The notes beneath the pieces were generated by a model, which saw only the letters and a list, made by a program, of their open reading frames with translations, did no database searches and was not told where the DNA came from. Both the position numbers and the translations under genes were made by a program. From positions 1 to 44,281 of IMG/VR virus record IMGVR_UViG_3300031669_000062: a DNA stretch of 44,281 nucleotides, one strand, 5' to 3'. Positions 1-44,281 of this stretch are shown piece after piece (the first letter of the stretch is position 1; the number at the start of each line of letters is the position of its first letter). The DNA comes from a virus.

Positions 1-243
1 AATCAGGGTTGCAATCCCAAAAGACTCTTGATCCCTCTCCGGAACATCTTTTGATTGCCTCATCTACAGAATTTTCATGTGACAAATTAACCTCGTTACC
101 GTACCACCCTGAAGCGGTAAGGCCTCGCATAGCCTTATACGAATGAGTCTTGTCCGTACCGAAGCAGCAGATGGTGTTGCCAAAAAGATTAAATTCATTG
201 CTCGAATTAAGGCTGCAATCTATCCCGAAAAAAGATTCAAGCT
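1..243. repeat. terminal direct repeat, left copy (circular closure)
   Basis: Bases 1-243 are repeated at 44039-44281 with one difference (G at 127, A at 44165). This is the usual signature of a circular or circularly permuted genome assembled past its own start. TerL runs through the junction in frame, so the overlap is an assembly closure and not a separate biological repeat. Confidence 0.93.
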
Positions 244-460
244 CATCAAGTACATTTTTTTTGAGAGCCGGCACAGTATAGCCCGTCATTATAAATTTTT
301 TGCCTTTAAACTTCGAGACATGCCACATCCACAAAAGATTGTCTAAGAAAGTTTTTCCGGTACGGACAGCGCCGTGAAGAATAGTTAAAAATGGTTTGTG
401 TTTTTTCTCGAACCTTATTATATCAGCTTGTTTTTTGTTGAACCCATTATTCAGATTCAT
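1..460 (-). CDS. terL: phage terminase large subunit, N-terminal part (TerL)
   Basis: This is the ATPase half of the DNA-packaging motor that pumps phage DNA into the prohead. ATG at 458-460 opens a frame that leaves the window at base 1 and continues at 44038 down to 43215, giving 427 residues, normal for PBSX/terminase_3-like TerL. The Walker A motif GAVRTGKT is at residues 30-37. A Walker B-like stretch (SGWYGNE) is near residue 118. The start overlaps the terS stop by 14 bp, so translation is probably coupled. The ribosome site is weak, which fits coupling. Arg112 is CGA here but TGA in the right-hand copy of the terminal repeat; the reading here is the intact one. Confidence 0.93.
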   Translation of the reverse strand, partial: MNLNNGFNKKQADIIRFEKKHKPFLTILHGAVRTGKTFLDNLLWMWHVSKFKGKKFIMTGYTVPALKKNVLDELESFFGIDCSLNSSNEFNLFGNTICCFGTDKTHSYKAMRGLTASGWYGNEVNLSHENSVDEAIKRCSGEGSRVFWDCNPD

Positions 461-950
461 CTTTTTCAAGAGCGTCTAACAACTGCTTTGCTTTTTGTTC
501 CGGCGAGATTGTAAGCGACACATCTTTTTTCTCTGCCCACTTTTCCGGAGATCTATTTGTTAGCCAGAATTTCCCGGCTGGCACATCAGGCGGGAAATAT
601 TTTCGTGTTATTGTAACTGTTTGAACTCCGTCAACAACAGTTATTTTTTTCTCATCATACTCAAAACCCTCAGCTTTTTTCAACATTGCGTTTTCAACTC
701 TGATATCGACCGGAGCCTTTCCACGTTTCAAAGCCTCTGAAAATTTTGGGTATTTCTTGAGATAGGCATAGAATCGATCCACAGAAATTCTTAAGTTAGC
801 TGCTACCTGTTGATCACTAAGGCCGTCCCTTGCCCACCCTTCTGCAAGTAGTGGAAATGTCTCGGCATTGTATTTGCTTCGTCTTCCTCTCTTGTCAAGT
901 GTGCCGTCTTTTTTTCGTGGCCTATCATCATCTTTTTTTACTTTACCCAT
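447..950 (-). CDS. terS: phage terminase small subunit (TerS)
   Basis: Likely DNA-recognition subunit of the packaging terminase, 167 residues. The N-terminus is very basic (KRGRRSKY). It is followed by a helix-turn-helix-like segment (LSDQQVAANLRISVDRFYAY) around residues 40-65 and a C-terminal tail that ends over the terL start. I chose the ATG at 950 and not the one at 959 because the AAGGGA ribosome site then has normal spacing. The gene overlaps the upstream PLD-like gene by 8 bp and terL by 14 bp, so the three form one translationally coupled unit. Position directly before TerL plus the HTH supports the call; sequence families of TerS are diverse. Confidence 0.82.
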   Translation of the reverse strand: MGKVKKDDDRPRKKDGTLDKRGRRSKYNAETFPLLAEGWARDGLSDQQVAANLRISVDRFYAYLKKYPKFSEALKRGKAPVDIRVENAMLKKAEGFEYDEKKITVVDGVQTVTITRKYFPPDVPAGKFWLTNRSPEKWAEKKDVSLTISPEQKAKQLLDALEKDESE

Positions 951-1656
951 ATGTCGCATCCCTTTTTAATATATTTTGAGAAAAACAATCATCCATCCAG
1001 GATTTATGGAAATTGTAAATCCCCTCAGAGTTGGTAACTATATATTGCTCAATCTGTGCATTGTCAGAAAGGTTCCCCGATCCCTCCATTACATAATATA
1101 TGTCTCCAAATTTCGCCAACATTATTTTGGAGTGGTTCCAATTCATTTTCAACCTAACATCATATTTCTCACTATTCTTGATAGTAAGTTCCTTAAGCTG
1201 CGCAGCTCGTTTTGGCATTCTGTTAACAATCGATTCTGATATCATAATCCTTAATTTTTCGATTGTATCTCTTTCAAGCAAGTCAAAAATTGTAGATATA
1301 ACAGATTCTTTCATATTGAAAGTTGTTATATATAATTCATCAATTTTTTTATATTTTTGAATGAAATAGATTAAAATAGTGAACATGTTAAAACTGCCCT
1401 GAGTTATCAACCTGCATTCTTCGCCTACATCAGGAACGAAATTCATTTGCACAACATTATTTATTTTTCTCATATGTTGGTTGTAGAATTTATCTATTCT
1501 CCGGATGTCTTTTACTTTTTGAATGTCTCCTCGTTTTTCTGCTTCTGCAACTAGTATGTCCGAGTCTCTTTTATCTACTACTTTTATTTCTCTTATTATC
1601 TCATCAAAATTTATTTTATCAAGATCTATTTTTTCAAAAAGCTTATCAAAATCCAT
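943..1656 (-). CDS. phospholipase D-like domain protein
   Basis: Protein of about 237 residues with a single PLD-superfamily-type motif near the C-terminus: NHSKIMLAKFGD followed by MEGSGNLSDN and QIEQY (the H-x-K of an HKD motif and the GSxN element). Such one-motif proteins occur next to terminases in several phages; whether this one is a nuclease, and whether it acts in packaging or against competitors, is unknown. The start at 1656 has AAGGA six bases upstream. Extending to the ATG at 1683 would read into a dispersed repeat element. It is the first large gene after the leftward promoter at 1816-1844 and is coupled to terS. Confidence 0.7.
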   Translation of the reverse strand: MDFDKLFEKIDLDKINFDEIIREIKVVDKRDSDILVAEAEKRGDIQKVKDIRRIDKFYNQHMRKINNVVQMNFVPDVGEECRLITQGSFNMFTILIYFIQKYKKIDELYITTFNMKESVISTIFDLLERDTIEKLRIMISESIVNRMPKRAAQLKELTIKNSEKYDVRLKMNWNHSKIMLAKFGDIYYVMEGSGNLSDNAQIEQYIVTNSEGIYNFHKSWMDDCFSQNILKRDATYG

Positions 1657-1670
1657 TTGTTTTTCCTTAA

Positions 1671-1722
1671 TTTTATGATTCAAAAAACCGGAATTTGAAA
1701 TTTCGCCTACATTGAACGATAA
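1671..1722 (+). repeat. dispersed element, truncated copy A
   Basis: The first ~50 bases of a dispersed element also found at 6125, 12556 and 39370. Copy A matches copy D almost base for base from TTTTATGATTC to GAACGATAA, then diverges before the GTTGCC stem. It lies directly upstream of the PLD-like gene start. Confidence 0.8.
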
Positions 1723-1815
1723 GATTGTGTTGGTGTCGTCGTACCTGTAAAAAAAGTTCGCTCAGTCTTATGCTCATGTATAGTCCTTTACTATGTTTAA
1801 TTCTTGTTCTTTAAC

Positions 1816-1844
1816 ATCGTAACATTTTTGAACTTTATTGTCAA
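1816..1844 (-). promoter_or_regulatory. leftward sigma70-type promoter for the late operon
   Basis: Minus strand reads TTGACA (1844-1839), a 17-base spacer, then TACGAT (1821-1816). It overlaps the stop of the 69-residue gene and points at the PLD-terS-terL operon. Confidence 0.7.
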
Positions 1845-2050
1845 GTGCCTATATCCACAATACCTCTACAAGTAACAATCTCTTCGAGTGTGCTCTCAAG
1901 CTGCGCTTCTGTATCAAAGCTCCAGACGACAGACTTTTGAGTATCAAGATTAAATATAATATAGCTGTGAGTTCTCTCTAGTTCAATCTCAATGTCCGTT
2001 ACTCTCGACACAGCCACTAGGCCGTTGTCTTTATTATAGAAAAACTTCAT
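1841..2050 (-). CDS. small protein of unknown function
   Basis: 69 residues (begins MKFFYNKDNGL), acidic, with no motif I recognise. The AAAGGAGATAGT ribosome site in front of the ATG is strong, so I take it as real. It follows the 48-residue gene at 2062-2208 by 11 bases, and its end carries the -35 box of the late-operon promoter. Function not known. Confidence 0.65.
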   Translation of the reverse strand: MKFFYNKDNGLVAVSRVTDIEIELERTHSYIIFNLDTQKSVVWSFDTEAQLESTLEEIVTCRGIVDIGT

Positions 2051-2061
2051 ACTATCTCCTT

Positions 2062-2208
2062 TTATTTATTTATATCAATAAAAAAAATATTCGTGATTTT
2101 CTCAATATAATAGCTTTGATAAATTCTTTCATGACTGTTGCCCTCCCATATTGACTCTAAGTTTTCACTTGTTGCCAAAACCTGCGCAGGAAGGCAACAA
2201 TTAAGCAT
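2062..2208 (-). CDS. 48-residue hypothetical protein with near-perfect Shine-Dalgarno
   Basis: A short frame starting MLNCCLPAQVLATSEN and ending IDINK, preceded by AAAGGAGGTGA at ideal spacing (2213-2223). It ends 11 bases before the next gene's start, so both probably sit on one transcript. Its first codons contain a perfect interrupted palindrome (2170-2201). No recognised domain. The strong ribosome site and tight packing support it; a leader-peptide role is possible but unproven. Confidence 0.55.
   Translation of the reverse strand: MLNCCLPAQVLATSENLESIWEGNSHERIYQSYYIEKITNIFFIDINK
2170..2201. other. nested inverted repeat inside the 48-residue gene
   Basis: TTGTTGCC and GGCAACAA are perfect 8-bp arms enclosing AAAA, CCTGC/GCAGG (a second perfect stem) and AA. 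The outer GTTGCC/GGCAAC stem is the same as in the dispersed element at 6125, 12556 and 39370, with a different inner stem. Confidence 0.7.
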
Positions 2209-2245
2209 ATCAATTCACCTCCTTTCTGTCAAGCAAAATTACAGG

Positions 2246-2289
2246 AGGAGATAGGGGGAACTTTTTTGTATCTCCTATCTCCTTTTTTT
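2246..2289 (+). terminator. probable rho-independent terminator, plus strand
   Basis: AGGAGATAGG (2246-2255) pairs with CCTATCTCCT (2274-2283) and is followed by a run of seven T. There is no T run in the minus direction. No plus-strand gene precedes it, so it may shield the next promoter from read-through or end an unseen RNA. Confidence 0.5.
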
Positions 2290-2341
2290 AAACTATTTCA
2301 TAACTCCCTGATTTTACTCATGATTAATTATCAAGTTTCGC

Positions 2342-2369
2342 TTGACAATTGCTAGTTCCTGAGTATAAT
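2342..2369 (+). promoter_or_regulatory. rightward promoter of accessory island 1
   Basis: TTGACA (2342-2347), 16-base spacer, TATAAT (2364-2369). It lies in a ~110-bp block (2290-2400) duplicated at 3409-3520. An imperfect dyad (2325-2349) covers the -35 box; in the second copy this dyad is perfect. Confidence 0.82.
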
Positions 2370-2417
2370 ATGTATATGAGGTTGAGGGTTTTAATGTTAA
2401 TTTTTAAGGAGAGTATC

Positions 2418-2900
2418 ATGAAAAAAAATTGGACTGCAATCGCCACTGTCGGAAATGAGCAACTTCGTCACAATCTTATCGCCGCGACCGGAGATGTCGC
2501 CCAGGGTCTCGCCCAGGGTTTCCCTCAATACTTTCTGAGCGACGACGAGGAGCACCCCCGCCCTGTGAGGGAAGAGTTCCTTAATATCGTGAAGGAGATG
2601 CGGCGGCGTGACGAGATCGTGCAGGCATGCAAGGACGCCGGTATTTCTCATCAGCGTTTTAGTTTCTCGGGTTCTTGCCGTGGCGCCGTCGATGGCGTCT
2701 CCTATGCTGATGGTGGTTATAGTACCACTGCAAACGGCTGGGGTGATTATTTCTATCGCTCAACCAAGAGGGAGGGCGACACCCTTGAGTATGAGGGTGC
2801 GGAATGGGTTGTTGTCTGGAACGGGTACAGCTCGGGAAGTGCGGACTGTTTCGCGGGACACAGCCTTGTGGTTGTCCCCACCGAAGCTTTGATCGGCTAA
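2418..2900 (+). CDS. hypothetical protein, compositionally foreign
   Basis: 160 residues starting MKKNWTAIATVGNEQLRHNL. The N-terminal half looks helical and charged; the C-terminal half is Gly/Ser/Tyr-rich (SFSGSCRGAVDGVSYADGGY) and ends in a hydrophobic strand VVVPTEALIG. ATG 2418 is chosen because AAGGAG stands six bases upstream; an earlier TTG would lie inside the promoter. The coding DNA is clearly richer in G+C than the rest of the window, suggesting recent acquisition. It is the first gene behind the promoter at 2342. No family recognised. Confidence 0.6.
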   Translation: MKKNWTAIATVGNEQLRHNLIAATGDVAQGLAQGFPQYFLSDDEEHPRPVREEFLNIVKEMRRRDEIVQACKDAGISHQRFSFSGSCRGAVDGVSYADGGYSTTANGWGDYFYRSTKREGDTLEYEGAEWVVVWNGYSSGSADCFAGHSLVVVPTEALIG

Positions 2901-3019
2901 AAAAACTCTGGGCAAGCAGAGAAAGGTTCAACGGAAGAGTTCTTGCCAACTCTTCCTCATATACGTGCGCCGGCCGTTCGAAAAAAAACTGGAGGATGTT
3001 CGTTGGCTTTATGCGCTAA
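2901..3019 (+). other. non-coding stretch with hairpins
   Basis: No gene is visible. It holds a perfect 9-bp hairpin, GGAAGAGTT/AACTCTTCC (2933-2941, 2948-2956, 6-base loop), and a 5-bp one at 2906-2921. It separates the 160-residue gene from an array-gene remnant. Confidence 0.55.
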
Positions 3020-3165
3020 ATAGCGGAGGCTGCTGAGTGGGATGCTGAGGAGGCTGAGCGGGCTGCTGAGGAGGCTGAGCGGGCTGCTGAGGAGGCGGCG
3101 GAGGCGGCGAGGAAAGAGCAGTGGGATATAATTGAGACACTGCTAGGAAACTTGGAGGGAAAATG
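3020..3165 (+). pseudogene. 3' remnant of an Ala-rich array gene (Glu/Arg-rich variant)
   Basis: In the frame beginning at 3023 the DNA reads an AEEAERA repeat (21-bp tandem units at 3044, 3065 and 3086) followed by ARKEQWDIIETLLGNLEG. That matches the constant tail ARREQWQKIEMLLRKHLG of the array family at 4278, 10129 and elsewhere. A TAA at 3017 stops the frame immediately upstream and there is no start codon, so only the 3' end survives. Its last bases supply the GGAGG ribosome site of the next gene. The repeat uses Glu and Arg where intact copies use Tyr and Asp. Confidence 0.7.
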
Positions 3166-3405
3166 TTCAAAAATAAGCCCGGTCAAGGGGCAAAAAAAAA
3201 AATAACAACAAAAAAACTACTATCCATAATAGCCTGCAATTCGGTTGAAGGCTATTGTGACATGACGAACATCGAGTTGGCCAGAGCGGCTCGATGTTCG
3301 AAATCAACCATCGACGCACGCCTTAAGGAGTGCGTAGAAGAAGGCTCGATCGAACGAGTCTTCGTTACTAACAGAGATAGAAAAATCTATCTCTTAAAAA
3401 AATAA
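3163..3405 (+). CDS. small winged-helix/HTH DNA-binding protein
   Basis: 80 residues with a basic N-terminus (GQGAKKKITTKK) and a helix-turn-helix at about residues 36-60 (TNIELARAARCSKSTIDARL), then a beta-hairpin-like wing (IERVFVTNRDRKIYLL). The ribosome site GGAGG lies four bases before the ATG. Likely a local repressor or activator; the perfect palindrome on the promoter just downstream (3439-3475) is a plausible target, but this is inference. The coding DNA is almost entirely folded into five consecutive inverted repeats (separate entry). Confidence 0.72.
   Translation: MFKNKPGQGAKKKITTKKLLSIIACNSVEGYCDMTNIELARAARCSKSTIDARLKECVEEGSIERVFVTNRDRKIYLLKK
3228..3394 (+). other. chain of five coding hairpins
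   Basis: Consecutive inverted repeats inside the HTH gene. 3228-3235/3249-3256 (8 bp). 3266-3276/3290-3300 (11 bp, CGAACATCGAG). 3314-3319/3330-3335 around the palindrome CCTTAAGG. 3340-3348/3355-3363 (9 bp, one G-T). 3373-3381/3386-3394 (9 bp, AGAGATAGA, 4-base loop). Gaps between them are only 4-13 bases. Confidence 0.9.
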
Positions 3406-3438
3406 AAGAAACTATTTCATAACTCCCTGATTTTACTC

Positions 3439-3488
3439 AAGATTAATTGTCAAGTTTCGCTTGACAATTAATCTTAATGTGGTATAAT
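3439..3488 (+). promoter_or_regulatory. promoter overlapped by a perfect 16-bp operator-like palindrome
   Basis: AAGATTAATTGTCAAG (3439-3454), loop TTTCG, and its exact complement (3460-3475). The right arm contains the -35 TTGACA (3461-3466); TATAAT follows at 3483-3488 after 16 bases. Surrounding sequence (3409-3520) duplicates 2290-2400. It drives the genes from 3536 onward. Confidence 0.85.
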
Positions 3489-3535
3489 ATGTATATGAGG
3501 TTGAGGTTTTTAAGTTTTTTTAAAAGGAGAAGATT

Positions 3536-3760
3536 ATGAGAGTAGAAACAACAACAAATATGATGACAGATAAAGTTGAAACAACATTATTGATAGGTGA
3601 ATATAGTTTCACCTTTCAAAATACGCTAGAAGAGCTAGCGTATTTCACCAGAAGAGATTTTGAAAATTGTTCCTCAGATGAGGACGGAAGTGTAACGTTG
3701 TTGTGTGACGATTCGTTTTGGGAGGAGTTCGAAGAACTCCTCCTTGAAAACAACATCTAG
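3536..3760 (+). CDS. small acidic hypothetical protein
   Basis: 74 residues, strongly acidic toward the C-terminus (SSDEDGSVTLLCDDSFWEEF). No motif recognised. The start has AAAAGGAGAAG in front. It is the first gene after the duplicated promoter at 3461-3488. Its acidity and size would fit a DNA-mimic or inhibitor protein, but nothing in the sequence proves that. The coding DNA carries several perfect hairpins, one with 11-bp and one with 10-bp arms. Confidence 0.65.
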   Translation: MRVETTTNMMTDKVETTLLIGEYSFTFQNTLEELAYFTRRDFENCSSDEDGSVTLLCDDSFWEEFEELLLENNI

Positions 3761-3796
3761 AATTTTCATTCTGCTCTTTCTCAGGAGAAAGAGCAG
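3595..3796 (+). other. chain of coding and trailing hairpins
   Basis: 3595-3601/3608-3614 (AGGTGAA, 7 bp). 3619-3629/3635-3645 (AAATACGCTAG, 11 bp, 5-base loop). 3671-3675/3680-3684 (5 bp, 4-base loop). 3721-3730/3734-3743 (GGAGGAGTTC, 10 bp, 3-base loop). After the stop codon, 3771-3782/3785-3796 (CTGCTCTTTCTC, 12 bp, 2-base loop) with only a weak T run, so processing or stability is as likely as termination. Confidence 0.9.
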
Positions 3797-3855
3797 TATT
3801 GAGGGTTTTAGTAAACAATTTTAACAGGCCTTATGGCCCTAAAAGGAGAATGAAA

Positions 3856-4221
3856 ATGAACGAAAGCTCACTAAAAATCAAAGAGAACTCCTCTTTGACC
3901 GGATGGTACACAGAACTCTCTAGAGAGTTCCAAGCGGTTATTAGAAAAATTAAATACGATGGCTTGGACGTGTTTCTGAAGAAACACACAAGTATTGTGT
4001 GTAGAACGACCGGGTATGGGTGGTCGGAAAACGAAGTTGAGGAATTTGTATTTTTCGGACTCTATGGAGAGTCAAAAGACTATCAAGAAAACAGGCTTCT
4101 CCGGGTTTCAGGAACCCGGGAAGAGTTTGAATACGCTCTAGGTAGATCGGGGTTACGTTACCCCGATTGCTACGATTACAGGTTCAAGCTCTTAAATGAG
4201 CCATGGAGCTACAAGTTGTAA
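3856..4221 (+). CDS. hypothetical protein
   Basis: 121 residues starting MNESSLKIKENSSLTGW and ending EPWSYKL; mixed alpha/beta, Tyr-rich, no known motif. ATG 3856 is preferred over ATG 3850 because AGGAG then has seven bases of spacing. A leader hairpin-like GGCC-TTAT-GGCC (3827-3838) precedes the ribosome site, as before the next gene. At least seven perfect hairpins lie within 290 bp of its coding sequence. Part of the same island transcript as 3536-3760. Function unknown. Confidence 0.62.
   Translation: MNESSLKIKENSSLTGWYTELSREFQAVIRKIKYDGLDVFLKKHTSIVCRTTGYGWSENEVEEFVFFGLYGESKDYQENRLLRVSGTREEFEYALGRSGLRYPDCYDYRFKLLNEPWSYKL
3878..4167 (+). other. chain of coding hairpins
   Basis: 3878-3885/3891-3898 (TCAAAGAG). 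3913-3921/3922-3930 (GAACTCTCT, perfect dyad). 3970-3977/3980-3987 (GTGTTTCT), overlapping 3984-3991/3995-4002 (ACACACAA), so these two exclude each other. 4058-4063/4068-4073 (GACTCT, 4-base loop). 4101-4107/4113-4119 (CCGGGTT). 4146-4153/4160-4167 (ATCGGGGT). Confidence 0.9.
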
Positions 4222-4245
4222 GTTTAAAAGAATTGATTTTTTAAC

Positions 4246-4261
4246 AGGGCCTTCGGGCCCT
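4246..4261 (+). promoter_or_regulatory. leader hairpin with TTCG tetraloop before array copy 1
   Basis: AGGGCC-TTCG-GGCCCT followed by TAAAAGGGAG, the ribosome site. A similar but imperfect version (GGCC-TTAT-GGCC, TAAAAGGAG) stands before 3856. Probably a 5' mRNA structure controlling stability or initiation. Confidence 0.65.
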
Positions 4262-4277
4262 AAAAGGGAGAATTATT

Positions 4278-4850
4278 ATGAAAACAACATTTGGAGATCT
4301 CTGCAGGTTTGATCCATGCTACTCATTCCGAGTCAAACTCGGATTACATAAAAACATGCAGCTCACCACAGAGATCTCTATTTTGGAGATTTTAAACTCT
4401 AATGGTATAGAAGATGCCGTATGGGCATTGAGAACCCAAGAGTACAAAAGTTACTGCCTCTTCCTTGCCGATGTAGCACAGTCGGTGCTACATATTTTTG
4501 AGAAAGCATGTCCTGGCGACATGCGGGTAAGGAACCTTATCGCAGGGATCCGCCGGTGGCACGCCGGTGATATTTCTGACGAGCAATTAGCTGATTATGC
4601 TGCTGCCGTTTATGCGGCTGCTTATGATGGTTATTATGCTACTGCAGCTGGTTATGCTGGTGTGGCTGGGTATTATGCTACTGCTGCTGGTTATGCGGCG
4701 GCTGATTATGCTGCTGCTGCTTATGCTAGTGCTTATGCTGTTGATGCTAGTGCTAGTGCTCGTGCCACTGCTCGCAGAGAGCAGTGGAATAAGATAGAAG
4801 GACTGTTAAGAAAGCACCTTGGAAGGAGGATGAATATGAAAAAAAAATAA
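4278..4850 (+). CDS. array family protein, copy 1 (Imm5-like, Ala/Tyr-rich)
   Basis: 190 residues. Domain order: conserved N-terminal part (MKTTFGDL, EISILEILNSNGI, AVWALRTQ, FLADVAQSVLHIFEKACPGD, IRRWHAGDISDEQL) to about residue 103; an Ala/Tyr/Gly/Asp segment to about 163 made of GCT/TAT/GAT-type codons; constant tail ARREQWNKIEGLLRKHLG. The layout (helical domain, P-x-D-x-R element, A/Y repeats) resembles phage proteins annotated 'putative immunity protein' (Imm5-like); true activity unknown. This copy lacks about ten residues before EISILEI. It does not stop where its relatives do but reads on through the start of a lost neighbour (RRMNMKKK), a deletion scar. Confidence 0.75.
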   Translation: MKTTFGDLCRFDPCYSFRVKLGLHKNMQLTTEISILEILNSNGIEDAVWALRTQEYKSYCLFLADVAQSVLHIFEKACPGDMRVRNLIAGIRRWHAGDISDEQLADYAAAVYAAAYDGYYATAAGYAGVAGYYATAAGYAAADYAAAAYASAYAVDASASARATARREQWNKIEGLLRKHLGRRMNMKKK

Positions 4851-4988
4851 ATGAAAGGATTGAGAAAATAGAAAGCTCCCTCCGTGGATGAGGTGGGGTG
4901 GATAGAGGGAGCTGAAAATAGAAGAGAGATGAAAATCCTCTTCAATAATATCCCAAGAAAGGGATATGTCAAGAAACTTTAATCTTAT
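4851..4988. other. convergent intergenic region with hairpins
   Basis: Between convergent genes. AGCTCCCTC/GAGGGAGCT (4874-4882, 4905-4913) with a 22-base G-rich loop, and ATATCCC/GGGATAT (4948-4954, 4961-4967). The first is followed on the minus strand by TTTCTATTTTC and could end leftward transcription; neither is a classic terminator. Confidence 0.45.
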
Positions 4989-5213
4989 TCATTTCAGGAA
5001 CTCCTTTCTTATCCTGAAAAAAGCATACCTGCGCCGGTCCAAAACAGGCTTAATCCTAATCTTTTTCCCCATCATAATATCATTCACTATGCCTACAACT
5101 CTCCGGAATGAGTAGTCAATATTAACCCACCGTTTCTTGTTATCGTCATATTCCTGCACAGTGTTGCCCACTACGAAACTTTTTATTACGGCTATCATTT
5201 GATCTTCTGTCAT
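4989..5213 (-). CDS. hypothetical protein, end of early operon
   Basis: 74 residues from MTEDQMIAVIKSF to FRIRKEFLK; basic C-terminus, no motif recognised. Start 5213 is chosen because AAGGAGAAGGAGAAATAG precedes it and its ATGA overlaps the stop of the upstream gene; an upstream ATG at 5282 would add a segment that is the out-of-frame half of a 74-bp tandem duplication. Last gene of the leftward early operon. Confidence 0.6.
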   Translation of the reverse strand: MTEDQMIAVIKSFVVGNTVQEYDDNKKRWVNIDYSFRRVVGIVNDIMMGKKIRIKPVLDRRRYAFFRIRKEFLK

Positions 5214-5554
5214 TCTATTTCTCCTTCTCCTTGAAAAACACTTGCTATCTTCCATCTGTTCCTCAATAATTGTGGTTCGCATCCTTCAATTTCTTTTAAT
5301 AATCGTAAAAAACACTTGCTATCTTCCATCTGTTCCTCAAGAATTGTGATTCGCTTTTCTGTACGCAACATTGCTGACTCAAGAGCATCTTTTTTTTTAG
5401 CATAAGCATATTTTTTCTTAGATGTCTTACTTATCCACTTTTTACCGGAATGATAATTTATCCAATACCCGCACACGGTATCTTTAATAATCTTATATTC
5501 CTTACACACCACCTTATTGCACACGTTTAATTCATATCGATACAATATTGACAT
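5210..5554 (-). CDS. hypothetical protein with duplicated, frame-shifted C-terminus
   Basis: 114 residues, Lys-rich (SKKKYAYAKKKDALESAMLR) with a coiled-coil-like stretch RTEKRITILEEQMEDSKCF. The last ~25 residues come from a second copy of the same DNA read in another frame, since the 47-bp repeat at 5234-5280 and 5308-5354 has a 74-bp offset. AGGAGAGTAAT precedes the ATG. The start follows the YopX-like gene stop closely. No known family. Confidence 0.6.
   Translation of the reverse strand: MSILYRYELNVCNKVVCKEYKIIKDTVCGYWINYHSGKKWISKTSKKKYAYAKKKDALESAMLRTEKRITILEEQMEDSKCFLRLLKEIEGCEPQLLRNRWKIASVFQGEGEIE
5234..5354. repeat. 47-bp direct repeat, 74-bp period
   Basis: 5234-5280 and 5308-5354 are nearly identical (two differences seen near one end). 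The 74-bp offset is not a multiple of three, so the duplication changed the C-terminus of the gene at 5210-5554. Confidence 0.85.
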
Positions 5555-5563
5555 ATTACTCTC

Positions 5564-5968
5564 CTACTTTTTCAACAATTCCGTGTTTTCATAAATGTTT
5601 CCAAGTACTTCAAATTTTTCAGGCTCTCTTGCAAATCTATTTCCACCAAAAAGCAGCACAAATTCATTCTCTTTGTGATTTTTTTTTTTCGTGTTCCAAA
5701 GCCACCATCCGAAACAACCCTTGTAATATTCGATTACTCTCACTCTGCCATAGCTCCGTTTGCAGATATCACCCTCATATATATCTCTCCCGTTATTGTC
5801 CTTGATACCAACAAATTGCATTAACACAAATTCGTCTTCAAGACATTTAATTTCATTCTTTCCGATATTTATTCGCAACAATTCAGGATCATTTAACCAG
5901 GTTATATCCATACATTTTTGCATTTTATTTTTTCTTTTATTCCAACACCTAAATTTAATTTTTCTCAT
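5564..5968 (-). CDS. YopX family protein
   Basis: 134 residues beginning MRKIKFRCWNKRKNKM, the standard opening of YopX-family phage proteins, with the typical middle (LMQFVGIKDNNGRDIYEGDI) and end (FEVLGNIYEN). The family is common in early regions of temperate phages; its biochemical role is unknown. Start 5968 follows a GGGGGAAG ribosome site. It lies in the leftward early operon between the dispersed element at 6125 and two small genes. Confidence 0.85.
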   Translation of the reverse strand: MRKIKFRCWNKRKNKMQKCMDITWLNDPELLRINIGKNEIKCLEDEFVLMQFVGIKDNNGRDIYEGDICKRSYGRVRVIEYYKGCFGWWLWNTKKKNHKENEFVLLFGGNRFAREPEKFEVLGNIYENTELLKK

Positions 5969-6124
5969 CTCAACTTCCCCCTTCAATATCATCGCTATAC
6001 TCAATCATATTTTCAATAGCGGTCACTTTTTTCATCTCAATTCTAACTGCGTTTCAGTGAATTTTTGCCTTGCTTTCTCTAAGATAATACATTTTTTTCT
6101 TCATCTCAACGCTCTTTTTTCTAA
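5969..6124 (-). other. gap with tiny candidate ORFs
   Basis: No full gene. A 21-codon frame at 5970-6035 (MKKVTAIENMIEY...) and a 16-codon one upstream of it each begin in a TTGAGATGA context, the same context as the YopX-like start. They may be decayed gene starts or real micro-ORFs; nothing decides it. Confidence 0.25.
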
Positions 6125-6235
6125 TTTTACATTTCAAAAAACCGGAATTTCAAATTTCGCCTACATGGGATGATAACTCCATGACTGCTATGTTGCCTTG
6201 CAAAAGTAACTTTTGTTGCGCCATGGGCAACTGAG
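6125..6235 (+). repeat. dispersed element, copy B
   Basis: Same ~110-bp element as at 12556 and 39370: TTTCAAAAAACCGG, then CTCCATGACTG, GTTGCC, the dyad CAAAAGT-A-ACTTTTG, CCATGG and GGCAACTGAG. It lies just downstream of the 228-residue early gene. Unlike copies C and D, no array-gene tail follows. Confidence 0.9.
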
Positions 6236-6249
6236 CTCTTGTGATGCAT

Positions 6250-6936
6250 CTATGTTACCCCCCGCTTTTTGTATTCCTGCAACATCCTAGAACAAAAATA
6301 TTCATAGGAGTCAAATTTTTCAGGGACCTCCACGATATGATCTTCTACATCACCTATATTTTTCTCCAGATAATGTATTATTGCAATCTTGTACGCCTCT
6401 TGATCGACGTCGATCTTCTTACTATTCCCACTCTCGTTATGATAGATCGATTTTCTTGTTACTTGCCACGCTCTTCTAATATAGCCAGAGCTGAAGATGT
6501 CATAAACTAATTTTTCGATTACTTTTTTTTTTCCAGTCTGATTAGTTATTTTCCAGAGTTTTGTCGCGATCTCAAGTTTTTTCTTCAAATCTTCGGTTCT
6601 TCCCCAGAGTCTTATTAACTCGTAGATAGCTGCATGGCTGAATCCGTCATTTTCTGCCAATCTTATTTTTTGAGTGTATTCAGGATTTTGAACAATCAAA
6701 TCATTTATTTTCGATCCGTCTTTTCTGGATCTATCTTTCCTGTCACTTTTATCATTTGCCCAGCGCACTTGATTTTCAAAACTTTTGTACCCTGGATATT
6801 TCGTTTCTGACTCCAGAAACTTTCCAAAAGCTCTTTCAAGCGTAGAGCTTGTATTTTCCGCAAGGATTACGTCAAGTCCGAAAGTGTCTATTGCTGTCGA
6901 AAATTTTTTTCTGATTTTTTCTTTTATTTCATTCAT
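6250..6936 (-). CDS. hypothetical early protein coupled to replication initiator
   Basis: 228 residues, helix-rich and basic in the middle (WANDKSDRKDRSRKDGSK), with the segment SHAAIYELIRLWGRTEDLKKKL. No motif allows a name. ATG overlaps the stop of the replication initiator (ATGA), and AAGGAAATTTT precedes it. Position after a phage initiator would fit a helicase loader, but no Walker motif is visible, so I do not call it one. Confidence 0.6.
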   Translation of the reverse strand: MNEIKEKIRKKFSTAIDTFGLDVILAENTSSTLERAFGKFLESETKYPGYKSFENQVRWANDKSDRKDRSRKDGSKINDLIVQNPEYTQKIRLAENDGFSHAAIYELIRLWGRTEDLKKKLEIATKLWKITNQTGKKKVIEKLVYDIFSSGYIRRAWQVTRKSIYHNESGNSKKIDVDQEAYKIAIIHYLEKNIGDVEDHIVEVPEKFDSYEYFCSRMLQEYKKRGVT

Positions 6937-7751
6937 AAAATTTCCTTCCCGTCTAATCCAAAAATTCCGCCTTCTCTATTTCCTGTTGTTATTTTATTTT
7001 CATAATGTTCTCTTAGTTTTTCATTTTTGTATTTCTCCTTTTCAGTTTCTTCAGCTTTTTTCTTGCGCTCATCCATTTCTACCCATGCTTTTATATAATT
7101 TCCTCTTCTGTTCCACGTTTGGAGTCTGCGGTTAAGATCCCATGTTTGCAGCATTTCGAATTTCATTTTTTTTCCGTCAGGATTGTGCTCGCTCCAATAA
7201 TAAAAAAAATCAGAGATCAGTTCAGGCGGATATTCCAGAGAGATTATTTTAGAATTAAGCTCCTCTGAAAATTTTTTAATCCTTTCGTCAAGAGAAAGTT
7301 TTTTTTCTTTAATAGCTTTAGCTATTTTCTTTTTATTAATCTTCTTAATCTTCTTAATCTTCTTAGCTTCTTCGTGTTCACCTGTGGCACCTATGAATGA
7401 ACCGTCAATTGACTGTTCAATTGACTGTTCAATTGACTGTTCAATTACCTGTTCATTCATATGTTCATTCATATGTTCACCTGTGGCACCTATGAATGAA
7501 TATAAGCATGATTTAAACGAGTTGCCACGAACTATTTTTTTCTCTCTCCTTATAATTCCAACATCTTCGAGCTCTCTAATAGCTCTCAAAACAGTATTCC
7601 TTGAAAATCCTGAAACATTTTCAAGGGTTGGGAGTGATGGGTACGTTTTTCCTTTTGGGTTATAATATTGTGCAAGACAAAAGCCAATCAACTTTGCTTT
7701 TGACGAAATTTCGAGATCCATCAACATATCTCGCCAGCTATGAATTGTCAT
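6933..7751 (-). CDS. phage replication initiation protein
   Basis: 272 residues. The N-terminal ~95 residues form a winged helix (KAKLIGFCLAQYYNPKGKTY, PSLPTLENVSGFSRNTVLRA, IRELEDVGIIRREK). A low-complexity linker follows (repeated SFIGATGEH, QSIE and KKI units). The C-terminal domain has the signature FFYYWSEHNPDGKKM and TWDLNRRLQTWNRR of phage initiators. Likely binds the origin, which may be inside its own gene (7337-7500), as in lambda O. Overlaps the upstream HTH gene by 14 bp. Confidence 0.8.
   Translation of the reverse strand: MTIHSWRDMLMDLEISSKAKLIGFCLAQYYNPKGKTYPSLPTLENVSGFSRNTVLRAIRELEDVGIIRREKKIVRGNSFKSCLYSFIGATGEHMNEHMNEQVIEQSIEQSIEQSIDGSFIGATGEHEEAKKIKKIKKINKKKIAKAIKEKKLSLDERIKKFSEELNSKIISLEYPPELISDFFYYWSEHNPDGKKMKFEMLQTWDLNRRLQTWNRRGNYIKAWVEMDERKKKAEETEKEKYKNEKLREHYENKITTGNREGGIFGLDGKEIL
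7337..7500. repeat. iteron cluster inside the initiator gene, candidate origin
   Basis: Three tandem 12-bp repeats TTCAATTGACTG and two of TTCATTCATATG lie between two identical 26-bp repeats (7376-7401 and 7475-7500, exactly 99 bp apart). They are flanked by four CTTCTTAATC-type repeats (7337-7374). All are in frame and AT-rich. Confidence 0.7.
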
Positions 7752-7974
7752 ATTCTTCCCCTTTATCAGAGTTTTTAACTTCCTTGACTTCTTTTATTTT
7801 TTCTTTGGGAGCTGGTTTTCCGTTTCTCCAGAGATAGCATTCCTCAAAGAAAAAGACACATCTGTCTAAATTATTTGGCCGATGAAAAGGCATACCTTTT
7901 CGTCTCCAGTTGTCTATTGTTACCCCGGAAACTTTCATAACGGTAGCTATTTCTTTTCTATTTAATTCAATCAT
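7738..7974 (-). CDS. small HTH DNA-binding protein (excisionase/MerR-like)
   Basis: 78 residues beginning MIELNRKEIATVMKVSGVTI, a MerR/excisionase-type helix-turn-helix followed by DNWRRKGMPFHR, with a Lys/Glu-rich tail. AGGAG stands five bases from the ATG. First gene behind the strong leftward promoter at 8004-8032 and coupled to the replication initiator. Probably a regulator of the early operon or a replication accessory protein. Confidence 0.7.
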   Translation of the reverse strand: MIELNRKEIATVMKVSGVTIDNWRRKGMPFHRPNNLDRCVFFFEECYLWRNGKPAPKEKIKEVKEVKNSDKGEEYDNS

Positions 7975-8003
7975 CGCAGCTCCTTTTTTAATAAAGATGG
8001 GTA

Positions 8004-8032
8004 AAGATATGTAAAGTAGCGAAGCTTGTCAA
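8004..8032 (-). promoter_or_regulatory. leftward promoter of the replication operon
   Basis: Minus strand reads TTGACA (8032-8027), 17 bases, TATCTT (8009-8004), about 30 bases before the HTH gene start at 7974. Confidence 0.78.
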
Positions 8033-8120
8033 TATTTTTTTAAAACTAGACTAATTCCACATAAGGACCATCAAAAAAACTAAAATCTTCACTGCACGAT
8101 ACGATTAATTCAGCGTACCA
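8033..8120. other. short intergenic stretch, nothing identified
   Basis: Between the replication-operon promoter and the stop of the next gene. AT-rich; no gene, terminator or repeat could be supported. Confidence 0.4.
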
Positions 8121-8318
8121 TCATTTCTTTTCTTCTCCTGAAAATTTTTCAATTGCCTTCTTCTTGATATAGGAATTCGGCGAGGGAATTTCTTCCCTTT
8201 TTTCATCAAGATACCTCATAAAAAACTCTCGTTTTGATATGTTCCCTGCTTGAGAAAAAAGTGAAAGCCAAGCAAATTGTTCATGGTTCAGTTGTAGTGT
8301 AACGGTTCTTTTCAACAT
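8121..8318 (-). CDS. small regulator, ribbon-helix-helix-like
   Basis: 65 residues beginning MLKRTVTLQLNHEQFAWL: a short beta strand then two helices (SLFSQAGNISKREFFMRYL), which looks like a ribbon-helix-helix fold, with a basic tail. Start 8318 has AAGGAGATTAAA upstream. It is transcribed from one of two divergent promoters (8352-8379 and 8409-8436), the position of a phage switch repressor. Fold assignment is by eye only. Confidence 0.55.
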   Translation of the reverse strand: MLKRTVTLQLNHEQFAWLSLFSQAGNISKREFFMRYLDEKREEIPSPNSYIKKKAIEKFSGEEKK

Positions 8319-8351
8319 TTTAATCTCCTTCAATTAATAATTTACTTTTTT

Positions 8352-8379
8352 AGCATACACTTTTCAAATCACTTTGCAA
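8352..8379 (-). promoter_or_regulatory. leftward promoter of the divergent switch region
   Basis: Minus strand reads TTGCAA (8379-8374), 16 bases, TATGCT (8357-8352). Its -10 matches the rightward promoter's -10 exactly. Confidence 0.6.
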
Positions 8380-8436
8380 TCTTTTTTAATTCGCAATGCA
8401 ATCTTTTCTTGACATTGCTGTTTTTATTATTATGCT
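8374..8436 (+). promoter_or_regulatory. rightward promoter with direct-repeat operator
   Basis: TTGACA (8409-8414), 16 bases, TATGCT (8431-8436). Upstream a TGCAATCTTTT motif occurs twice (about 8375 and 8397), between the two divergent promoters, where a repressor would sit. Confidence 0.65.
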
Positions 8437-8478
8437 TTTGCTAGATGAGTTTTTATTAAAGAGTGTGCTTGCTAAAAG

Positions 8479-8721
8479 ATGAAAAAACGGTACAAGGATC
8501 AACAAGCCGACATTAATACAAATGATATTATTCTTGCGCTTGTCTATATGTGCGATCAGTATCTTACAAGCACAGGTTATGATGATGATGATATATGTCG
8601 GCACAGATATATGGTTGCCGGAGAACAAGCAAAAGAGGTATTAATAAAATTAGGTCTTGCCAAAGATCTCGGTGATGACCTGTTCGAGTTAATTGAGGAT
8701 AAAATAAAGGAGCTTATATAA
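8479..8721 (+). CDS. hypothetical protein
   Basis: 80 residues, helix-rich, with an acidic DDDDI patch (residues 35-39) and the C-terminus DDLFELIEDKIKELI. No family recognised. Ribosome site is weak. First gene of the rightward early operon 8.5-10 kb, behind the promoter at 8409-8436. Confidence 0.6.
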   Translation: MKKRYKDQQADINTNDIILALVYMCDQYLTSTGYDDDDICRHRYMVAGEQAKEVLIKLGLAKDLGDDLFELIEDKIKELI

Positions 8722-8723
8722 TA

Positions 8724-8951
8724 ATGAGCTATAAAATAAAGATTTCCAAACAGACTCCGGAAAGGCTGGAGTTTCTGAGGGCAGGGTATGTTTCCATCTT
8801 ACACGAATATGAAACTCTGCAAACTGAATATGATAAAGATCCCGTGTCCTGCCGGAAACAAGCGATTGACAATTATATGGTTGAGCATGAGATATGGTTA
8901 GTTCGTAAATTGCTAAAAGGGATACTCTATCAAATTGAAAGAATGACATAA
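8724..8951 (+). CDS. hypothetical protein
   Basis: 75 residues (starts MSYKIKISKQTPERLEFL), helical, no known motif. It starts three bases after the previous stop; AAGGAG lies eleven bases upstream. Part of the rightward early operon with the zinc-ribbon and RusA genes. Confidence 0.58.
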   Translation: MSYKIKISKQTPERLEFLRAGYVSILHEYETLQTEYDKDPVSCRKQAIDNYMVEHEIWLVRKLLKGILYQIERMT

Positions 8952-8967
8952 ATAAATGGAGGAGATA

Positions 8968-9162
8968 ATGAAATGTCCCGTCTGCAAAAAAGAGCTCCTG
9001 AAAATCTCGGGGAGCTATATTAATTATTTTGGGATCAGGGAAATTTATGATAAGGACTTTTTGTTCTGTTCTAATCCGATATGTGAGTATGTAGAATACA
9101 CGGAACATTCTACATTAGCAGAACAAGCGGATCTTAAAAATATAAGGAGAGAGTGCGGATGA
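8968..9162 (+). CDS. zinc-ribbon small protein
   Basis: 64 residues with two metal-binding pairs, CPVCKKE at residues 3-6 and FCSNPICEY in the middle, typical of a zinc ribbon. ATG 8968 follows GGAGGAGATA; an ATG twelve bases earlier would lie on the ribosome site. Its TGA overlaps the ATG of the RusA gene. Likely nucleic-acid binding or structural; exact role unknown. Confidence 0.68.
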   Translation: MKCPVCKKELLKISGSYINYFGIREIYDKDFLFCSNPICEYVEYTEHSTLAEQADLKNIRRECG

Positions 9163-9578
9163 AGTATACATTCAGTTTCCCAATAAATCCGCAGCCGAAA
9201 CAGTCTGTAAAAATAGGCAGCAATAAACTAGGTCATATTAGGGCTTATATCCCTAAAAAAAAAGCAAAATACATGAATGACTTACAACTTCTTGTTGCTT
9301 CTCAATTTGGTAGCAGAAAACTTTCAGGTCCGTTAATTATTGAAAACGTGCTGCTTGTTTTTGAGATGCCAAAAAGCTGGAGTGAAAAAAAGAAGAAAGC
9401 GTATTTCGGAACGGCGCACATTCAGACTCCAGACATAGACAATTGCTTAAAACCGTTATTTGACTCTATGCAAAAAGCTGGGGTGTTTGACGACGACAGA
9501 CAGCTGTCATCGTATAAAAACATCAAAAAAGTCTGGGGGTACATAGGCGGAATTGAGGTGGAAATAGGGGAATTATGA
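9159..9578 (+). CDS. rusA: RusA family Holliday-junction resolvase
   Basis: 139 residues beginning MKYTFSFPINPQPKQS, the RusA opening (substrate-binding NPxPKxR-like strand). The acidic metal-binding cluster follows: TPDIDNCLKPLFDSM (residues ~89-103) and VFDDDRQLSSYKNIKKVW (~108-125). RusA endonucleases cut Holliday junctions and branched replication intermediates before packaging. ATG 9159 overlaps the previous stop; a GTG at 9153 is possible but has worse spacing. Works with the Bet/RecT module at 15.8 kb. Confidence 0.9.
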   Translation: MKYTFSFPINPQPKQSVKIGSNKLGHIRAYIPKKKAKYMNDLQLLVASQFGSRKLSGPLIIENVLLVFEMPKSWSEKKKKAYFGTAHIQTPDIDNCLKPLFDSMQKAGVFDDDRQLSSYKNIKKVWGYIGGIEVEIGEL

Positions 9579-9639
9579 AAGTCTTGGTAGGTTGCTAAAC
9601 TACACAAGTTGTAACAAAAGCTTTCCGGGAGATATAAAA

Positions 9640-9996
9640 ATGGATAAAAATCAAAAAAACATGTTAAAAAAAGTGATGGGAATAGATGCGGCGAATTGTC
9701 TCAGTTGTAGTTATTTTTATTATTATGAAAATTTCCAAGTCTGTAGGTTGTCAAAGATGCTTGACAACTTGAACCACTTTCCGTACGAAAAAGAACAACC
9801 TTGCTGGCATCCGTCTTTTTCTGAAAGCCGGTTCGGCTATAGAGTAGATTATGAAACTGCGATTGTGGAAACAATCTACCCAGCTGTTTTTCTGGAGTTA
9901 CAGGCAGAAAAAAAGACAAAGCTTTTTACAGGAATTTTAATTGGATTCATAAGTTCCGCCGCCTTCGGTGCATCTGTTCTCTATTTAGCCGTCTAG
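9640..9996 (+). CDS. Cys-rich protein with C-terminal membrane anchor
   Basis: 118 residues. The N-terminal part carries NCLSCSYFYYYENFQVCRL and CWHP, a four-cysteine pattern like a zinc or Fe-S site. The C-terminus is one hydrophobic helix (LFTGILIGFISSAAFGASVL). Start 9640 follows GGGAGATATAAAA. Last gene of the operon that contains rusA. Contains perfect hairpins in its DNA, for example GTTGTCAA/TTGACAAC near 9745-9768. No family recognised. Confidence 0.6.
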   Translation: MDKNQKNMLKKVMGIDAANCLSCSYFYYYENFQVCRLSKMLDNLNHFPYEKEQPCWHPSFSESRFGYRVDYETAIVETIYPAVFLELQAEKKTKLFTGILIGFISSAAFGASVLYLAV

Positions 9997-10049
9997 TCAT
10001 AGGGTGGGCAAGGGACGGCCAGTTTTTTAAACAAACGGTTAAAAATACC

Positions 10050-10077
10050 TTGACAATCTTTATTTTATTAACATACT
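10050..10077 (+). promoter_or_regulatory. probable promoter of the paralog array
   Basis: TTGACA (10050-10055), 16 bases, CATACT (10072-10077), about 50 bases before the first array gene. The -10 matches consensus at four of six bases. Confidence 0.5.
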
Positions 10078-10128
10078 TACAGAGGATAAAACAACTTTGA
10101 AATATTTAAGAAAGTAGGAGGATGAAAG

Positions 10129-10728
10129 ATGAAAACAACATTTGAAAAAATCTACAGTTATGATCCATGCGGCAGAGGCTGGGTCACCCTCTGCACCAAC
10201 AAACTCGGTACAGAGTTATATGATGACATGCATCTTACAGCAGAGCAGCTCGCCACAGAGATTTCCATTTTGGAAATCTTGGAGTCAAATGGTATAAAAC
10301 ATGCCGTATGGGCATTGAGAACCCAGGATTATAGGGATTACTGCCTCTTCCTTGCAGATGTAGCAGAATCGGTGCTACATCTGTTCGAGAAAGAATGTCC
10401 TGGCGACATGCGGCTCAGGAACCTTATAGCAGGGATCCGGCGGTGGCACGCCGGTGAGATCTCTGATGAGGAGCTTGCTGAATTGAGGATTGATGATACT
10501 ATAGCGGCTGCTTATTATGCTGATGCTGCTTATTATGATGAGGCTGTGGCTGCTGCTTATGCTGCTGCTGCTGATGAGGCTGCTGTGGCTGCTGCTTATG
10601 CTGCTGTGGCTGCTGATGCTGCTGCTTATGCTGTTGATGCTAGTGCTAGTGCTCGTGCTAGTGCTCGCAGAGAGCAGTGGCAGAAGGTAGAAATGCTGCT
10701 TAGAAAACACCTTGGGAAGGGAGAATGA
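10129..10728 (+). CDS. array family protein, copy 2 (Imm5-like, Ala/Tyr-rich)
   Basis: 199 residues. Conserved domain to about residue 120: KIYSYDPCGRGWVTLCTNKL, then ISILEILESNG, AVWALRTQDYRDYCLFLADV, VLHLFEKECPGDMRLR, IRRWHAGEISDEELAELR. An Ala segment with Asp/Glu/Tyr/Val follows, then ASARREQWQKVEMLLRKHLG. First of four head-to-tail copies whose stops and starts overlap or nearly so, one operon. AGGAGG precedes the ATG. Coding hairpins: AGATTTCCA/TGGAAATCT (10259-10279) and CAGATGTAGCA/TGCTACATCTG (10355-10383). Family resembles 'putative immunity protein'; role unproven. Confidence 0.75.
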   Translation: MKTTFEKIYSYDPCGRGWVTLCTNKLGTELYDDMHLTAEQLATEISILEILESNGIKHAVWALRTQDYRDYCLFLADVAESVLHLFEKECPGDMRLRNLIAGIRRWHAGEISDEELAELRIDDTIAAAYYADAAYYDEAVAAAYAAAADEAAVAAAYAAVAADAAAYAVDASASARASARREQWQKVEMLLRKHLGKGE

Positions 10729-10730
10729 AT

Positions 10731-11348
10731 ATGAAAACAACATTTGGAGAAATCTACAGTTATGATCCATGCGCCTCAGGCTGGATCACACTCTGCACCA
10801 ACAAACTCGGTACAGAGTTACATGAGGAGAAAGAGATCTCCATAATGGAGATTTTAACCTCTAATGGGATAAAACATGCCGTATGGGCATTGAGAACCCA
10901 GGATTATAGGGATTACTGCCTCTTCATCGCCGATGTAGCAGAATCGGTGCTACATATTTTTGAGAAAGAATGTCCTGGCGACATGCGGGTAAGGGACCTT
11001 ATCGCAGGGATCCGGCGGTGGCACGCCGGTGATATCTATGATGAGGAATTAGACGTGCTGAGGATTGCTGCTTATGATGCTGTGAGTGGCTCAATTTCGG
11101 TAGGTGCGGAGGCCGCTGCCCGTGCGGCATACTCTTCAACATCTCAAGAAAAAAACGAGCCGACGGCAGAAGATATCGTAGAGAGTGCTTGCAATGCTAG
11201 TATTTGCGACGCTATAGTTGCTTATGCTGCTGTGGCTGGTTATGCTTTTACTGCTGCTGAGGCTAATGCTGCTGCTGCTAGTGCTCGCAGGAAGCAGTGG
11301 CAGAAGATAGAAATGCTGCTTAGAAAACACCTTGGGAAGGGAGAATGA
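10731..11348 (+). CDS. array family protein, copy 3 with atypical insert
   Basis: 205 residues. Same N-terminal domain but without the DMHLTAEQLAT segment, and the hairpin at 10834-10854 is in its ATCTCCA-TAA-TGGAGAT form. The variable region differs from all others: only short Ala/Tyr runs flank about 45 residues of ordinary sequence (SGSISVGAEAAARAAYSSTS, QEKNEPTAEDIVESACN) encoded by DNA without the GCT repeat (11082-11220). Constant tail ARRKQWQKIEMLLRKHLG. Start 10731 rather than 10725 by ribosome-site spacing. Insert origin unknown. Confidence 0.72.
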   Translation: MKTTFGEIYSYDPCASGWITLCTNKLGTELHEEKEISIMEILTSNGIKHAVWALRTQDYRDYCLFIADVAESVLHIFEKECPGDMRVRDLIAGIRRWHAGDIYDEELDVLRIAAYDAVSGSISVGAEAAARAAYSSTSQEKNEPTAEDIVESACNASICDAIVAYAAVAGYAFTAAEANAAAASARRKQWQKIEMLLRKHLGKGE

Positions 11349-11350
11349 AT

Positions 11351-11935
11351 ATGAAAACGACCTTTGGAGAAATATACAGTTTTGATCCATGCTCCTCAGG
11401 CTGGGTCACCCTCTGCACCAACAAACTCGGTGCAGAGGTACATGATGACATGCATCTTACAGCAGAGCAGCTCGCCACAGAGATTTCCATTTTGGAAATC
11501 TTAAACTCAAACGGGATAAAACATGCCGTATGGGCATTGAGAACCCAGGATTATAGGGATTACTGCCTCTTCCTTGCAGATGTAGCAGAGTCAGTATTGC
11601 ATTTATTTGAGAGAGAATGTCCTGGCGACATGCGGCTCAGGAACCTCATCGCAGGGATCCGGCGTTGGCACGCCGGATCCCTCTCTGATGAGGAGCTTGC
11701 TGAATTGAGGATTGATGATGATGTGGCGGCGGCTTATTATGCTGACGCTGCTTATTATAATAATGCTACTGCTGCTGCTTATTATGCGGCTGATGCTGTG
11801 GCTGCTGCTGCTGTGGCTGATGCTGCTCAGGCTAATGCTGCTGCTAAGGCTGCTGATGCTCTTGCTCGCAGAGAGCAGTGGCAGAAGGTAGAAGAATTAC
11901 TTAGAAAACACCTTGGGAAGGAGGATGAAAGATGA
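11351..11935 (+). CDS. array family protein, copy 4 with perfected hairpins
   Basis: 194 residues, full N-terminal domain, a Tyr/Ala/Asp/Asn segment (about 11720-11867), then ALARREQWQKVEELLRKHLG. It differs from its neighbours exactly where hairpin arms lie. AGGGATCCGGCG/CGCCGGATCCCT (11653-11664, 11671-11682) is perfect over 12 bp, because TGAGAT of the other copies is ATCCCT here, changing HAGEIS to HAGSLS. CCTCTGCACC/GGTGCAGAGG (11410-11438) is perfect over 10 bp, changing GTEL to GAEV. Stop overlaps the next start. Confidence 0.74.
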   Translation: MKTTFGEIYSFDPCSSGWVTLCTNKLGAEVHDDMHLTAEQLATEISILEILNSNGIKHAVWALRTQDYRDYCLFLADVAESVLHLFERECPGDMRLRNLIAGIRRWHAGSLSDEELAELRIDDDVAAAYYADAAYYNNATAAAYYAADAVAAAAVADAAQANAAAKAADALARREQWQKVEELLRKHLGKEDER

Positions 11936-12555
11936 AGACCACATTTGCAGAAATATACAGTTTTGATCCATGCGGCAGAGGCTGGGTCACCCTCTGCACC
12001 AACAAACTCGGAACAGAGTTACATGATGACCTTACAGAAGAGCAGCTTGAGAAAGAGATTTCCATTTTGGAAATCTTGGAGTCAAATGGGATAAAACATG
12101 CCGTATGGGCATTGAGAACCCAGGATTATAGGAATTACTGCCTCTTCCTTGCAGATGTAGCAGAATCGGTGCTACATCTGTTCGAGAAAAAGTTCCCTGG
12201 CGACATGCGGGTAAGGAACCTTATCTCAGGCATGCGCCGGTGGCACGCCGGAGAGATCTCTGACGAGCAATTAGACGTGCTGAGGATTGCTGCTTATGAT
12301 GCTGCTTATTATGCTGATGCTGCTTATTATGCTGCTGCTGCTTATTATGCTGATGCTGTGGCTGCTGCTTATTATGCTGCTGATGCTGTGGCTGCTGCTG
12401 CTAATGCTGCTGCTTATGCTGCTGCTAGTGCTGCTGGTTATGCTGATGCTGCTGATGCTTCTGCGGCTGCTTATTATGTTAGTGCTCGCAGAGAGCAGTG
12501 GCAGAAGATAGAAATGTTACTTAGAAAGCATCTTGGGAAGGGAGATGAAAGATGA
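11932..12555 (+). CDS. array family protein, copy 5
   Basis: 207 residues. Conserved domain (KIYSFDPC-type start as EIYSFDPCGRGW, ISILEILESNGIKHAVWALR, FEKKFPGDMRVRNLISGMRR). One of the longest Ala/Tyr/Asp segments, with repeated AAYYADA-like units (about 12285-12486), then SARREQWQKIEMLLRKHLG. The start overlaps the previous stop; GGAGG is seven bases upstream. Directly followed by dispersed element copy C. The GCT-repeat DNA is also open in a second frame; I regard that as a by-product of composition. Confidence 0.74.
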   Translation: MKTTFAEIYSFDPCGRGWVTLCTNKLGTELHDDLTEEQLEKEISILEILESNGIKHAVWALRTQDYRNYCLFLADVAESVLHLFEKKFPGDMRVRNLISGMRRWHAGEISDEQLDVLRIAAYDAAYYADAAYYAAAAYYADAVAAAYYAADAVAAAANAAAYAAASAAGYADAADASAAAYYVSARREQWQKIEMLLRKHLGKGDER

Positions 12556-12666
12556 ATTTACATTTCAAAAAACCGGAAATTGAAATTTCGGCTACATGGA
12601 ACGATAACTCCATGGCTGCTATGTTGCCTTGCAAAAGTAACTTTTGTTGTGCCATGGGCAACTGAG
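12556..12666 (+). repeat. dispersed element, copy C
   Basis: Begins at the stop of array copy 5. Nested stems: GTTGCC (12623-12628)/GGCAAC (12657-12662) outside CAAAAGT-A-ACTTTTG (12632-12646). CCATGG occurs at 12610-12615 and 12652-12657. The left part holds the dyad GAAATT-GA-AATTTC. It runs straight into an array-gene tail. Confidence 0.9.
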
Positions 12667-12722
12667 GCGGAAGAAGATAGGAGAATTACTTAGAAAACAC
12701 CTAGGAAGGAGGAGGAAAAACA
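12667..12722 (+). pseudogene. 3' tail remnant of an array gene fused to element C
   Basis: After GGGCAACTGAG the DNA reads like the last codons of an array gene (GGAGAATTACTTAGAAAACA region, matching ..LLRKHL) plus its AAGGAGG ribosome-site junction, which now serves the gene at 12723. The same fusion occurs at 39481-39533. Confidence 0.75.
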
Positions 12723-12959
12723 ATGTTGATATCAAGAACTGATTTCGCATTTATTGTGGGGCAACTTCCCCAAACACTTAATAAGGAAAACTGGAAAAAT
12801 CAGCTTGTTATTCGAAATAATAAAGTTGATTTCTATGCCAGTCTGAGAAAACTCTATCCGGCCGGATGGAAAACTTACAAGGTCGGACTCGAAAGGTTCG
12901 ACTCTATCAAAGAAATTGACCAAAATATCAGAGAGGGAGGCACAATTGACAACGCTTAA
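12723..12959 (+). CDS. hypothetical protein inserted in the array
   Basis: 78 residues (MLISRTDFAFIVGQLPQTLN to GGTIDNA), mixed alpha/beta, no known motif. Its AAGGAGGAGG ribosome site is the leftover junction of a deleted array gene. It sits between copies 5 and 6, so it is a guest in the array. It overlaps the next small membrane protein gene. Confidence 0.58.
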   Translation: MLISRTDFAFIVGQLPQTLNKENWKNQLVIRNNKVDFYASLRKLYPAGWKTYKVGLERFDSIKEIDQNIREGGTIDNA

Positions 12960-13113
12960 TGCTGAGGATTTCATTTACTTTTTATCTTCAATAATTATTA
13001 TCTACGCGCTTGCGAACGGTCTTAACTGGCTTAAGTTGTTCCAGCCGAAGATGCGTAGAAATAATATCTCTGTTAGGATTGTTAAAACTAAAAAGCATAA
13101 GGATGAAAGATGA
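12946..13113 (+). CDS. small membrane protein, TTG start
   Basis: 55 residues. TTG at 12946 follows GGGAGGCACAA. A single transmembrane segment (FIYFLSSIIIIYALANGLNW) is followed by a basic tail ending KTKKHKDER. The last codons are the same junction DNA (GGATGAAAGATGA) that ends array copy 5, so the gene was spliced into the array there. A longer frame starting at TTG 12916 is open but lacks a ribosome site. Stop overlaps the next ATG. Partner of the 78-residue gene upstream is possible. Confidence 0.5.
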   Translation: MTTLNAEDFIYFLSSIIIIYALANGLNWLKLFQPKMRRNNISVRIVKTKKHKDER

Positions 13114-13781
13114 AGACCACATTTGAAAAAATCTACAGTTATGATCCATGCTCCTCTGGCTGGGTCAAACTCTGCACCAACAAACTCGGTACAGAGTTAC
13201 ATGAGGACCTTACAGAAGAGCAGCTTGGTAAAGAGATCTCCATAATGGAGATTTTAACCTCTAATGGGATAAAAGATGCCGTATGGGCATTGAGAACACA
13301 ACAGTATAGGGATTACTGCATCTTTCTTGCCGATGTAGCAGAATCGGTGCTACATATTTTTGAGAAAGAATGTCCTGGCGACATGCGGGTAAGGGACCTT
13401 ATCTCAGGCATGCGCCGGTGGCACGCCGGCGAGATCTCTGACGAGCAATTAGACGTGCTGAGGATTGCTGCTTATGATGCTGCTGAGGCTAAGGCTGCTG
13501 ATTATGCTGCTGCTGCTAAGGCTGCTGCTTATGCTGCTACTAATGCTGCTGCTGCTAAGGCTGCTAATGCTGCTGCTAAGGCTGCTACTAATGCTGCTTA
13601 TGCTGCTGTGGCTGCGGCTGATTATGCTGCTGATTATGCTGCTGATTATGCTGCTGATTATGCTGGTTATGCTTATGCTGATGCTTCTGCTGCTGCTTCT
13701 GCTACTAATGCTGCTCGTGCTAGTGCTCGCAGGAAGCAGTGGAAGAAGATAGAAGAATTACTTAGAAAACATCTTAAGTAG
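13110..13781 (+). CDS. array family protein, copy 6 (longest repeat)
   Basis: 223 residues, the longest member. Standard N-terminal domain with AVWALRTQQYRDYCIFLADV, then an Ala segment of about 88 residues that uses Lys and Asn as well (EAKAADYAAAAKAAAYAATN) followed by a DYAADYAADYA run; tail ARRKQWKKIEELLRKHLK. Lys content makes its repeat more basic than the Tyr/Asp types. The gene ends with the AAGTAGGAGAATGAATATG junction that also starts the SbcC-like gene. Confidence 0.74.
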   Translation: MKTTFEKIYSYDPCSSGWVKLCTNKLGTELHEDLTEEQLGKEISIMEILTSNGIKDAVWALRTQQYRDYCIFLADVAESVLHIFEKECPGDMRVRDLISGMRRWHAGEISDEQLDVLRIAAYDAAEAKAADYAAAAKAAAYAATNAAAAKAANAAAKAATNAAYAAVAAADYAADYAADYAADYAGYAYADASAAASATNAARASARRKQWKKIEELLRKHLK

Positions 13782-13791
13782 GAGAATGAAT

Positions 13792-15756
13792 ATGAAAACG
13801 ATTAGATTGATGAAAATGAAGCTTGAAAACTTCAAAGGAGTATCGCACTATGTTCTGGAGCTGAACGGCGAAAACGGCAGCGTACGAGGCATTAACGAGA
13901 CCGGGAAAACAACGCTGGCTGATGCAAATAGCTGGCTGTGGCTTGACAAGGACACCTTTGATCAGGCTCCTGAAAAAGGTTTTGAAATAAAGCCAAGAAA
14001 TCCGGACAAGACGATAAAAAACGGTCTCGAAACTGTAGTAGAGGAAACTATAGAGATAGATGGAAATGAATACCTTATCAAAAAAACATTTAAGGAAAAA
14101 TGGGTTCCGACAAAAGGAGAAAAACAAAAAAACTTCACTGGAAATACGACAACATATTTCATAAATGAAACGCCGTTGTCAAAAAGTAAGTTCTATGAAA
14201 AAATTAATGAAATTGCGGGAGATATTGAAACTATAAAGACGTTGAACAACCCCGTTTTTTTCAATGAAATTCTACCTTGGAAAGACCGACGCGAGCTCCT
14301 TATTACATTATCCGGTGATGTTGAAAGAGAGGATATCTTTGAGCATAACCCAAAACTTGAGGGTCTTAGGTCCGAGCTCTTGGAAAAATCTATCGAGGAC
14401 ATGGAAGCAACATTAAAATATTCAAGGAAAAAATTAGTTGCTCTTGAACAAGAAATTCCTACACGGATTGACGAGGCCGAAAAAAACAAGCCGGACACAG
14501 CAACTTTGAGCAAGAACGACATTGAGAGAGATATTTTAAGTCTCGATTTTGAGATTGACAACCTTGAAAAATTAAAAATTAAGATTGAAAATGGCTCGGA
14601 AATTACTGAGCTTAAAAAACGCAAAGCCGAAATTGAAACAAGAATAATAGATGCCACAAACATCATTAAAACAAAAGTTTCAAAAAACGATGAGAAGGAG
14701 CGAACTGTTCTGAGAGTAAAAAAATCAGAACTTTATGAATTAGAAAATGCCTTGAAATTTTTAAAAAATAAAAATGAAAATTTTGAAGAAGACTTAAAAA
14801 AACTGTCTAATGAAAGAGATAGTTTGCGAGCTGAATATGTCAAAATAAATGGAAATATCTTTGAGTCGGCTAAATCGATTCGCTGTCCGCTGGGGATTCC
14901 TTGCGATCATGCGGCACAGGCTACTACGGAAATGTTAGAGAAGCTGAAAAAAGAATTCAATTATAAAAAAGTTGAGAATCTCAAAAGCATAAGAGATTCA
15001 GGACTTATAAAAAAAGAAACTATTGAAAGCTGTATTAACTTTTCTGAAAAGAACAAAAGAGCAATTGACAGCAAGGAGAGTGAAATTTCTTTGAAACAAA
15101 AAGAAATAACAAATCTTGAAAAAGCAATTAAAGAGAAGGAATTCACGCCTGATTTTAATACACCTGAGTTAGAAAAATTACGATCAGACATCTATTTGAT
15201 TGAAAAATCTATAGAAGGGATAACTCAAAACTCAGAATTTGAGACAGATAAAATTAAAGATAAAATTAAAGATAAAAAGAAAGAAAAGGAAGTTCTTCAA
15301 GAGTCAATTTTGCTTTTCAAAACTCTTAAAAATATTGATGAGAGAATTGTTGAATTGAATAAAGAATTTAAAAATGTTTCTTCTAAAATAGAGGAAATTG
15401 ACGAGAAGCTTTTTTTAATTGAAACTTTTTCAAGAACTAGAGCAAAACTTCTTGAAGAAAAAATAAACTCAAAATTCAAAATATGTAAATTCACCTTGTT
15501 TGAAGATCAAATAAATGGTGGCGTAAGCGAGGCCTGTCATTGCACTTATAAAGGCATCCGATACGAATCTATGAATAAAGGAGCTAAAATGAACTGTAGC
15601 CTTGATATAATTAATACTCTTTCGGATTATTATAATTTGAGGGTGCCTGTTTTCGTAGATAATTGCGAAAGTAACACAAACTTGATGGGAATGAAAAATC
15701 AAGTTATAAAACTATATGTTGATGAATCTTGTAAGGTTCTCACGATAATAAATTAA
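13792..15756 (+). CDS. SbcC/Rad50-like AAA ATPase with coiled coil
   Basis: 654 residues. Walker A GINETGKTT at residues 33-41 after the SMC-type opening KMKLENFKGVSHY. A long coiled coil runs from about 200 to 560, interrupted near residue 365 by RCPLGIPCDH, a possible zinc-hook variant (C-x5-C rather than C-x2-C). C-terminal lobe has a Walker B-like VPVFVDNCESN. No classical LSGG signature seen. Probably a DNA-end-processing ATPase that pairs with a nuclease, perhaps the MBL-fold protein two genes on. Starts with the array junction (ATGAATATGAAAACGA), which is identical to the start of copy 8. Confidence 0.75.
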   Translation: MKTIRLMKMKLENFKGVSHYVLELNGENGSVRGINETGKTTLADANSWLWLDKDTFDQAPEKGFEIKPRNPDKTIKNGLETVVEETIEIDGNEYLIKKTFKEKWVPTKGEKQKNFTGNTTTYFINETPLSKSKFYEKINEIAGDIETIKTLNNPVFFNEILPWKDRRELLITLSGDVEREDIFEHNPKLEGLRSELLEKSIEDMEATLKYSRKKLVALEQEIPTRIDEAEKNKPDTATLSKNDIERDILSLDFEIDNLEKLKIKIENGSEITELKKRKAEIETRIIDATNIIKTKVSKNDEKERTVLRVKKSELYELENALKFLKNKNENFEEDLKKLSNERDSLRAEYVKINGNIFESAKSIRCPLGIPCDHAAQATTEMLEKLKKEFNYKKVENLKSIRDSGLIKKETIESCINFSEKNKRAIDSKESEISLKQKEITNLEKAIKEKEFTPDFNTPELEKLRSDIYLIEKSIEGITQNSEFETDKIKDKIKDKKKEKEVLQESILLFKTLKNIDERIVELNKEFKNVSSKIEEIDEKLFLIETFSRTRAKLLEEKINSKFKICKFTLFEDQINGGVSEACHCTYKGIRYESMNKGAKMNCSLDIINTLSDYYNLRVPVFVDNCESNTNLMGMKNQVIKLYVDESCKVLTIIN

Positions 15757-15773
15757 AATTAGGAGATGGAAAA

Positions 15774-16550
15774 ATGAAAAAAGAAGAAACAACAGCTGTA
15801 AATTTGCAACTATCAAAGGCCGAGGATTATTTTATAAAAAAGATGGATATCCCACCCGCTGAAATAAGCATTATAAAAAAGCAGCTCGCGCCCGGAATTT
15901 CGGACGGAGAGCTGCTATATTGCTTAGAAATGGCGAAAAATTATGATTTGTCACTCATCCGGAAAGAAGTTTATATAGTCTCCCGCAGATCTCAAGTTAA
16001 TGGTATGTGGGTGGAAAAATTTGAGCCAATGATAGGGCGGAAGGGGGCAAGAATAATTGCCAGAAAAAAAGGAATGAACATGCCACCCAGGACGCACTGT
16101 GTAATTAAGAAAATACCAATGCTGAAAAATGGGAAATGGATACTAGAGGAGGATCTAGTTGCAGTTGCAGAGTTGACTATACTTGAAAACGGTAATGAGG
16201 TTACATATTCACAAGAGGCTAATTATTCATCTTTCGTGCAAACGAAGAAAGATGGGTCAGTTTCAAAATTCTGGCATTCGATGCCTCTTGTAATGTTACA
16301 AAAAGTTGCTGAATTTCAACTTATTGATTTTATGTATGGCTTGGACGGTTATATGAATTATGATGCTGGAATGTTGGAAGACGAAACGCCGTTTGCGAAA
16401 GTGGAATCAGAGATCTCAGAAAATGCGAACAAGGAATATATTGATGTAGAAGAGATTTCACCAATAATTAAAGAAAAAGAAAATATTAATGTTGAGAAAA
16501 AGCAAGCAGAAATACAGGAAAGTTTGTTTCCGCAAGATCCCGGATTCTAA
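15774..16550 (+). CDS. bet: Bet/RecT-family single-strand annealing protein
   Basis: 258 residues. The central signature EPMIGRKGARIIARKKGMN and the later FWHSMPLVMLQKVAEFQLID and FMYGLDGYMN are those of phage recombination protein Bet/RecT. These anneal complementary single strands at DNA ends. The acidic C-terminus ends SLFPQDPGF, reminiscent of SSB-type tails. AGGAGATGGAAAA precedes the ATG. It lies between the SbcC-like ATPase and the MBL-fold hydrolase, a recombination cassette. Confidence 0.88.
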   Translation: MKKEETTAVNLQLSKAEDYFIKKMDIPPAEISIIKKQLAPGISDGELLYCLEMAKNYDLSLIRKEVYIVSRRSQVNGMWVEKFEPMIGRKGARIIARKKGMNMPPRTHCVIKKIPMLKNGKWILEEDLVAVAELTILENGNEVTYSQEANYSSFVQTKKDGSVSKFWHSMPLVMLQKVAEFQLIDFMYGLDGYMNYDAGMLEDETPFAKVESEISENANKEYIDVEEISPIIKEKENINVEKKQAEIQESLFPQDPGF

Positions 16551-17252
16551 ATGGAAATTAAAACTCTGGCATCAGGGAGTGGCGGAAATTGCTACCATAT
16601 AGCAGACGGGGAAACTCGTCTGCTAATTGAGTGCGGAATACCTGTCGCAAAAATCAAAAAAGGGTTGAACTTCCAGCTTAGTAAAGTTTCTGGATGCCTG
16701 ATTTCTCACAGCCATAAAGATCATTCAGGAAGTGCAAAAAACATAACTGATAGCGGTATCGATATTCTTGCTACAAAAGAAACTCTTTCTTCTTGCGGAA
16801 TAAAGCGAGGCAAAGAAATAAAGCCGCTTGCGACTTATGAGGTTGGGTCTTTTTTAATTCTACCTTTTGAAACACAACATGATTGCGTAGGATCTGTAGG
16901 GTTTTTAATAAAATCAAGAATTACAAAAGAAAAACTGCTGTTTGCCACCGACACTTTTTATATAAAATATAAATTCAAAAATCTTACGCACATAATGATT
17001 GAATGTAATTACATAGAAACTATCCTGAAAGAGAATCTTGAAAAAGGAATCGTTAATTATTCGCAAGCAAAAAGATTATTGGAATCGCACATGTCGCTTG
17101 AGAATTTGAAAGGTTTTCTTTCTGCTAACGATTTACATTTAGTTGAGGAAATACATTTGTTACATCTTTCAAAAAAAAATAGCAACTCAAAGAAAATGAA
17201 AAAAGAAATAGAGGAATTGACGGGAAAAATAACAATAATTTATGGAGGATGA
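16551..17252 (+). CDS. MBL-fold metallohydrolase
   Basis: 233 residues. Metallo-beta-lactamase fold signature SHSHKDHSG (H-x-H-x-D-H) near residues 52-60, ATDTFY later (metal-bridging Asp), and HLLHLS close to the C-terminus (last His). Similar YycJ-like MBL proteins accompany RecT/Bet genes in phages and are suspected DNA exonucleases. ATG follows the Bet stop with no gap (TAAATG), so translation is coupled. Converges with the leftward late operon, whose last stop is at 17256. Confidence 0.82.
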   Translation: MEIKTLASGSGGNCYHIADGETRLLIECGIPVAKIKKGLNFQLSKVSGCLISHSHKDHSGSAKNITDSGIDILATKETLSSCGIKRGKEIKPLATYEVGSFLILPFETQHDCVGSVGFLIKSRITKEKLLFATDTFYIKYKFKNLTHIMIECNYIETILKENLEKGIVNYSQAKRLLESHMSLENLKGFLSANDLHLVEEIHLLHLSKKNSNSKKMKKEIEELTGKITIIYGG

Positions 17253-17255
17253 AAT

Positions 17256-17432
17256 TTAATAATTATCTAAAATAGTCAGTTCCGTCATGGTCGGTCTTTC
17301 GAGGTTTTGAATAATAATTGCTTTCCCAAAATGGTTTAGAAATTCCGCAACAAATCTGGGTACAGTGTAAACTCTTTTTATTTTTAAATCTTTATACGGT
17401 TCTGTCATTTTTATCTCTGAAAAAAGGTGCAT
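17256..17432 (-). CDS. small hypothetical protein at the end of the late operon
   Basis: 58 residues beginning MHLFSEIKMTEPYKDLKIKR and ending TELTILDNY. AGGAGATTTT precedes ATG 17432. An upstream frame extension overlaps the previous gene and lacks a ribosome site. No family recognised. Stop codons of the converging operons are three bases apart, leaving no room for a terminator. Confidence 0.55.
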   Translation of the reverse strand: MHLFSEIKMTEPYKDLKIKRVYTVPRFVAEFLNHFGKAIIIQNLERPTMTELTILDNY

Positions 17433-17440
17433 AAAATCTC

Positions 17441-18181
17441 CTACTGATTTCTTAAAATAAATGGGGTTTTTTGATATCTTTTTTTTAATATTTCTTCCAG
17501 CCGAACATTCGGCTGGAGATATTGGTTTTTTGAGTAATAAAAAACAAACTGGTTGAAACAAGATTGCAGGTCTAATAACGCAAGTCGAATGGTAAAATAA
17601 TCTTTCGGACGAGAGGCATCTGTGAAAATATATTGAATTTTCTTATAGGTGGTTAGTGTAATCTCTTCTTGAATTTTTTCCATAATAATTGTAAATTCTA
17701 CCGGAAGATTGCAGAGGTCAAATTGTTTTTTTATTGAAACTCTAATTTCGTTCATGTCCGCGTAGGTCTGCGTCAATGTCGGAATATCCATAAGCTTTTT
17801 TTTTTGATTTGGGATCATAAATTTTATCGATTCTGTAAAAAAGATCTTGAGACAGAGCGTTTGATACGGGCAGTTTGAAACTTTTATTTTTTGGATCTCA
17901 TTATTATGGAAATAATACATTTCTAAAAACACTGAATGGTGGAGTAGTTTAGTGTAATATTTCTCGGGGTCATTCAAATCAGAAATGTTGAGAGGGGGGT
18001 TTTTATTGTTCCAAAACAGGCCCATAAATTTAAGAAAATATCGAGTTTTAAAAACCAAAATTGACAATATAGATAAAACGATTAGAAGTACAACTGTAAC
18101 AACGAGACTTTCCCATATTCCGTATTTTTGGAATATTCCGGAGATGATGTTGCCGACTTGTTTTGTAGCTTCTTCAGTCAT
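17441..18181 (-). CDS. membrane-anchored hypothetical protein
   Basis: 246 residues. One N-terminal transmembrane helix (LVVTVVLLIVLSILSILVF, about residues 26-44), then a long cytoplasmic helical region rich in Tyr, Phe and Lys. No enzyme motif. The start follows the spike-gene stop by a few bases (TAATTAATAAAATG) and has no clear ribosome site, so coupled translation is likely. Location after tail-fibre and holin-like genes allows a role in lysis or superinfection exclusion, but sequence does not decide. Confidence 0.6.
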   Translation of the reverse strand: MTEEATKQVGNIISGIFQKYGIWESLVVTVVLLIVLSILSILVFKTRYFLKFMGLFWNNKNPPLNISDLNDPEKYYTKLLHHSVFLEMYYFHNNEIQKIKVSNCPYQTLCLKIFFTESIKFMIPNQKKKLMDIPTLTQTYADMNEIRVSIKKQFDLCNLPVEFTIIMEKIQEEITLTTYKKIQYIFTDASRPKDYFTIRLALLDLQSCFNQFVFYYSKNQYLQPNVRLEEILKKRYQKTPFILRNQ

Positions 18182-18185
18182 TTTA

Positions 18186-20423
18186 TTAATTAACTACTCG
18201 AAAATAAGCGTTCGTTACCATAATGTCTACCGCATCGTCGATGTTCGAAATTACAACAATTATCTCATCATTTGTTTCGACTCTGGCTAGGGCATGTGGC
18301 ACTAGATCCCGGGGACTGTTTGCAGCAACTGGAGACGCTGGAGCCGAGCCCAATAAATTAACTAAATTATAGCTATTCGTAGGAGTGCCATCGTCCGTGA
18401 AGGCTACTGCCGCTCCTCCGCTATTATAAGATACTTGAAAGCTGTTTGTGGCCTTATTGACAACATAATATACAATGTCTTTCCTAATTTCAGTCGGTAA
18501 TGTTCCGGCAGTGTTCAGAAACATTATTGTATCTCCATCGCTCAGGGCTGTTCCAACCTCATTAATTACGTTTGTAGCATTTGTAAATGTTGTTGTAAAC
18601 GAATAATGAGAGTGAATATTGCAAAACTGTACAGAGATATTTTTGGTTGCCGAAGCCGGCTCAAGATAGATATTCCCGTCTAACAGCAGCGATTCGTTAT
18701 TTGTTCCGACATATTTTAAATGTCCTGTGTTTGTTAGCGTTGTTCGCTGGAGATATGAACTAACAAATCCGGTGCCTCCGTTTATTTTAACTTTTGCTCC
18801 GACGCTACCAGCTGGAACGATTGTAGAGGTAGAGTTCCCCGTCAACTTCGCCTCGGCGGTTGTCCCCATCGCGACTGTCCCAGCTCCGGTTGATCCGCTT
18901 AACGCCAAGACATTATCTGAAAAAGAGTTGACTATATCGCCATTTGCATTGTCGGAGAAATAATTTAAATCAAATCCTGTTACAGAAATATTATTCCCCA
19001 GAGTATCAACAATTCCATCATTTGTTGTCGTATCCATTTTTACGAAATTTCCGGTTCCACCGCCCGCTGAGGTCATAGTTATATTGTTCCTGGCAAATGT
19101 CTTGTTCCCTGAAACAGTGTTAAAATAAAACGAAGAGTTCCCTGAATAAGATGCATTTGTTGCCGTAAAATTGGCCAGGATCCCGTCATAAGTTGCTTGA
19201 CCAGTAGAGCCGTCCACCCATGCTACAACATCATCGTCAATGTCGCCGACTGAGACGATGATGTTTAATCGTGCGATTACAATCTGAGCGGTAGATGTCT
19301 TGTTTACTATCGTGTGTGTGTTCACCCCGGCAGCACTTCCGGACATCTGATAGATAATTGCTGAATTCTGCAATGTAAAGAGGTTATCAGACCCCTCCTG
19401 AAATACCGTTCCGGTAATTCCATTTGTAGCACTCTGCATGACAAAGGCGCAGCTTATATATTGATTGTTACCGCCTGCCGATGAGTCAATCATAATCGCA
19501 CCGGATGCGGTAGGTGTCATTTGGAAAAGGATGTTTTCAGCTCTGAATGATGTGCTTGGTGTAGTTACAAGAGTCCCACTCGTTCCGAATATTACAACCT
19601 CTGTTCCGGTTCCGATCCCCTTGAAGTGGACGTAGTTTTTTAAAGTTAAATTTTCGGTGTATACCCCTGGAGCAATTTCCAAAATATATGGCTTGGAGGC
19701 ACTTGCATCTGTTATTGAATTAATTGCAGCTTGTATTGTGCTATAATCAGCTCCAGTTGCCGCCACGGTTTTGATCTGCTCCGGATGAAGATTGTTAGCA
19801 ATAACAGCCCCCGAGATCGATAAATTCCCTGAGCTATCAAAAACAAGCTGGTTTGTGTTGATCCGCAAAGAATCGCCAGTGCCAGTATTGGTTAAATTAA
19901 CACCTACCGGATTGTTTGTTGTGTCATTTTGATTTATCGTTGCTCCAACAACATTTTTGTTATTAGCAACATCTATTTGTAACTTGCTCGTTGGGTTTGA
20001 CGTTCCAACTCCAAAGTTAAGATTCTTACTCGCCCAAGCATACCCGCTGGCAGTCCCGTCGTAACAAGCGAGCGTTTGATTTTGAGCTGTAATGCTGAAA
20101 TCCGTATTTGCTGTTTTCATCCACAAAAACGAGTAATCTCCTCCTCCGGTTCCTCCAGACTCTAATCTTAGAGCCGCGGCACCCGTTGCTCGGTAGACAT
20201 CCAATGGGTATACGGGGATACTTTTTCCAACTCCAAGATTTTTCCCGGTATCTTCCCATACAAGCTCGGAAACATCTGTGAACTCCCAGGTATCAGCTGT
20301 GTCATTCCAGAACAATAGCTGCCCATTTGCGGAGCCGTCAGGGTACTTTGCTTCATGAGTTTTAAAACCGAAAATTGCAAAGGACAGTAAAATAATTAAT
20401 AAAAATAGCGTCTTACTTTTCAT
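18186..20423 (-). CDS. beta-helix tail-spike/fibre-like protein with a Sec signal peptide
   Basis: 745 residues. ATG 20423 has GGAGG six bases upstream. It opens with a typical signal peptide: KSK, then LFLLIILLSFAIF, then a polar THEAKYPDG. Next come fibre-like repeats (LGVGKSIPVYPLDVYRATGA, FGVGTSNPTSKLQID). From about residue 215 a right-handed beta-helix domain starts (ATGADYSTIQAAINSI, ILEIAPGVYTENLTL). A leader on a phage fibre is unusual. Either it is exported or surface-displayed by the infected cell, or it is a captured host adhesin. No internal start with a ribosome site was found. Confidence 0.75.
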   Translation of the reverse strand: MKSKTLFLLIILLSFAIFGFKTHEAKYPDGSANGQLLFWNDTADTWEFTDVSELVWEDTGKNLGVGKSIPVYPLDVYRATGAAALRLESGGTGGGDYSFLWMKTANTDFSITAQNQTLACYDGTASGYAWASKNLNFGVGTSNPTSKLQIDVANNKNVVGATINQNDTTNNPVGVNLTNTGTGDSLRINTNQLVFDSSGNLSISGAVIANNLHPEQIKTVAATGADYSTIQAAINSITDASASKPYILEIAPGVYTENLTLKNYVHFKGIGTGTEVVIFGTSGTLVTTPSTSFRAENILFQMTPTASGAIMIDSSAGGNNQYISCAFVMQSATNGITGTVFQEGSDNLFTLQNSAIIYQMSGSAAGVNTHTIVNKTSTAQIVIARLNIIVSVGDIDDDVVAWVDGSTGQATYDGILANFTATNASYSGNSSFYFNTVSGNKTFARNNITMTSAGGGTGNFVKMDTTTNDGIVDTLGNNISVTGFDLNYFSDNANGDIVNSFSDNVLALSGSTGAGTVAMGTTAEAKLTGNSTSTIVPAGSVGAKVKINGGTGFVSSYLQRTTLTNTGHLKYVGTNNESLLLDGNIYLEPASATKNISVQFCNIHSHYSFTTTFTNATNVINEVGTALSDGDTIMFLNTAGTLPTEIRKDIVYYVVNKATNSFQVSYNSGGAAVAFTDDGTPTNSYNLVNLLGSAPASPVAANSPRDLVPHALARVETNDEIIVVISNIDDAVDIMVTNAYFRVVN

Positions 20424-20676
20424 CAATAGCCTCCTTTTTTGTTTTGCTTATTTCAAAAGGCTTGCTTCCAATTTTGATAATTGCGGCAATTGCCAGCGGG
20501 ATTGAATCACCTATCTGAAAACTTTGAAGCTGCATATGATGCAGCGAAACAATCGCCCAAACTATCATGATTGTAATCACAATAAATCCTGAAACAAGTC
20601 TTGATAGAGAAAGTTTTCCGCCACTTTCGGAAAAGATCTCTTTTGTGCTTTGCGAAATGTTTGATATAATTTTCAT
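20413..20676 (-). CDS. small membrane protein, holin-like
   Basis: 87 residues: amphipathic start (MKIISNISQSTKEIFSESGG), then KLSLSRLVSGFIVITIMIVW with one clear membrane helix and a second weaker hydrophobic stretch (IPLAIAAIIKIG), basic tail. This layout is common among small phage membrane proteins near tail genes annotated as holin-like. AGGAGTTTAAA precedes the ATG; its end overlaps the spike start. No endolysin was found nearby, so a holin role is only a suggestion. Confidence 0.6.
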   Translation of the reverse strand: MKIISNISQSTKEIFSESGGKLSLSRLVSGFIVITIMIVWAIVSLHHMQLQSFQIGDSIPLAIAAIIKIGSKPFEISKTKKEAIDEK

Positions 20677-20691
20677 TTTAAACTCCTTTTT

Positions 20692-21615
20692 TTAAACTGT
20701 ATACCAACTACCATTTGAAGAAGTGACAATCCACTCATTGTTTCCCATAAACATTATTGTTACTGTTGCTATTTTTTCCTCTGCCGCAGTGGAATTTCTT
20801 AATAATGCACCTACAGCAGAATCCATAATTACATCGGCCCCGTCAAACTGCAAGTCAATTTCGCCAGCGGTCCACTTCACGAATGTTGTTGCCTGCCCTA
20901 TCATTGCAGTTGTTCCGGCAGGAATATTCAAAACAGCGGCCGCTGAAACTCGGTGAACCTTTCCGATATCATTAACTGAAATATTGCCGTTTCCTGAATG
21001 ATCAATTCGGGTATTTTTTATTAAAGTCGCGGTGTAGTCTCCAAAAGCGGCAAAAACAGCTCCAGTACGACCATTAAATGAAGTTACTCCAGCACCAACA
21101 AGACTGGCTATGATATCATACAACGCATTTTTTGATGCAGCTGTTGAAGTGTCTCCGTTCCAGCTTGGAGCATAGGCCGCATCTGAAACGGATTCTATTT
21201 CATCTTTTTTTTTTACTGAGCTTGATAGCTCGGTTACAGTGTAGGCAAACGCACCCTGAACGAATCGGAATGTTATTTTAACTTTGTCAGCATCTCTAAT
21301 TGTGTCATTTCCTTCTACACGAACTATCAGATTATCGTCTGTGATGGTTCCGCATAGAACTGTAATATCGTCAAGACTGGAAAAAGTATTGATGATGGGT
21401 GTTATCACAATTTCAGTATTAATTGGCATCGTTCCTGCAATTTTGAAAATGAAAAACAAAGAATCCTTATTTCTAGCATCTACGCCCTCATTATCGTTTT
21501 CTAAGTTAAGAATAGATTCAAGCTCAGTATATCCCGACCCAGCAGGAATTACTTTTGGTAACAATAACTCCTTGCGCTGATACTTATTATCAATCGTAAC
21601 AACGTTATTTGCCAT
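20692..21615 (-). CDS. tail fibre protein
   Basis: 307 residues from MANNVVTIDNKYQRKELLLP. Contains the fibre motif SFNGRTGAVFAAFGDYTA (around residue 185) seen in many phage tail proteins, and a C-terminal beta-rich domain ending WIVTSSNGSWYTV. GGAGAAAAAATC precedes ATG 21615; a longer frame upstream overlaps gpD and is not favoured. Directly after gpD, so probably a distal baseplate or fibre part. Confidence 0.72.
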   Translation of the reverse strand: MANNVVTIDNKYQRKELLLPKVIPAGSGYTELESILNLENDNEGVDARNKDSLFFIFKIAGTMPINTEIVITPIINTFSSLDDITVLCGTITDDNLIVRVEGNDTIRDADKVKITFRFVQGAFAYTVTELSSSVKKKDEIESVSDAAYAPSWNGDTSTAASKNALYDIIASLVGAGVTSFNGRTGAVFAAFGDYTATLIKNTRIDHSGNGNISVNDIGKVHRVSAAAVLNIPAGTTAMIGQATTFVKWTAGEIDLQFDGADVIMDSAVGALLRNSTAAEEKIATVTIMFMGNNEWIVTSSNGSWYTV

Positions 21616-21632
21616 GATTTTTTCTCCAATTA

Positions 21633-22625
21633 TTAAAATAAGTTGACTACATTTAATCTCGTTGTCCATCCTTCGTTATTTATCTCATGCGTTGCTTTTT
21701 TTATGAGATATTTTCCCGAAAATCCATATATTTCGGATAGTTCAATAACAGCGCCCGCAACAAGCTGAACATCTCCAAAAGTTTTAAAATCCACTATGAA
21801 GCGATCATAACTGTCGACACTCTCGGCGATAGCTTGCGCAACATTTTTATCCGACAATTTTTTTATTAATGTTTTTGTTTCGCCGCTTGTAAGAGTGCTC
21901 GAACTTGCCCGCTCGTCTGAAATTCTTTTCCCTTTTTTGGGGTCATAAAAGCTGGTTTTGATTATTTTGTAAGGCTTTGTGATAAGCTGGTAAGAAAAAT
22001 CTGACATGGCATCACGACCTATTTTGAAATACTTTACAACTTTGTCATTTTCAAAACTTTTCTTATCAGAAAAAACAAGTTTCCCATTATGAACTTTTAT
22101 AATGCATCGGAACATTTCGGCATATTCAGAGACTATACTGCCTATAGTTTCTTCAAAATGTTTAATGTTTTTTAAACTTAGTTTCCAAGGTGCGCCTTTG
22201 TTTTTCATGAATCTATAGAAAAGAGAAATGTCTATTTTTTTCAAAACGTCCTGTAGCAGCGTGTCCAGATAGACTCTTCTGCGAGAATAATTAATTTGCT
22301 TTGTGAAAGATTTTTCCACGGCACTTGCTGAAAGAGCCTCTATTGTTATTATAGAATTATCTCCTATATTTCCGGAAATTGTGTCAATTTGAAAAGATCC
22401 TGAGTTAAGAACATTATTACTCATGTCGGTTATTTCTACGGCTATAGAATCGCCCTGCAAAAAAGCTTTCAAATAGACCAAACTGTCGTTTTTCAAAGTA
22501 ATTGAAAGGCTATCTGATTCAAGACCGATCCTGTCATCAATAACAATTGATGATAAATCGTGCCTTATTTCATCAGTTATGTCTTCGCCTCGGTGAATTA
22601 TCCGAAAGGCTTGTATTAGTTGCAT
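21633..22625 (-). CDS. D: phage late control protein D (gpD), baseplate hub
   Basis: 330 residues beginning MQLIQAFRIIHRGEDITDEI. The arrangement of a first beta domain (LESDSLSITLKND, then LQGDSIAVEI), the TKQINYSRRRVYLDTLL segment and the last domain (GFSGKYLIKKATHEINNEGW) is that of gpD-type hub proteins, equivalent to T4 gp27. GGAGGTC precedes the ATG, which overlaps the gpX stop (TAATG). It anchors the central spike (gpV) and tail tube. Confidence 0.82.
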   Translation of the reverse strand: MQLIQAFRIIHRGEDITDEIRHDLSSIVIDDRIGLESDSLSITLKNDSLVYLKAFLQGDSIAVEITDMSNNVLNSGSFQIDTISGNIGDNSIITIEALSASAVEKSFTKQINYSRRRVYLDTLLQDVLKKIDISLFYRFMKNKGAPWKLSLKNIKHFEETIGSIVSEYAEMFRCIIKVHNGKLVFSDKKSFENDKVVKYFKIGRDAMSDFSYQLITKPYKIIKTSFYDPKKGKRISDERASSSTLTSGETKTLIKKLSDKNVAQAIAESVDSYDRFIVDFKTFGDVQLVAGAVIELSEIYGFSGKYLIKKATHEINNEGWTTRLNVVNLF

Positions 22626-22996
22626 TATGTTGACCTCCATTCTGGGATTGTAACGTTTGCAACTGTGCTCAAATTTTCTATGTCAGGTTTTATAATTTTC
22701 ACACCTGCCGGAACGTAAAAGGCTCTTTTTGTTTTGATAGAAATTTGCGGATTTGCGTCTTTAATTTCCTGGACATAATCAAAAACGCCGAACCATCTCT
22801 TGCTGAGCATGTCCCACCTCGTATCGGAGGTCAAAAGCTCGTAAGTGTTTTCTTCAAGCTCTGCATCGTATCCAATACCCGAAACAGCGACACTGTCTGG
22901 TGAACTTATAGCGTCTGATACTATTACAATATTTCCGCTATACTCAGCTTCTGCAATAGGCACAAAAACTATCTTAAGGGATATGCTATTACTCAT
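22625..22996 (-). CDS. X: tail protein X (gpX, LysM-like) with an ASH-like N-terminal segment
   Basis: 123 residues. The C-terminal ~75 residues are gpX-like: DTRWDMLSKRWFGVFDYVQE, IKDANPQI, AFYVPAGVKIIKPDI, a LysM-type module linking hub and tube. The first ~45 residues (LKIVFVPIAEAEYSGNIVIV, SDAISSPDSVAVSGIG) look like the last strands of an ASPM/SPD-2/Hydin 'choice-of-anchor D' Ig fold, not usual in gpX. The first strands of such a domain occur two genes upstream (24430-24723). Confidence 0.78.
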   Translation of the reverse strand: MSNSISLKIVFVPIAEAEYSGNIVIVSDAISSPDSVAVSGIGYDAELEENTYELLTSDTRWDMLSKRWFGVFDYVQEIKDANPQISIKTKRAFYVPAGVKIIKPDIENLSTVANVTIPEWRST

Positions 22997-23005
22997 TGTT
23001 TTCCT

Positions 23006-24427
23006 CTATGGCCACACCTGGCCGCCGTCTATTTCTGCAATTGCGCCAGTCATTGTCGTGGACGCTGACAATGCAATTGAAGAAGCTCCTATCGCTTGAG
23101 CTTTCGTAGCGTTTCCGCTCGTCCAATTTGCGCAGTCGCTTACGCTGACTAACGATGCCTGCCATGCGGCAATGCCGACATCACAATTCCCAATTGTGTT
23201 GCTGAGCAGAGCAAGTCTGCTTTCAACTCCAAGAATGTTGTAATTTCCTGCAACTAAGTTTGCTGTATGAATAGCACAAAATTGTAGGTGCGCAGACCTA
23301 CATGCCACAAATTGAACGTTGGTTTGTCCCGCTGCGGTATGTTGTAACGCAAGGTCAAGATATCTTATTAACACTGTAGCATCACAATTATTAACTTCTA
23401 ATAACGTTATATTTGCAGGATCTGATTTTCTTATTGAAACTGTTTTTGTAGTTGCTTTTGTATTGTCAGAGCTGTTGCCGTCTACAAAAATTATTCCATT
23501 TTTAAAATTATCAAATGAAACTCTATCTGTATGTGTGTGAACTCCATCTGCGAGCTTGAATGTCAAAGTATTTTCTTTAAGATTTTTTCCTGCAAGATCA
23601 ATTAGTTGCTGAAACTGTGCCGCTGTCATAGCTGCCGAAATAGCGATTGTGCGGCTTTCGCTTTCCCATGTTACGGGGTCTGCTATTTTGACTTCGACAT
23701 TGTCAAAAGTTATTTGATATGCTGCCGTAGATGCGGTGTTTGCTTTTATTCTTAATTGATAATTGTTGCTATTCGATGTAACAAAATAGCTGTGAAACTG
23801 CTTAACAGAGGTACTCTGTACGGTGTCTAACCCGAGTTGTACCGTTGCTGTATTATCTACGTCATAGATTTCAACAATTAAGTCGTTCGAGTATGTACCG
23901 GAAACATAATACTCAAAATTTATTTCAAATAGATTTCCGTTTTTCAAATTATCATCAACAAAAAAAGCAGTTGACACATAATCGTTTTGCTGATCCGATG
24001 CCGCTTTGGCTATCCTGAAGGATCCATCACCCTTGATCTTGTTAGCCTGTGTAGTGTCTCTTGTTAATATGAAATTTGTGGGATCTGAGGAATCCCAATT
24101 TGTTAAATCTGTTTCTGCATATGGATTTGTGATGAAGTTCCCGTTTGCGGCGGCGGCGGCGGATCCTCCGTGTATTGCCGCCAAATCAGCTAAATTCTTG
24201 GGGGAAGTTCTACGTATCGCCGTTTCTGTTCCGGCTGTTATTTCTCCGGCACTTATTTGAGGCACAGCAGCAATATATGCATTTATTGCGCCTGTTTTTA
24301 TAGTAGATCCCTTCATTTTTTCGCTTCTTGGATAGCCGTTTTCCGTAGCTGCCGAATTGGCTATTTCGACAAGATCGTTGTCATCAAGTGTTGCTTTTTC
24401 ATTTGAAAATTGCTCTATTCTGGTCAT
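23006..24427 (-). CDS. tail fibre/beta-helix protein with carbohydrate-binding-like domain
   Basis: 473 residues. N-terminal fibre-type stalk (EITAGTETAIRRTSPKNLAD), then a jelly-roll-like region (NPYAETDLTNWDSSDPTNF to FDNVEVKIADP, about residues 100-235) that resembles carbohydrate-binding modules, then a beta-helix with parallel repeats (LLEVNNCDATVLIRYLDLAL and following). Likely a receptor-binding protein. It sits between gpU and gpX, which are adjacent in P2-like phages, so it is an insertion in the baseplate block. Confidence 0.72.
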   Translation of the reverse strand: MTRIEQFSNEKATLDDNDLVEIANSAATENGYPRSEKMKGSTIKTGAINAYIAAVPQISAGEITAGTETAIRRTSPKNLADLAAIHGGSAAAAANGNFITNPYAETDLTNWDSSDPTNFILTRDTTQANKIKGDGSFRIAKAASDQQNDYVSTAFFVDDNLKNGNLFEINFEYYVSGTYSNDLIVEIYDVDNTATVQLGLDTVQSTSVKQFHSYFVTSNSNNYQLRIKANTASTAAYQITFDNVEVKIADPVTWESESRTIAISAAMTAAQFQQLIDLAGKNLKENTLTFKLADGVHTHTDRVSFDNFKNGIIFVDGNSSDNTKATTKTVSIRKSDPANITLLEVNNCDATVLIRYLDLALQHTAAGQTNVQFVACRSAHLQFCAIHTANLVAGNYNILGVESRLALLSNTIGNCDVGIAAWQASLVSVSDCANWTSGNATKAQAIGASSIALSASTTMTGAIAEIDGGQVWP

Positions 24428-24429
24428 AT

Positions 24430-24723
24430 TTATACTCCGATACTTGTTCCTCTGAATTGTCCTGCGCTTGTTTCCCTATATTCTTCAGCACTTGTAGTTC
24501 TTGCACCTTCAGGAGCAACAACCACCAAAAGAAAATTATAAGACATGACTCTTTCGCCTGTAGTCGGATGAACTATAAAAAAGCCGGCGGGTGCTGTTAC
24601 TGTTCCCGTTACGTCTTCTGTTCCTAATGCCGCTATCGTTATTTCAGAATCATTTGATTCTGTCTTTAATAATTGCCTGCGAAAATCTATTGAAGCCGGG
24701 GAGACTGTTATAATTTTACTCAT
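24430..24723 (-). CDS. small Ig-like (ASH/choice-of-anchor-like) protein
   Basis: 97 residues. SKIITVSPASIDFRRQLLKT and VTGTVTAPAGFFIV match the opening strands of bacterial ASH/choice-of-anchor D domains; the C-terminus (TTSAEEYRETSAGQFRGTSI) is less regular. Ribosome site AGGAGG; ATG overlaps the gpU stop. Probably a structural decoration of the tail end. See the finding on its possible former fusion with the gpX N-terminus. Confidence 0.55.
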   Translation of the reverse strand: MSKIITVSPASIDFRRQLLKTESNDSEITIAALGTEDVTGTVTAPAGFFIVHPTTGERVMSYNFLLVVVAPEGARTTSAEEYRETSAGQFRGTSIGV

Positions 24724-25247
24724 AATTTCACCTCCTGATATTCTTCAAGCTGCATATCTATTTCAGCCATTTTTATTCTTCCGTCAGGGAAATGAAATCG
24801 TCTTTCTGTAATGCTTTTGATAATGAAAACACCCTCGAAATTTTCGCCAATGATTAAGTTTTGTTTTTTCTGACTTTCGAGCATGTCATTGAGGAGGAAA
24901 AGAAAAGCATCAACATCTGTGTAAAATCTTCTATCTTCTTTTAATGTTCCGAATGCCGATCCTGCAAGTGATCCTCCAAATCCGGCAGTTGTCGCAACTC
25001 TTCCGGCTAGAGATGTTTCGACTTGTTCCAAGATAAGTGCAGAAACTTTGAACGACAGAGACACGGTATCTGACTCCAGTCCGGCTATCTGCTTGAGCGG
25101 TTTTTGCCCCTGTAGGAGGCCGTCTTCTTTCGTTATTATACGCCTATGCTCCGAATAATTCGCAGCTCTTGACCTCGTAAAACTTCCATATACTGGAGAT
25201 TCTAAGAATTGAAAAATAACTTGACCGAGCTGTCCCCATTCTGACAT
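24720..25247 (-). CDS. U: tail protein gpU-like
   Basis: 175 residues beginning MSEWGQLGQVIFQFLESPVY. The start, the central LQGQKPLKQIAGLESDTVSL and the late FEGVFIIKSITERRFHFPDG follow the P2 gpU family, a tail/baseplate component acting next to the tape measure. Starts at the TMP stop (TATAATG) with GGGGGG upstream. Confidence 0.8.
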   Translation of the reverse strand: MSEWGQLGQVIFQFLESPVYGSFTRSRAANYSEHRRIITKEDGLLQGQKPLKQIAGLESDTVSLSFKVSALILEQVETSLAGRVATTAGFGGSLAGSAFGTLKEDRRFYTDVDAFLFLLNDMLESQKKQNLIIGENFEGVFIIKSITERRFHFPDGRIKMAEIDMQLEEYQEVKL

Positions 25248-27073
25248 TATAGCCCCCCTTCGGTTTTAAGCTGCAAGCGTTTTTTCTCACCCCAAACATT
25301 ATCAACTATTTTTTTAAAATCGTTGGTTAGTTTTTTTTGTGATTGTTCGTTGCCTGCCCCTCCGGATATCGTTACAGGCATGCTAACATTGTTGTTTACA
25401 GTTGTTGTTCTGTTTTTGTTCGTAATGTTGTTTTTTTTGTTAGATTCAGCTAACTTTCCGGATAGGGGCATTTTCCTTGTGTGTAGATCCCCTACCCCCC
25501 GTCTTCTGCTCAGTTCGTCAACTTTTTTCACAGCCTCATACGCATCTTCAGAAATTTCTCCAGTAAACAAATACCCAAAAAAGCCTTTCACTTTTCTTGC
25601 GACTGCTGCAAATCCCTCAAAGCCACTTGTAAGAATTTTTAAATCTGCTCCGAGAATAGTTGTGGCATCAGATGCCTGCGAAAAAACATACGTCCACGCA
25701 ACTACTCCGGCGATAATTGCGCCAAGCGGATTAGTGAGCAATCCGAAAGCCACTCTGATTCCTCCGGCCGCCATCTTAAGAAGTCCGAATGTAGAGGTTA
25801 GCGCAGCTACGGCAAGAATTCCTTTACCAAGTTGCCCTGAGAGCTCCTTGTTTTCAGAGATCCATTTAGAAAATTGTGAAATTAGCGGTGCTATTTCTTC
25901 AAGTAATTTTGTAGCGATTGGAAGAGATGCGGCCCCAAAATGTTTCCACGCTACGGCAGCTTGTTGAGTAGCCGTATTAAATTTTTCTGAAATTGTAGCG
26001 GCCATCTTTCGATACGCCCCGTCTGCCGATCCGCCTGATTCAGTCATCATATCAATCGTCTTGGCAAATTTTTCTGATTGCTCTCCTGCCAGTGCAGAGA
26101 CTCCGGCATATGCCCTAATGTTCGGAAACAAATCGGCCATCATTGATTTACGCTTCGCCTCTGATTTTGTATATTTGTTTACTGAACGTGTTATTAAATC
26201 GAGGGTGCCTTTCAGTCCCTTTGTTTTCAGGGTTAGCGGATCGATACGCAACTTCAAGGTTTCGTACACATCACTTACGGCTTGAGTAGGCTTGATTAGG
26301 CTTGAAATCGTTGCTTTGATTTGTGTCATGGCTTCCGGCGTTTTCACACCTGCTGCTGTAAGTGCTGCTAACGCTGACATAGTTTCGCCAAGTGAGACAC
26401 CCGCCATTGCTGCTACGCTCGCTACCTGCCCAATATTAGAGCCTATTTCAGACATGGTTGTCTTGCCTTCCCTGACGGCAACAAACATTTGATCTGCTAT
26501 AGTGGTGAACGTAAGTCCTGAACTTTTCCAAGCATTTTTTGCAGACGTGAGCGCATCTCCGGCCGTTTTCATATCTGTAACGCCGCCTGTGGCCATTTTT
26601 CCCGTAGCATCAAGATAGTCTCTTGCACCATCTTTTGTTTGGTCTACTCCGGCCGAGAATCCATCGTACAGCGCCTTGATAACATCTTGTTGGTTCCTTC
26701 CGAACGTAATCTGTGCTTGCTCGACTATATCACCGTAATCATTGATGATGCTGTTTGTAGATTGTTTTGTGAGCGTCGCAATTTCCGCCATGCCTTTTTC
26801 GAAGTCAGCCGCTGTTTTGATTGCCAGCACCAAAGGAGCGGCGATTGCGGCACCTTTAAGCACCGTTTGGAAACCGGATTTTATATTTTGAGTTCCTTTT
26901 GTTATATGATTTGCTGACTTGTCCCAAGATTTTCTAATGCCTGCTGTGGCTTTCGCCCACCGCGACTCCACTTTGGCCGCGTCTTTCTCGGCTTTGTCAG
27001 AGGCGATACTTAGAGCTTTTGAAAATTCGTTTTCTAACTCAAGGAGTAGTTTTGCTTTAAAATCAGCGCTCAT
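25247..27073 (-). CDS. tail tape measure protein (TP901 family)
   Basis: 608 residues. N-terminal coiled coil (ELENEFSKALSIASDKAEKD), then the TP901 core: AADFEKGMAEIATLTKQSTN, AGGVT-like GVTDMKTAGDALTSAKNAWK, GVSLGETMSALAALTAAGVK. Two hydrophobic stretches follow at about residues 430-475 (GILAVAALTSTFGLLKMAAG, NPLGAIIAGVVAWTYVF). It sets tail length and is ejected with DNA; 608 residues implies a short to medium tail. Unusually far (about 5 kb) from its chaperone gene at 32.0-32.4 kb. Confidence 0.92.
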   Translation of the reverse strand: MSADFKAKLLLELENEFSKALSIASDKAEKDAAKVESRWAKATAGIRKSWDKSANHITKGTQNIKSGFQTVLKGAAIAAPLVLAIKTAADFEKGMAEIATLTKQSTNSIINDYGDIVEQAQITFGRNQQDVIKALYDGFSAGVDQTKDGARDYLDATGKMATGGVTDMKTAGDALTSAKNAWKSSGLTFTTIADQMFVAVREGKTTMSEIGSNIGQVASVAAMAGVSLGETMSALAALTAAGVKTPEAMTQIKATISSLIKPTQAVSDVYETLKLRIDPLTLKTKGLKGTLDLITRSVNKYTKSEAKRKSMMADLFPNIRAYAGVSALAGEQSEKFAKTIDMMTESGGSADGAYRKMAATISEKFNTATQQAAVAWKHFGAASLPIATKLLEEIAPLISQFSKWISENKELSGQLGKGILAVAALTSTFGLLKMAAGGIRVAFGLLTNPLGAIIAGVVAWTYVFSQASDATTILGADLKILTSGFEGFAAVARKVKGFFGYLFTGEISEDAYEAVKKVDELSRRRGVGDLHTRKMPLSGKLAESNKKNNITNKNRTTTVNNNVSMPVTISGGAGNEQSQKKLTNDFKKIVDNVWGEKKRLQLKTEGGL

Positions 27074-27083
27074 TTAATTTATC

Positions 27084-27302
27084 CTATGTTAATATTCCTT
27101 GTCCTACAATCGGCCCGCTGCTATTTGACATTGGCGGCGTTCCGGTAGGAAAAACTACAGCATTCCCAACAAGGTAATTAATATCTATGTTAGCTTTTTT
27201 TTTCTGAGCCTGCCAAACTTCATTTTTTTCAGATGTATCAAGGCCGGATAGATCCAAGTTATTGTATCTCAGAAGTGCCAGGGCATCACCACTTAATGTC
27301 AT
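27084..27302 (-). CDS. small tail-region protein
   Basis: 72 residues (MTLSGDALALLRYNNLDLSG to GPIVGQGILT). No known motif. Packed between gpV and the tape measure with two-base and ten-base gaps, so it is part of the late transcript, probably a minor virion or assembly protein. Confidence 0.6.
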   Translation of the reverse strand: MTLSGDALALLRYNNLDLSGLDTSEKNEVWQAQKKKANIDINYLVGNAVVFPTGTPPMSNSSGPIVGQGILT

Positions 27303-27303
27303 T

Positions 27304-27771
27304 TTATACCGCCAGTTTTTCTAAATTTTCTTTGTTAGCATATAGCTTAGCTTTTGTTGCTGCTGAAAAAAAGGCAGCTCCGTCAGGTGTGAGAACAACT
27401 GCATCTATTAGATTCTCTACTAGCCTAATCAATTCTTGATATGTTTCTTCAGTCCCGTTTCCAATAGAGATTTTTCCTGTTTCGGTTAATCTCATTTTAA
27501 TTTTTCCGGTATTGAGAACGATATCTTTCACCGAATTTTCGGGTCTGGTTTGATTCTCTGAGCTGAAAGAGCTTAGTATATAAGCGTCTCCAAAATTATC
27601 AATTACAAGTAGGACATCCGATCCAACGTGAGGGAGGTTTTGTGATGAAATATTGCTTGTGCACACAATAACTTCTTCAATGATTTCAGAAGTGTCAATC
27701 TGTGGCAAAGATACAGTTGCATACTCTCCAGAATAAGAATGTAGCTTAGCTGGTAGTATCATATTTTTCAT
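27304..27771 (-). CDS. V: baseplate assembly/spike protein V-like
   Basis: 155 residues. N-terminal OB-like beta domain (EYATVSLPQIDTSEIIEEVI; HVGSDVLLVIDNFGDAYIL), a short needle-like strand set (KIKMRLTETGKISIGNGTEE) and the C-terminal helix ETYQELIRLVENLIDAVVLT, as in gpV/Gp138-type central spike proteins of myoviruses. The fibre gene stop overlaps its ATG (TAATG). Confidence 0.75.
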   Translation of the reverse strand: MKNMILPAKLHSYSGEYATVSLPQIDTSEIIEEVIVCTSNISSQNLPHVGSDVLLVIDNFGDAYILSSFSSENQTRPENSVKDIVLNTGKIKMRLTETGKISIGNGTEETYQELIRLVENLIDAVVLTPDGAAFFSAATKAKLYANKENLEKLAV

Positions 27772-29432
27772 TATCTTATGACTCCACCGCCTGCTGTATT
27801 TTCGTCATTTGCAGGCGAAGGGTTGCCCAGCGGCTGCGTAGCATCTACTTTTGCAATTATTCCGCCATTTGTAGCCGAAAGCCCATACAGCGGAGCTTGA
27901 TCAACTAATCCATTACTTGAGCTTGCTACCATGCTGTTTTCGGTTACATATATAGCAGCGTTATCATCTCCACCACCTCCGAGTGCATCAGTGTTGCAAT
28001 CATAGATTTTTGTATTTGCGGATCCTGATACTTTTATGCCGCTCCCAGCCGCTGAGTTTCGAGCGGCGATATCGTGAACTATTACTCTTCCAGGATTATT
28101 GAGAATATTAATAGCTCCCTCGGAGGGCGAGGCTGTGTTGATCCTGAAATTTGCAAGAGTTACTAATGCGGTGTTTCCCACAACTTTTACGTTTGCATCA
28201 ATGCCAGGGATTCCGCCTGAAATTATAGAAGAAGCTTTGCCTAGTCCAAGCAGCTGAATTTCTCCTGCACCGGCAAACCCTTGAATGACTATATCTTTTG
28301 AAATAGTTTCCGATGAGACAAAATTTAATATAAATTGCAGAACAGCTCCGTAAGGAATATCTTTCCCAGAAACTTCTGTATATTGATTCAGATATGGCAA
28401 GTTAGCGGCCGTAATAGTGAAAGTTACTGGTGATGCTATATACTTGTTTGACTTTCTCAGCATGCCCTCAATCTTTCCACCGTTTCCTGTTTGAGTGAAA
28501 GACAAACTGTTTGTGTATAACTGTCCGGAATCATTGAAGATAATGGTCGCTCCATAGTTTGCATAGTATGATAGTCCGGAGAGTTTTGCTGTCGAATTCC
28601 AGCCGGAAGAGTGGACTTCAGATCCTTCCAAAGCATATATTCCCGAAACATTTCCAGTGCCGCAAGTGTTGGAAACTACTGACAATTTAGTCCTGATAGC
28701 CTTTACTAAATAATTTGAATTATTAATAAAGGAGTTGCTTTGAATTAAGCTTAAACAATCAGCAAGAGTAATTGGTATATTTCCAGGGAATCCTCCATTT
28801 CCGAAAGTGTTGACACTTATGTCAATTCTTGATCTTTCTGCAACAACGCTATCAGTTCCAGTGTTTCCTGAAATTAAGCCGCTTATTATTTTGACATGCT
28901 TGCAATCGGAAACTCGAACTAAAACACCTGTTCCGGTAGATTCTGAAATGTTTGCATTATTAAGTGTTATAGTAGGGTTAACATTTTCAAAAAGAAAAAC
29001 ATTTTCGTTACCATCTCTGGTAAGCAGATGATTGCTGTTGTTAATTACTATTGAGCCTTCTCCCCCAATATTACTTAATTTAAGAACTGGTTTTGCAGCG
29101 GTTTGAGTAATTGGTGCGGTAAAGGTTATTGTGAGAACCTTGCCCTTAACTATAATCCCTAAAACATCCAGGGTTTCTTGCAGCGCATCAAGTTGCGCTA
29201 AGTCACCGATTATATAGGGCGTATCTTCGACTAACATTTTGTTTTTGATAAACTGTGCATTGTTTGCAAGCCTCGCAAACATTTCAGTCGATTCGTTAAA
29301 TGTTCCGAGAGCCGCAGTGCTTACCGGCTCTGTGTCTCCTTCCACATCATCAATACGAAGTGGCATTTGCATTTGAACATAATTAACGCCAAAATCAGTT
29401 ATTTTTCCATCAGGATTCCATCCTCCAGCCAT
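27771..29432 (-). CDS. tail fibre protein with beta-helix domain
   Basis: 553 residues from MAGGWNPDGKITDFGVNYVQ. The first ~100 residues are a virion-binding head (PLRIDDVEGDTEPVSTAALG). After a helix-rich joint come parallel beta-helix repeats (SIVINNSNHLLTRDGNENVF onward) and a second beta domain. ATG 29432 follows GGAGGATGTGAC. A frame extension to 29483 would give a lipoprotein-like leader, but that stretch contains the ribosome site and I reject it. Placed after gpI where P2 has its fibre gene H. Confidence 0.75.
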   Translation of the reverse strand: MAGGWNPDGKITDFGVNYVQMQMPLRIDDVEGDTEPVSTAALGTFNESTEMFARLANNAQFIKNKMLVEDTPYIIGDLAQLDALQETLDVLGIIVKGKVLTITFTAPITQTAAKPVLKLSNIGGEGSIVINNSNHLLTRDGNENVFLFENVNPTITLNNANISESTGTGVLVRVSDCKHVKIISGLISGNTGTDSVVAERSRIDISVNTFGNGGFPGNIPITLADCLSLIQSNSFINNSNYLVKAIRTKLSVVSNTCGTGNVSGIYALEGSEVHSSGWNSTAKLSGLSYYANYGATIIFNDSGQLYTNSLSFTQTGNGGKIEGMLRKSNKYIASPVTFTITAANLPYLNQYTEVSGKDIPYGAVLQFILNFVSSETISKDIVIQGFAGAGEIQLLGLGKASSIISGGIPGIDANVKVVGNTALVTLANFRINTASPSEGAINILNNPGRVIVHDIAARNSAAGSGIKVSGSANTKIYDCNTDALGGGGDDNAAIYVTENSMVASSSNGLVDQAPLYGLSATNGGIIAKVDATQPLGNPSPANDENTAGGGVIR

Positions 29433-29476
29433 GTCACATCCTCCGATTATTATAATTGCTATTAATATAACTATTC

Positions 29477-30130
29477 TTACCATACTTGCACCGTTCGTCC
29501 TCCCGGATTGGATGGCTCTATCACTACAAGCCTATATAATTCCGGTCTTTCTTTTTTATATTTATTTATCAGCCTTATAACAACTGTCTCTTCCTTCAAA
29601 TTAAGATCGTGGTCGGATGTTATCCCAACATTGAAAAGCTGGTTTTTCAAATCATCATATTGCATCGATCCATTATATTGTATCGATCCATCATATTTCG
29701 CAAGTACTGAAATGTTTTCAACAATTATTATATTTGTATAGCCGAAGTTTGTGAGCACTTTTTCGACTGCGAAAGGAGTTCCTCGGTGTCTTTTCAAATC
29801 CATTGTTTGTTTTAAGAATTCATTTTTTCTATCCTTAATTGTAGTAACAACATTGTATTCACCAACATATTCCCAGCCATGAACAGAAAATTGTTCGGCA
29901 AGAATGTCAAGCACGGTTTCTGGAAGTGTGTTTGCTTCAAGAGCTGAAAAAAGCATCAACTTATCAAGTTGTTGAAACAGTGGAATATGGGATAGAGAAA
30001 ATGTTCCTGTATAGGCGGTGTCTAAGAAAACATATTGAAGAGCTGCTGAAAATGCTTTAACCGAAAGATTTTCTTTCAGCGGTGCTCCTGTAGCATCCGA
30101 GCCCTTGAAAATGTTCAATATGTCACTCAT
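29477..30130 (-). CDS. I: baseplate protein gpI-like
   Basis: 217 residues. LFQQLDKLMLFSALEANTLP, then PETVLDILAEQFSVHGWEY and the typical RHRGTPFAVEKVLTNFGYTN element of P2 gpI-family tail proteins, which join wedge protein J to the fibres. ATG overlaps the gpJ stop. Order J-I-fibre is as in P2. Confidence 0.83.
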   Translation of the reverse strand: MSDILNIFKGSDATGAPLKENLSVKAFSAALQYVFLDTAYTGTFSLSHIPLFQQLDKLMLFSALEANTLPETVLDILAEQFSVHGWEYVGEYNVVTTIKDRKNEFLKQTMDLKRHRGTPFAVEKVLTNFGYTNIIIVENISVLAKYDGSIQYNGSMQYDDLKNQLFNVGITSDHDLNLKEETVVIRLINKYKKERPELYRLVVIEPSNPGGRTVQVW

Positions 30131-31569
30131 TAAGCTACCGTAATATTTAAATTATTAGGATCAAATATTCCTAGTGCCACCTGGCTGTTGTCGATAGATA
30201 TTCCCGTTGTGGCTGGAGTGCTGTTAAACTCTACCGTGACATTTGAAACACCTGTAATGGCAGAGAGAAGCCCGGCTATTTGAGACTTAACGACATCTTT
30301 GCCAACTTGATTTTTCAAATTATTCATAAAGATATCGATCGTCAGCAACGCTTTGTTTCGGATTGAATCAATATTTGTAGTACTTATTTCTAATGACACG
30401 TCTGAAATAATATATGTAACTCCTGAGATTAAATGAGTTGTTACAATATCGTTAAGTGGTCTTATTTTTGAAACTCCTGACGACGGGTACATAGCTTCAT
30501 CAACGATTCCTACAAGCTGCATTGATGATAGTATTTCGTTTGTTGTGTCGGTATCGTCTGTGGTATAGGCAAGATCAATTGTGCCTGAAATACCTGAGCC
30601 GCCGATTTGAGTTATTGCGACTCCTATTCCGTCTGCGCCCACATAATTGGCCACAGCTACTGTTTTCGCAGAATTACTATAAATTTGGAAAGTTCTTGTT
30701 CCTGCGACATCTATCAGACTCCAGTATAGTTTCCCGGAGTCGGTATTGCTTAATGTCAGTCCGGAAAGAGTCAAATTGTCCAGTTGGCTCGCTCCGTCTC
30801 CTATAAGATTGAGGTTGAATGATCCGTCATAATTTTTCGGCAATATATATAACTGTATTGTGTATCCGCTTTTAAGTATTCCCACCTTTACAATTCCTGC
30901 GTCCAGAGCTTTTGTAACAGAAGTGTAACTTTCTGCTGTTCCCGCAGTGCTGAATTTTTCAGAGGCAAGTTTGAGTCTATCGCGATAAGAATCATCTGTT
31001 TCAGAAATTTGACCTCCCGAGCTTTCTACAACATTCACAACTGAATCAAGAAAAGAATATGAAAACTGAGATTCGTCGAGTGTGTCAATTTCGCCTATTT
31101 CGATATCATTCGCATTTGCTCCGGAATTGCCTGTAGTCGTGAACTCTTCAACAACAATATCAAAAAAATCTATGCCCTTAGGCAAATAGACATCTTCCTT
31201 TACTCTGAAGTTATACGTTCCGTTTTCGTTTGATCCGACTACAACAGTGTTTTCATATATGAAAGTAGCGGCTGGCAAAGTTTCTACAAACGTGAATCTT
31301 ACAACGCTTGTTGCTGGTGTGCTGGCTATTCTTGCCACTCCAAAGAAAATTCCATAATCATCTAGCTGCCCTTGTGTCATCCCCTTTAAGAAATTTTGGT
31401 CACTTGCTGACAGCCACGCCGAACCAAAATTGTATATTACTCCAGAAACTACTTGCGCCACTAATCGCTCAGCGTCCTGACGTTCCAAAACAATTCCGGC
31501 GACATCTTGGTACACCGCAATGAAGTCCGCAAATATTTCTTCAAATGTAATATCAAATATTTTTGTCAT
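30130..31569 (-). CDS. J: baseplate J-like protein (gpJ)
   Basis: 479 residues. N-terminal ERQDAERLVAQVVSGVIYNF and QNFLKGMTQGQLDDYGIFFG, then RFTFVETLPAATFIYENTVV, ETDDSYRDRLKLASEKFSTA and AESYTSVTKALDAGIVKVGI are hallmark baseplate_J segments (wedge of the contractile baseplate). Between about residues 260 and 345 there is extra beta-rich sequence (GKLYWSLIDVAGTRTFQIYS; GSGISGTIDLAYTTDD) not usual in P2 J, probably an inserted domain. CGGAGA precedes the ATG. Confidence 0.88.
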   Translation of the reverse strand: MTKIFDITFEEIFADFIAVYQDVAGIVLERQDAERLVAQVVSGVIYNFGSAWLSASDQNFLKGMTQGQLDDYGIFFGVARIASTPATSVVRFTFVETLPAATFIYENTVVVGSNENGTYNFRVKEDVYLPKGIDFFDIVVEEFTTTGNSGANANDIEIGEIDTLDESQFSYSFLDSVVNVVESSGGQISETDDSYRDRLKLASEKFSTAGTAESYTSVTKALDAGIVKVGILKSGYTIQLYILPKNYDGSFNLNLIGDGASQLDNLTLSGLTLSNTDSGKLYWSLIDVAGTRTFQIYSNSAKTVAVANYVGADGIGVAITQIGGSGISGTIDLAYTTDDTDTTNEILSSMQLVGIVDEAMYPSSGVSKIRPLNDIVTTHLISGVTYIISDVSLEISTTNIDSIRNKALLTIDIFMNNLKNQVGKDVVKSQIAGLLSAITGVSNVTVEFNSTPATTGISIDNSQVALGIFDPNNLNITVA

Positions 31570-31904
31570 GCGCTTGTCTCCGGAGCTACGAAAGCTATGT
31601 CTTTTTGATATTCTGTCACAAATTCTTGTGTTATTTTTGAAAAATCGGAGCTGTAAAACAATCGGACTCTTTTGATTTTCAAAACTGGGTATAACAAAAG
31701 CATTGTTACAAGATCGTCTCTGTTTTGGGCCGCTGCGACAACATCGTTTCTGTCAATTCTTTCGGAAAGATGCGTTCCCTCATTACTATATGGGATAGAA
31801 AAAAGAGGGGTAGAAGCTTCGCGGGCAACGCCCTTTTCAACTCTTGTTTTTCTGTCTAATTCATCAGCTTGTATGTTTTCAAGACTCAATCTCTTTGCGG
31901 CCAT
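31566..31904 (-). CDS. hypothetical protein upstream of gpJ
   Basis: 112 residues (MAAKRLSLENIQADELDRKT to FVAPETSA). It takes the place of P2 W (gp25-like) but shows none of the gp25 motifs I would expect, so I leave it unnamed. Its ATG overlaps the TAA of the frameshifted chaperone extension (TAATG at 31902-31906), and its stop overlaps the gpJ start, so it is a coupled member of the baseplate block. Confidence 0.6.
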   Translation of the reverse strand: MAAKRLSLENIQADELDRKTRVEKGVAREASTPLFSIPYSNEGTHLSERIDRNDVVAAAQNRDDLVTMLLLYPVLKIKRVRLFYSSDFSKITQEFVTEYQKDIAFVAPETSA

Positions 31905-32083
31905 TATTTTCTTTTCCTCTCCAGCTCTTGTTTTCGCTTCCCGAATCGATTGTAGCACTGCACAAAAAATGTCTCTGGCATGCTGGTAATATCAATGGAT
32001 ATTCCAGCACACCAAAGCTCTGATTGGGCATCTACTAGCTCCGCTACTGTAAGTGTTTCGCCAAGCGGAGTAAGGTATGTGAC
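31904..32083 (-). CDS. tail chaperone -1 frameshift extension (E'-like)
   Basis: An open frame without any start codon that overlaps the end of the 32044-32397 gene in the -1 frame. It reads VTYLTPLGETLTVAELVDAQ, SELWCAGISIDITSMPETFF and ends QELERKRK at TAA 31904-31906. It can be translated only as a fusion after slipping at T TTT TTG (32089-32083), giving about 164 residues. This is the layout of P2 E/E' and lambda G/GT tail assembly chaperones. Confidence 0.75.
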   Translation of the reverse strand, partial: VTYLTPLGETLTVAELVDAQSELWCAGISIDITSMPETFFVQCYNRFGKRKQELERKRK

Positions 32084-32397
32084 AAAAAATCTTCTGACAA
32101 CTCCTGGATCTGTTTCACATTCCAGATCTCATCGTTGAATTTGCAAACTAATGAAAGTTTTGCTATTAGGAGCTGTTGATAAGAAGGGTTTTCTGTTCCG
32201 AAAGTCATTCTTGCTATCTGATCCGCCTGTAGGGCATCCCCCACGGTAGATCGCTTGACGAGTCTGACTTTCGCAGTGTGTGGTTTTTCGTTGAAGAAGC
32301 TTTCGTCAACATCAACGTCATACCCCTTTTCAAGGGCTTCTTTGTCAAGTTCTTCTGTCGCTTCGTCAATTTTTTTAAGTGCTTCTGATTTTTCCAT
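32044..32397 (-). CDS. E: tail assembly chaperone (E-like), carries frameshift site
   Basis: 117 residues from MEKSEALKKIDEATEELDKE; middle KVRLVKRSTVGDALQADQIA, RMTFGTENPSYQQLLIAKLS and VCKFNDEIWNVKQIQELSED match the tail-assembly-chaperone pattern of P2 E-like proteins (tail protein interaction with tape measure). Directly after the tube gene as in P2. The unshifted product ends at TAG after FLSHTLLRLAKHLQ. Start 32397 has AAGGAG ten bases upstream. Confidence 0.75.
   Translation of the reverse strand: MEKSEALKKIDEATEELDKEALEKGYDVDVDESFFNEKPHTAKVRLVKRSTVGDALQADQIARMTFGTENPSYQQLLIAKLSLVCKFNDEIWNVKQIQELSEDFLSHTLLRLAKHLQ
32083..32089 (-). promoter_or_regulatory. programmed -1 frameshift heptamer T TTT TTG
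   Basis: Zero frame GAT TTT TTG; X-XXY-YYZ slippery pattern at codons 103-105 of the E-like gene. The -1 frame is open for 59 codons beyond and closed by TGA upstream. Confidence 0.72.
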
Positions 32398-32415
32398 TTT
32401 GCCCAATCTCCTTTT

Positions 32416-32958
32416 TTATGGTCCTATTAAGTTAGTGATATCGGTTAACAAATCTACTCCATTCTGCAAAAATTTGCCGTTTGGAATGTCATAGTCAAAG
32501 ATATTAACTCCGTTGATATCGAGTTTTGCGGTGAATGCTTTGAACTTTGCTGTTATTTCTCTTTTTGTGCCTTGCTTAATCGTTCCGGGAGAAACGCTAT
32601 AGAATTGACACTGAAATACCCAGTCAACAACCTGAGGAACAAAAGTGCCCAGCTGTTGAGACATATTATTGACAATCATCGATGCTCTTACTGTTGGAAT
32701 TGAGGTGGCATCAAAAATTTTGCTCGCCAAAAAAGATGAATCAGCCTCAATCATTATTTCCCCGTCGCCATCAAAAAATCTGCGCCACGGGTCGCCGACT
32801 TCAATTTTTCCACCTGTTGAAGTGTTGTCAAACTCGATGACTTCTGCCGAAATATCCGGCATAGTTAGTTCTCCGATATATGGCATCGGGTCACCATCAA
32901 AGAAAATTTTAACCTTCGACACTCCGAAGGCTTTCACTAATGTGTCTGTTATTGCCAT
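32416..32958 (-). CDS. FII: major tail tube protein (FII-like)
   Basis: 180 residues. KIFFDGDPMPYIGELTMPDI, FDNTSTGGKIEVGDPWRRFF and QCQFYSVSPGTIKQGTKREI follow the P2 FII tube protein family, the inner tube of the contractile tail. GGGGGCAGCG precedes the ATG. Follows the sheath gene by ten bases and precedes the chaperone gene. Confidence 0.85.
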   Translation of the reverse strand: MAITDTLVKAFGVSKVKIFFDGDPMPYIGELTMPDISAEVIEFDNTSTGGKIEVGDPWRRFFDGDGEIMIEADSSFLASKIFDATSIPTVRASMIVNNMSQQLGTFVPQVVDWVFQCQFYSVSPGTIKQGTKREITAKFKAFTAKLDINGVNIFDYDIPNGKFLQNGVDLLTDITNLIGP

Positions 32959-32967
32959 CGCTGCCCC

Positions 32968-34437
32968 CTATGCCGGAAAAATTGTGTTAAAAAAGTTAAG
33001 GTCTACTTGTATCTCAACATCCGTGCGCTTTTGAGGTTCCGGAGCAAGAACATACATCCGCAAGTTAATCTGAGTTGAGAGGTCAGGGTTGTCAACTGCC
33101 CTGAATTCAAGTTCATAGCCAATCATTTGACCTTTCGATATCAGGAGTCTTCCAGCGGAATTTTCCTTGTCAACAAAATCCTGAATTGTGAATTTGTTGA
33201 AGTTTCTATCGGTTGACTTCGCCCATAGATCTCTTGTAAGCTGCTTGCTCTTGTACGCAATGAAATCATTTTGATTTGTAGAGTCTTTTCTAAGGTCTGT
33301 CGCAGTACCATTATAGAAACTGGTCCAGGTTCCCCAGAGATTCCAACCTCGGTCTGCCGTATCTAAGATCACTGTTATAATTCCCTTGTCCCTGACGGCG
33401 TTTGATGCTGTTGGAAAAGAAAGTTTGTTGTTCGGAACATACCCGGTCATGGGCCTGTTTGATGGTGAAACTCCTACATATCCGTTGAGCTCAACTTCTA
33501 GGCTCATCATTCCGATATACCAATCGGACAAAAGTTGTTCCGTTGTTGCCCCGTAAGTTCCCTCTCCAAAAAAGGCTCTTCCGTTTTCGTCAAGGATGCT
33601 CTTGTCCGCATATATATCGGCAAGGTCAGAAGAGCTATTATAATCTGTTTCGTCAATATCGTACACAAATCTAGTGACAAATGTTGAGTTCAAGTTTGCG
33701 GAAATTGTAGAAAGGTCGGTTCTAACTGTTGCAGCAACAACATTGTCTATATCCGCCTGGCTCCAATACGGCGCATGGATCCATCCGGGCAGCCTGCTGA
33801 ACCCGAGATCTGTAATAATATCGTTGCACCCCTGAATGGCAGCGGTAACTTGAATCTGTGTTATTGCAGAATTGTCACAATAATCGTAATCCACTAGAAT
33901 TGTATCGGTTGCCCCAATTGCCCCGGTTGATACAGTTGTTATTGAAACAAGTCCATCCGTTCCTCTCGAAACTGTGTAGTCGTCTCCTATATCGTATGTG
34001 GTTGTCATAGGTGAGTCGGTTACAACAATTGTACTCATTTGAATATATTTATTAACGAGTTTGACTGTTCCTGTTATTAAGACCCTTGACTCGTCCGCAA
34101 TCGCTGTTTGGTGCGAGTCGGGATCGAGGACATTATAAATCAAAACAGGGTACATCCCGAATCCTGACATAAGTCTTTCGACTGACTTATTAGCATTCCA
34201 GCCTTGTGACCGTTCGAGGTTGCCAGCTCCCCATATTTCTTCACCACCATATTTTCCCTTAAAATCTTCCCAGCTTGTTGCAGCATACCAGGTGTTGCTC
34301 TGTCCTATTTCGTAACCTGCACCGTTATCGGCAGGAAAAGCACCAATAATTGCAGTCAGTTCGCTATCTACATTAAGCGGTGGCTGTCCTTTTGTCGGTC
34401 CAGCGTAGACATTAACACCGTATTTCAATAGTGTCAT
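32968..34437 (-). CDS. tail sheath protein
   Basis: 489 residues. N-terminal YGVNVYAGPTKGQPPLNVDS and AIIGAFPADNG. Near residue 155 an extra beta segment DIGDDYTVSRGTDGLVSITT and GAIGATDTILVDYDYCDNS. C-terminal LNLWGT-like RGWNLWGTWTSFYNGTATDL and the sheath end MYVLAPEPQKRTDVEIQVDL. Contractile sheath, so the virion is a myovirus. AGGAGG precedes ATG 34437, which overlaps the previous stop. Confidence 0.92.
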   Translation of the reverse strand: MTLLKYGVNVYAGPTKGQPPLNVDSELTAIIGAFPADNGAGYEIGQSNTWYAATSWEDFKGKYGGEEIWGAGNLERSQGWNANKSVERLMSGFGMYPVLIYNVLDPDSHQTAIADESRVLITGTVKLVNKYIQMSTIVVTDSPMTTTYDIGDDYTVSRGTDGLVSITTVSTGAIGATDTILVDYDYCDNSAITQIQVTAAIQGCNDIITDLGFSRLPGWIHAPYWSQADIDNVVAATVRTDLSTISANLNSTFVTRFVYDIDETDYNSSSDLADIYADKSILDENGRAFFGEGTYGATTEQLLSDWYIGMMSLEVELNGYVGVSPSNRPMTGYVPNNKLSFPTASNAVRDKGIITVILDTADRGWNLWGTWTSFYNGTATDLRKDSTNQNDFIAYKSKQLTRDLWAKSTDRNFNKFTIQDFVDKENSAGRLLISKGQMIGYELEFRAVDNPDLSTQINLRMYVLAPEPQKRTDVEIQVDLNFFNTIFPA

Positions 34438-34988
34438 GTAAGTACCTCCTGTGATTCTTCAAATATTATATATCCGTTCCATACCATTTCAGCAACATAT
34501 GTTTTCGTGCGTCCGTTTTCCTCAATCATTACAAACGGTTGGTCTTCGTCTAATGCTCTATTAAGTTCGCACAAAAACCCGATCCCGTGAATATCGTCAT
34601 TATTGACCAAATCCGGTACAATATTTTCTACTCTTTCAAGAGCTTTATTTTTCAATTTTCCTCCAGCGATTGCTATTCTGAAAACGCTGGAAAATCGTTT
34701 CGCAAACTCTTTCGTGTCCTGTAGAACTTGACTCCGCCATGTTTCTCCGGAAGAGGTTGAACGGTAGACAACTTTCACAGGTAGCGCTTGCTTGTATCCT
34801 TCTTCACCGAGACCATTTTCTTGCATGGAATAGCCTTCATTTCTCATTGTTCCTTCTGGATCAATCCAAAAAGATTGAAGCGAGATAATAAAATGTTCTG
34901 CTTTTATGTCCGCTTGGGATGGTTCAATTTCGACCCGTTTCCCGGTCATATCAGCTATTGTTTCCGCAAGGCTCTTGAGTAGGTCCAT
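34434..34988 (-). CDS. neck/tail terminator region protein
   Basis: 184 residues from MDLLKSLAETIADMTGKRVE. KQALPVKVVYRSTSSGETWR and the late VPDLVNNDDIHGIGFLCELN suggest an alpha/beta connector protein; the position between a gpG/S-like completion protein and the sheath fits a tail terminator or neck component. ATG 34988 overlaps the upstream stop (TAATG). Name is by position only. Confidence 0.6.
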   Translation of the reverse strand: MDLLKSLAETIADMTGKRVEIEPSQADIKAEHFIISLQSFWIDPEGTMRNEGYSMQENGLGEEGYKQALPVKVVYRSTSSGETWRSQVLQDTKEFAKRFSSVFRIAIAGGKLKNKALERVENIVPDLVNNDDIHGIGFLCELNRALDEDQPFVMIEENGRTKTYVAEMVWNGYIIFEESQEVLT

Positions 34989-35410
34989 TATCTTGTTGTC
35001 CAGTATGCATTTATTAATTTTTTTATATTTGTTTTTGACGGCCATTGTAGGAATTTTCTTTGTGGCACTCCTTTTCCCTTTTGATGGCGCCACATGTAGC
35101 CGTCTGGAACTCCAACTTCTACACTTATTATACCATTGACATGATAGTTTACTGTACGCCATCCTAAGCCTTTGTCCAGGAGTGTAGTTCCTGAGCCGCT
35201 TGGGCTTTTTTTCCGTCCTCGTCTCAATTTCAAAGTCATCTCACTCACTGTTGGCGTAACCTTGTCATCTTTAATATATCGAATGGTTTCTTTCTGAGCG
35301 GCTCTCCCGATTTCGTCAAGGAGTGTTTTTATGTCAGAGGTGTTTGCGACTTTTTTGATCCACCTATTAAATTCAGATCCTTTTTCAAACCCTGTGACTT
35401 TAGCGCCCAT
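34988..35410 (-). CDS. virion morphogenesis/tail completion protein
   Basis: 140 residues. SDIKTLLDEIGRAAQKETIR, a basic RRGRKKSPSGSG loop and the ending KGVPQRKFLQWPSKTNIKKL match phage virion morphogenesis proteins (P2 S / Mu G type), which complete the tail or head-tail joint. ATG overlaps the previous stop. Confidence 0.76.
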   Translation of the reverse strand: MGAKVTGFEKGSEFNRWIKKVANTSDIKTLLDEIGRAAQKETIRYIKDDKVTPTVSEMTLKLRRGRKKSPSGSGTTLLDKGLGWRTVNYHVNGIISVEVGVPDGYMWRHQKGKGVPQRKFLQWPSKTNIKKLINAYWTTR

Positions 35411-35925
35411 TATTCAAACCCTTTTAATGCTGTTTTTATCTCTGTATTGGTAAGATTGTAGATACTTACTACAGAATCTTCGCTGTCATGATCCACTGTA
35501 TTAGAAGGATCAGCAGCATTTCCGATAAGAGCCTCAATTAATTCTTGAGCCTCTTTCTTCTCTGTTGTTGCCTCTCCATCCTGCCCAGAGTCTTCATACA
35601 TGTTCGAGATTGAAAGTTGAATTAAACTTTCAAAAATCATGGCGTAAGTTTCGCCATTTTCAGAATCAATAATATTTAATGTAGCTCTGATAGTGTCGAG
35701 ATTCGTTAAATCTGACGAATCCAATGAATATATGGCGGATCTCCAAGACATAAAAAAATCAGTCCGCCCGGCTTTTATGAATCTCCCCATAATCCATAGG
35801 AGGGCTGCGCTGACTGCATCCCTCCCTAAAGTATCGGCTTTTTCTTGAAGCAAGTTCGTTGCATCTTCGTTGAAAATGCGGTTGGCTATAATATAGTTAA
35901 GAACGTCAGCATTTGTTATGGCCAT
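35410..35925 (-). CDS. probable head-tail connector protein
   Basis: 171 residues (MAITNADVLNYIIANRIFNE to TEIKTALKGFE). Helical N-terminal part ADVLNYIIANRIFNEDATNL and an acidic C-terminal half. No motif is decisive; position between capsid and tail-completion genes suggests a gp6-type connector (DNA packaging adaptor). Confidence 0.55.
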   Translation of the reverse strand: MAITNADVLNYIIANRIFNEDATNLLQEKADTLGRDAVSAALLWIMGRFIKAGRTDFFMSWRSAIYSLDSSDLTNLDTIRATLNIIDSENGETYAMIFESLIQLSISNMYEDSGQDGEATTEKKEAQELIEALIGNAADPSNTVDHDSEDSVVSIYNLTNTEIKTALKGFE

Positions 35926-36167
35926 TATTTACCCTTTTTTTCCTTCTTCGCTTTTTCTTTTTCAACATTAAAAATATGCTCATCTTCGATAATGTTGAAA
36001 CTTGACAGATTCCAGCCTTTCATTTCCTCCCTGAGAATATTAAGAATCAAAACTCTTGCGTTTTCTTCTTTCTCCTTTCGGGTCTGATTTACTTTTGCCT
36101 CTTCTGGTATGATTAGGAAAATATCTTTCCTCTGTCGGCCACTTATGATTGTTGTTTTTATTAACAT
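35925..36167 (-). CDS. small structural-region hypothetical protein
   Basis: 80 residues. Starts with strands MLIKTTIISGRQRKDIFLII, then a highly charged tail (VEKEKAKKEKKGK). GAGGAGAAAAA precedes the ATG. Lies between the capsid protein and the connector-like protein. Unknown; could be a capsid stabiliser or small adaptor. Confidence 0.58.
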   Translation of the reverse strand: MLIKTTIISGRQRKDIFLIIPEEAKVNQTRKEKEENARVLILNILREEMKGWNLSSFNIIEDEHIFNVEKEKAKKEKKGK

Positions 36168-36178
36168 TTTTTCTCCTC

Positions 36179-37204
36179 TTACGGTCTGGTACTGAACTGA
36201 ACTGATGCGTTGGGAATGAATGCAGGCAGAGGGCGAGATGCACCATAAACACTAAGGGCATCTTTTTTTGCATTCTGAACACTATAAACATAAAGCGGCT
36301 GTGTGCTGCCCTGAGGAAAGTGGCCGTTGGCATAGTTGCAATAGATTATGTTGTGATCGGCTGAGGTGTCTACCATCAAGGCTTTTTTCTCTGCAAGCGC
36401 ATTAGTTGCGGCTTGTGTTTCAGCGTCATGATAGGATCCTCTTTCCGACCGGAACGTCCAGCCATTAATGCGATACCCGTCATCATCAAGTTCGGTGAAA
36501 TTAATGTTGTCAATTGTTTGAAGTGCCAGACCTTTTGAGAGTCCTGCATTGAATGTTGTTTCGTCAAGCAGAATTTCAAGCGATGCTTTTGAAAGCGCAT
36601 ATCCCTGAGCCTTCAACACGGTCCTTGCTTCGTTACATGCCTTAACCCACTGGCCTAGAGTTGTTCCAGCATCCGTAAAGTTAAGCGTGATTCCCGGTAC
36701 ATCTGTAACGGCTCCGAGGAGCAGTTCATACGTATTCCATACTCCATTTTGCACCTTTGTCTTATGCGTTATTGTTCCCGTTAAGGATGTCGCAATAAGG
36801 GACTTCAAGAAAGCATCTCTATATCTCTTAAACTTTGCAACTATTCCGTTAACAACTTCTTGCTTTGTCATTCCGGCATAAGTATTATTTCTTATCTCGC
36901 GGAGCTCCTTTTCTGTAACAGTGCTGACAAGATCCATGATTTCAAGTTCAATCTTGTCAACTTCCTTGAACTCAAGGCCTACGGGATGCGACGCTCCGCC
37001 CTCCCGTACCATCGGAGGGGTTTCATACTGATCGCTCAAAAAATCTCTTGAAATATAAGGGAGTTCTGTAGACTTAATTGGTTTTTTGAAAATGAGACTC
37101 TTGACAGGATCTTTGAAATCTTCAAACGTCTTGATCGCTTGTCTAACTGCCTTTGGGTTAAGCGCCTGCTGTAGTTCGGATAGATTGTTAATTGTTACTG
37201 GCAT
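36179..37204 (-). CDS. major capsid protein (lambda E-like)
   Basis: 341 residues. The layout (TELPYISRDFLSDQYETPPM, REGGASHPVGLEFKEVDKIE, FLKSLIATSLTGTI, SLEILLDETTFNAGL, TFRSERGSYHDAETQAATNA, KKALMVDTSADHNIIYCNYA) is that of phage major capsid protein E (HK97 fold). GGGGGAAAACA precedes the ATG. Preceded by decoration and protease/scaffold genes, the standard head order. Confidence 0.88.
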   Translation of the reverse strand: MPVTINNLSELQQALNPKAVRQAIKTFEDFKDPVKSLIFKKPIKSTELPYISRDFLSDQYETPPMVREGGASHPVGLEFKEVDKIELEIMDLVSTVTEKELREIRNNTYAGMTKQEVVNGIVAKFKRYRDAFLKSLIATSLTGTITHKTKVQNGVWNTYELLLGAVTDVPGITLNFTDAGTTLGQWVKACNEARTVLKAQGYALSKASLEILLDETTFNAGLSKGLALQTIDNINFTELDDDGYRINGWTFRSERGSYHDAETQAATNALAEKKALMVDTSADHNIIYCNYANGHFPQGSTQPLYVYSVQNAKKDALSVYGASRPLPAFIPNASVQFSTRP

Positions 37205-37214
37205 TGTTTTCCCC

Positions 37215-37808
37215 CTATAGTCCTATTATTTCAAGCTTTTTGAGGGCTTGAATGAAATATTTTTTGTTGTCCGCGTCATAATTTTCGACTCCGCCTTTTG
37301 CAAAAACTTTGTCAAGATTCAAATATCCGTCTTCCTCAGACTTAGTGTACATAAGGACATTGTTGTTTGAGGACGGAACTTCCAGGATCATTCCGACAAT
37401 TTCCTTGCCCGTAATTGCTTCGTACGTTACAAGGAGATCGTCTGTAGCTCCAATTGAGCCTAGTCCAACGATTGCTTTGCTTCCGAGTGTTACCGTATAA
37501 TCGGTTCCCGGAGTATACACTGTTGTTGCCGGATCATCTGTGACTTTCGCTATTCCTGCTACTGCATTTGCGAGGTCAATTGTTGTAGCAATTAGAGTTA
37601 CTGCTTCGTCAACAATGTACTGCTCATCGAGATTCAGCTTTTCATGTTCTCCGGAGATAGTATTCAATACAACAATGTCATATACCTCGGGTGTATACCC
37701 TGTTTCCGGATTAAGCAGAAAATTATCGGCACGAAATTTTCCCGCAACAACTTCCATGTCAAGTTCATACAATTTTGTTTTTGATAGTGTATTTTTGCTA
37801 ATTGACAT
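37215..37808 (-). CDS. head decoration protein with an inserted beta domain
   Basis: 197 residues. The segments around NFLLNPETGYTPEVYDIVVL and GKEIVGMILEVPSSNNNVLM fit capsid decoration proteins (lambda D-like position between scaffold and capsid). The middle VYTPGTDYTVTLGSKAIVGL and GSIGATDDLLVTYEA resembles the extra domain in the tail sheath of this phage. AGGAGAAAATA precedes the ATG. Confidence 0.68.
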   Translation of the reverse strand: MSISKNTLSKTKLYELDMEVVAGKFRADNFLLNPETGYTPEVYDIVVLNTISGEHEKLNLDEQYIVDEAVTLIATTIDLANAVAGIAKVTDDPATTVYTPGTDYTVTLGSKAIVGLGSIGATDDLLVTYEAITGKEIVGMILEVPSSNNNVLMYTKSEEDGYLNLDKVFAKGGVENYDADNKKYFIQALKKLEIIGL

Positions 37809-37817
37809 TATTTTCTC

Positions 37818-38798
37818 CTACTTGTTCATGTCTTCAGGTGTTAGGATCGCTTCATCTTCCGAATCTTCGTCTTTTCCTTTTTTGGTGCTCGGCCCCGGAT
37901 CAACCTTTTTTTTCACTTCTGAAAAAAGAGCCATGAACGCCTCTGCTATTGAGTTGTCGATCTCTTCTTTTGCCTCAAAAAGATCAACGCTTTTTTCGTT
38001 TGCGTTGAAAACTTTGACTTTTGTTTCTTCGGTAATTCCAAACTCAAGGAGCTTTGCTTCGAGCTCATTTTTCTTTTCAGAAAAAACTTTGATCGCTGCT
38101 TCTTTTTTTTCTTTTTTGAGCTTTTCAATTTTCTCTTTGAGCTCAATAGCTTCGAGCTCTCTTTTCTGATGTTCTTTCATAAGCCGGATGTTTTCGGTCT
38201 TAAGTCTTTCAATTTCTTTAGGATCCATTTTGAACGCCTCCGTTTCGTTATTATTAGGTTCTTTTTTTTTGAGTTCTTTTCCCATCGCAGAAAATCTTAG
38301 ATATTCTCTGTCGCCTCTCACAAAAGAAAAGCAATTATCTGTCTCTTTGATATTTGTGATAGTTGGGTTTTCTGAAAACTCCATGGCTGCTGTAATGTCC
38401 TGAAGATCTTTGAACGCAGCTTCGGTAGAGCCTAGAAGAGCGACATGACCGAGCTCCCACGGCTCTTTTTGTATGACATCTTGTTTCACAACTGTTTTTC
38501 TTGAGATGCCCGCCGACCATCCCGCATACTTGTGATCTTTGAAATCCTTCTCGACTTCGGATGACATTTCTATATCTGCTATAAGAACACCTTCCTTATC
38601 TAATCTCAAGTTGGACACTTTTCCTGCACTCTGTATCGAATCATCCCACCATCCTGAGGCGGCCTCATGTCCGAACGAAAGGGGATATGAGTGTTTTTTG
38701 GAAGTAGTCAAAATTAAATCCGAAAGTATTGACTTTGTAATATGTCTACCATCCTTGAGGTCTTTTTCGTATAGAAGTTCCCAAACTCTTTTTGCCAT
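37818..38798 (-). CDS. prohead protease-scaffold fusion (Mu I-like)
   Basis: 326 residues. N-terminal ~130 residues are protease-like: PLSFGHEAASGWWDDSIQSA, GKVSNLRLDKEGVLIADIEM, KYAGWSAGISRKTVV, and GHVALLGSTEAAF with a candidate catalytic Ser and His. The C-terminal half is a Lys/Glu coiled coil (about residues 185-260) and an acidic end, a typical scaffold. It is cleaved out during head maturation. ATG 38798 preferred over 38804 because of AGGAG spacing. Confidence 0.78.
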   Translation of the reverse strand: MAKRVWELLYEKDLKDGRHITKSILSDLILTTSKKHSYPLSFGHEAASGWWDDSIQSAGKVSNLRLDKEGVLIADIEMSSEVEKDFKDHKYAGWSAGISRKTVVKQDVIQKEPWELGHVALLGSTEAAFKDLQDITAAMEFSENPTITNIKETDNCFSFVRGDREYLRFSAMGKELKKKEPNNNETEAFKMDPKEIERLKTENIRLMKEHQKRELEAIELKEKIEKLKKEKKEAAIKVFSEKKNELEAKLLEFGITEETKVKVFNANEKSVDLFEAKEEIDNSIAEAFMALFSEVKKKVDPGPSTKKGKDEDSEDEAILTPEDMNK

Positions 38799-38826
38799 GT
38801 TCATACTCCTGTTAAGTTTCTTTATT

Positions 38827-38835
38827 ATTCTAGCA
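38827..38835 (-). promoter_or_regulatory. leftward extended -10 promoter for the head genes
   Basis: Minus strand reads TGC-TAGAAT, an extended -10 with no clear -35, about 29 bases before the scaffold start. A nearly identical CTAGAATAAT lies before the portal. It would restart transcription beyond the reversed island. Confidence 0.45.
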
Positions 38836-38872
38836 TGTTATGAATAAAAAAAAAGAGATATAAAGCTTTTTG

Positions 38873-38901
38873 TTGACATAACAGTCATCGTTGACTACAA
38901 T
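38873..38901 (+). promoter_or_regulatory. rightward promoter of accessory island 2
   Basis: TTGACA (38873-38878), 17 bases, TACAAT (38896-38901), then AGGAGGTTTTTC and the ATG at 38929. Confidence 0.8.
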
Positions 38902-38928
38902 AAGTACTTTTAACACAGGAGGTTTTTC

Positions 38929-39114
38929 ATGGTAAAATTACCAAATAGTGTTGTTTATTGGAATAGCCCCGAACAGAAAGAGCTTTATGAAAAAACTTTG
39001 AAAAAAAAATTCGGCTCCGTTTCTCAAGGTTTAAAAACAATTGCTCACGCATTTTGTTTTCCATTCACGAATATTCAGCAGAGAGAAAAGGAGAAAAATG
39101 AAAATAAACATTGA
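38929..39114 (+). CDS. small basic hypothetical protein
   Basis: 61 residues from MVKLPNSVVYWNSPEQKELY; basic and helical (EKTLKKKFGSVSQGLKTIAH), Lys/Glu-rich tail. Strong AGGAGG ribosome site and its own promoter. First gene of the island that runs against the late operon. May be a small DNA-binding regulator, but no clear HTH. Confidence 0.6.
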   Translation: MVKLPNSVVYWNSPEQKELYEKTLKKKFGSVSQGLKTIAHAFCFPFTNIQQREKEKNENKH

Positions 39115-39307
39115 GGATGTCCGTAAAGCGAAGTTACTCATTGACCACATCAACAGTACGTCGCTTTCAAGAATGGAGCTTTTTGAAAACGGTAAAAAAG
39201 TTGAAATACCTAAAAAATTAATTGCCCATTTCCGGAATAATACCGTAAGCAATTTTACACTTCTTCATGGAGGATTCTATCGATGGAAATTGTTTAGGAG
39301 AGATTGA
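39098..39307 (+). CDS. small hypothetical protein
   Basis: 69 residues from MKINIEDVRKAKLLIDHINS to YRWKLFRRD. AAGGAGAAAA precedes ATG 39098. Overlaps the previous gene by 17 bp, so translation is probably coupled. No family recognised. Confidence 0.58.
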   Translation: MKINIEDVRKAKLLIDHINSTSLSRMELFENGKKVEIPKKLIAHFRNNTVSNFTLLHGGFYRWKLFRRD

Positions 39308-39369
39308 AAGGATAAATAATTTTTTTATCCAGCGTGCGTAAAACCCCTTCCTTTAGGTGGGAGAGGATA
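39308..39369 (+). other. intergenic hairpin before element D
   Basis: GGATAAA/TTTATCC (7-bp arms around 39312-39332) with a T-rich loop, then CCCCTTCC-type sequence. A weak terminator for the two small genes is possible. Confidence 0.35.
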
Positions 39370-39480
39370 TTTTATGATTCAAAAAACCGGAATTTGAAAT
39401 TTCGCCTACATGGAACGATAACTCCATGGCTGCTATGTTGCCTTGCAAAAGTAACTTTTGTTGTGCCATGGGCAACTGAG
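39370..39480 (+). repeat. dispersed element, copy D
   Basis: Nearly identical to copy C over the GTTGCC...GGCAACTGAG part and to copy A over the left ~50 bp (TTTTATGATTC...). As in copy C, an array-gene tail follows directly. Confidence 0.9.
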
Positions 39481-39533
39481 GCGGAATAAGATAGGAGAAT
39501 TACTTAGAAAACACCTAGGAAGGAGGATGAAAG
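39481..39533 (+). pseudogene. 3' tail remnant of an array gene fused to element D
   Basis: Matches 12667-12722 almost base for base: remnant codons of the ..ELLRKHLG tail plus the AAGGAGGATGAAAG junction that provides the ribosome site of copy 7. Confidence 0.75.
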
Positions 39534-40073
39534 ATGAAAACTACATTCGGAAAAATCTACAGTTATGATCCATGCTCCTCTGGCTGGATCACCCTCTGCA
39601 CCAACAAACTCGGAACGTTACAGCTTACAGAAGAGCAGCTCACCACAGAGATCTCCATAATGGAGATTTTAACCTCTAATGGTATAAAACATGCCGTATG
39701 GGCATTGAGAACCCAGGATTATAGGGATTACTGCTTGTTCATCGCAGATGTAGCAGAATCGGTGCTACATATTTTTGAGAATGAATACCCTGAAGACATG
39801 CGGGTAAGGGACCTTATCGCAGGGATCCGGCGGTGGCACGCCGGTGAGATCTCTGATGAGGAATTAGACGTGCTGAGGATTGCTGCTTATGATTATGCTG
39901 CTGCTGCTGTGGCTGCTGATTATGCTGCTGCTAATGCTGCTGCTAAGGCTGCTTATTATGCTGCTGATACAACTGCTTATGCGGCTGCTACTGCTGCTGC
40001 TTATGCTAGTGCTTATGCTCGCAGAGAGCAGTGGAAGAAGATAGAAGAATTACTTAGAAAGCATCTTAAGTAG
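39534..40073 (+). CDS. array family protein, copy 7
   Basis: 179 residues, the shortest member. Standard N-terminal domain (KIYSYDPCSSGWITLCTNKL, without the ELHDD segment; VLHIFENEYPEDMRVRDLIA), a short Ala/Tyr segment of about 45 residues, tail ARREQWKKIEELLRKHLK. It is about 26 kb away from the main array, so the cassette has moved or the array was split. GGAGG lies seven bases upstream of the ATG. Followed by copy 8 with the AAGTAGGAGAATGAATATG junction. Confidence 0.75.
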   Translation: MKTTFGKIYSYDPCSSGWITLCTNKLGTLQLTEEQLTTEISIMEILTSNGIKHAVWALRTQDYRDYCLFIADVAESVLHIFENEYPEDMRVRDLIAGIRRWHAGEISDEELDVLRIAAYDYAAAAVAADYAAANAAAKAAYYAADTTAYAAATAAAYASAYARREQWKKIEELLRKHLK

Positions 40074-40083
40074 GAGAATGAAT

Positions 40084-40662
40084 ATGAAAACGACATTTGG
40101 AGAAATATACAGTTATGATCCATGCTCCTCTGGCTGGGTCAAACTCTGCACCAACAAACTCGGAACAGATTTACATGATGACCTTACAGCAGAGCAGCTT
40201 GGTAAAGAGATCTCCATAATGGAGATTTTAACCTCAAATGGTATAAAACATGCCGTATGGGCATTGAGAACCCAGGATTATAGGGATTATTGCTTGTTCA
40301 TCGCCGATGTAGCAGAATCGGTGCTACATATTTTTGAGAATGAATACCCTGAAGACATGCGGCTCAGGAACCTTATCGCAGGGATCCGGCGGTGGCACGC
40401 CGGTGATATCTATGATGAGGAATTAGACGTGCTGAGGATTGCTGCTGTGGCTGCTGCTTATTATGCGGCTGATGCTGATGCTGCTTATTATGCTGCTGTG
40501 GCTGCTTATTATGCTACTGATACAACTGCTTATGCGGTTGCTTATGCTGCTGCTTATGCTGCTGCTTATGCTGATGCTTATGCTAGTGCTTATGCTAGTG
40601 TTTATGCTCGCAGAGAGCAGTGGCAGAAGGTAGAAATGCTGCTTAGAAAACACCTTAAGTAG
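40084..40662 (+). CDS. array family protein, copy 8
   Basis: 192 residues. Domain as in copy 6/7 (EIYSYDPCSSGWVKLCTNKL, ENEYPEDMRLRNLIAGIRRW), Tyr-rich repeat (AAYYAADADAAYYAAVAAYY and on) and ARREQWQKVEMLLRKHLK. The ATCTCCA-TAA-TGGAGAT hairpin form is present. The first ~30 bp before and into the gene are identical to the start of the SbcC-like gene at 13792, showing shared junction DNA. Start 40084 by ribosome spacing. Confidence 0.75.
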   Translation: MKTTFGEIYSYDPCSSGWVKLCTNKLGTDLHDDLTAEQLGKEISIMEILTSNGIKHAVWALRTQDYRDYCLFIADVAESVLHIFENEYPEDMRLRNLIAGIRRWHAGDIYDEELDVLRIAAVAAAYYAADADAAYYAAVAAYYATDTTAYAVAYAAAYAAAYADAYASAYASVYARREQWQKVEMLLRKHLK

Positions 40663-40672
40663 GAGGATGATT

Positions 40673-40762
40673 ATGAAAATTATTATTAATAACTTAATTA
40701 GGAAAAGTAATGAAGAAAAAATGCAAAAAAAGACAGTACCCAAAAACAAAACATCTCCTTAA
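40673..40762 (+). CDS. short Lys/Asn-rich ORF after the array
   Basis: 29 residues (MKIIINNLIRKSNEEKMQKK...). The AGTAGGAGGATGATT in front is the array junction ribosome site, so it is probably translated. It overlaps the next gene in another frame and ends inside the left arm of a 17-bp inverted repeat. Perhaps only a leftover start captured from the junction. Confidence 0.35.
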   Translation: MKIIINNLIRKSNEEKMQKKTVPKNKTSP

Positions 40763-40988
40763 AGTTAATGGGAAGATTAACGTTAAGGAGATATCACCAA
40801 ACAACATAATTGATGATATCACAGAAAAAGAAAAAAAACAAGGGTTCAGCATAAAAGAATCTGAATTCACTTTTTTTGGAAAAGATGGGCAGCCAATGGC
40901 ATTGTTAATTTACGCTATGGCAAACCCAGCCAAAACATTAGCCAACATTGCAAGTATTACTCAAACTCAGCAATCTTATCCTTTATAG
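40710..40988 (+). CDS. basic hypothetical protein, last gene of island 2
   Basis: 92 residues starting MKKKCKKRQYPKTKHLLKVN; C-terminal half FTFFGKDGQPMALLIYAMAN with a helix. AGGAAAAGTA precedes the ATG. Its 3' end overlaps the convergent MuF-like gene by 32 bp, so there is no terminator between the opposing transcripts. It contains the largest near-perfect inverted repeat of the window (40753-40792). No family recognised. Confidence 0.55.
   Translation: MKKKCKKRQYPKTKHLLKVNGKINVKEISPNNIIDDITEKEKKQGFSIKESEFTFFGKDGQPMALLIYAMANPAKTLANIASITQTQQSYPL
40753..40792 (+). other. 17-bp near-perfect coding inverted repeat
   Basis: ATCTCCTTAAAGTTAAT (40753-40769), loop GGGAAG, ATTAACGTTAAGGAGAT (40776-40792); 16 of 17 positions pair. 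Confidence 0.9.
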
Positions 40989-41892
40989 ATTTCGGTGTCT
41001 TGAAGAAATCATCGGCTTTCCCAGGATTCACGTCAAAATCTTTTCCAGGAGCTGCCGTTATCTCATTATTCACCTCTACAACATTGAAAGCTGCGGCATA
41101 GGTTCTTGTTATTTCTCCGACTTGACTCCTACATGAAAAGTGGTTAGGTGGCATAAAGGAATCCCAGAACGGATCATCTTTTAACTTTATTGTTCCATTA
41201 AGCTGACTGCAAATATCGGTTGTTCGGTCGTCACCGATTGCAAAATATTCTAAATAGAGGACCTCTTTGTTTTCTTGTGCGGCATTCCATCTCCCTGCTG
41301 AATGAGCCGTCACAAAATTTGTCCGGTAGACATTTTCAGCATACCACGGATTTTCGCCAATCCCTATTTTCTGCAACAGGTTATCTTTTTTGAGCCTGTC
41401 AATGAAAGTTTTGATCCCTTCACCTTGCGCAATATTTTCGGCAATGATATTCTTGAATCTGTTCATCGTATTATAGTATGTTGATTTTGCTGTGTCTGAA
41501 AGGCGCTGACCTAACCCGTTTTCAAGATAACTGATATAGTCTTCCCCTACGCCCGCAGATTCCAACAATGCGTCTATTGTTCCTTGCGGCACAAAATCAT
41601 CAAGTGAAAATGAGAACTTATTGACGGCGAGCTCATCCATTAATTTTGCAGTATCGTTTGAATTTTTCCGCCCATACAGATTTGACAAGACCATCATATC
41701 CGAAAGAGATCCTGAGAAACTAGTAACAAATGATGTTGAAGGTTTTGGGATGTCGTTTAAGCTAATTTTTGAAAAAACTTCGTCTTCAAGTGTGTTCCTG
41801 AAAATTTCTATATAAGGTGAAAGGGTTTCTTCTACTGTTCCGACCTGTTTTTCAACGATTCTATCAATCTCGTGCCTTGCCTCGACAAAAAA
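40957..41892 (-). CDS. MuF-like head morphogenesis protein, reached by -1 frameshift from the portal
   Basis: Phage head morphogenesis family (SPP1 gp7 / Mu F): VYRTNFVTAHSAGRWNAAQ, YFAIGDDRTTDICSQLNGTI, PPNHFSCRSQVGEI. The frame is open well upstream of the first ATG (41697) back to a TGA at 41965-41967, with convincing coding sequence (VEETLSPYIEIFRNTLEDEV; FSKISLNDIPKPSTSFVTSF) but no start codon. It overlaps the portal 3' end in the -1 frame at a T9 run. So the protein is either made as a portal fusion by slippage or the T9 run carries a sequencing indel. If independent, ATG 41697 would give only 246 residues. Confidence 0.8.
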   Translation of the reverse strand, partial: FFVEARHEIDRIVEKQVGTVEETLSPYIEIFRNTLEDEVFSKISLNDIPKPSTSFVTSFSGSLSDMMVLSNLYGRKNSNDTAKLMDELAVNKFSFSLDDFVPQGTIDALLESAGVGEDYISYLENGLGQRLSDTAKSTYYNTMNRFKNIIAENIAQGEGIKTFIDRLKKDNLLQKIGIGENPWYAENVYRTNFVTAHSAGRWNAAQENKEVLYLEYFAIGDDRTTDICSQLNGTIKLKDDPFWDSFMPPNHFSCRSQVGEITRTYAAAFNVVEVNNEITAAPGKDFDVNPGKADDFFKTPKSIKDKIAEFE

Positions 41893-43148
41893 AAACTGTC
41901 TTTTTGATTTTTGCGAAACTGCTGCGGTTCTGCGAGAGTGTTTTTCGGAGAGATGAAAGAATCCTCATCACTTTCTGCTTCCTTAATATTAAACTTTTCA
42001 TAGAGCCAAGCTTTTGAAATAGGTATTCCACGATCAACTGTTTGCAGGATCTCGTCAAGAGTGGGATCATATTTGTAACTATATTCAAAATAAGGAATTT
42101 CTGCGCCATCCGGAATATTGAAATTGAGTTCTAAGATATATCTGAGTAGCTCATTGATTGCTGGTTGCAACTCAAGTTTGGCTATTTTTTGGCCTTTTCG
42201 CTTTATGATGGCTTCTTGTGTTTCTCTCGTCTCTGAGTTAGAATATTTTGTCTCATTCGTAAATTTCGGAGTCCCCAATATCGACTTAGATATCATTCTG
42301 TCAAACATGTATATGAGGTCTATAATGTCCTCTCCTTTCGCTGTTGCATTGAATTGCTTAACATCGTCAACATTTGCCATCGCAATTCCGGAGCTATTTT
42401 TTATTGAAGCGATTGCATTGCTTATTGTATCGGTCCTCTTTTTTGTTTCTGCCACATCAGACGACGCTTTAACGAGAGCGATCAAAGACGGGATGATTGA
42501 CTTTTGAGCATACAACACACCCTGTTTCATGCATTCTTTTTTGAAAATCCATGGCCAGTACGCTGCAAGAAACTCTGAGGTTCCGTTCAGATTATTTCCT
42601 GTTACATCATGAGACACTACAAGATATTTGAAATCCTTATTGATAACTTCATCAGTAAGCACTTCAATCAATTCACCTTCATTGTTGAAGGAATATTCTT
42701 CAGGATTAAGGAATATTAGGTTTTTCACCTCCCATTTTCCATTGTTGTTCTTAGGATCGTTCCACACAATTTCCGTAACAGTTTTTCCATAGAGCAGCGC
42801 ATCCAACAATCTTGAAGTCATTGCAAGAAGTTTACCCCCGTTTTTTGTAAGGGTATTTTTCAAGTATTCTGACCAGGTAGCATTTTTTACGCCATCATCT
42901 TTAATTTCATACTTTTCAGATTCTATAAAGCTGACAAGAACTTCAAAATCAGATTTAATCTGTGAATCCAGTTTCATTTCACGAATGATTTCCAACAAGT
43001 CTTTTGTGGTAATACTTTGGAAAAATTCAGTGTTGTAGTTTTGCATTATTCCGTAAAAATCATCTATGACGGTTGTCACCGAAGTCAGATCTTCTGGAGG
43101 TGGCGGCGTGCTCTTGAATTGTGTTCTATTATTTTTATTGTATTTCAT
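41832..43148 (-). CDS. phage portal protein (DUF935/Mu gp29-like)
   Basis: 438 residues. RLLDALLYGKTVTEIVWNDP, FLNPEEYSFNNEGELIEVL, FLAAYWPWIFKKECMKQG, DRMISKSILGTPKFTNETKY and NELLRYILELNFNIPD follow the Mu gp29/DUF935 portal pattern. It forms the dodecameric DNA channel at one capsid vertex and docks TerL. AGGAGATCTAT precedes the ATG. The unshifted product ends FFLSRQGTRLIESLKNRSEQ after the T9 run. Confidence 0.88.
   Translation of the reverse strand: MKYNKNNRTQFKSTPPPPEDLTSVTTVIDDFYGIMQNYNTEFFQSITTKDLLEIIREMKLDSQIKSDFEVLVSFIESEKYEIKDDGVKNATWSEYLKNTLTKNGGKLLAMTSRLLDALLYGKTVTEIVWNDPKNNNGKWEVKNLIFLNPEEYSFNNEGELIEVLTDEVINKDFKYLVVSHDVTGNNLNGTSEFLAAYWPWIFKKECMKQGVLYAQKSIIPSLIALVKASSDVAETKKRTDTISNAIASIKNSSGIAMANVDDVKQFNATAKGEDIIDLIYMFDRMISKSILGTPKFTNETKYSNSETRETQEAIIKRKGQKIAKLELQPAINELLRYILELNFNIPDGAEIPYFEYSYKYDPTLDEILQTVDRGIPISKAWLYEKFNIKEAESDEDSFISPKNTLAEPQQFRKNQKDSFFLSRQGTRLIESLKNRSEQ
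41886..41895 (-). promoter_or_regulatory. candidate -1 slippage site, nine T then G
   Basis: Zero frame AGT TTT TTT TTG; includes T TTT TTG, the same heptamer as in the tail chaperone. A run of nine T can also cause polymerase slippage or sequencing error. Confidence 0.6.
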
Positions 43149-43174
43149 ATAGATCTCCTTTATTAGTCTTAATT

Positions 43175-43203
43175 ATTCTAGGGCATTATCCGCAATTTGT
43201 AAA
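43175..43203 (-). promoter_or_regulatory. leftward promoter between TerL and portal
   Basis: Minus strand reads TTTACA (43203-43198), 17 bases, TAGAAT (43180-43175), about 27 bases before the portal ATG. Confidence 0.65.
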
Positions 43204-43214
43204 GGAAAGTTTTT

Positions 43215-44281
43215 TTAAAAGTTATTCATGATGTCGTTTATTCCTCTTGGTGAAAATCTGTCTGCTGTTTCTGTTAGGTTGTCTCCTGCACTGCTGCTTG
43301 AGAATTCTTTGTCCTCTTCAAAATGGAAAAGAGTATGAAGAGCGTAGCGCATCGCATCCATGGAATCGTCATTTTCCTTTCGAGGTTCTTCTTTGCTTTT
43401 ATGATCGATCCATATATATGAATAGACTTCCTGCATCCATCTTTTAGCTTTATTCCTCACAACGAAAAACTTTCCATCATTCATTAATCTTGAACACGTG
43501 TCAATGCCCTCAATGACTTCTTTTTTCGCATTTACTCCGCCGAATCTTAGAACATACTCTGGTCTGGCACTGTCACAATACCATTGCATTTTTCCATATT
43601 TAGTTTCATATTTATTTTTCCTTTCTACCCACCAATCAATCTCTTTTCCTTTTTCGGCAGTTTCTTCGAGAAGATATATGTTGCCGTCATGATCCTCGCC
43701 GAAAATTAAAATTGATCCTACATGACCATAACCCCAATCAACGCCAGCGAAAAATCTTTTAAATTCAGGAAGGTTTTCGGCATCTACTATCATGTTTTCA
43801 TTGAAATGCTTATATATTACACCCTCAGCTGCTACCCACTTTCCCCATATCGCACGGTCTTTCTTGAACCCCGTAAATGAAGCCTCAAGGTTTTCTATAT
43901 ATTCCTCTGTTAGGTATCCTCCATTCTTTTTTGAATTGTCCCATAAATTAAATGACCAGGCCTTAATTCTTATTCTTCCCGAAGATAATAGAACTCCGTC
44001 ATTATCTATATAATCGGTCTTAATAGGATGCGTTGGATAATCAGGGTTGCAATCCCAAAAGACTCTTGATCCCTCTCCGGAACATCTTTTGATTGCCTCA
44101 TCTACAGAATTTTCATGTGACAAATTAACCTCGTTACCGTACCACCCTGAAGCGGTAAGGCCTCACATAGCCTTATACGAATGAGTCTTGTCCGTACCGA
44201 AGCAGCAGATGGTGTTGCCAAAAAGATTAAATTCATTGCTCGAATTAAGGCTGCAATCTATCCCGAAAAAAGATTCAAGCT
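43215..44281 (-). CDS. terL: phage terminase large subunit, C-terminal part (TerL)
   Basis: Continuation of the TerL frame from 1-460. It holds the RNase H-like nuclease: GVDWGYGHVG (Asp254), WYCDSARPEY (Asp309) and DDSMDAMRY (Asp377, Asp378, Asp381), the acidic triad-type residues that cut concatemers at packaging start and end. The unique part is 43215-44038; 44039-44281 repeats bases 1-243. In this copy codon 112 reads TGA (A at 44165), so the frame read from this end alone looks truncated to a start near 44123. The other copy has CGA, and a full-length enzyme is expected. Confidence 0.92.
44039..44281. repeat. terminal direct repeat, right copy
   Basis: Same 243 bases as 1-243 except A instead of G at 44165, which turns Arg112 of TerL (CGA) into TGA on the minus strand. 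Contig ends are the least reliable part of an assembly. Confidence 0.93.

What the first reader, a model, noticed from the sequence alone, without database searches (positions are those of the whole stretch)
3228..4167. Protein-coding DNA built from a near-continuous chain of hairpins
In three consecutive small genes (3163-3405, 3536-3760, 3856-4221) I count at least fifteen inverted repeats, most with perfect arms of 7-12 bp and loops of 0-6 bases (two at 13). Within the first gene they are separated by only 4-13 bases. Random sequence should give well under one such hairpin per kb, and by eye the virion genes look ordinary. The proteins still look like normal folded proteins (one is an HTH protein), so coding and structure are maintained together. 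Possible meanings: mRNA armoured against nucleases, translational regulation, single-stranded DNA folding, or a mutational process that creates palindromes.
Basis: seen in the sequence. Interest (0 to 1): 0.9.

Follow-up and report, generated by a model that had tools for sequence, protein, structure and literature searches.

The report
Phage genes packed with RNA hairpins
Four small neighbouring genes in an uncharacterised tailed DNA phage carry a chain of hairpins in their protein-coding sequence, with more excess structure in the first gene than in the two genes measured of the RNA phage MS2; the pattern is real and codon-level, but why the phage keeps it is not yet known.

Summary
In genes 3163-3405, 3536-3760 and 3856-4221, and also in 4278-4850, perfect hairpins and predicted sense-RNA structure far exceed codon-preserving shuffles (z -8.6, -5.5, -5.0, -3.2) and dinucleotide shuffles (11 hairpins in one kb against 0.6 expected; the maximum in any kb of six control dsDNA phages is 4). 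Gene 2418-2900 next door has none, and nearly all virion genes are at chance. Excess folding energy in the first gene (-181 kcal/mol per kb) is larger than in the MS2 maturation (-70) and coat (-48) genes.

G.U wobbles lengthen or create about six stems and A.C mismatches none (pooled P = 0.02), which points to the transcribed strand as RNA. Codon choice alone suffices: arms of 9 bp or more are realised about 30 times more often than in other genes, although only 1.6 times more sites permit them. In a related 8-copy gene family one copy shows a multi-base change that perfects a 13-bp stem, the footprint of template switching.

Best reading: an mRNA-level structure, supplied partly by template-switch mutation and retained by selection on the transcript. 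Function is inferred, not shown.

The parts
3163..3405 (+). gene 1, 80-aa winged-helix-like protein; five consecutive hairpins after a 60-nt A-rich mostly unpaired 5' end
   Evidence: RNA fold z -10.5 against dinucleotide shuffles, codon-shuffle z -8.6; HTH_24 weak, phrog_270/186 E 3e-5 to 1e-4; predicted H-H-H-E-E, pLDDT 64
3225..3259 (+). hairpin, 11 pairs with one U.G (8 perfect), loop 13
3266..3300 (+). hairpin, 11 perfect pairs, extended to 14 with two U.G, loop 7
3311..3338 (+). hairpin with an internal mismatch and a 6-bp perfect core (3314-3335)
3340..3363 (+). hairpin, 9 pairs with one G.U
3373..3394 (+). hairpin, 9 perfect pairs
3439..3475 (.). 16-bp perfect dyad overlapping the -35 of promoter P2; probably a DNA operator; the upstream copy at P1 (2320-2356) is less perfect
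3461..3488 (+). promoter-like P2, TTGACA-16-TATAAT (12/12); P1 is the same at 2342-2369
3536..3760 (+). gene 2, 74-aa orphan; hairpins 3595-3614 (7 bp), 3619-3645 (11 bp), 3721-3743 (10 bp)
   Evidence: codon-shuffle z -5.5; no convincing family hit
3771..3796 (+). intergenic hairpin, 12 bp
3827..3838 (+). leader hairpin GGCC-UUAU-GGCC before the RBS of gene 3
3856..4221 (+). gene 3, 121-aa orphan; hairpins 3878-3898, 3913-3930, 3970-3987 or 3984-4002, 4058-4073, 4101-4119, 4146-4167
   Evidence: codon-shuffle z -5.0; no family or tblastn hit
4246..4261 (+). leader hairpin AGGGCC-UUCG-GGCCCU before gene 4 (cUUCGg loop)
   Evidence: sequence, fold
4278..4850 (+). gene 4, 190-aa Imm5_like/phrog_18326 protein with Ala/Tyr-rich tail; hairpins 4327-4343, 4372-4392, 4471-4493, 4506-4524, 4551-4569, 4765-4787
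   Evidence: codon-shuffle z -3.2; stems; PF21805 E 1.5e-8
11653..11682 (+). 13-bp perfect stem in paralog 11345-11935, made by a cluster of substitutions relative to the other copies

Best explanation
The transcripts of this accessory-gene island are folded mRNAs. Short stable hairpins every few dozen nucleotides are written into codon choice while the proteins stay ordinary; 5' ends of the genes are left largely open. SHOWN: the excess over codon and dinucleotide nulls, its restriction to these genes, its excess energy compared with two MS2 genes, and that codon choice suffices. SUPPORTED BUT NOT PROVEN: the sense-strand RNA is the selected form, and new or perfected stems arise partly by template-switch (quasipalindrome) mutation. 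INFERRED: the chain of hairpins keeps poorly translated, strongly promoted transcripts from ribonucleases and Rho and/or limits their translation, while initiating ribosomes still load at the open 5' ends and melt the stems as they pass.
For: Codon-shuffle z -8.6/-5.5/-5.0/-3.2; dinucleotide z -10.5 for gene 1; 11 perfect hairpins per kb against at most 4 in any kb of six dsDNA phages; excess energy of genes 1-3 above two MS2 genes. G.U wobbles occur in about six stems, A.C in none; pooled P 0.02; one-mismatch helices 2 G.U against 0 A.C, P 0.03; sense-minus-antisense energy z -3.3, -0.3, -0.9, -1.6. First hairpins start 22-62 nt after the start codons. One leader has a cUUCGg loop, a motif reported as exceptionally stable in RNA only (PMC8794818). 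In the paralogs, stem EISILEI varies at three third-third pairs and every variant stays paired, including C-G to U-A by two silent changes. Copy-specific substitutions disturb folding less than randomly placed ones in 7 of 8 copies, nominally significant in two (P 0 of 300 and 0.027).
Against: No orthologues of genes 1-3 were found, so no conservation test of the main hairpins was possible. The strand asymmetry is modest and absent in gene 2. Homologues of gene 4 in PPpW-3 and a MAG contig are not structured, so structure is not a family trait. The double compensatory change is a single shared event among related copies. No expression or probing data exist.
Confidence: 0.48

Rival explanations
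1. Mutational origin without function: template switching between imperfect inverted repeats during phage DNA replication perfects stems, and weakly constrained accessory genes let them accumulate.
For: Paralog 11351 differs from the others by a cluster (GGTGAGATC to GGATCCCTC) that makes the right arm an exact reverse complement of the left; its copy-specific changes stabilise folding by 16.2 kcal/mol against a random expectation of +4.9. Most stems are perfect; arm registers are mixed (7/4/4 in phases 1/2/3). The mechanism is documented in yeast genes (PMC8604942) and RNA genes (PMC8794818).
Against: It predicts no strand bias, yet G.U is found and A.C is not. Other accessory genes (2418-2900, 8479-9996, 4989-5554) show no significant excess. 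In the 11351 stem a change in the opposite arm (CGG to CGT) also adds a pair, which one copying event does not explain.
Confidence: 0.28
2. Single-stranded DNA structure: the hairpins act in DNA, for example during replication, annealing by the phage RecT-like protein, or packaging.
For: Both strands fold well because stems are mostly Watson-Crick; the antisense strand of gene 1 folded as DNA has z -6.9.
Against: G.U/A.C asymmetry; stems follow one block of co-oriented accessory genes; no repeated motif as expected of a protein-recognised DNA site.
Confidence: 0.1
3. Several unrelated regulatory elements (operators, leaders, attenuators, terminators) fall close together by accident.
For: The intergenic dyads and leader hairpins do look regulatory: P1/P2 operator, two similar pre-RBS hairpins.
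Against: Most stems lie inside coding regions, differ in sequence, and are too many; only the intergenic ones need such an explanation.
Confidence: 0.1

Closest known systems
Coding palindromes in mitochondrial genes of Nematomorpha (PMC6649704)
   Same: Many perfect inverted repeats inside real protein-coding genes; restricted to some genes; no established function; template switching proposed as a source.
   Different: There the repeats reach 284 bp; here arms are 7-14 bp with short loops at close spacing, G.U wobbles and a sense bias appear, and the genome is a dsDNA phage.
Genome-scale ordered RNA structure in coding sequence (RNA viruses; MS2 as yardstick)
   Same: Coding RNA folded beyond codon-shuffle expectation.
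   Different: Here it is confined to about 1.7 kb of a dsDNA phage, with greater excess energy in genes 1-3 than in the two MS2 genes measured.
Template-switch/quasipalindrome mutation (PMC8794818, PMC8604942, PMC7202029)
   Same: Perfected stems and multi-base clusters copied from the opposite arm, seen in the 11351 paralog.
   Different: A general mutational process; it does not by itself predict a dense island in one block of genes or a sense-strand G.U bias.
Rickettsia palindromic elements
   Same: Palindromic DNA tolerated inside genes.
   Different: Those are copies of a mobile element; here the stems of genes 1-3 share no sequence.

Membership tests
Nematomorpha-type coding palindromes | perfect inverted repeats within protein-coding genes, in excess over codon-shuffled sequence | tested here: met
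   expression itself not testable
Nematomorpha-type coding palindromes | very long arms (up to 284 bp) encoding conserved protein regions | tested here: not met
   longest coding arm in the island is 11 bp perfect, 14 with wobbles; proteins 1-3 are near-orphans
Nematomorpha-type coding palindromes | preference for phase 1 (1-1, 2-3) register over phase 3 | tested here: inconclusive
   7/4/4 perfect stems, 63/32/31 bp; codon shuffles favour phase 3; numbers too small
RNA-level ordered structure in coding sequence (GORS-like) | folding energy beyond codon-preserving shuffles across consecutive genes | tested here: met
RNA-level ordered structure in coding sequence (GORS-like) | structure spread over the whole genome | tested here: not met
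   confined to the island; nearly all virion genes at or near chance
RNA-level ordered structure in coding sequence (GORS-like) | compensatory evolution across homologues | tested here: inconclusive
   one double change in paralogs; not testable for genes 1-3
Template-switch mutation product | cluster of substitutions that makes one arm a copy of the other | tested here: met
   met for paralog 11351 only; untestable for genes 1-3
Rickettsia palindromic element or other dispersed palindromic repeat | repeated copies of one sequence in several genes | tested here: not met
   direct-repeat search finds no shared hairpin sequence in genes 1-3
Known structured RNA family (Rfam) | match at gathering score | tested here: not met
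   0 matches

The most novel reading that the evidence does not exclude
A dsDNA phage keeps a set of accessory mRNAs as chains of hairpins, selected on the sense RNA through codon choice: a phage 'structured-mRNA operon' with RNA-phage-like folding, serving to protect or meter expression of these genes.
Probability: 0.4. Interest if true: 0.8.

Novelty: new variant of a known kind. Interest (0 to 1): 0.6.

Why it matters
It is a compact natural case in which one stretch of DNA carries ordinary proteins and dense RNA structure at once, in a DNA phage where no need to package folded RNA exists. Because codon choice alone can build it, recoding experiments can separate RNA function from protein function, and it offers a place to ask whether template-switch mutation or selection builds long perfect stems.

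Tried and rejected
Relatives: eight viral-contig scans, one genome scan (one distant gene-4 homologue) and seven searches of phages or plasmids found nothing useful for genes 1-3. Structure prediction without an alignment was weak for gene 3 (pLDDT 44) and moderate for gene 1 (64; Foldseek hits not significant, best E 0.027). Considered and rejected: Rfam element, dispersed palindromic element, tRNA cluster, hairpins imposed by protein sequence (feasible sites only 1.6-fold richer), simple composition effects (both shuffles). Codon register did not separate selection from template switching.

Full report
CONTEXT. The window is a virus record of 44,281 bases with a 243-bp terminal direct repeat, so probably a complete or permuted genome. 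It encodes a Mu-type portal, a terminase and a RecT-like protein; tail sheath, tube and capsid genes are inferred from the protein sequences and gene order. No near relatives were found in the collections searched. The finding lies in a block of + strand accessory genes at 2.3-4.9 kb.

THE OBSERVATION. Perfect inverted repeats with arms of at least 7 bp and loops up to 8 cluster at 2.9-5.0 kb. Sliding 1-kb counts reach 11 against 0.6 expected from dinucleotide shuffles, while the highest count in lambda, Mu, 9NA, PPpW-3, a Vibrio phage and T7 is 4. Against codon-preserving shuffles the four genes have sense-strand folding z of -8.6, -5.5, -5.0 and -3.2, and no shuffle in 200 reached the base pairs in their G.U-allowed stems. 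The neighbouring gene 2418-2900 has no such stem. Nearly all virion genes are near zero, with 35410-35925 (z -4.9) the clear exception. For scale, excess folding energy per kb is -181, -126, -88 and -48 kcal/mol here, against -70 and -48 for the MS2 maturation and coat genes in the same calculation (the run timed out before the MS2 replicase and phiX174).

ANATOMY. Gene 1 folds as five separate hairpins in a row after an A-rich, largely open 5' end. Genes 2-4 carry 3, 6 and 6 main stems. Two stronger dyads lie between genes. One, 3439-3475, overlaps the -35 of a perfect sigma-70-like promoter (P2); an almost identical promoter, P1, stands at 2342. In the 61-bp block shared by the two copies the only two differences are in the left arm, and both complete the P2 palindrome, while the right flank differs as a block. 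This dyad is better read as a DNA operator than as part of the mRNA chain. Similar pre-RBS hairpins precede genes 3 and 4, the second with a cUUCGg loop.

WHICH STRAND AND WHICH MOLECULE. Watson-Crick stems cannot tell strands apart, but mismatches can. Letting G.U pairs into stems extends or adds about six stems with 11 wobbles; letting A.C in (which is G.U on the other strand) adds none. Against codon shuffles the difference in base pairs has P = 0.02 and the one-mismatch version P = 0.03. The sense-minus-antisense energy is strongly biased in gene 1, mildly in gene 4, little in genes 2 and 3. I take this as moderate evidence for sense RNA.

PROTEIN VERSUS RNA. For each protein I asked how many stems could be made by silent choice alone. 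Arms of 9 bp are feasible at 11.4 sites per 100 aa in the island and 7.1 elsewhere, but realised at 1.29 and 0.04. The hairpins are therefore mainly a matter of codon choice. Arm registers are mixed.

EVOLUTION. Genes 1-3 have no detectable close homologues, so only gene 4 can be compared. It has seven paralogues in the genome. In them the EISILEI stem varies at three third-third pairs and always stays paired, including one double silent change; because the copies are related this is few events. Paralogue 11351 has a cluster of substitutions that makes a 13-bp perfect stem, changes two otherwise largely conserved residues, and looks like template switching; its private changes stabilise folding by 16.2 kcal/mol where random placement gives +4.9 (0 of 300). 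The island copy's private changes are also less damaging than random (P 0.027). The same copy 11351 has weakened another stem by silent changes, so stems come and go. Gene-4 homologues in PPpW-3 and in a MAG contig are not structured.

MECHANISM. Two processes fit together: template switching supplies or perfects stems, and selection on the transcript keeps those that fold in the sense strand. What the folding does is inference. Strong promoters, open 5' ends and closely spaced stems fit transcripts protected from ribonucleases and Rho, or translated slowly. The purely mutational reading remains a serious rival.

COMPARISON. The nearest published case found is the coding palindromes of hairworm mitochondria (PMC6649704), which differ mainly in arm length. 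Selection for local mRNA folding in coding sequence is widespread across cellular genomes (PMC7063772). I found no report of such an island in a dsDNA phage within the open-access papers searched.

LIMITS. One genome, no relatives, no expression data, energy-model predictions, and modest P values for strand. The excess itself is not in doubt.

Noticed in passing
4278-4850, 10129-12555, 13110-13781, 39534-40662: Eight paralogues of an Imm5_like/phrog_18326 protein with variable Ala/Tyr/Asp-rich tails, in tandem and dispersed.
   Followed up: partly
1670, 6124, 12555, 39369: Dispersed element (53 nt shared by four copies, about 160 nt in three) with its own stem-loops, including CAAAAGTAACTTTTG in three copies; always on the + strand whatever the neighbouring gene direction; no exact match to its core in IMG/VR.
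   Followed up: partly
2290-2421 and 3409-3540: Duplicated consensus sigma-70-like promoter with a dyad over the -35; the second copy has a 16-bp perfect palindrome.
   Followed up: partly
35410-35925: A gene in the virion operon is also structured beyond codon shuffles (z about -5 on both strands).
   Followed up: partly
about 3025-3206: Remnant that reads like the C-terminus of the Imm5_like paralogues (..ARKEQWDIIETLLGN..) just upstream of, and overlapping out of frame, gene 1.
   Followed up: no
7405-7452: 12-nt tandem repeat TCAATTGACTGT inside a replication-region gene.
   Followed up: no
1-243 and 44039-44281: Identical 243-bp ends; the large terminase gene appears split across them, so the record is probably a full genome.
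   Followed up: no
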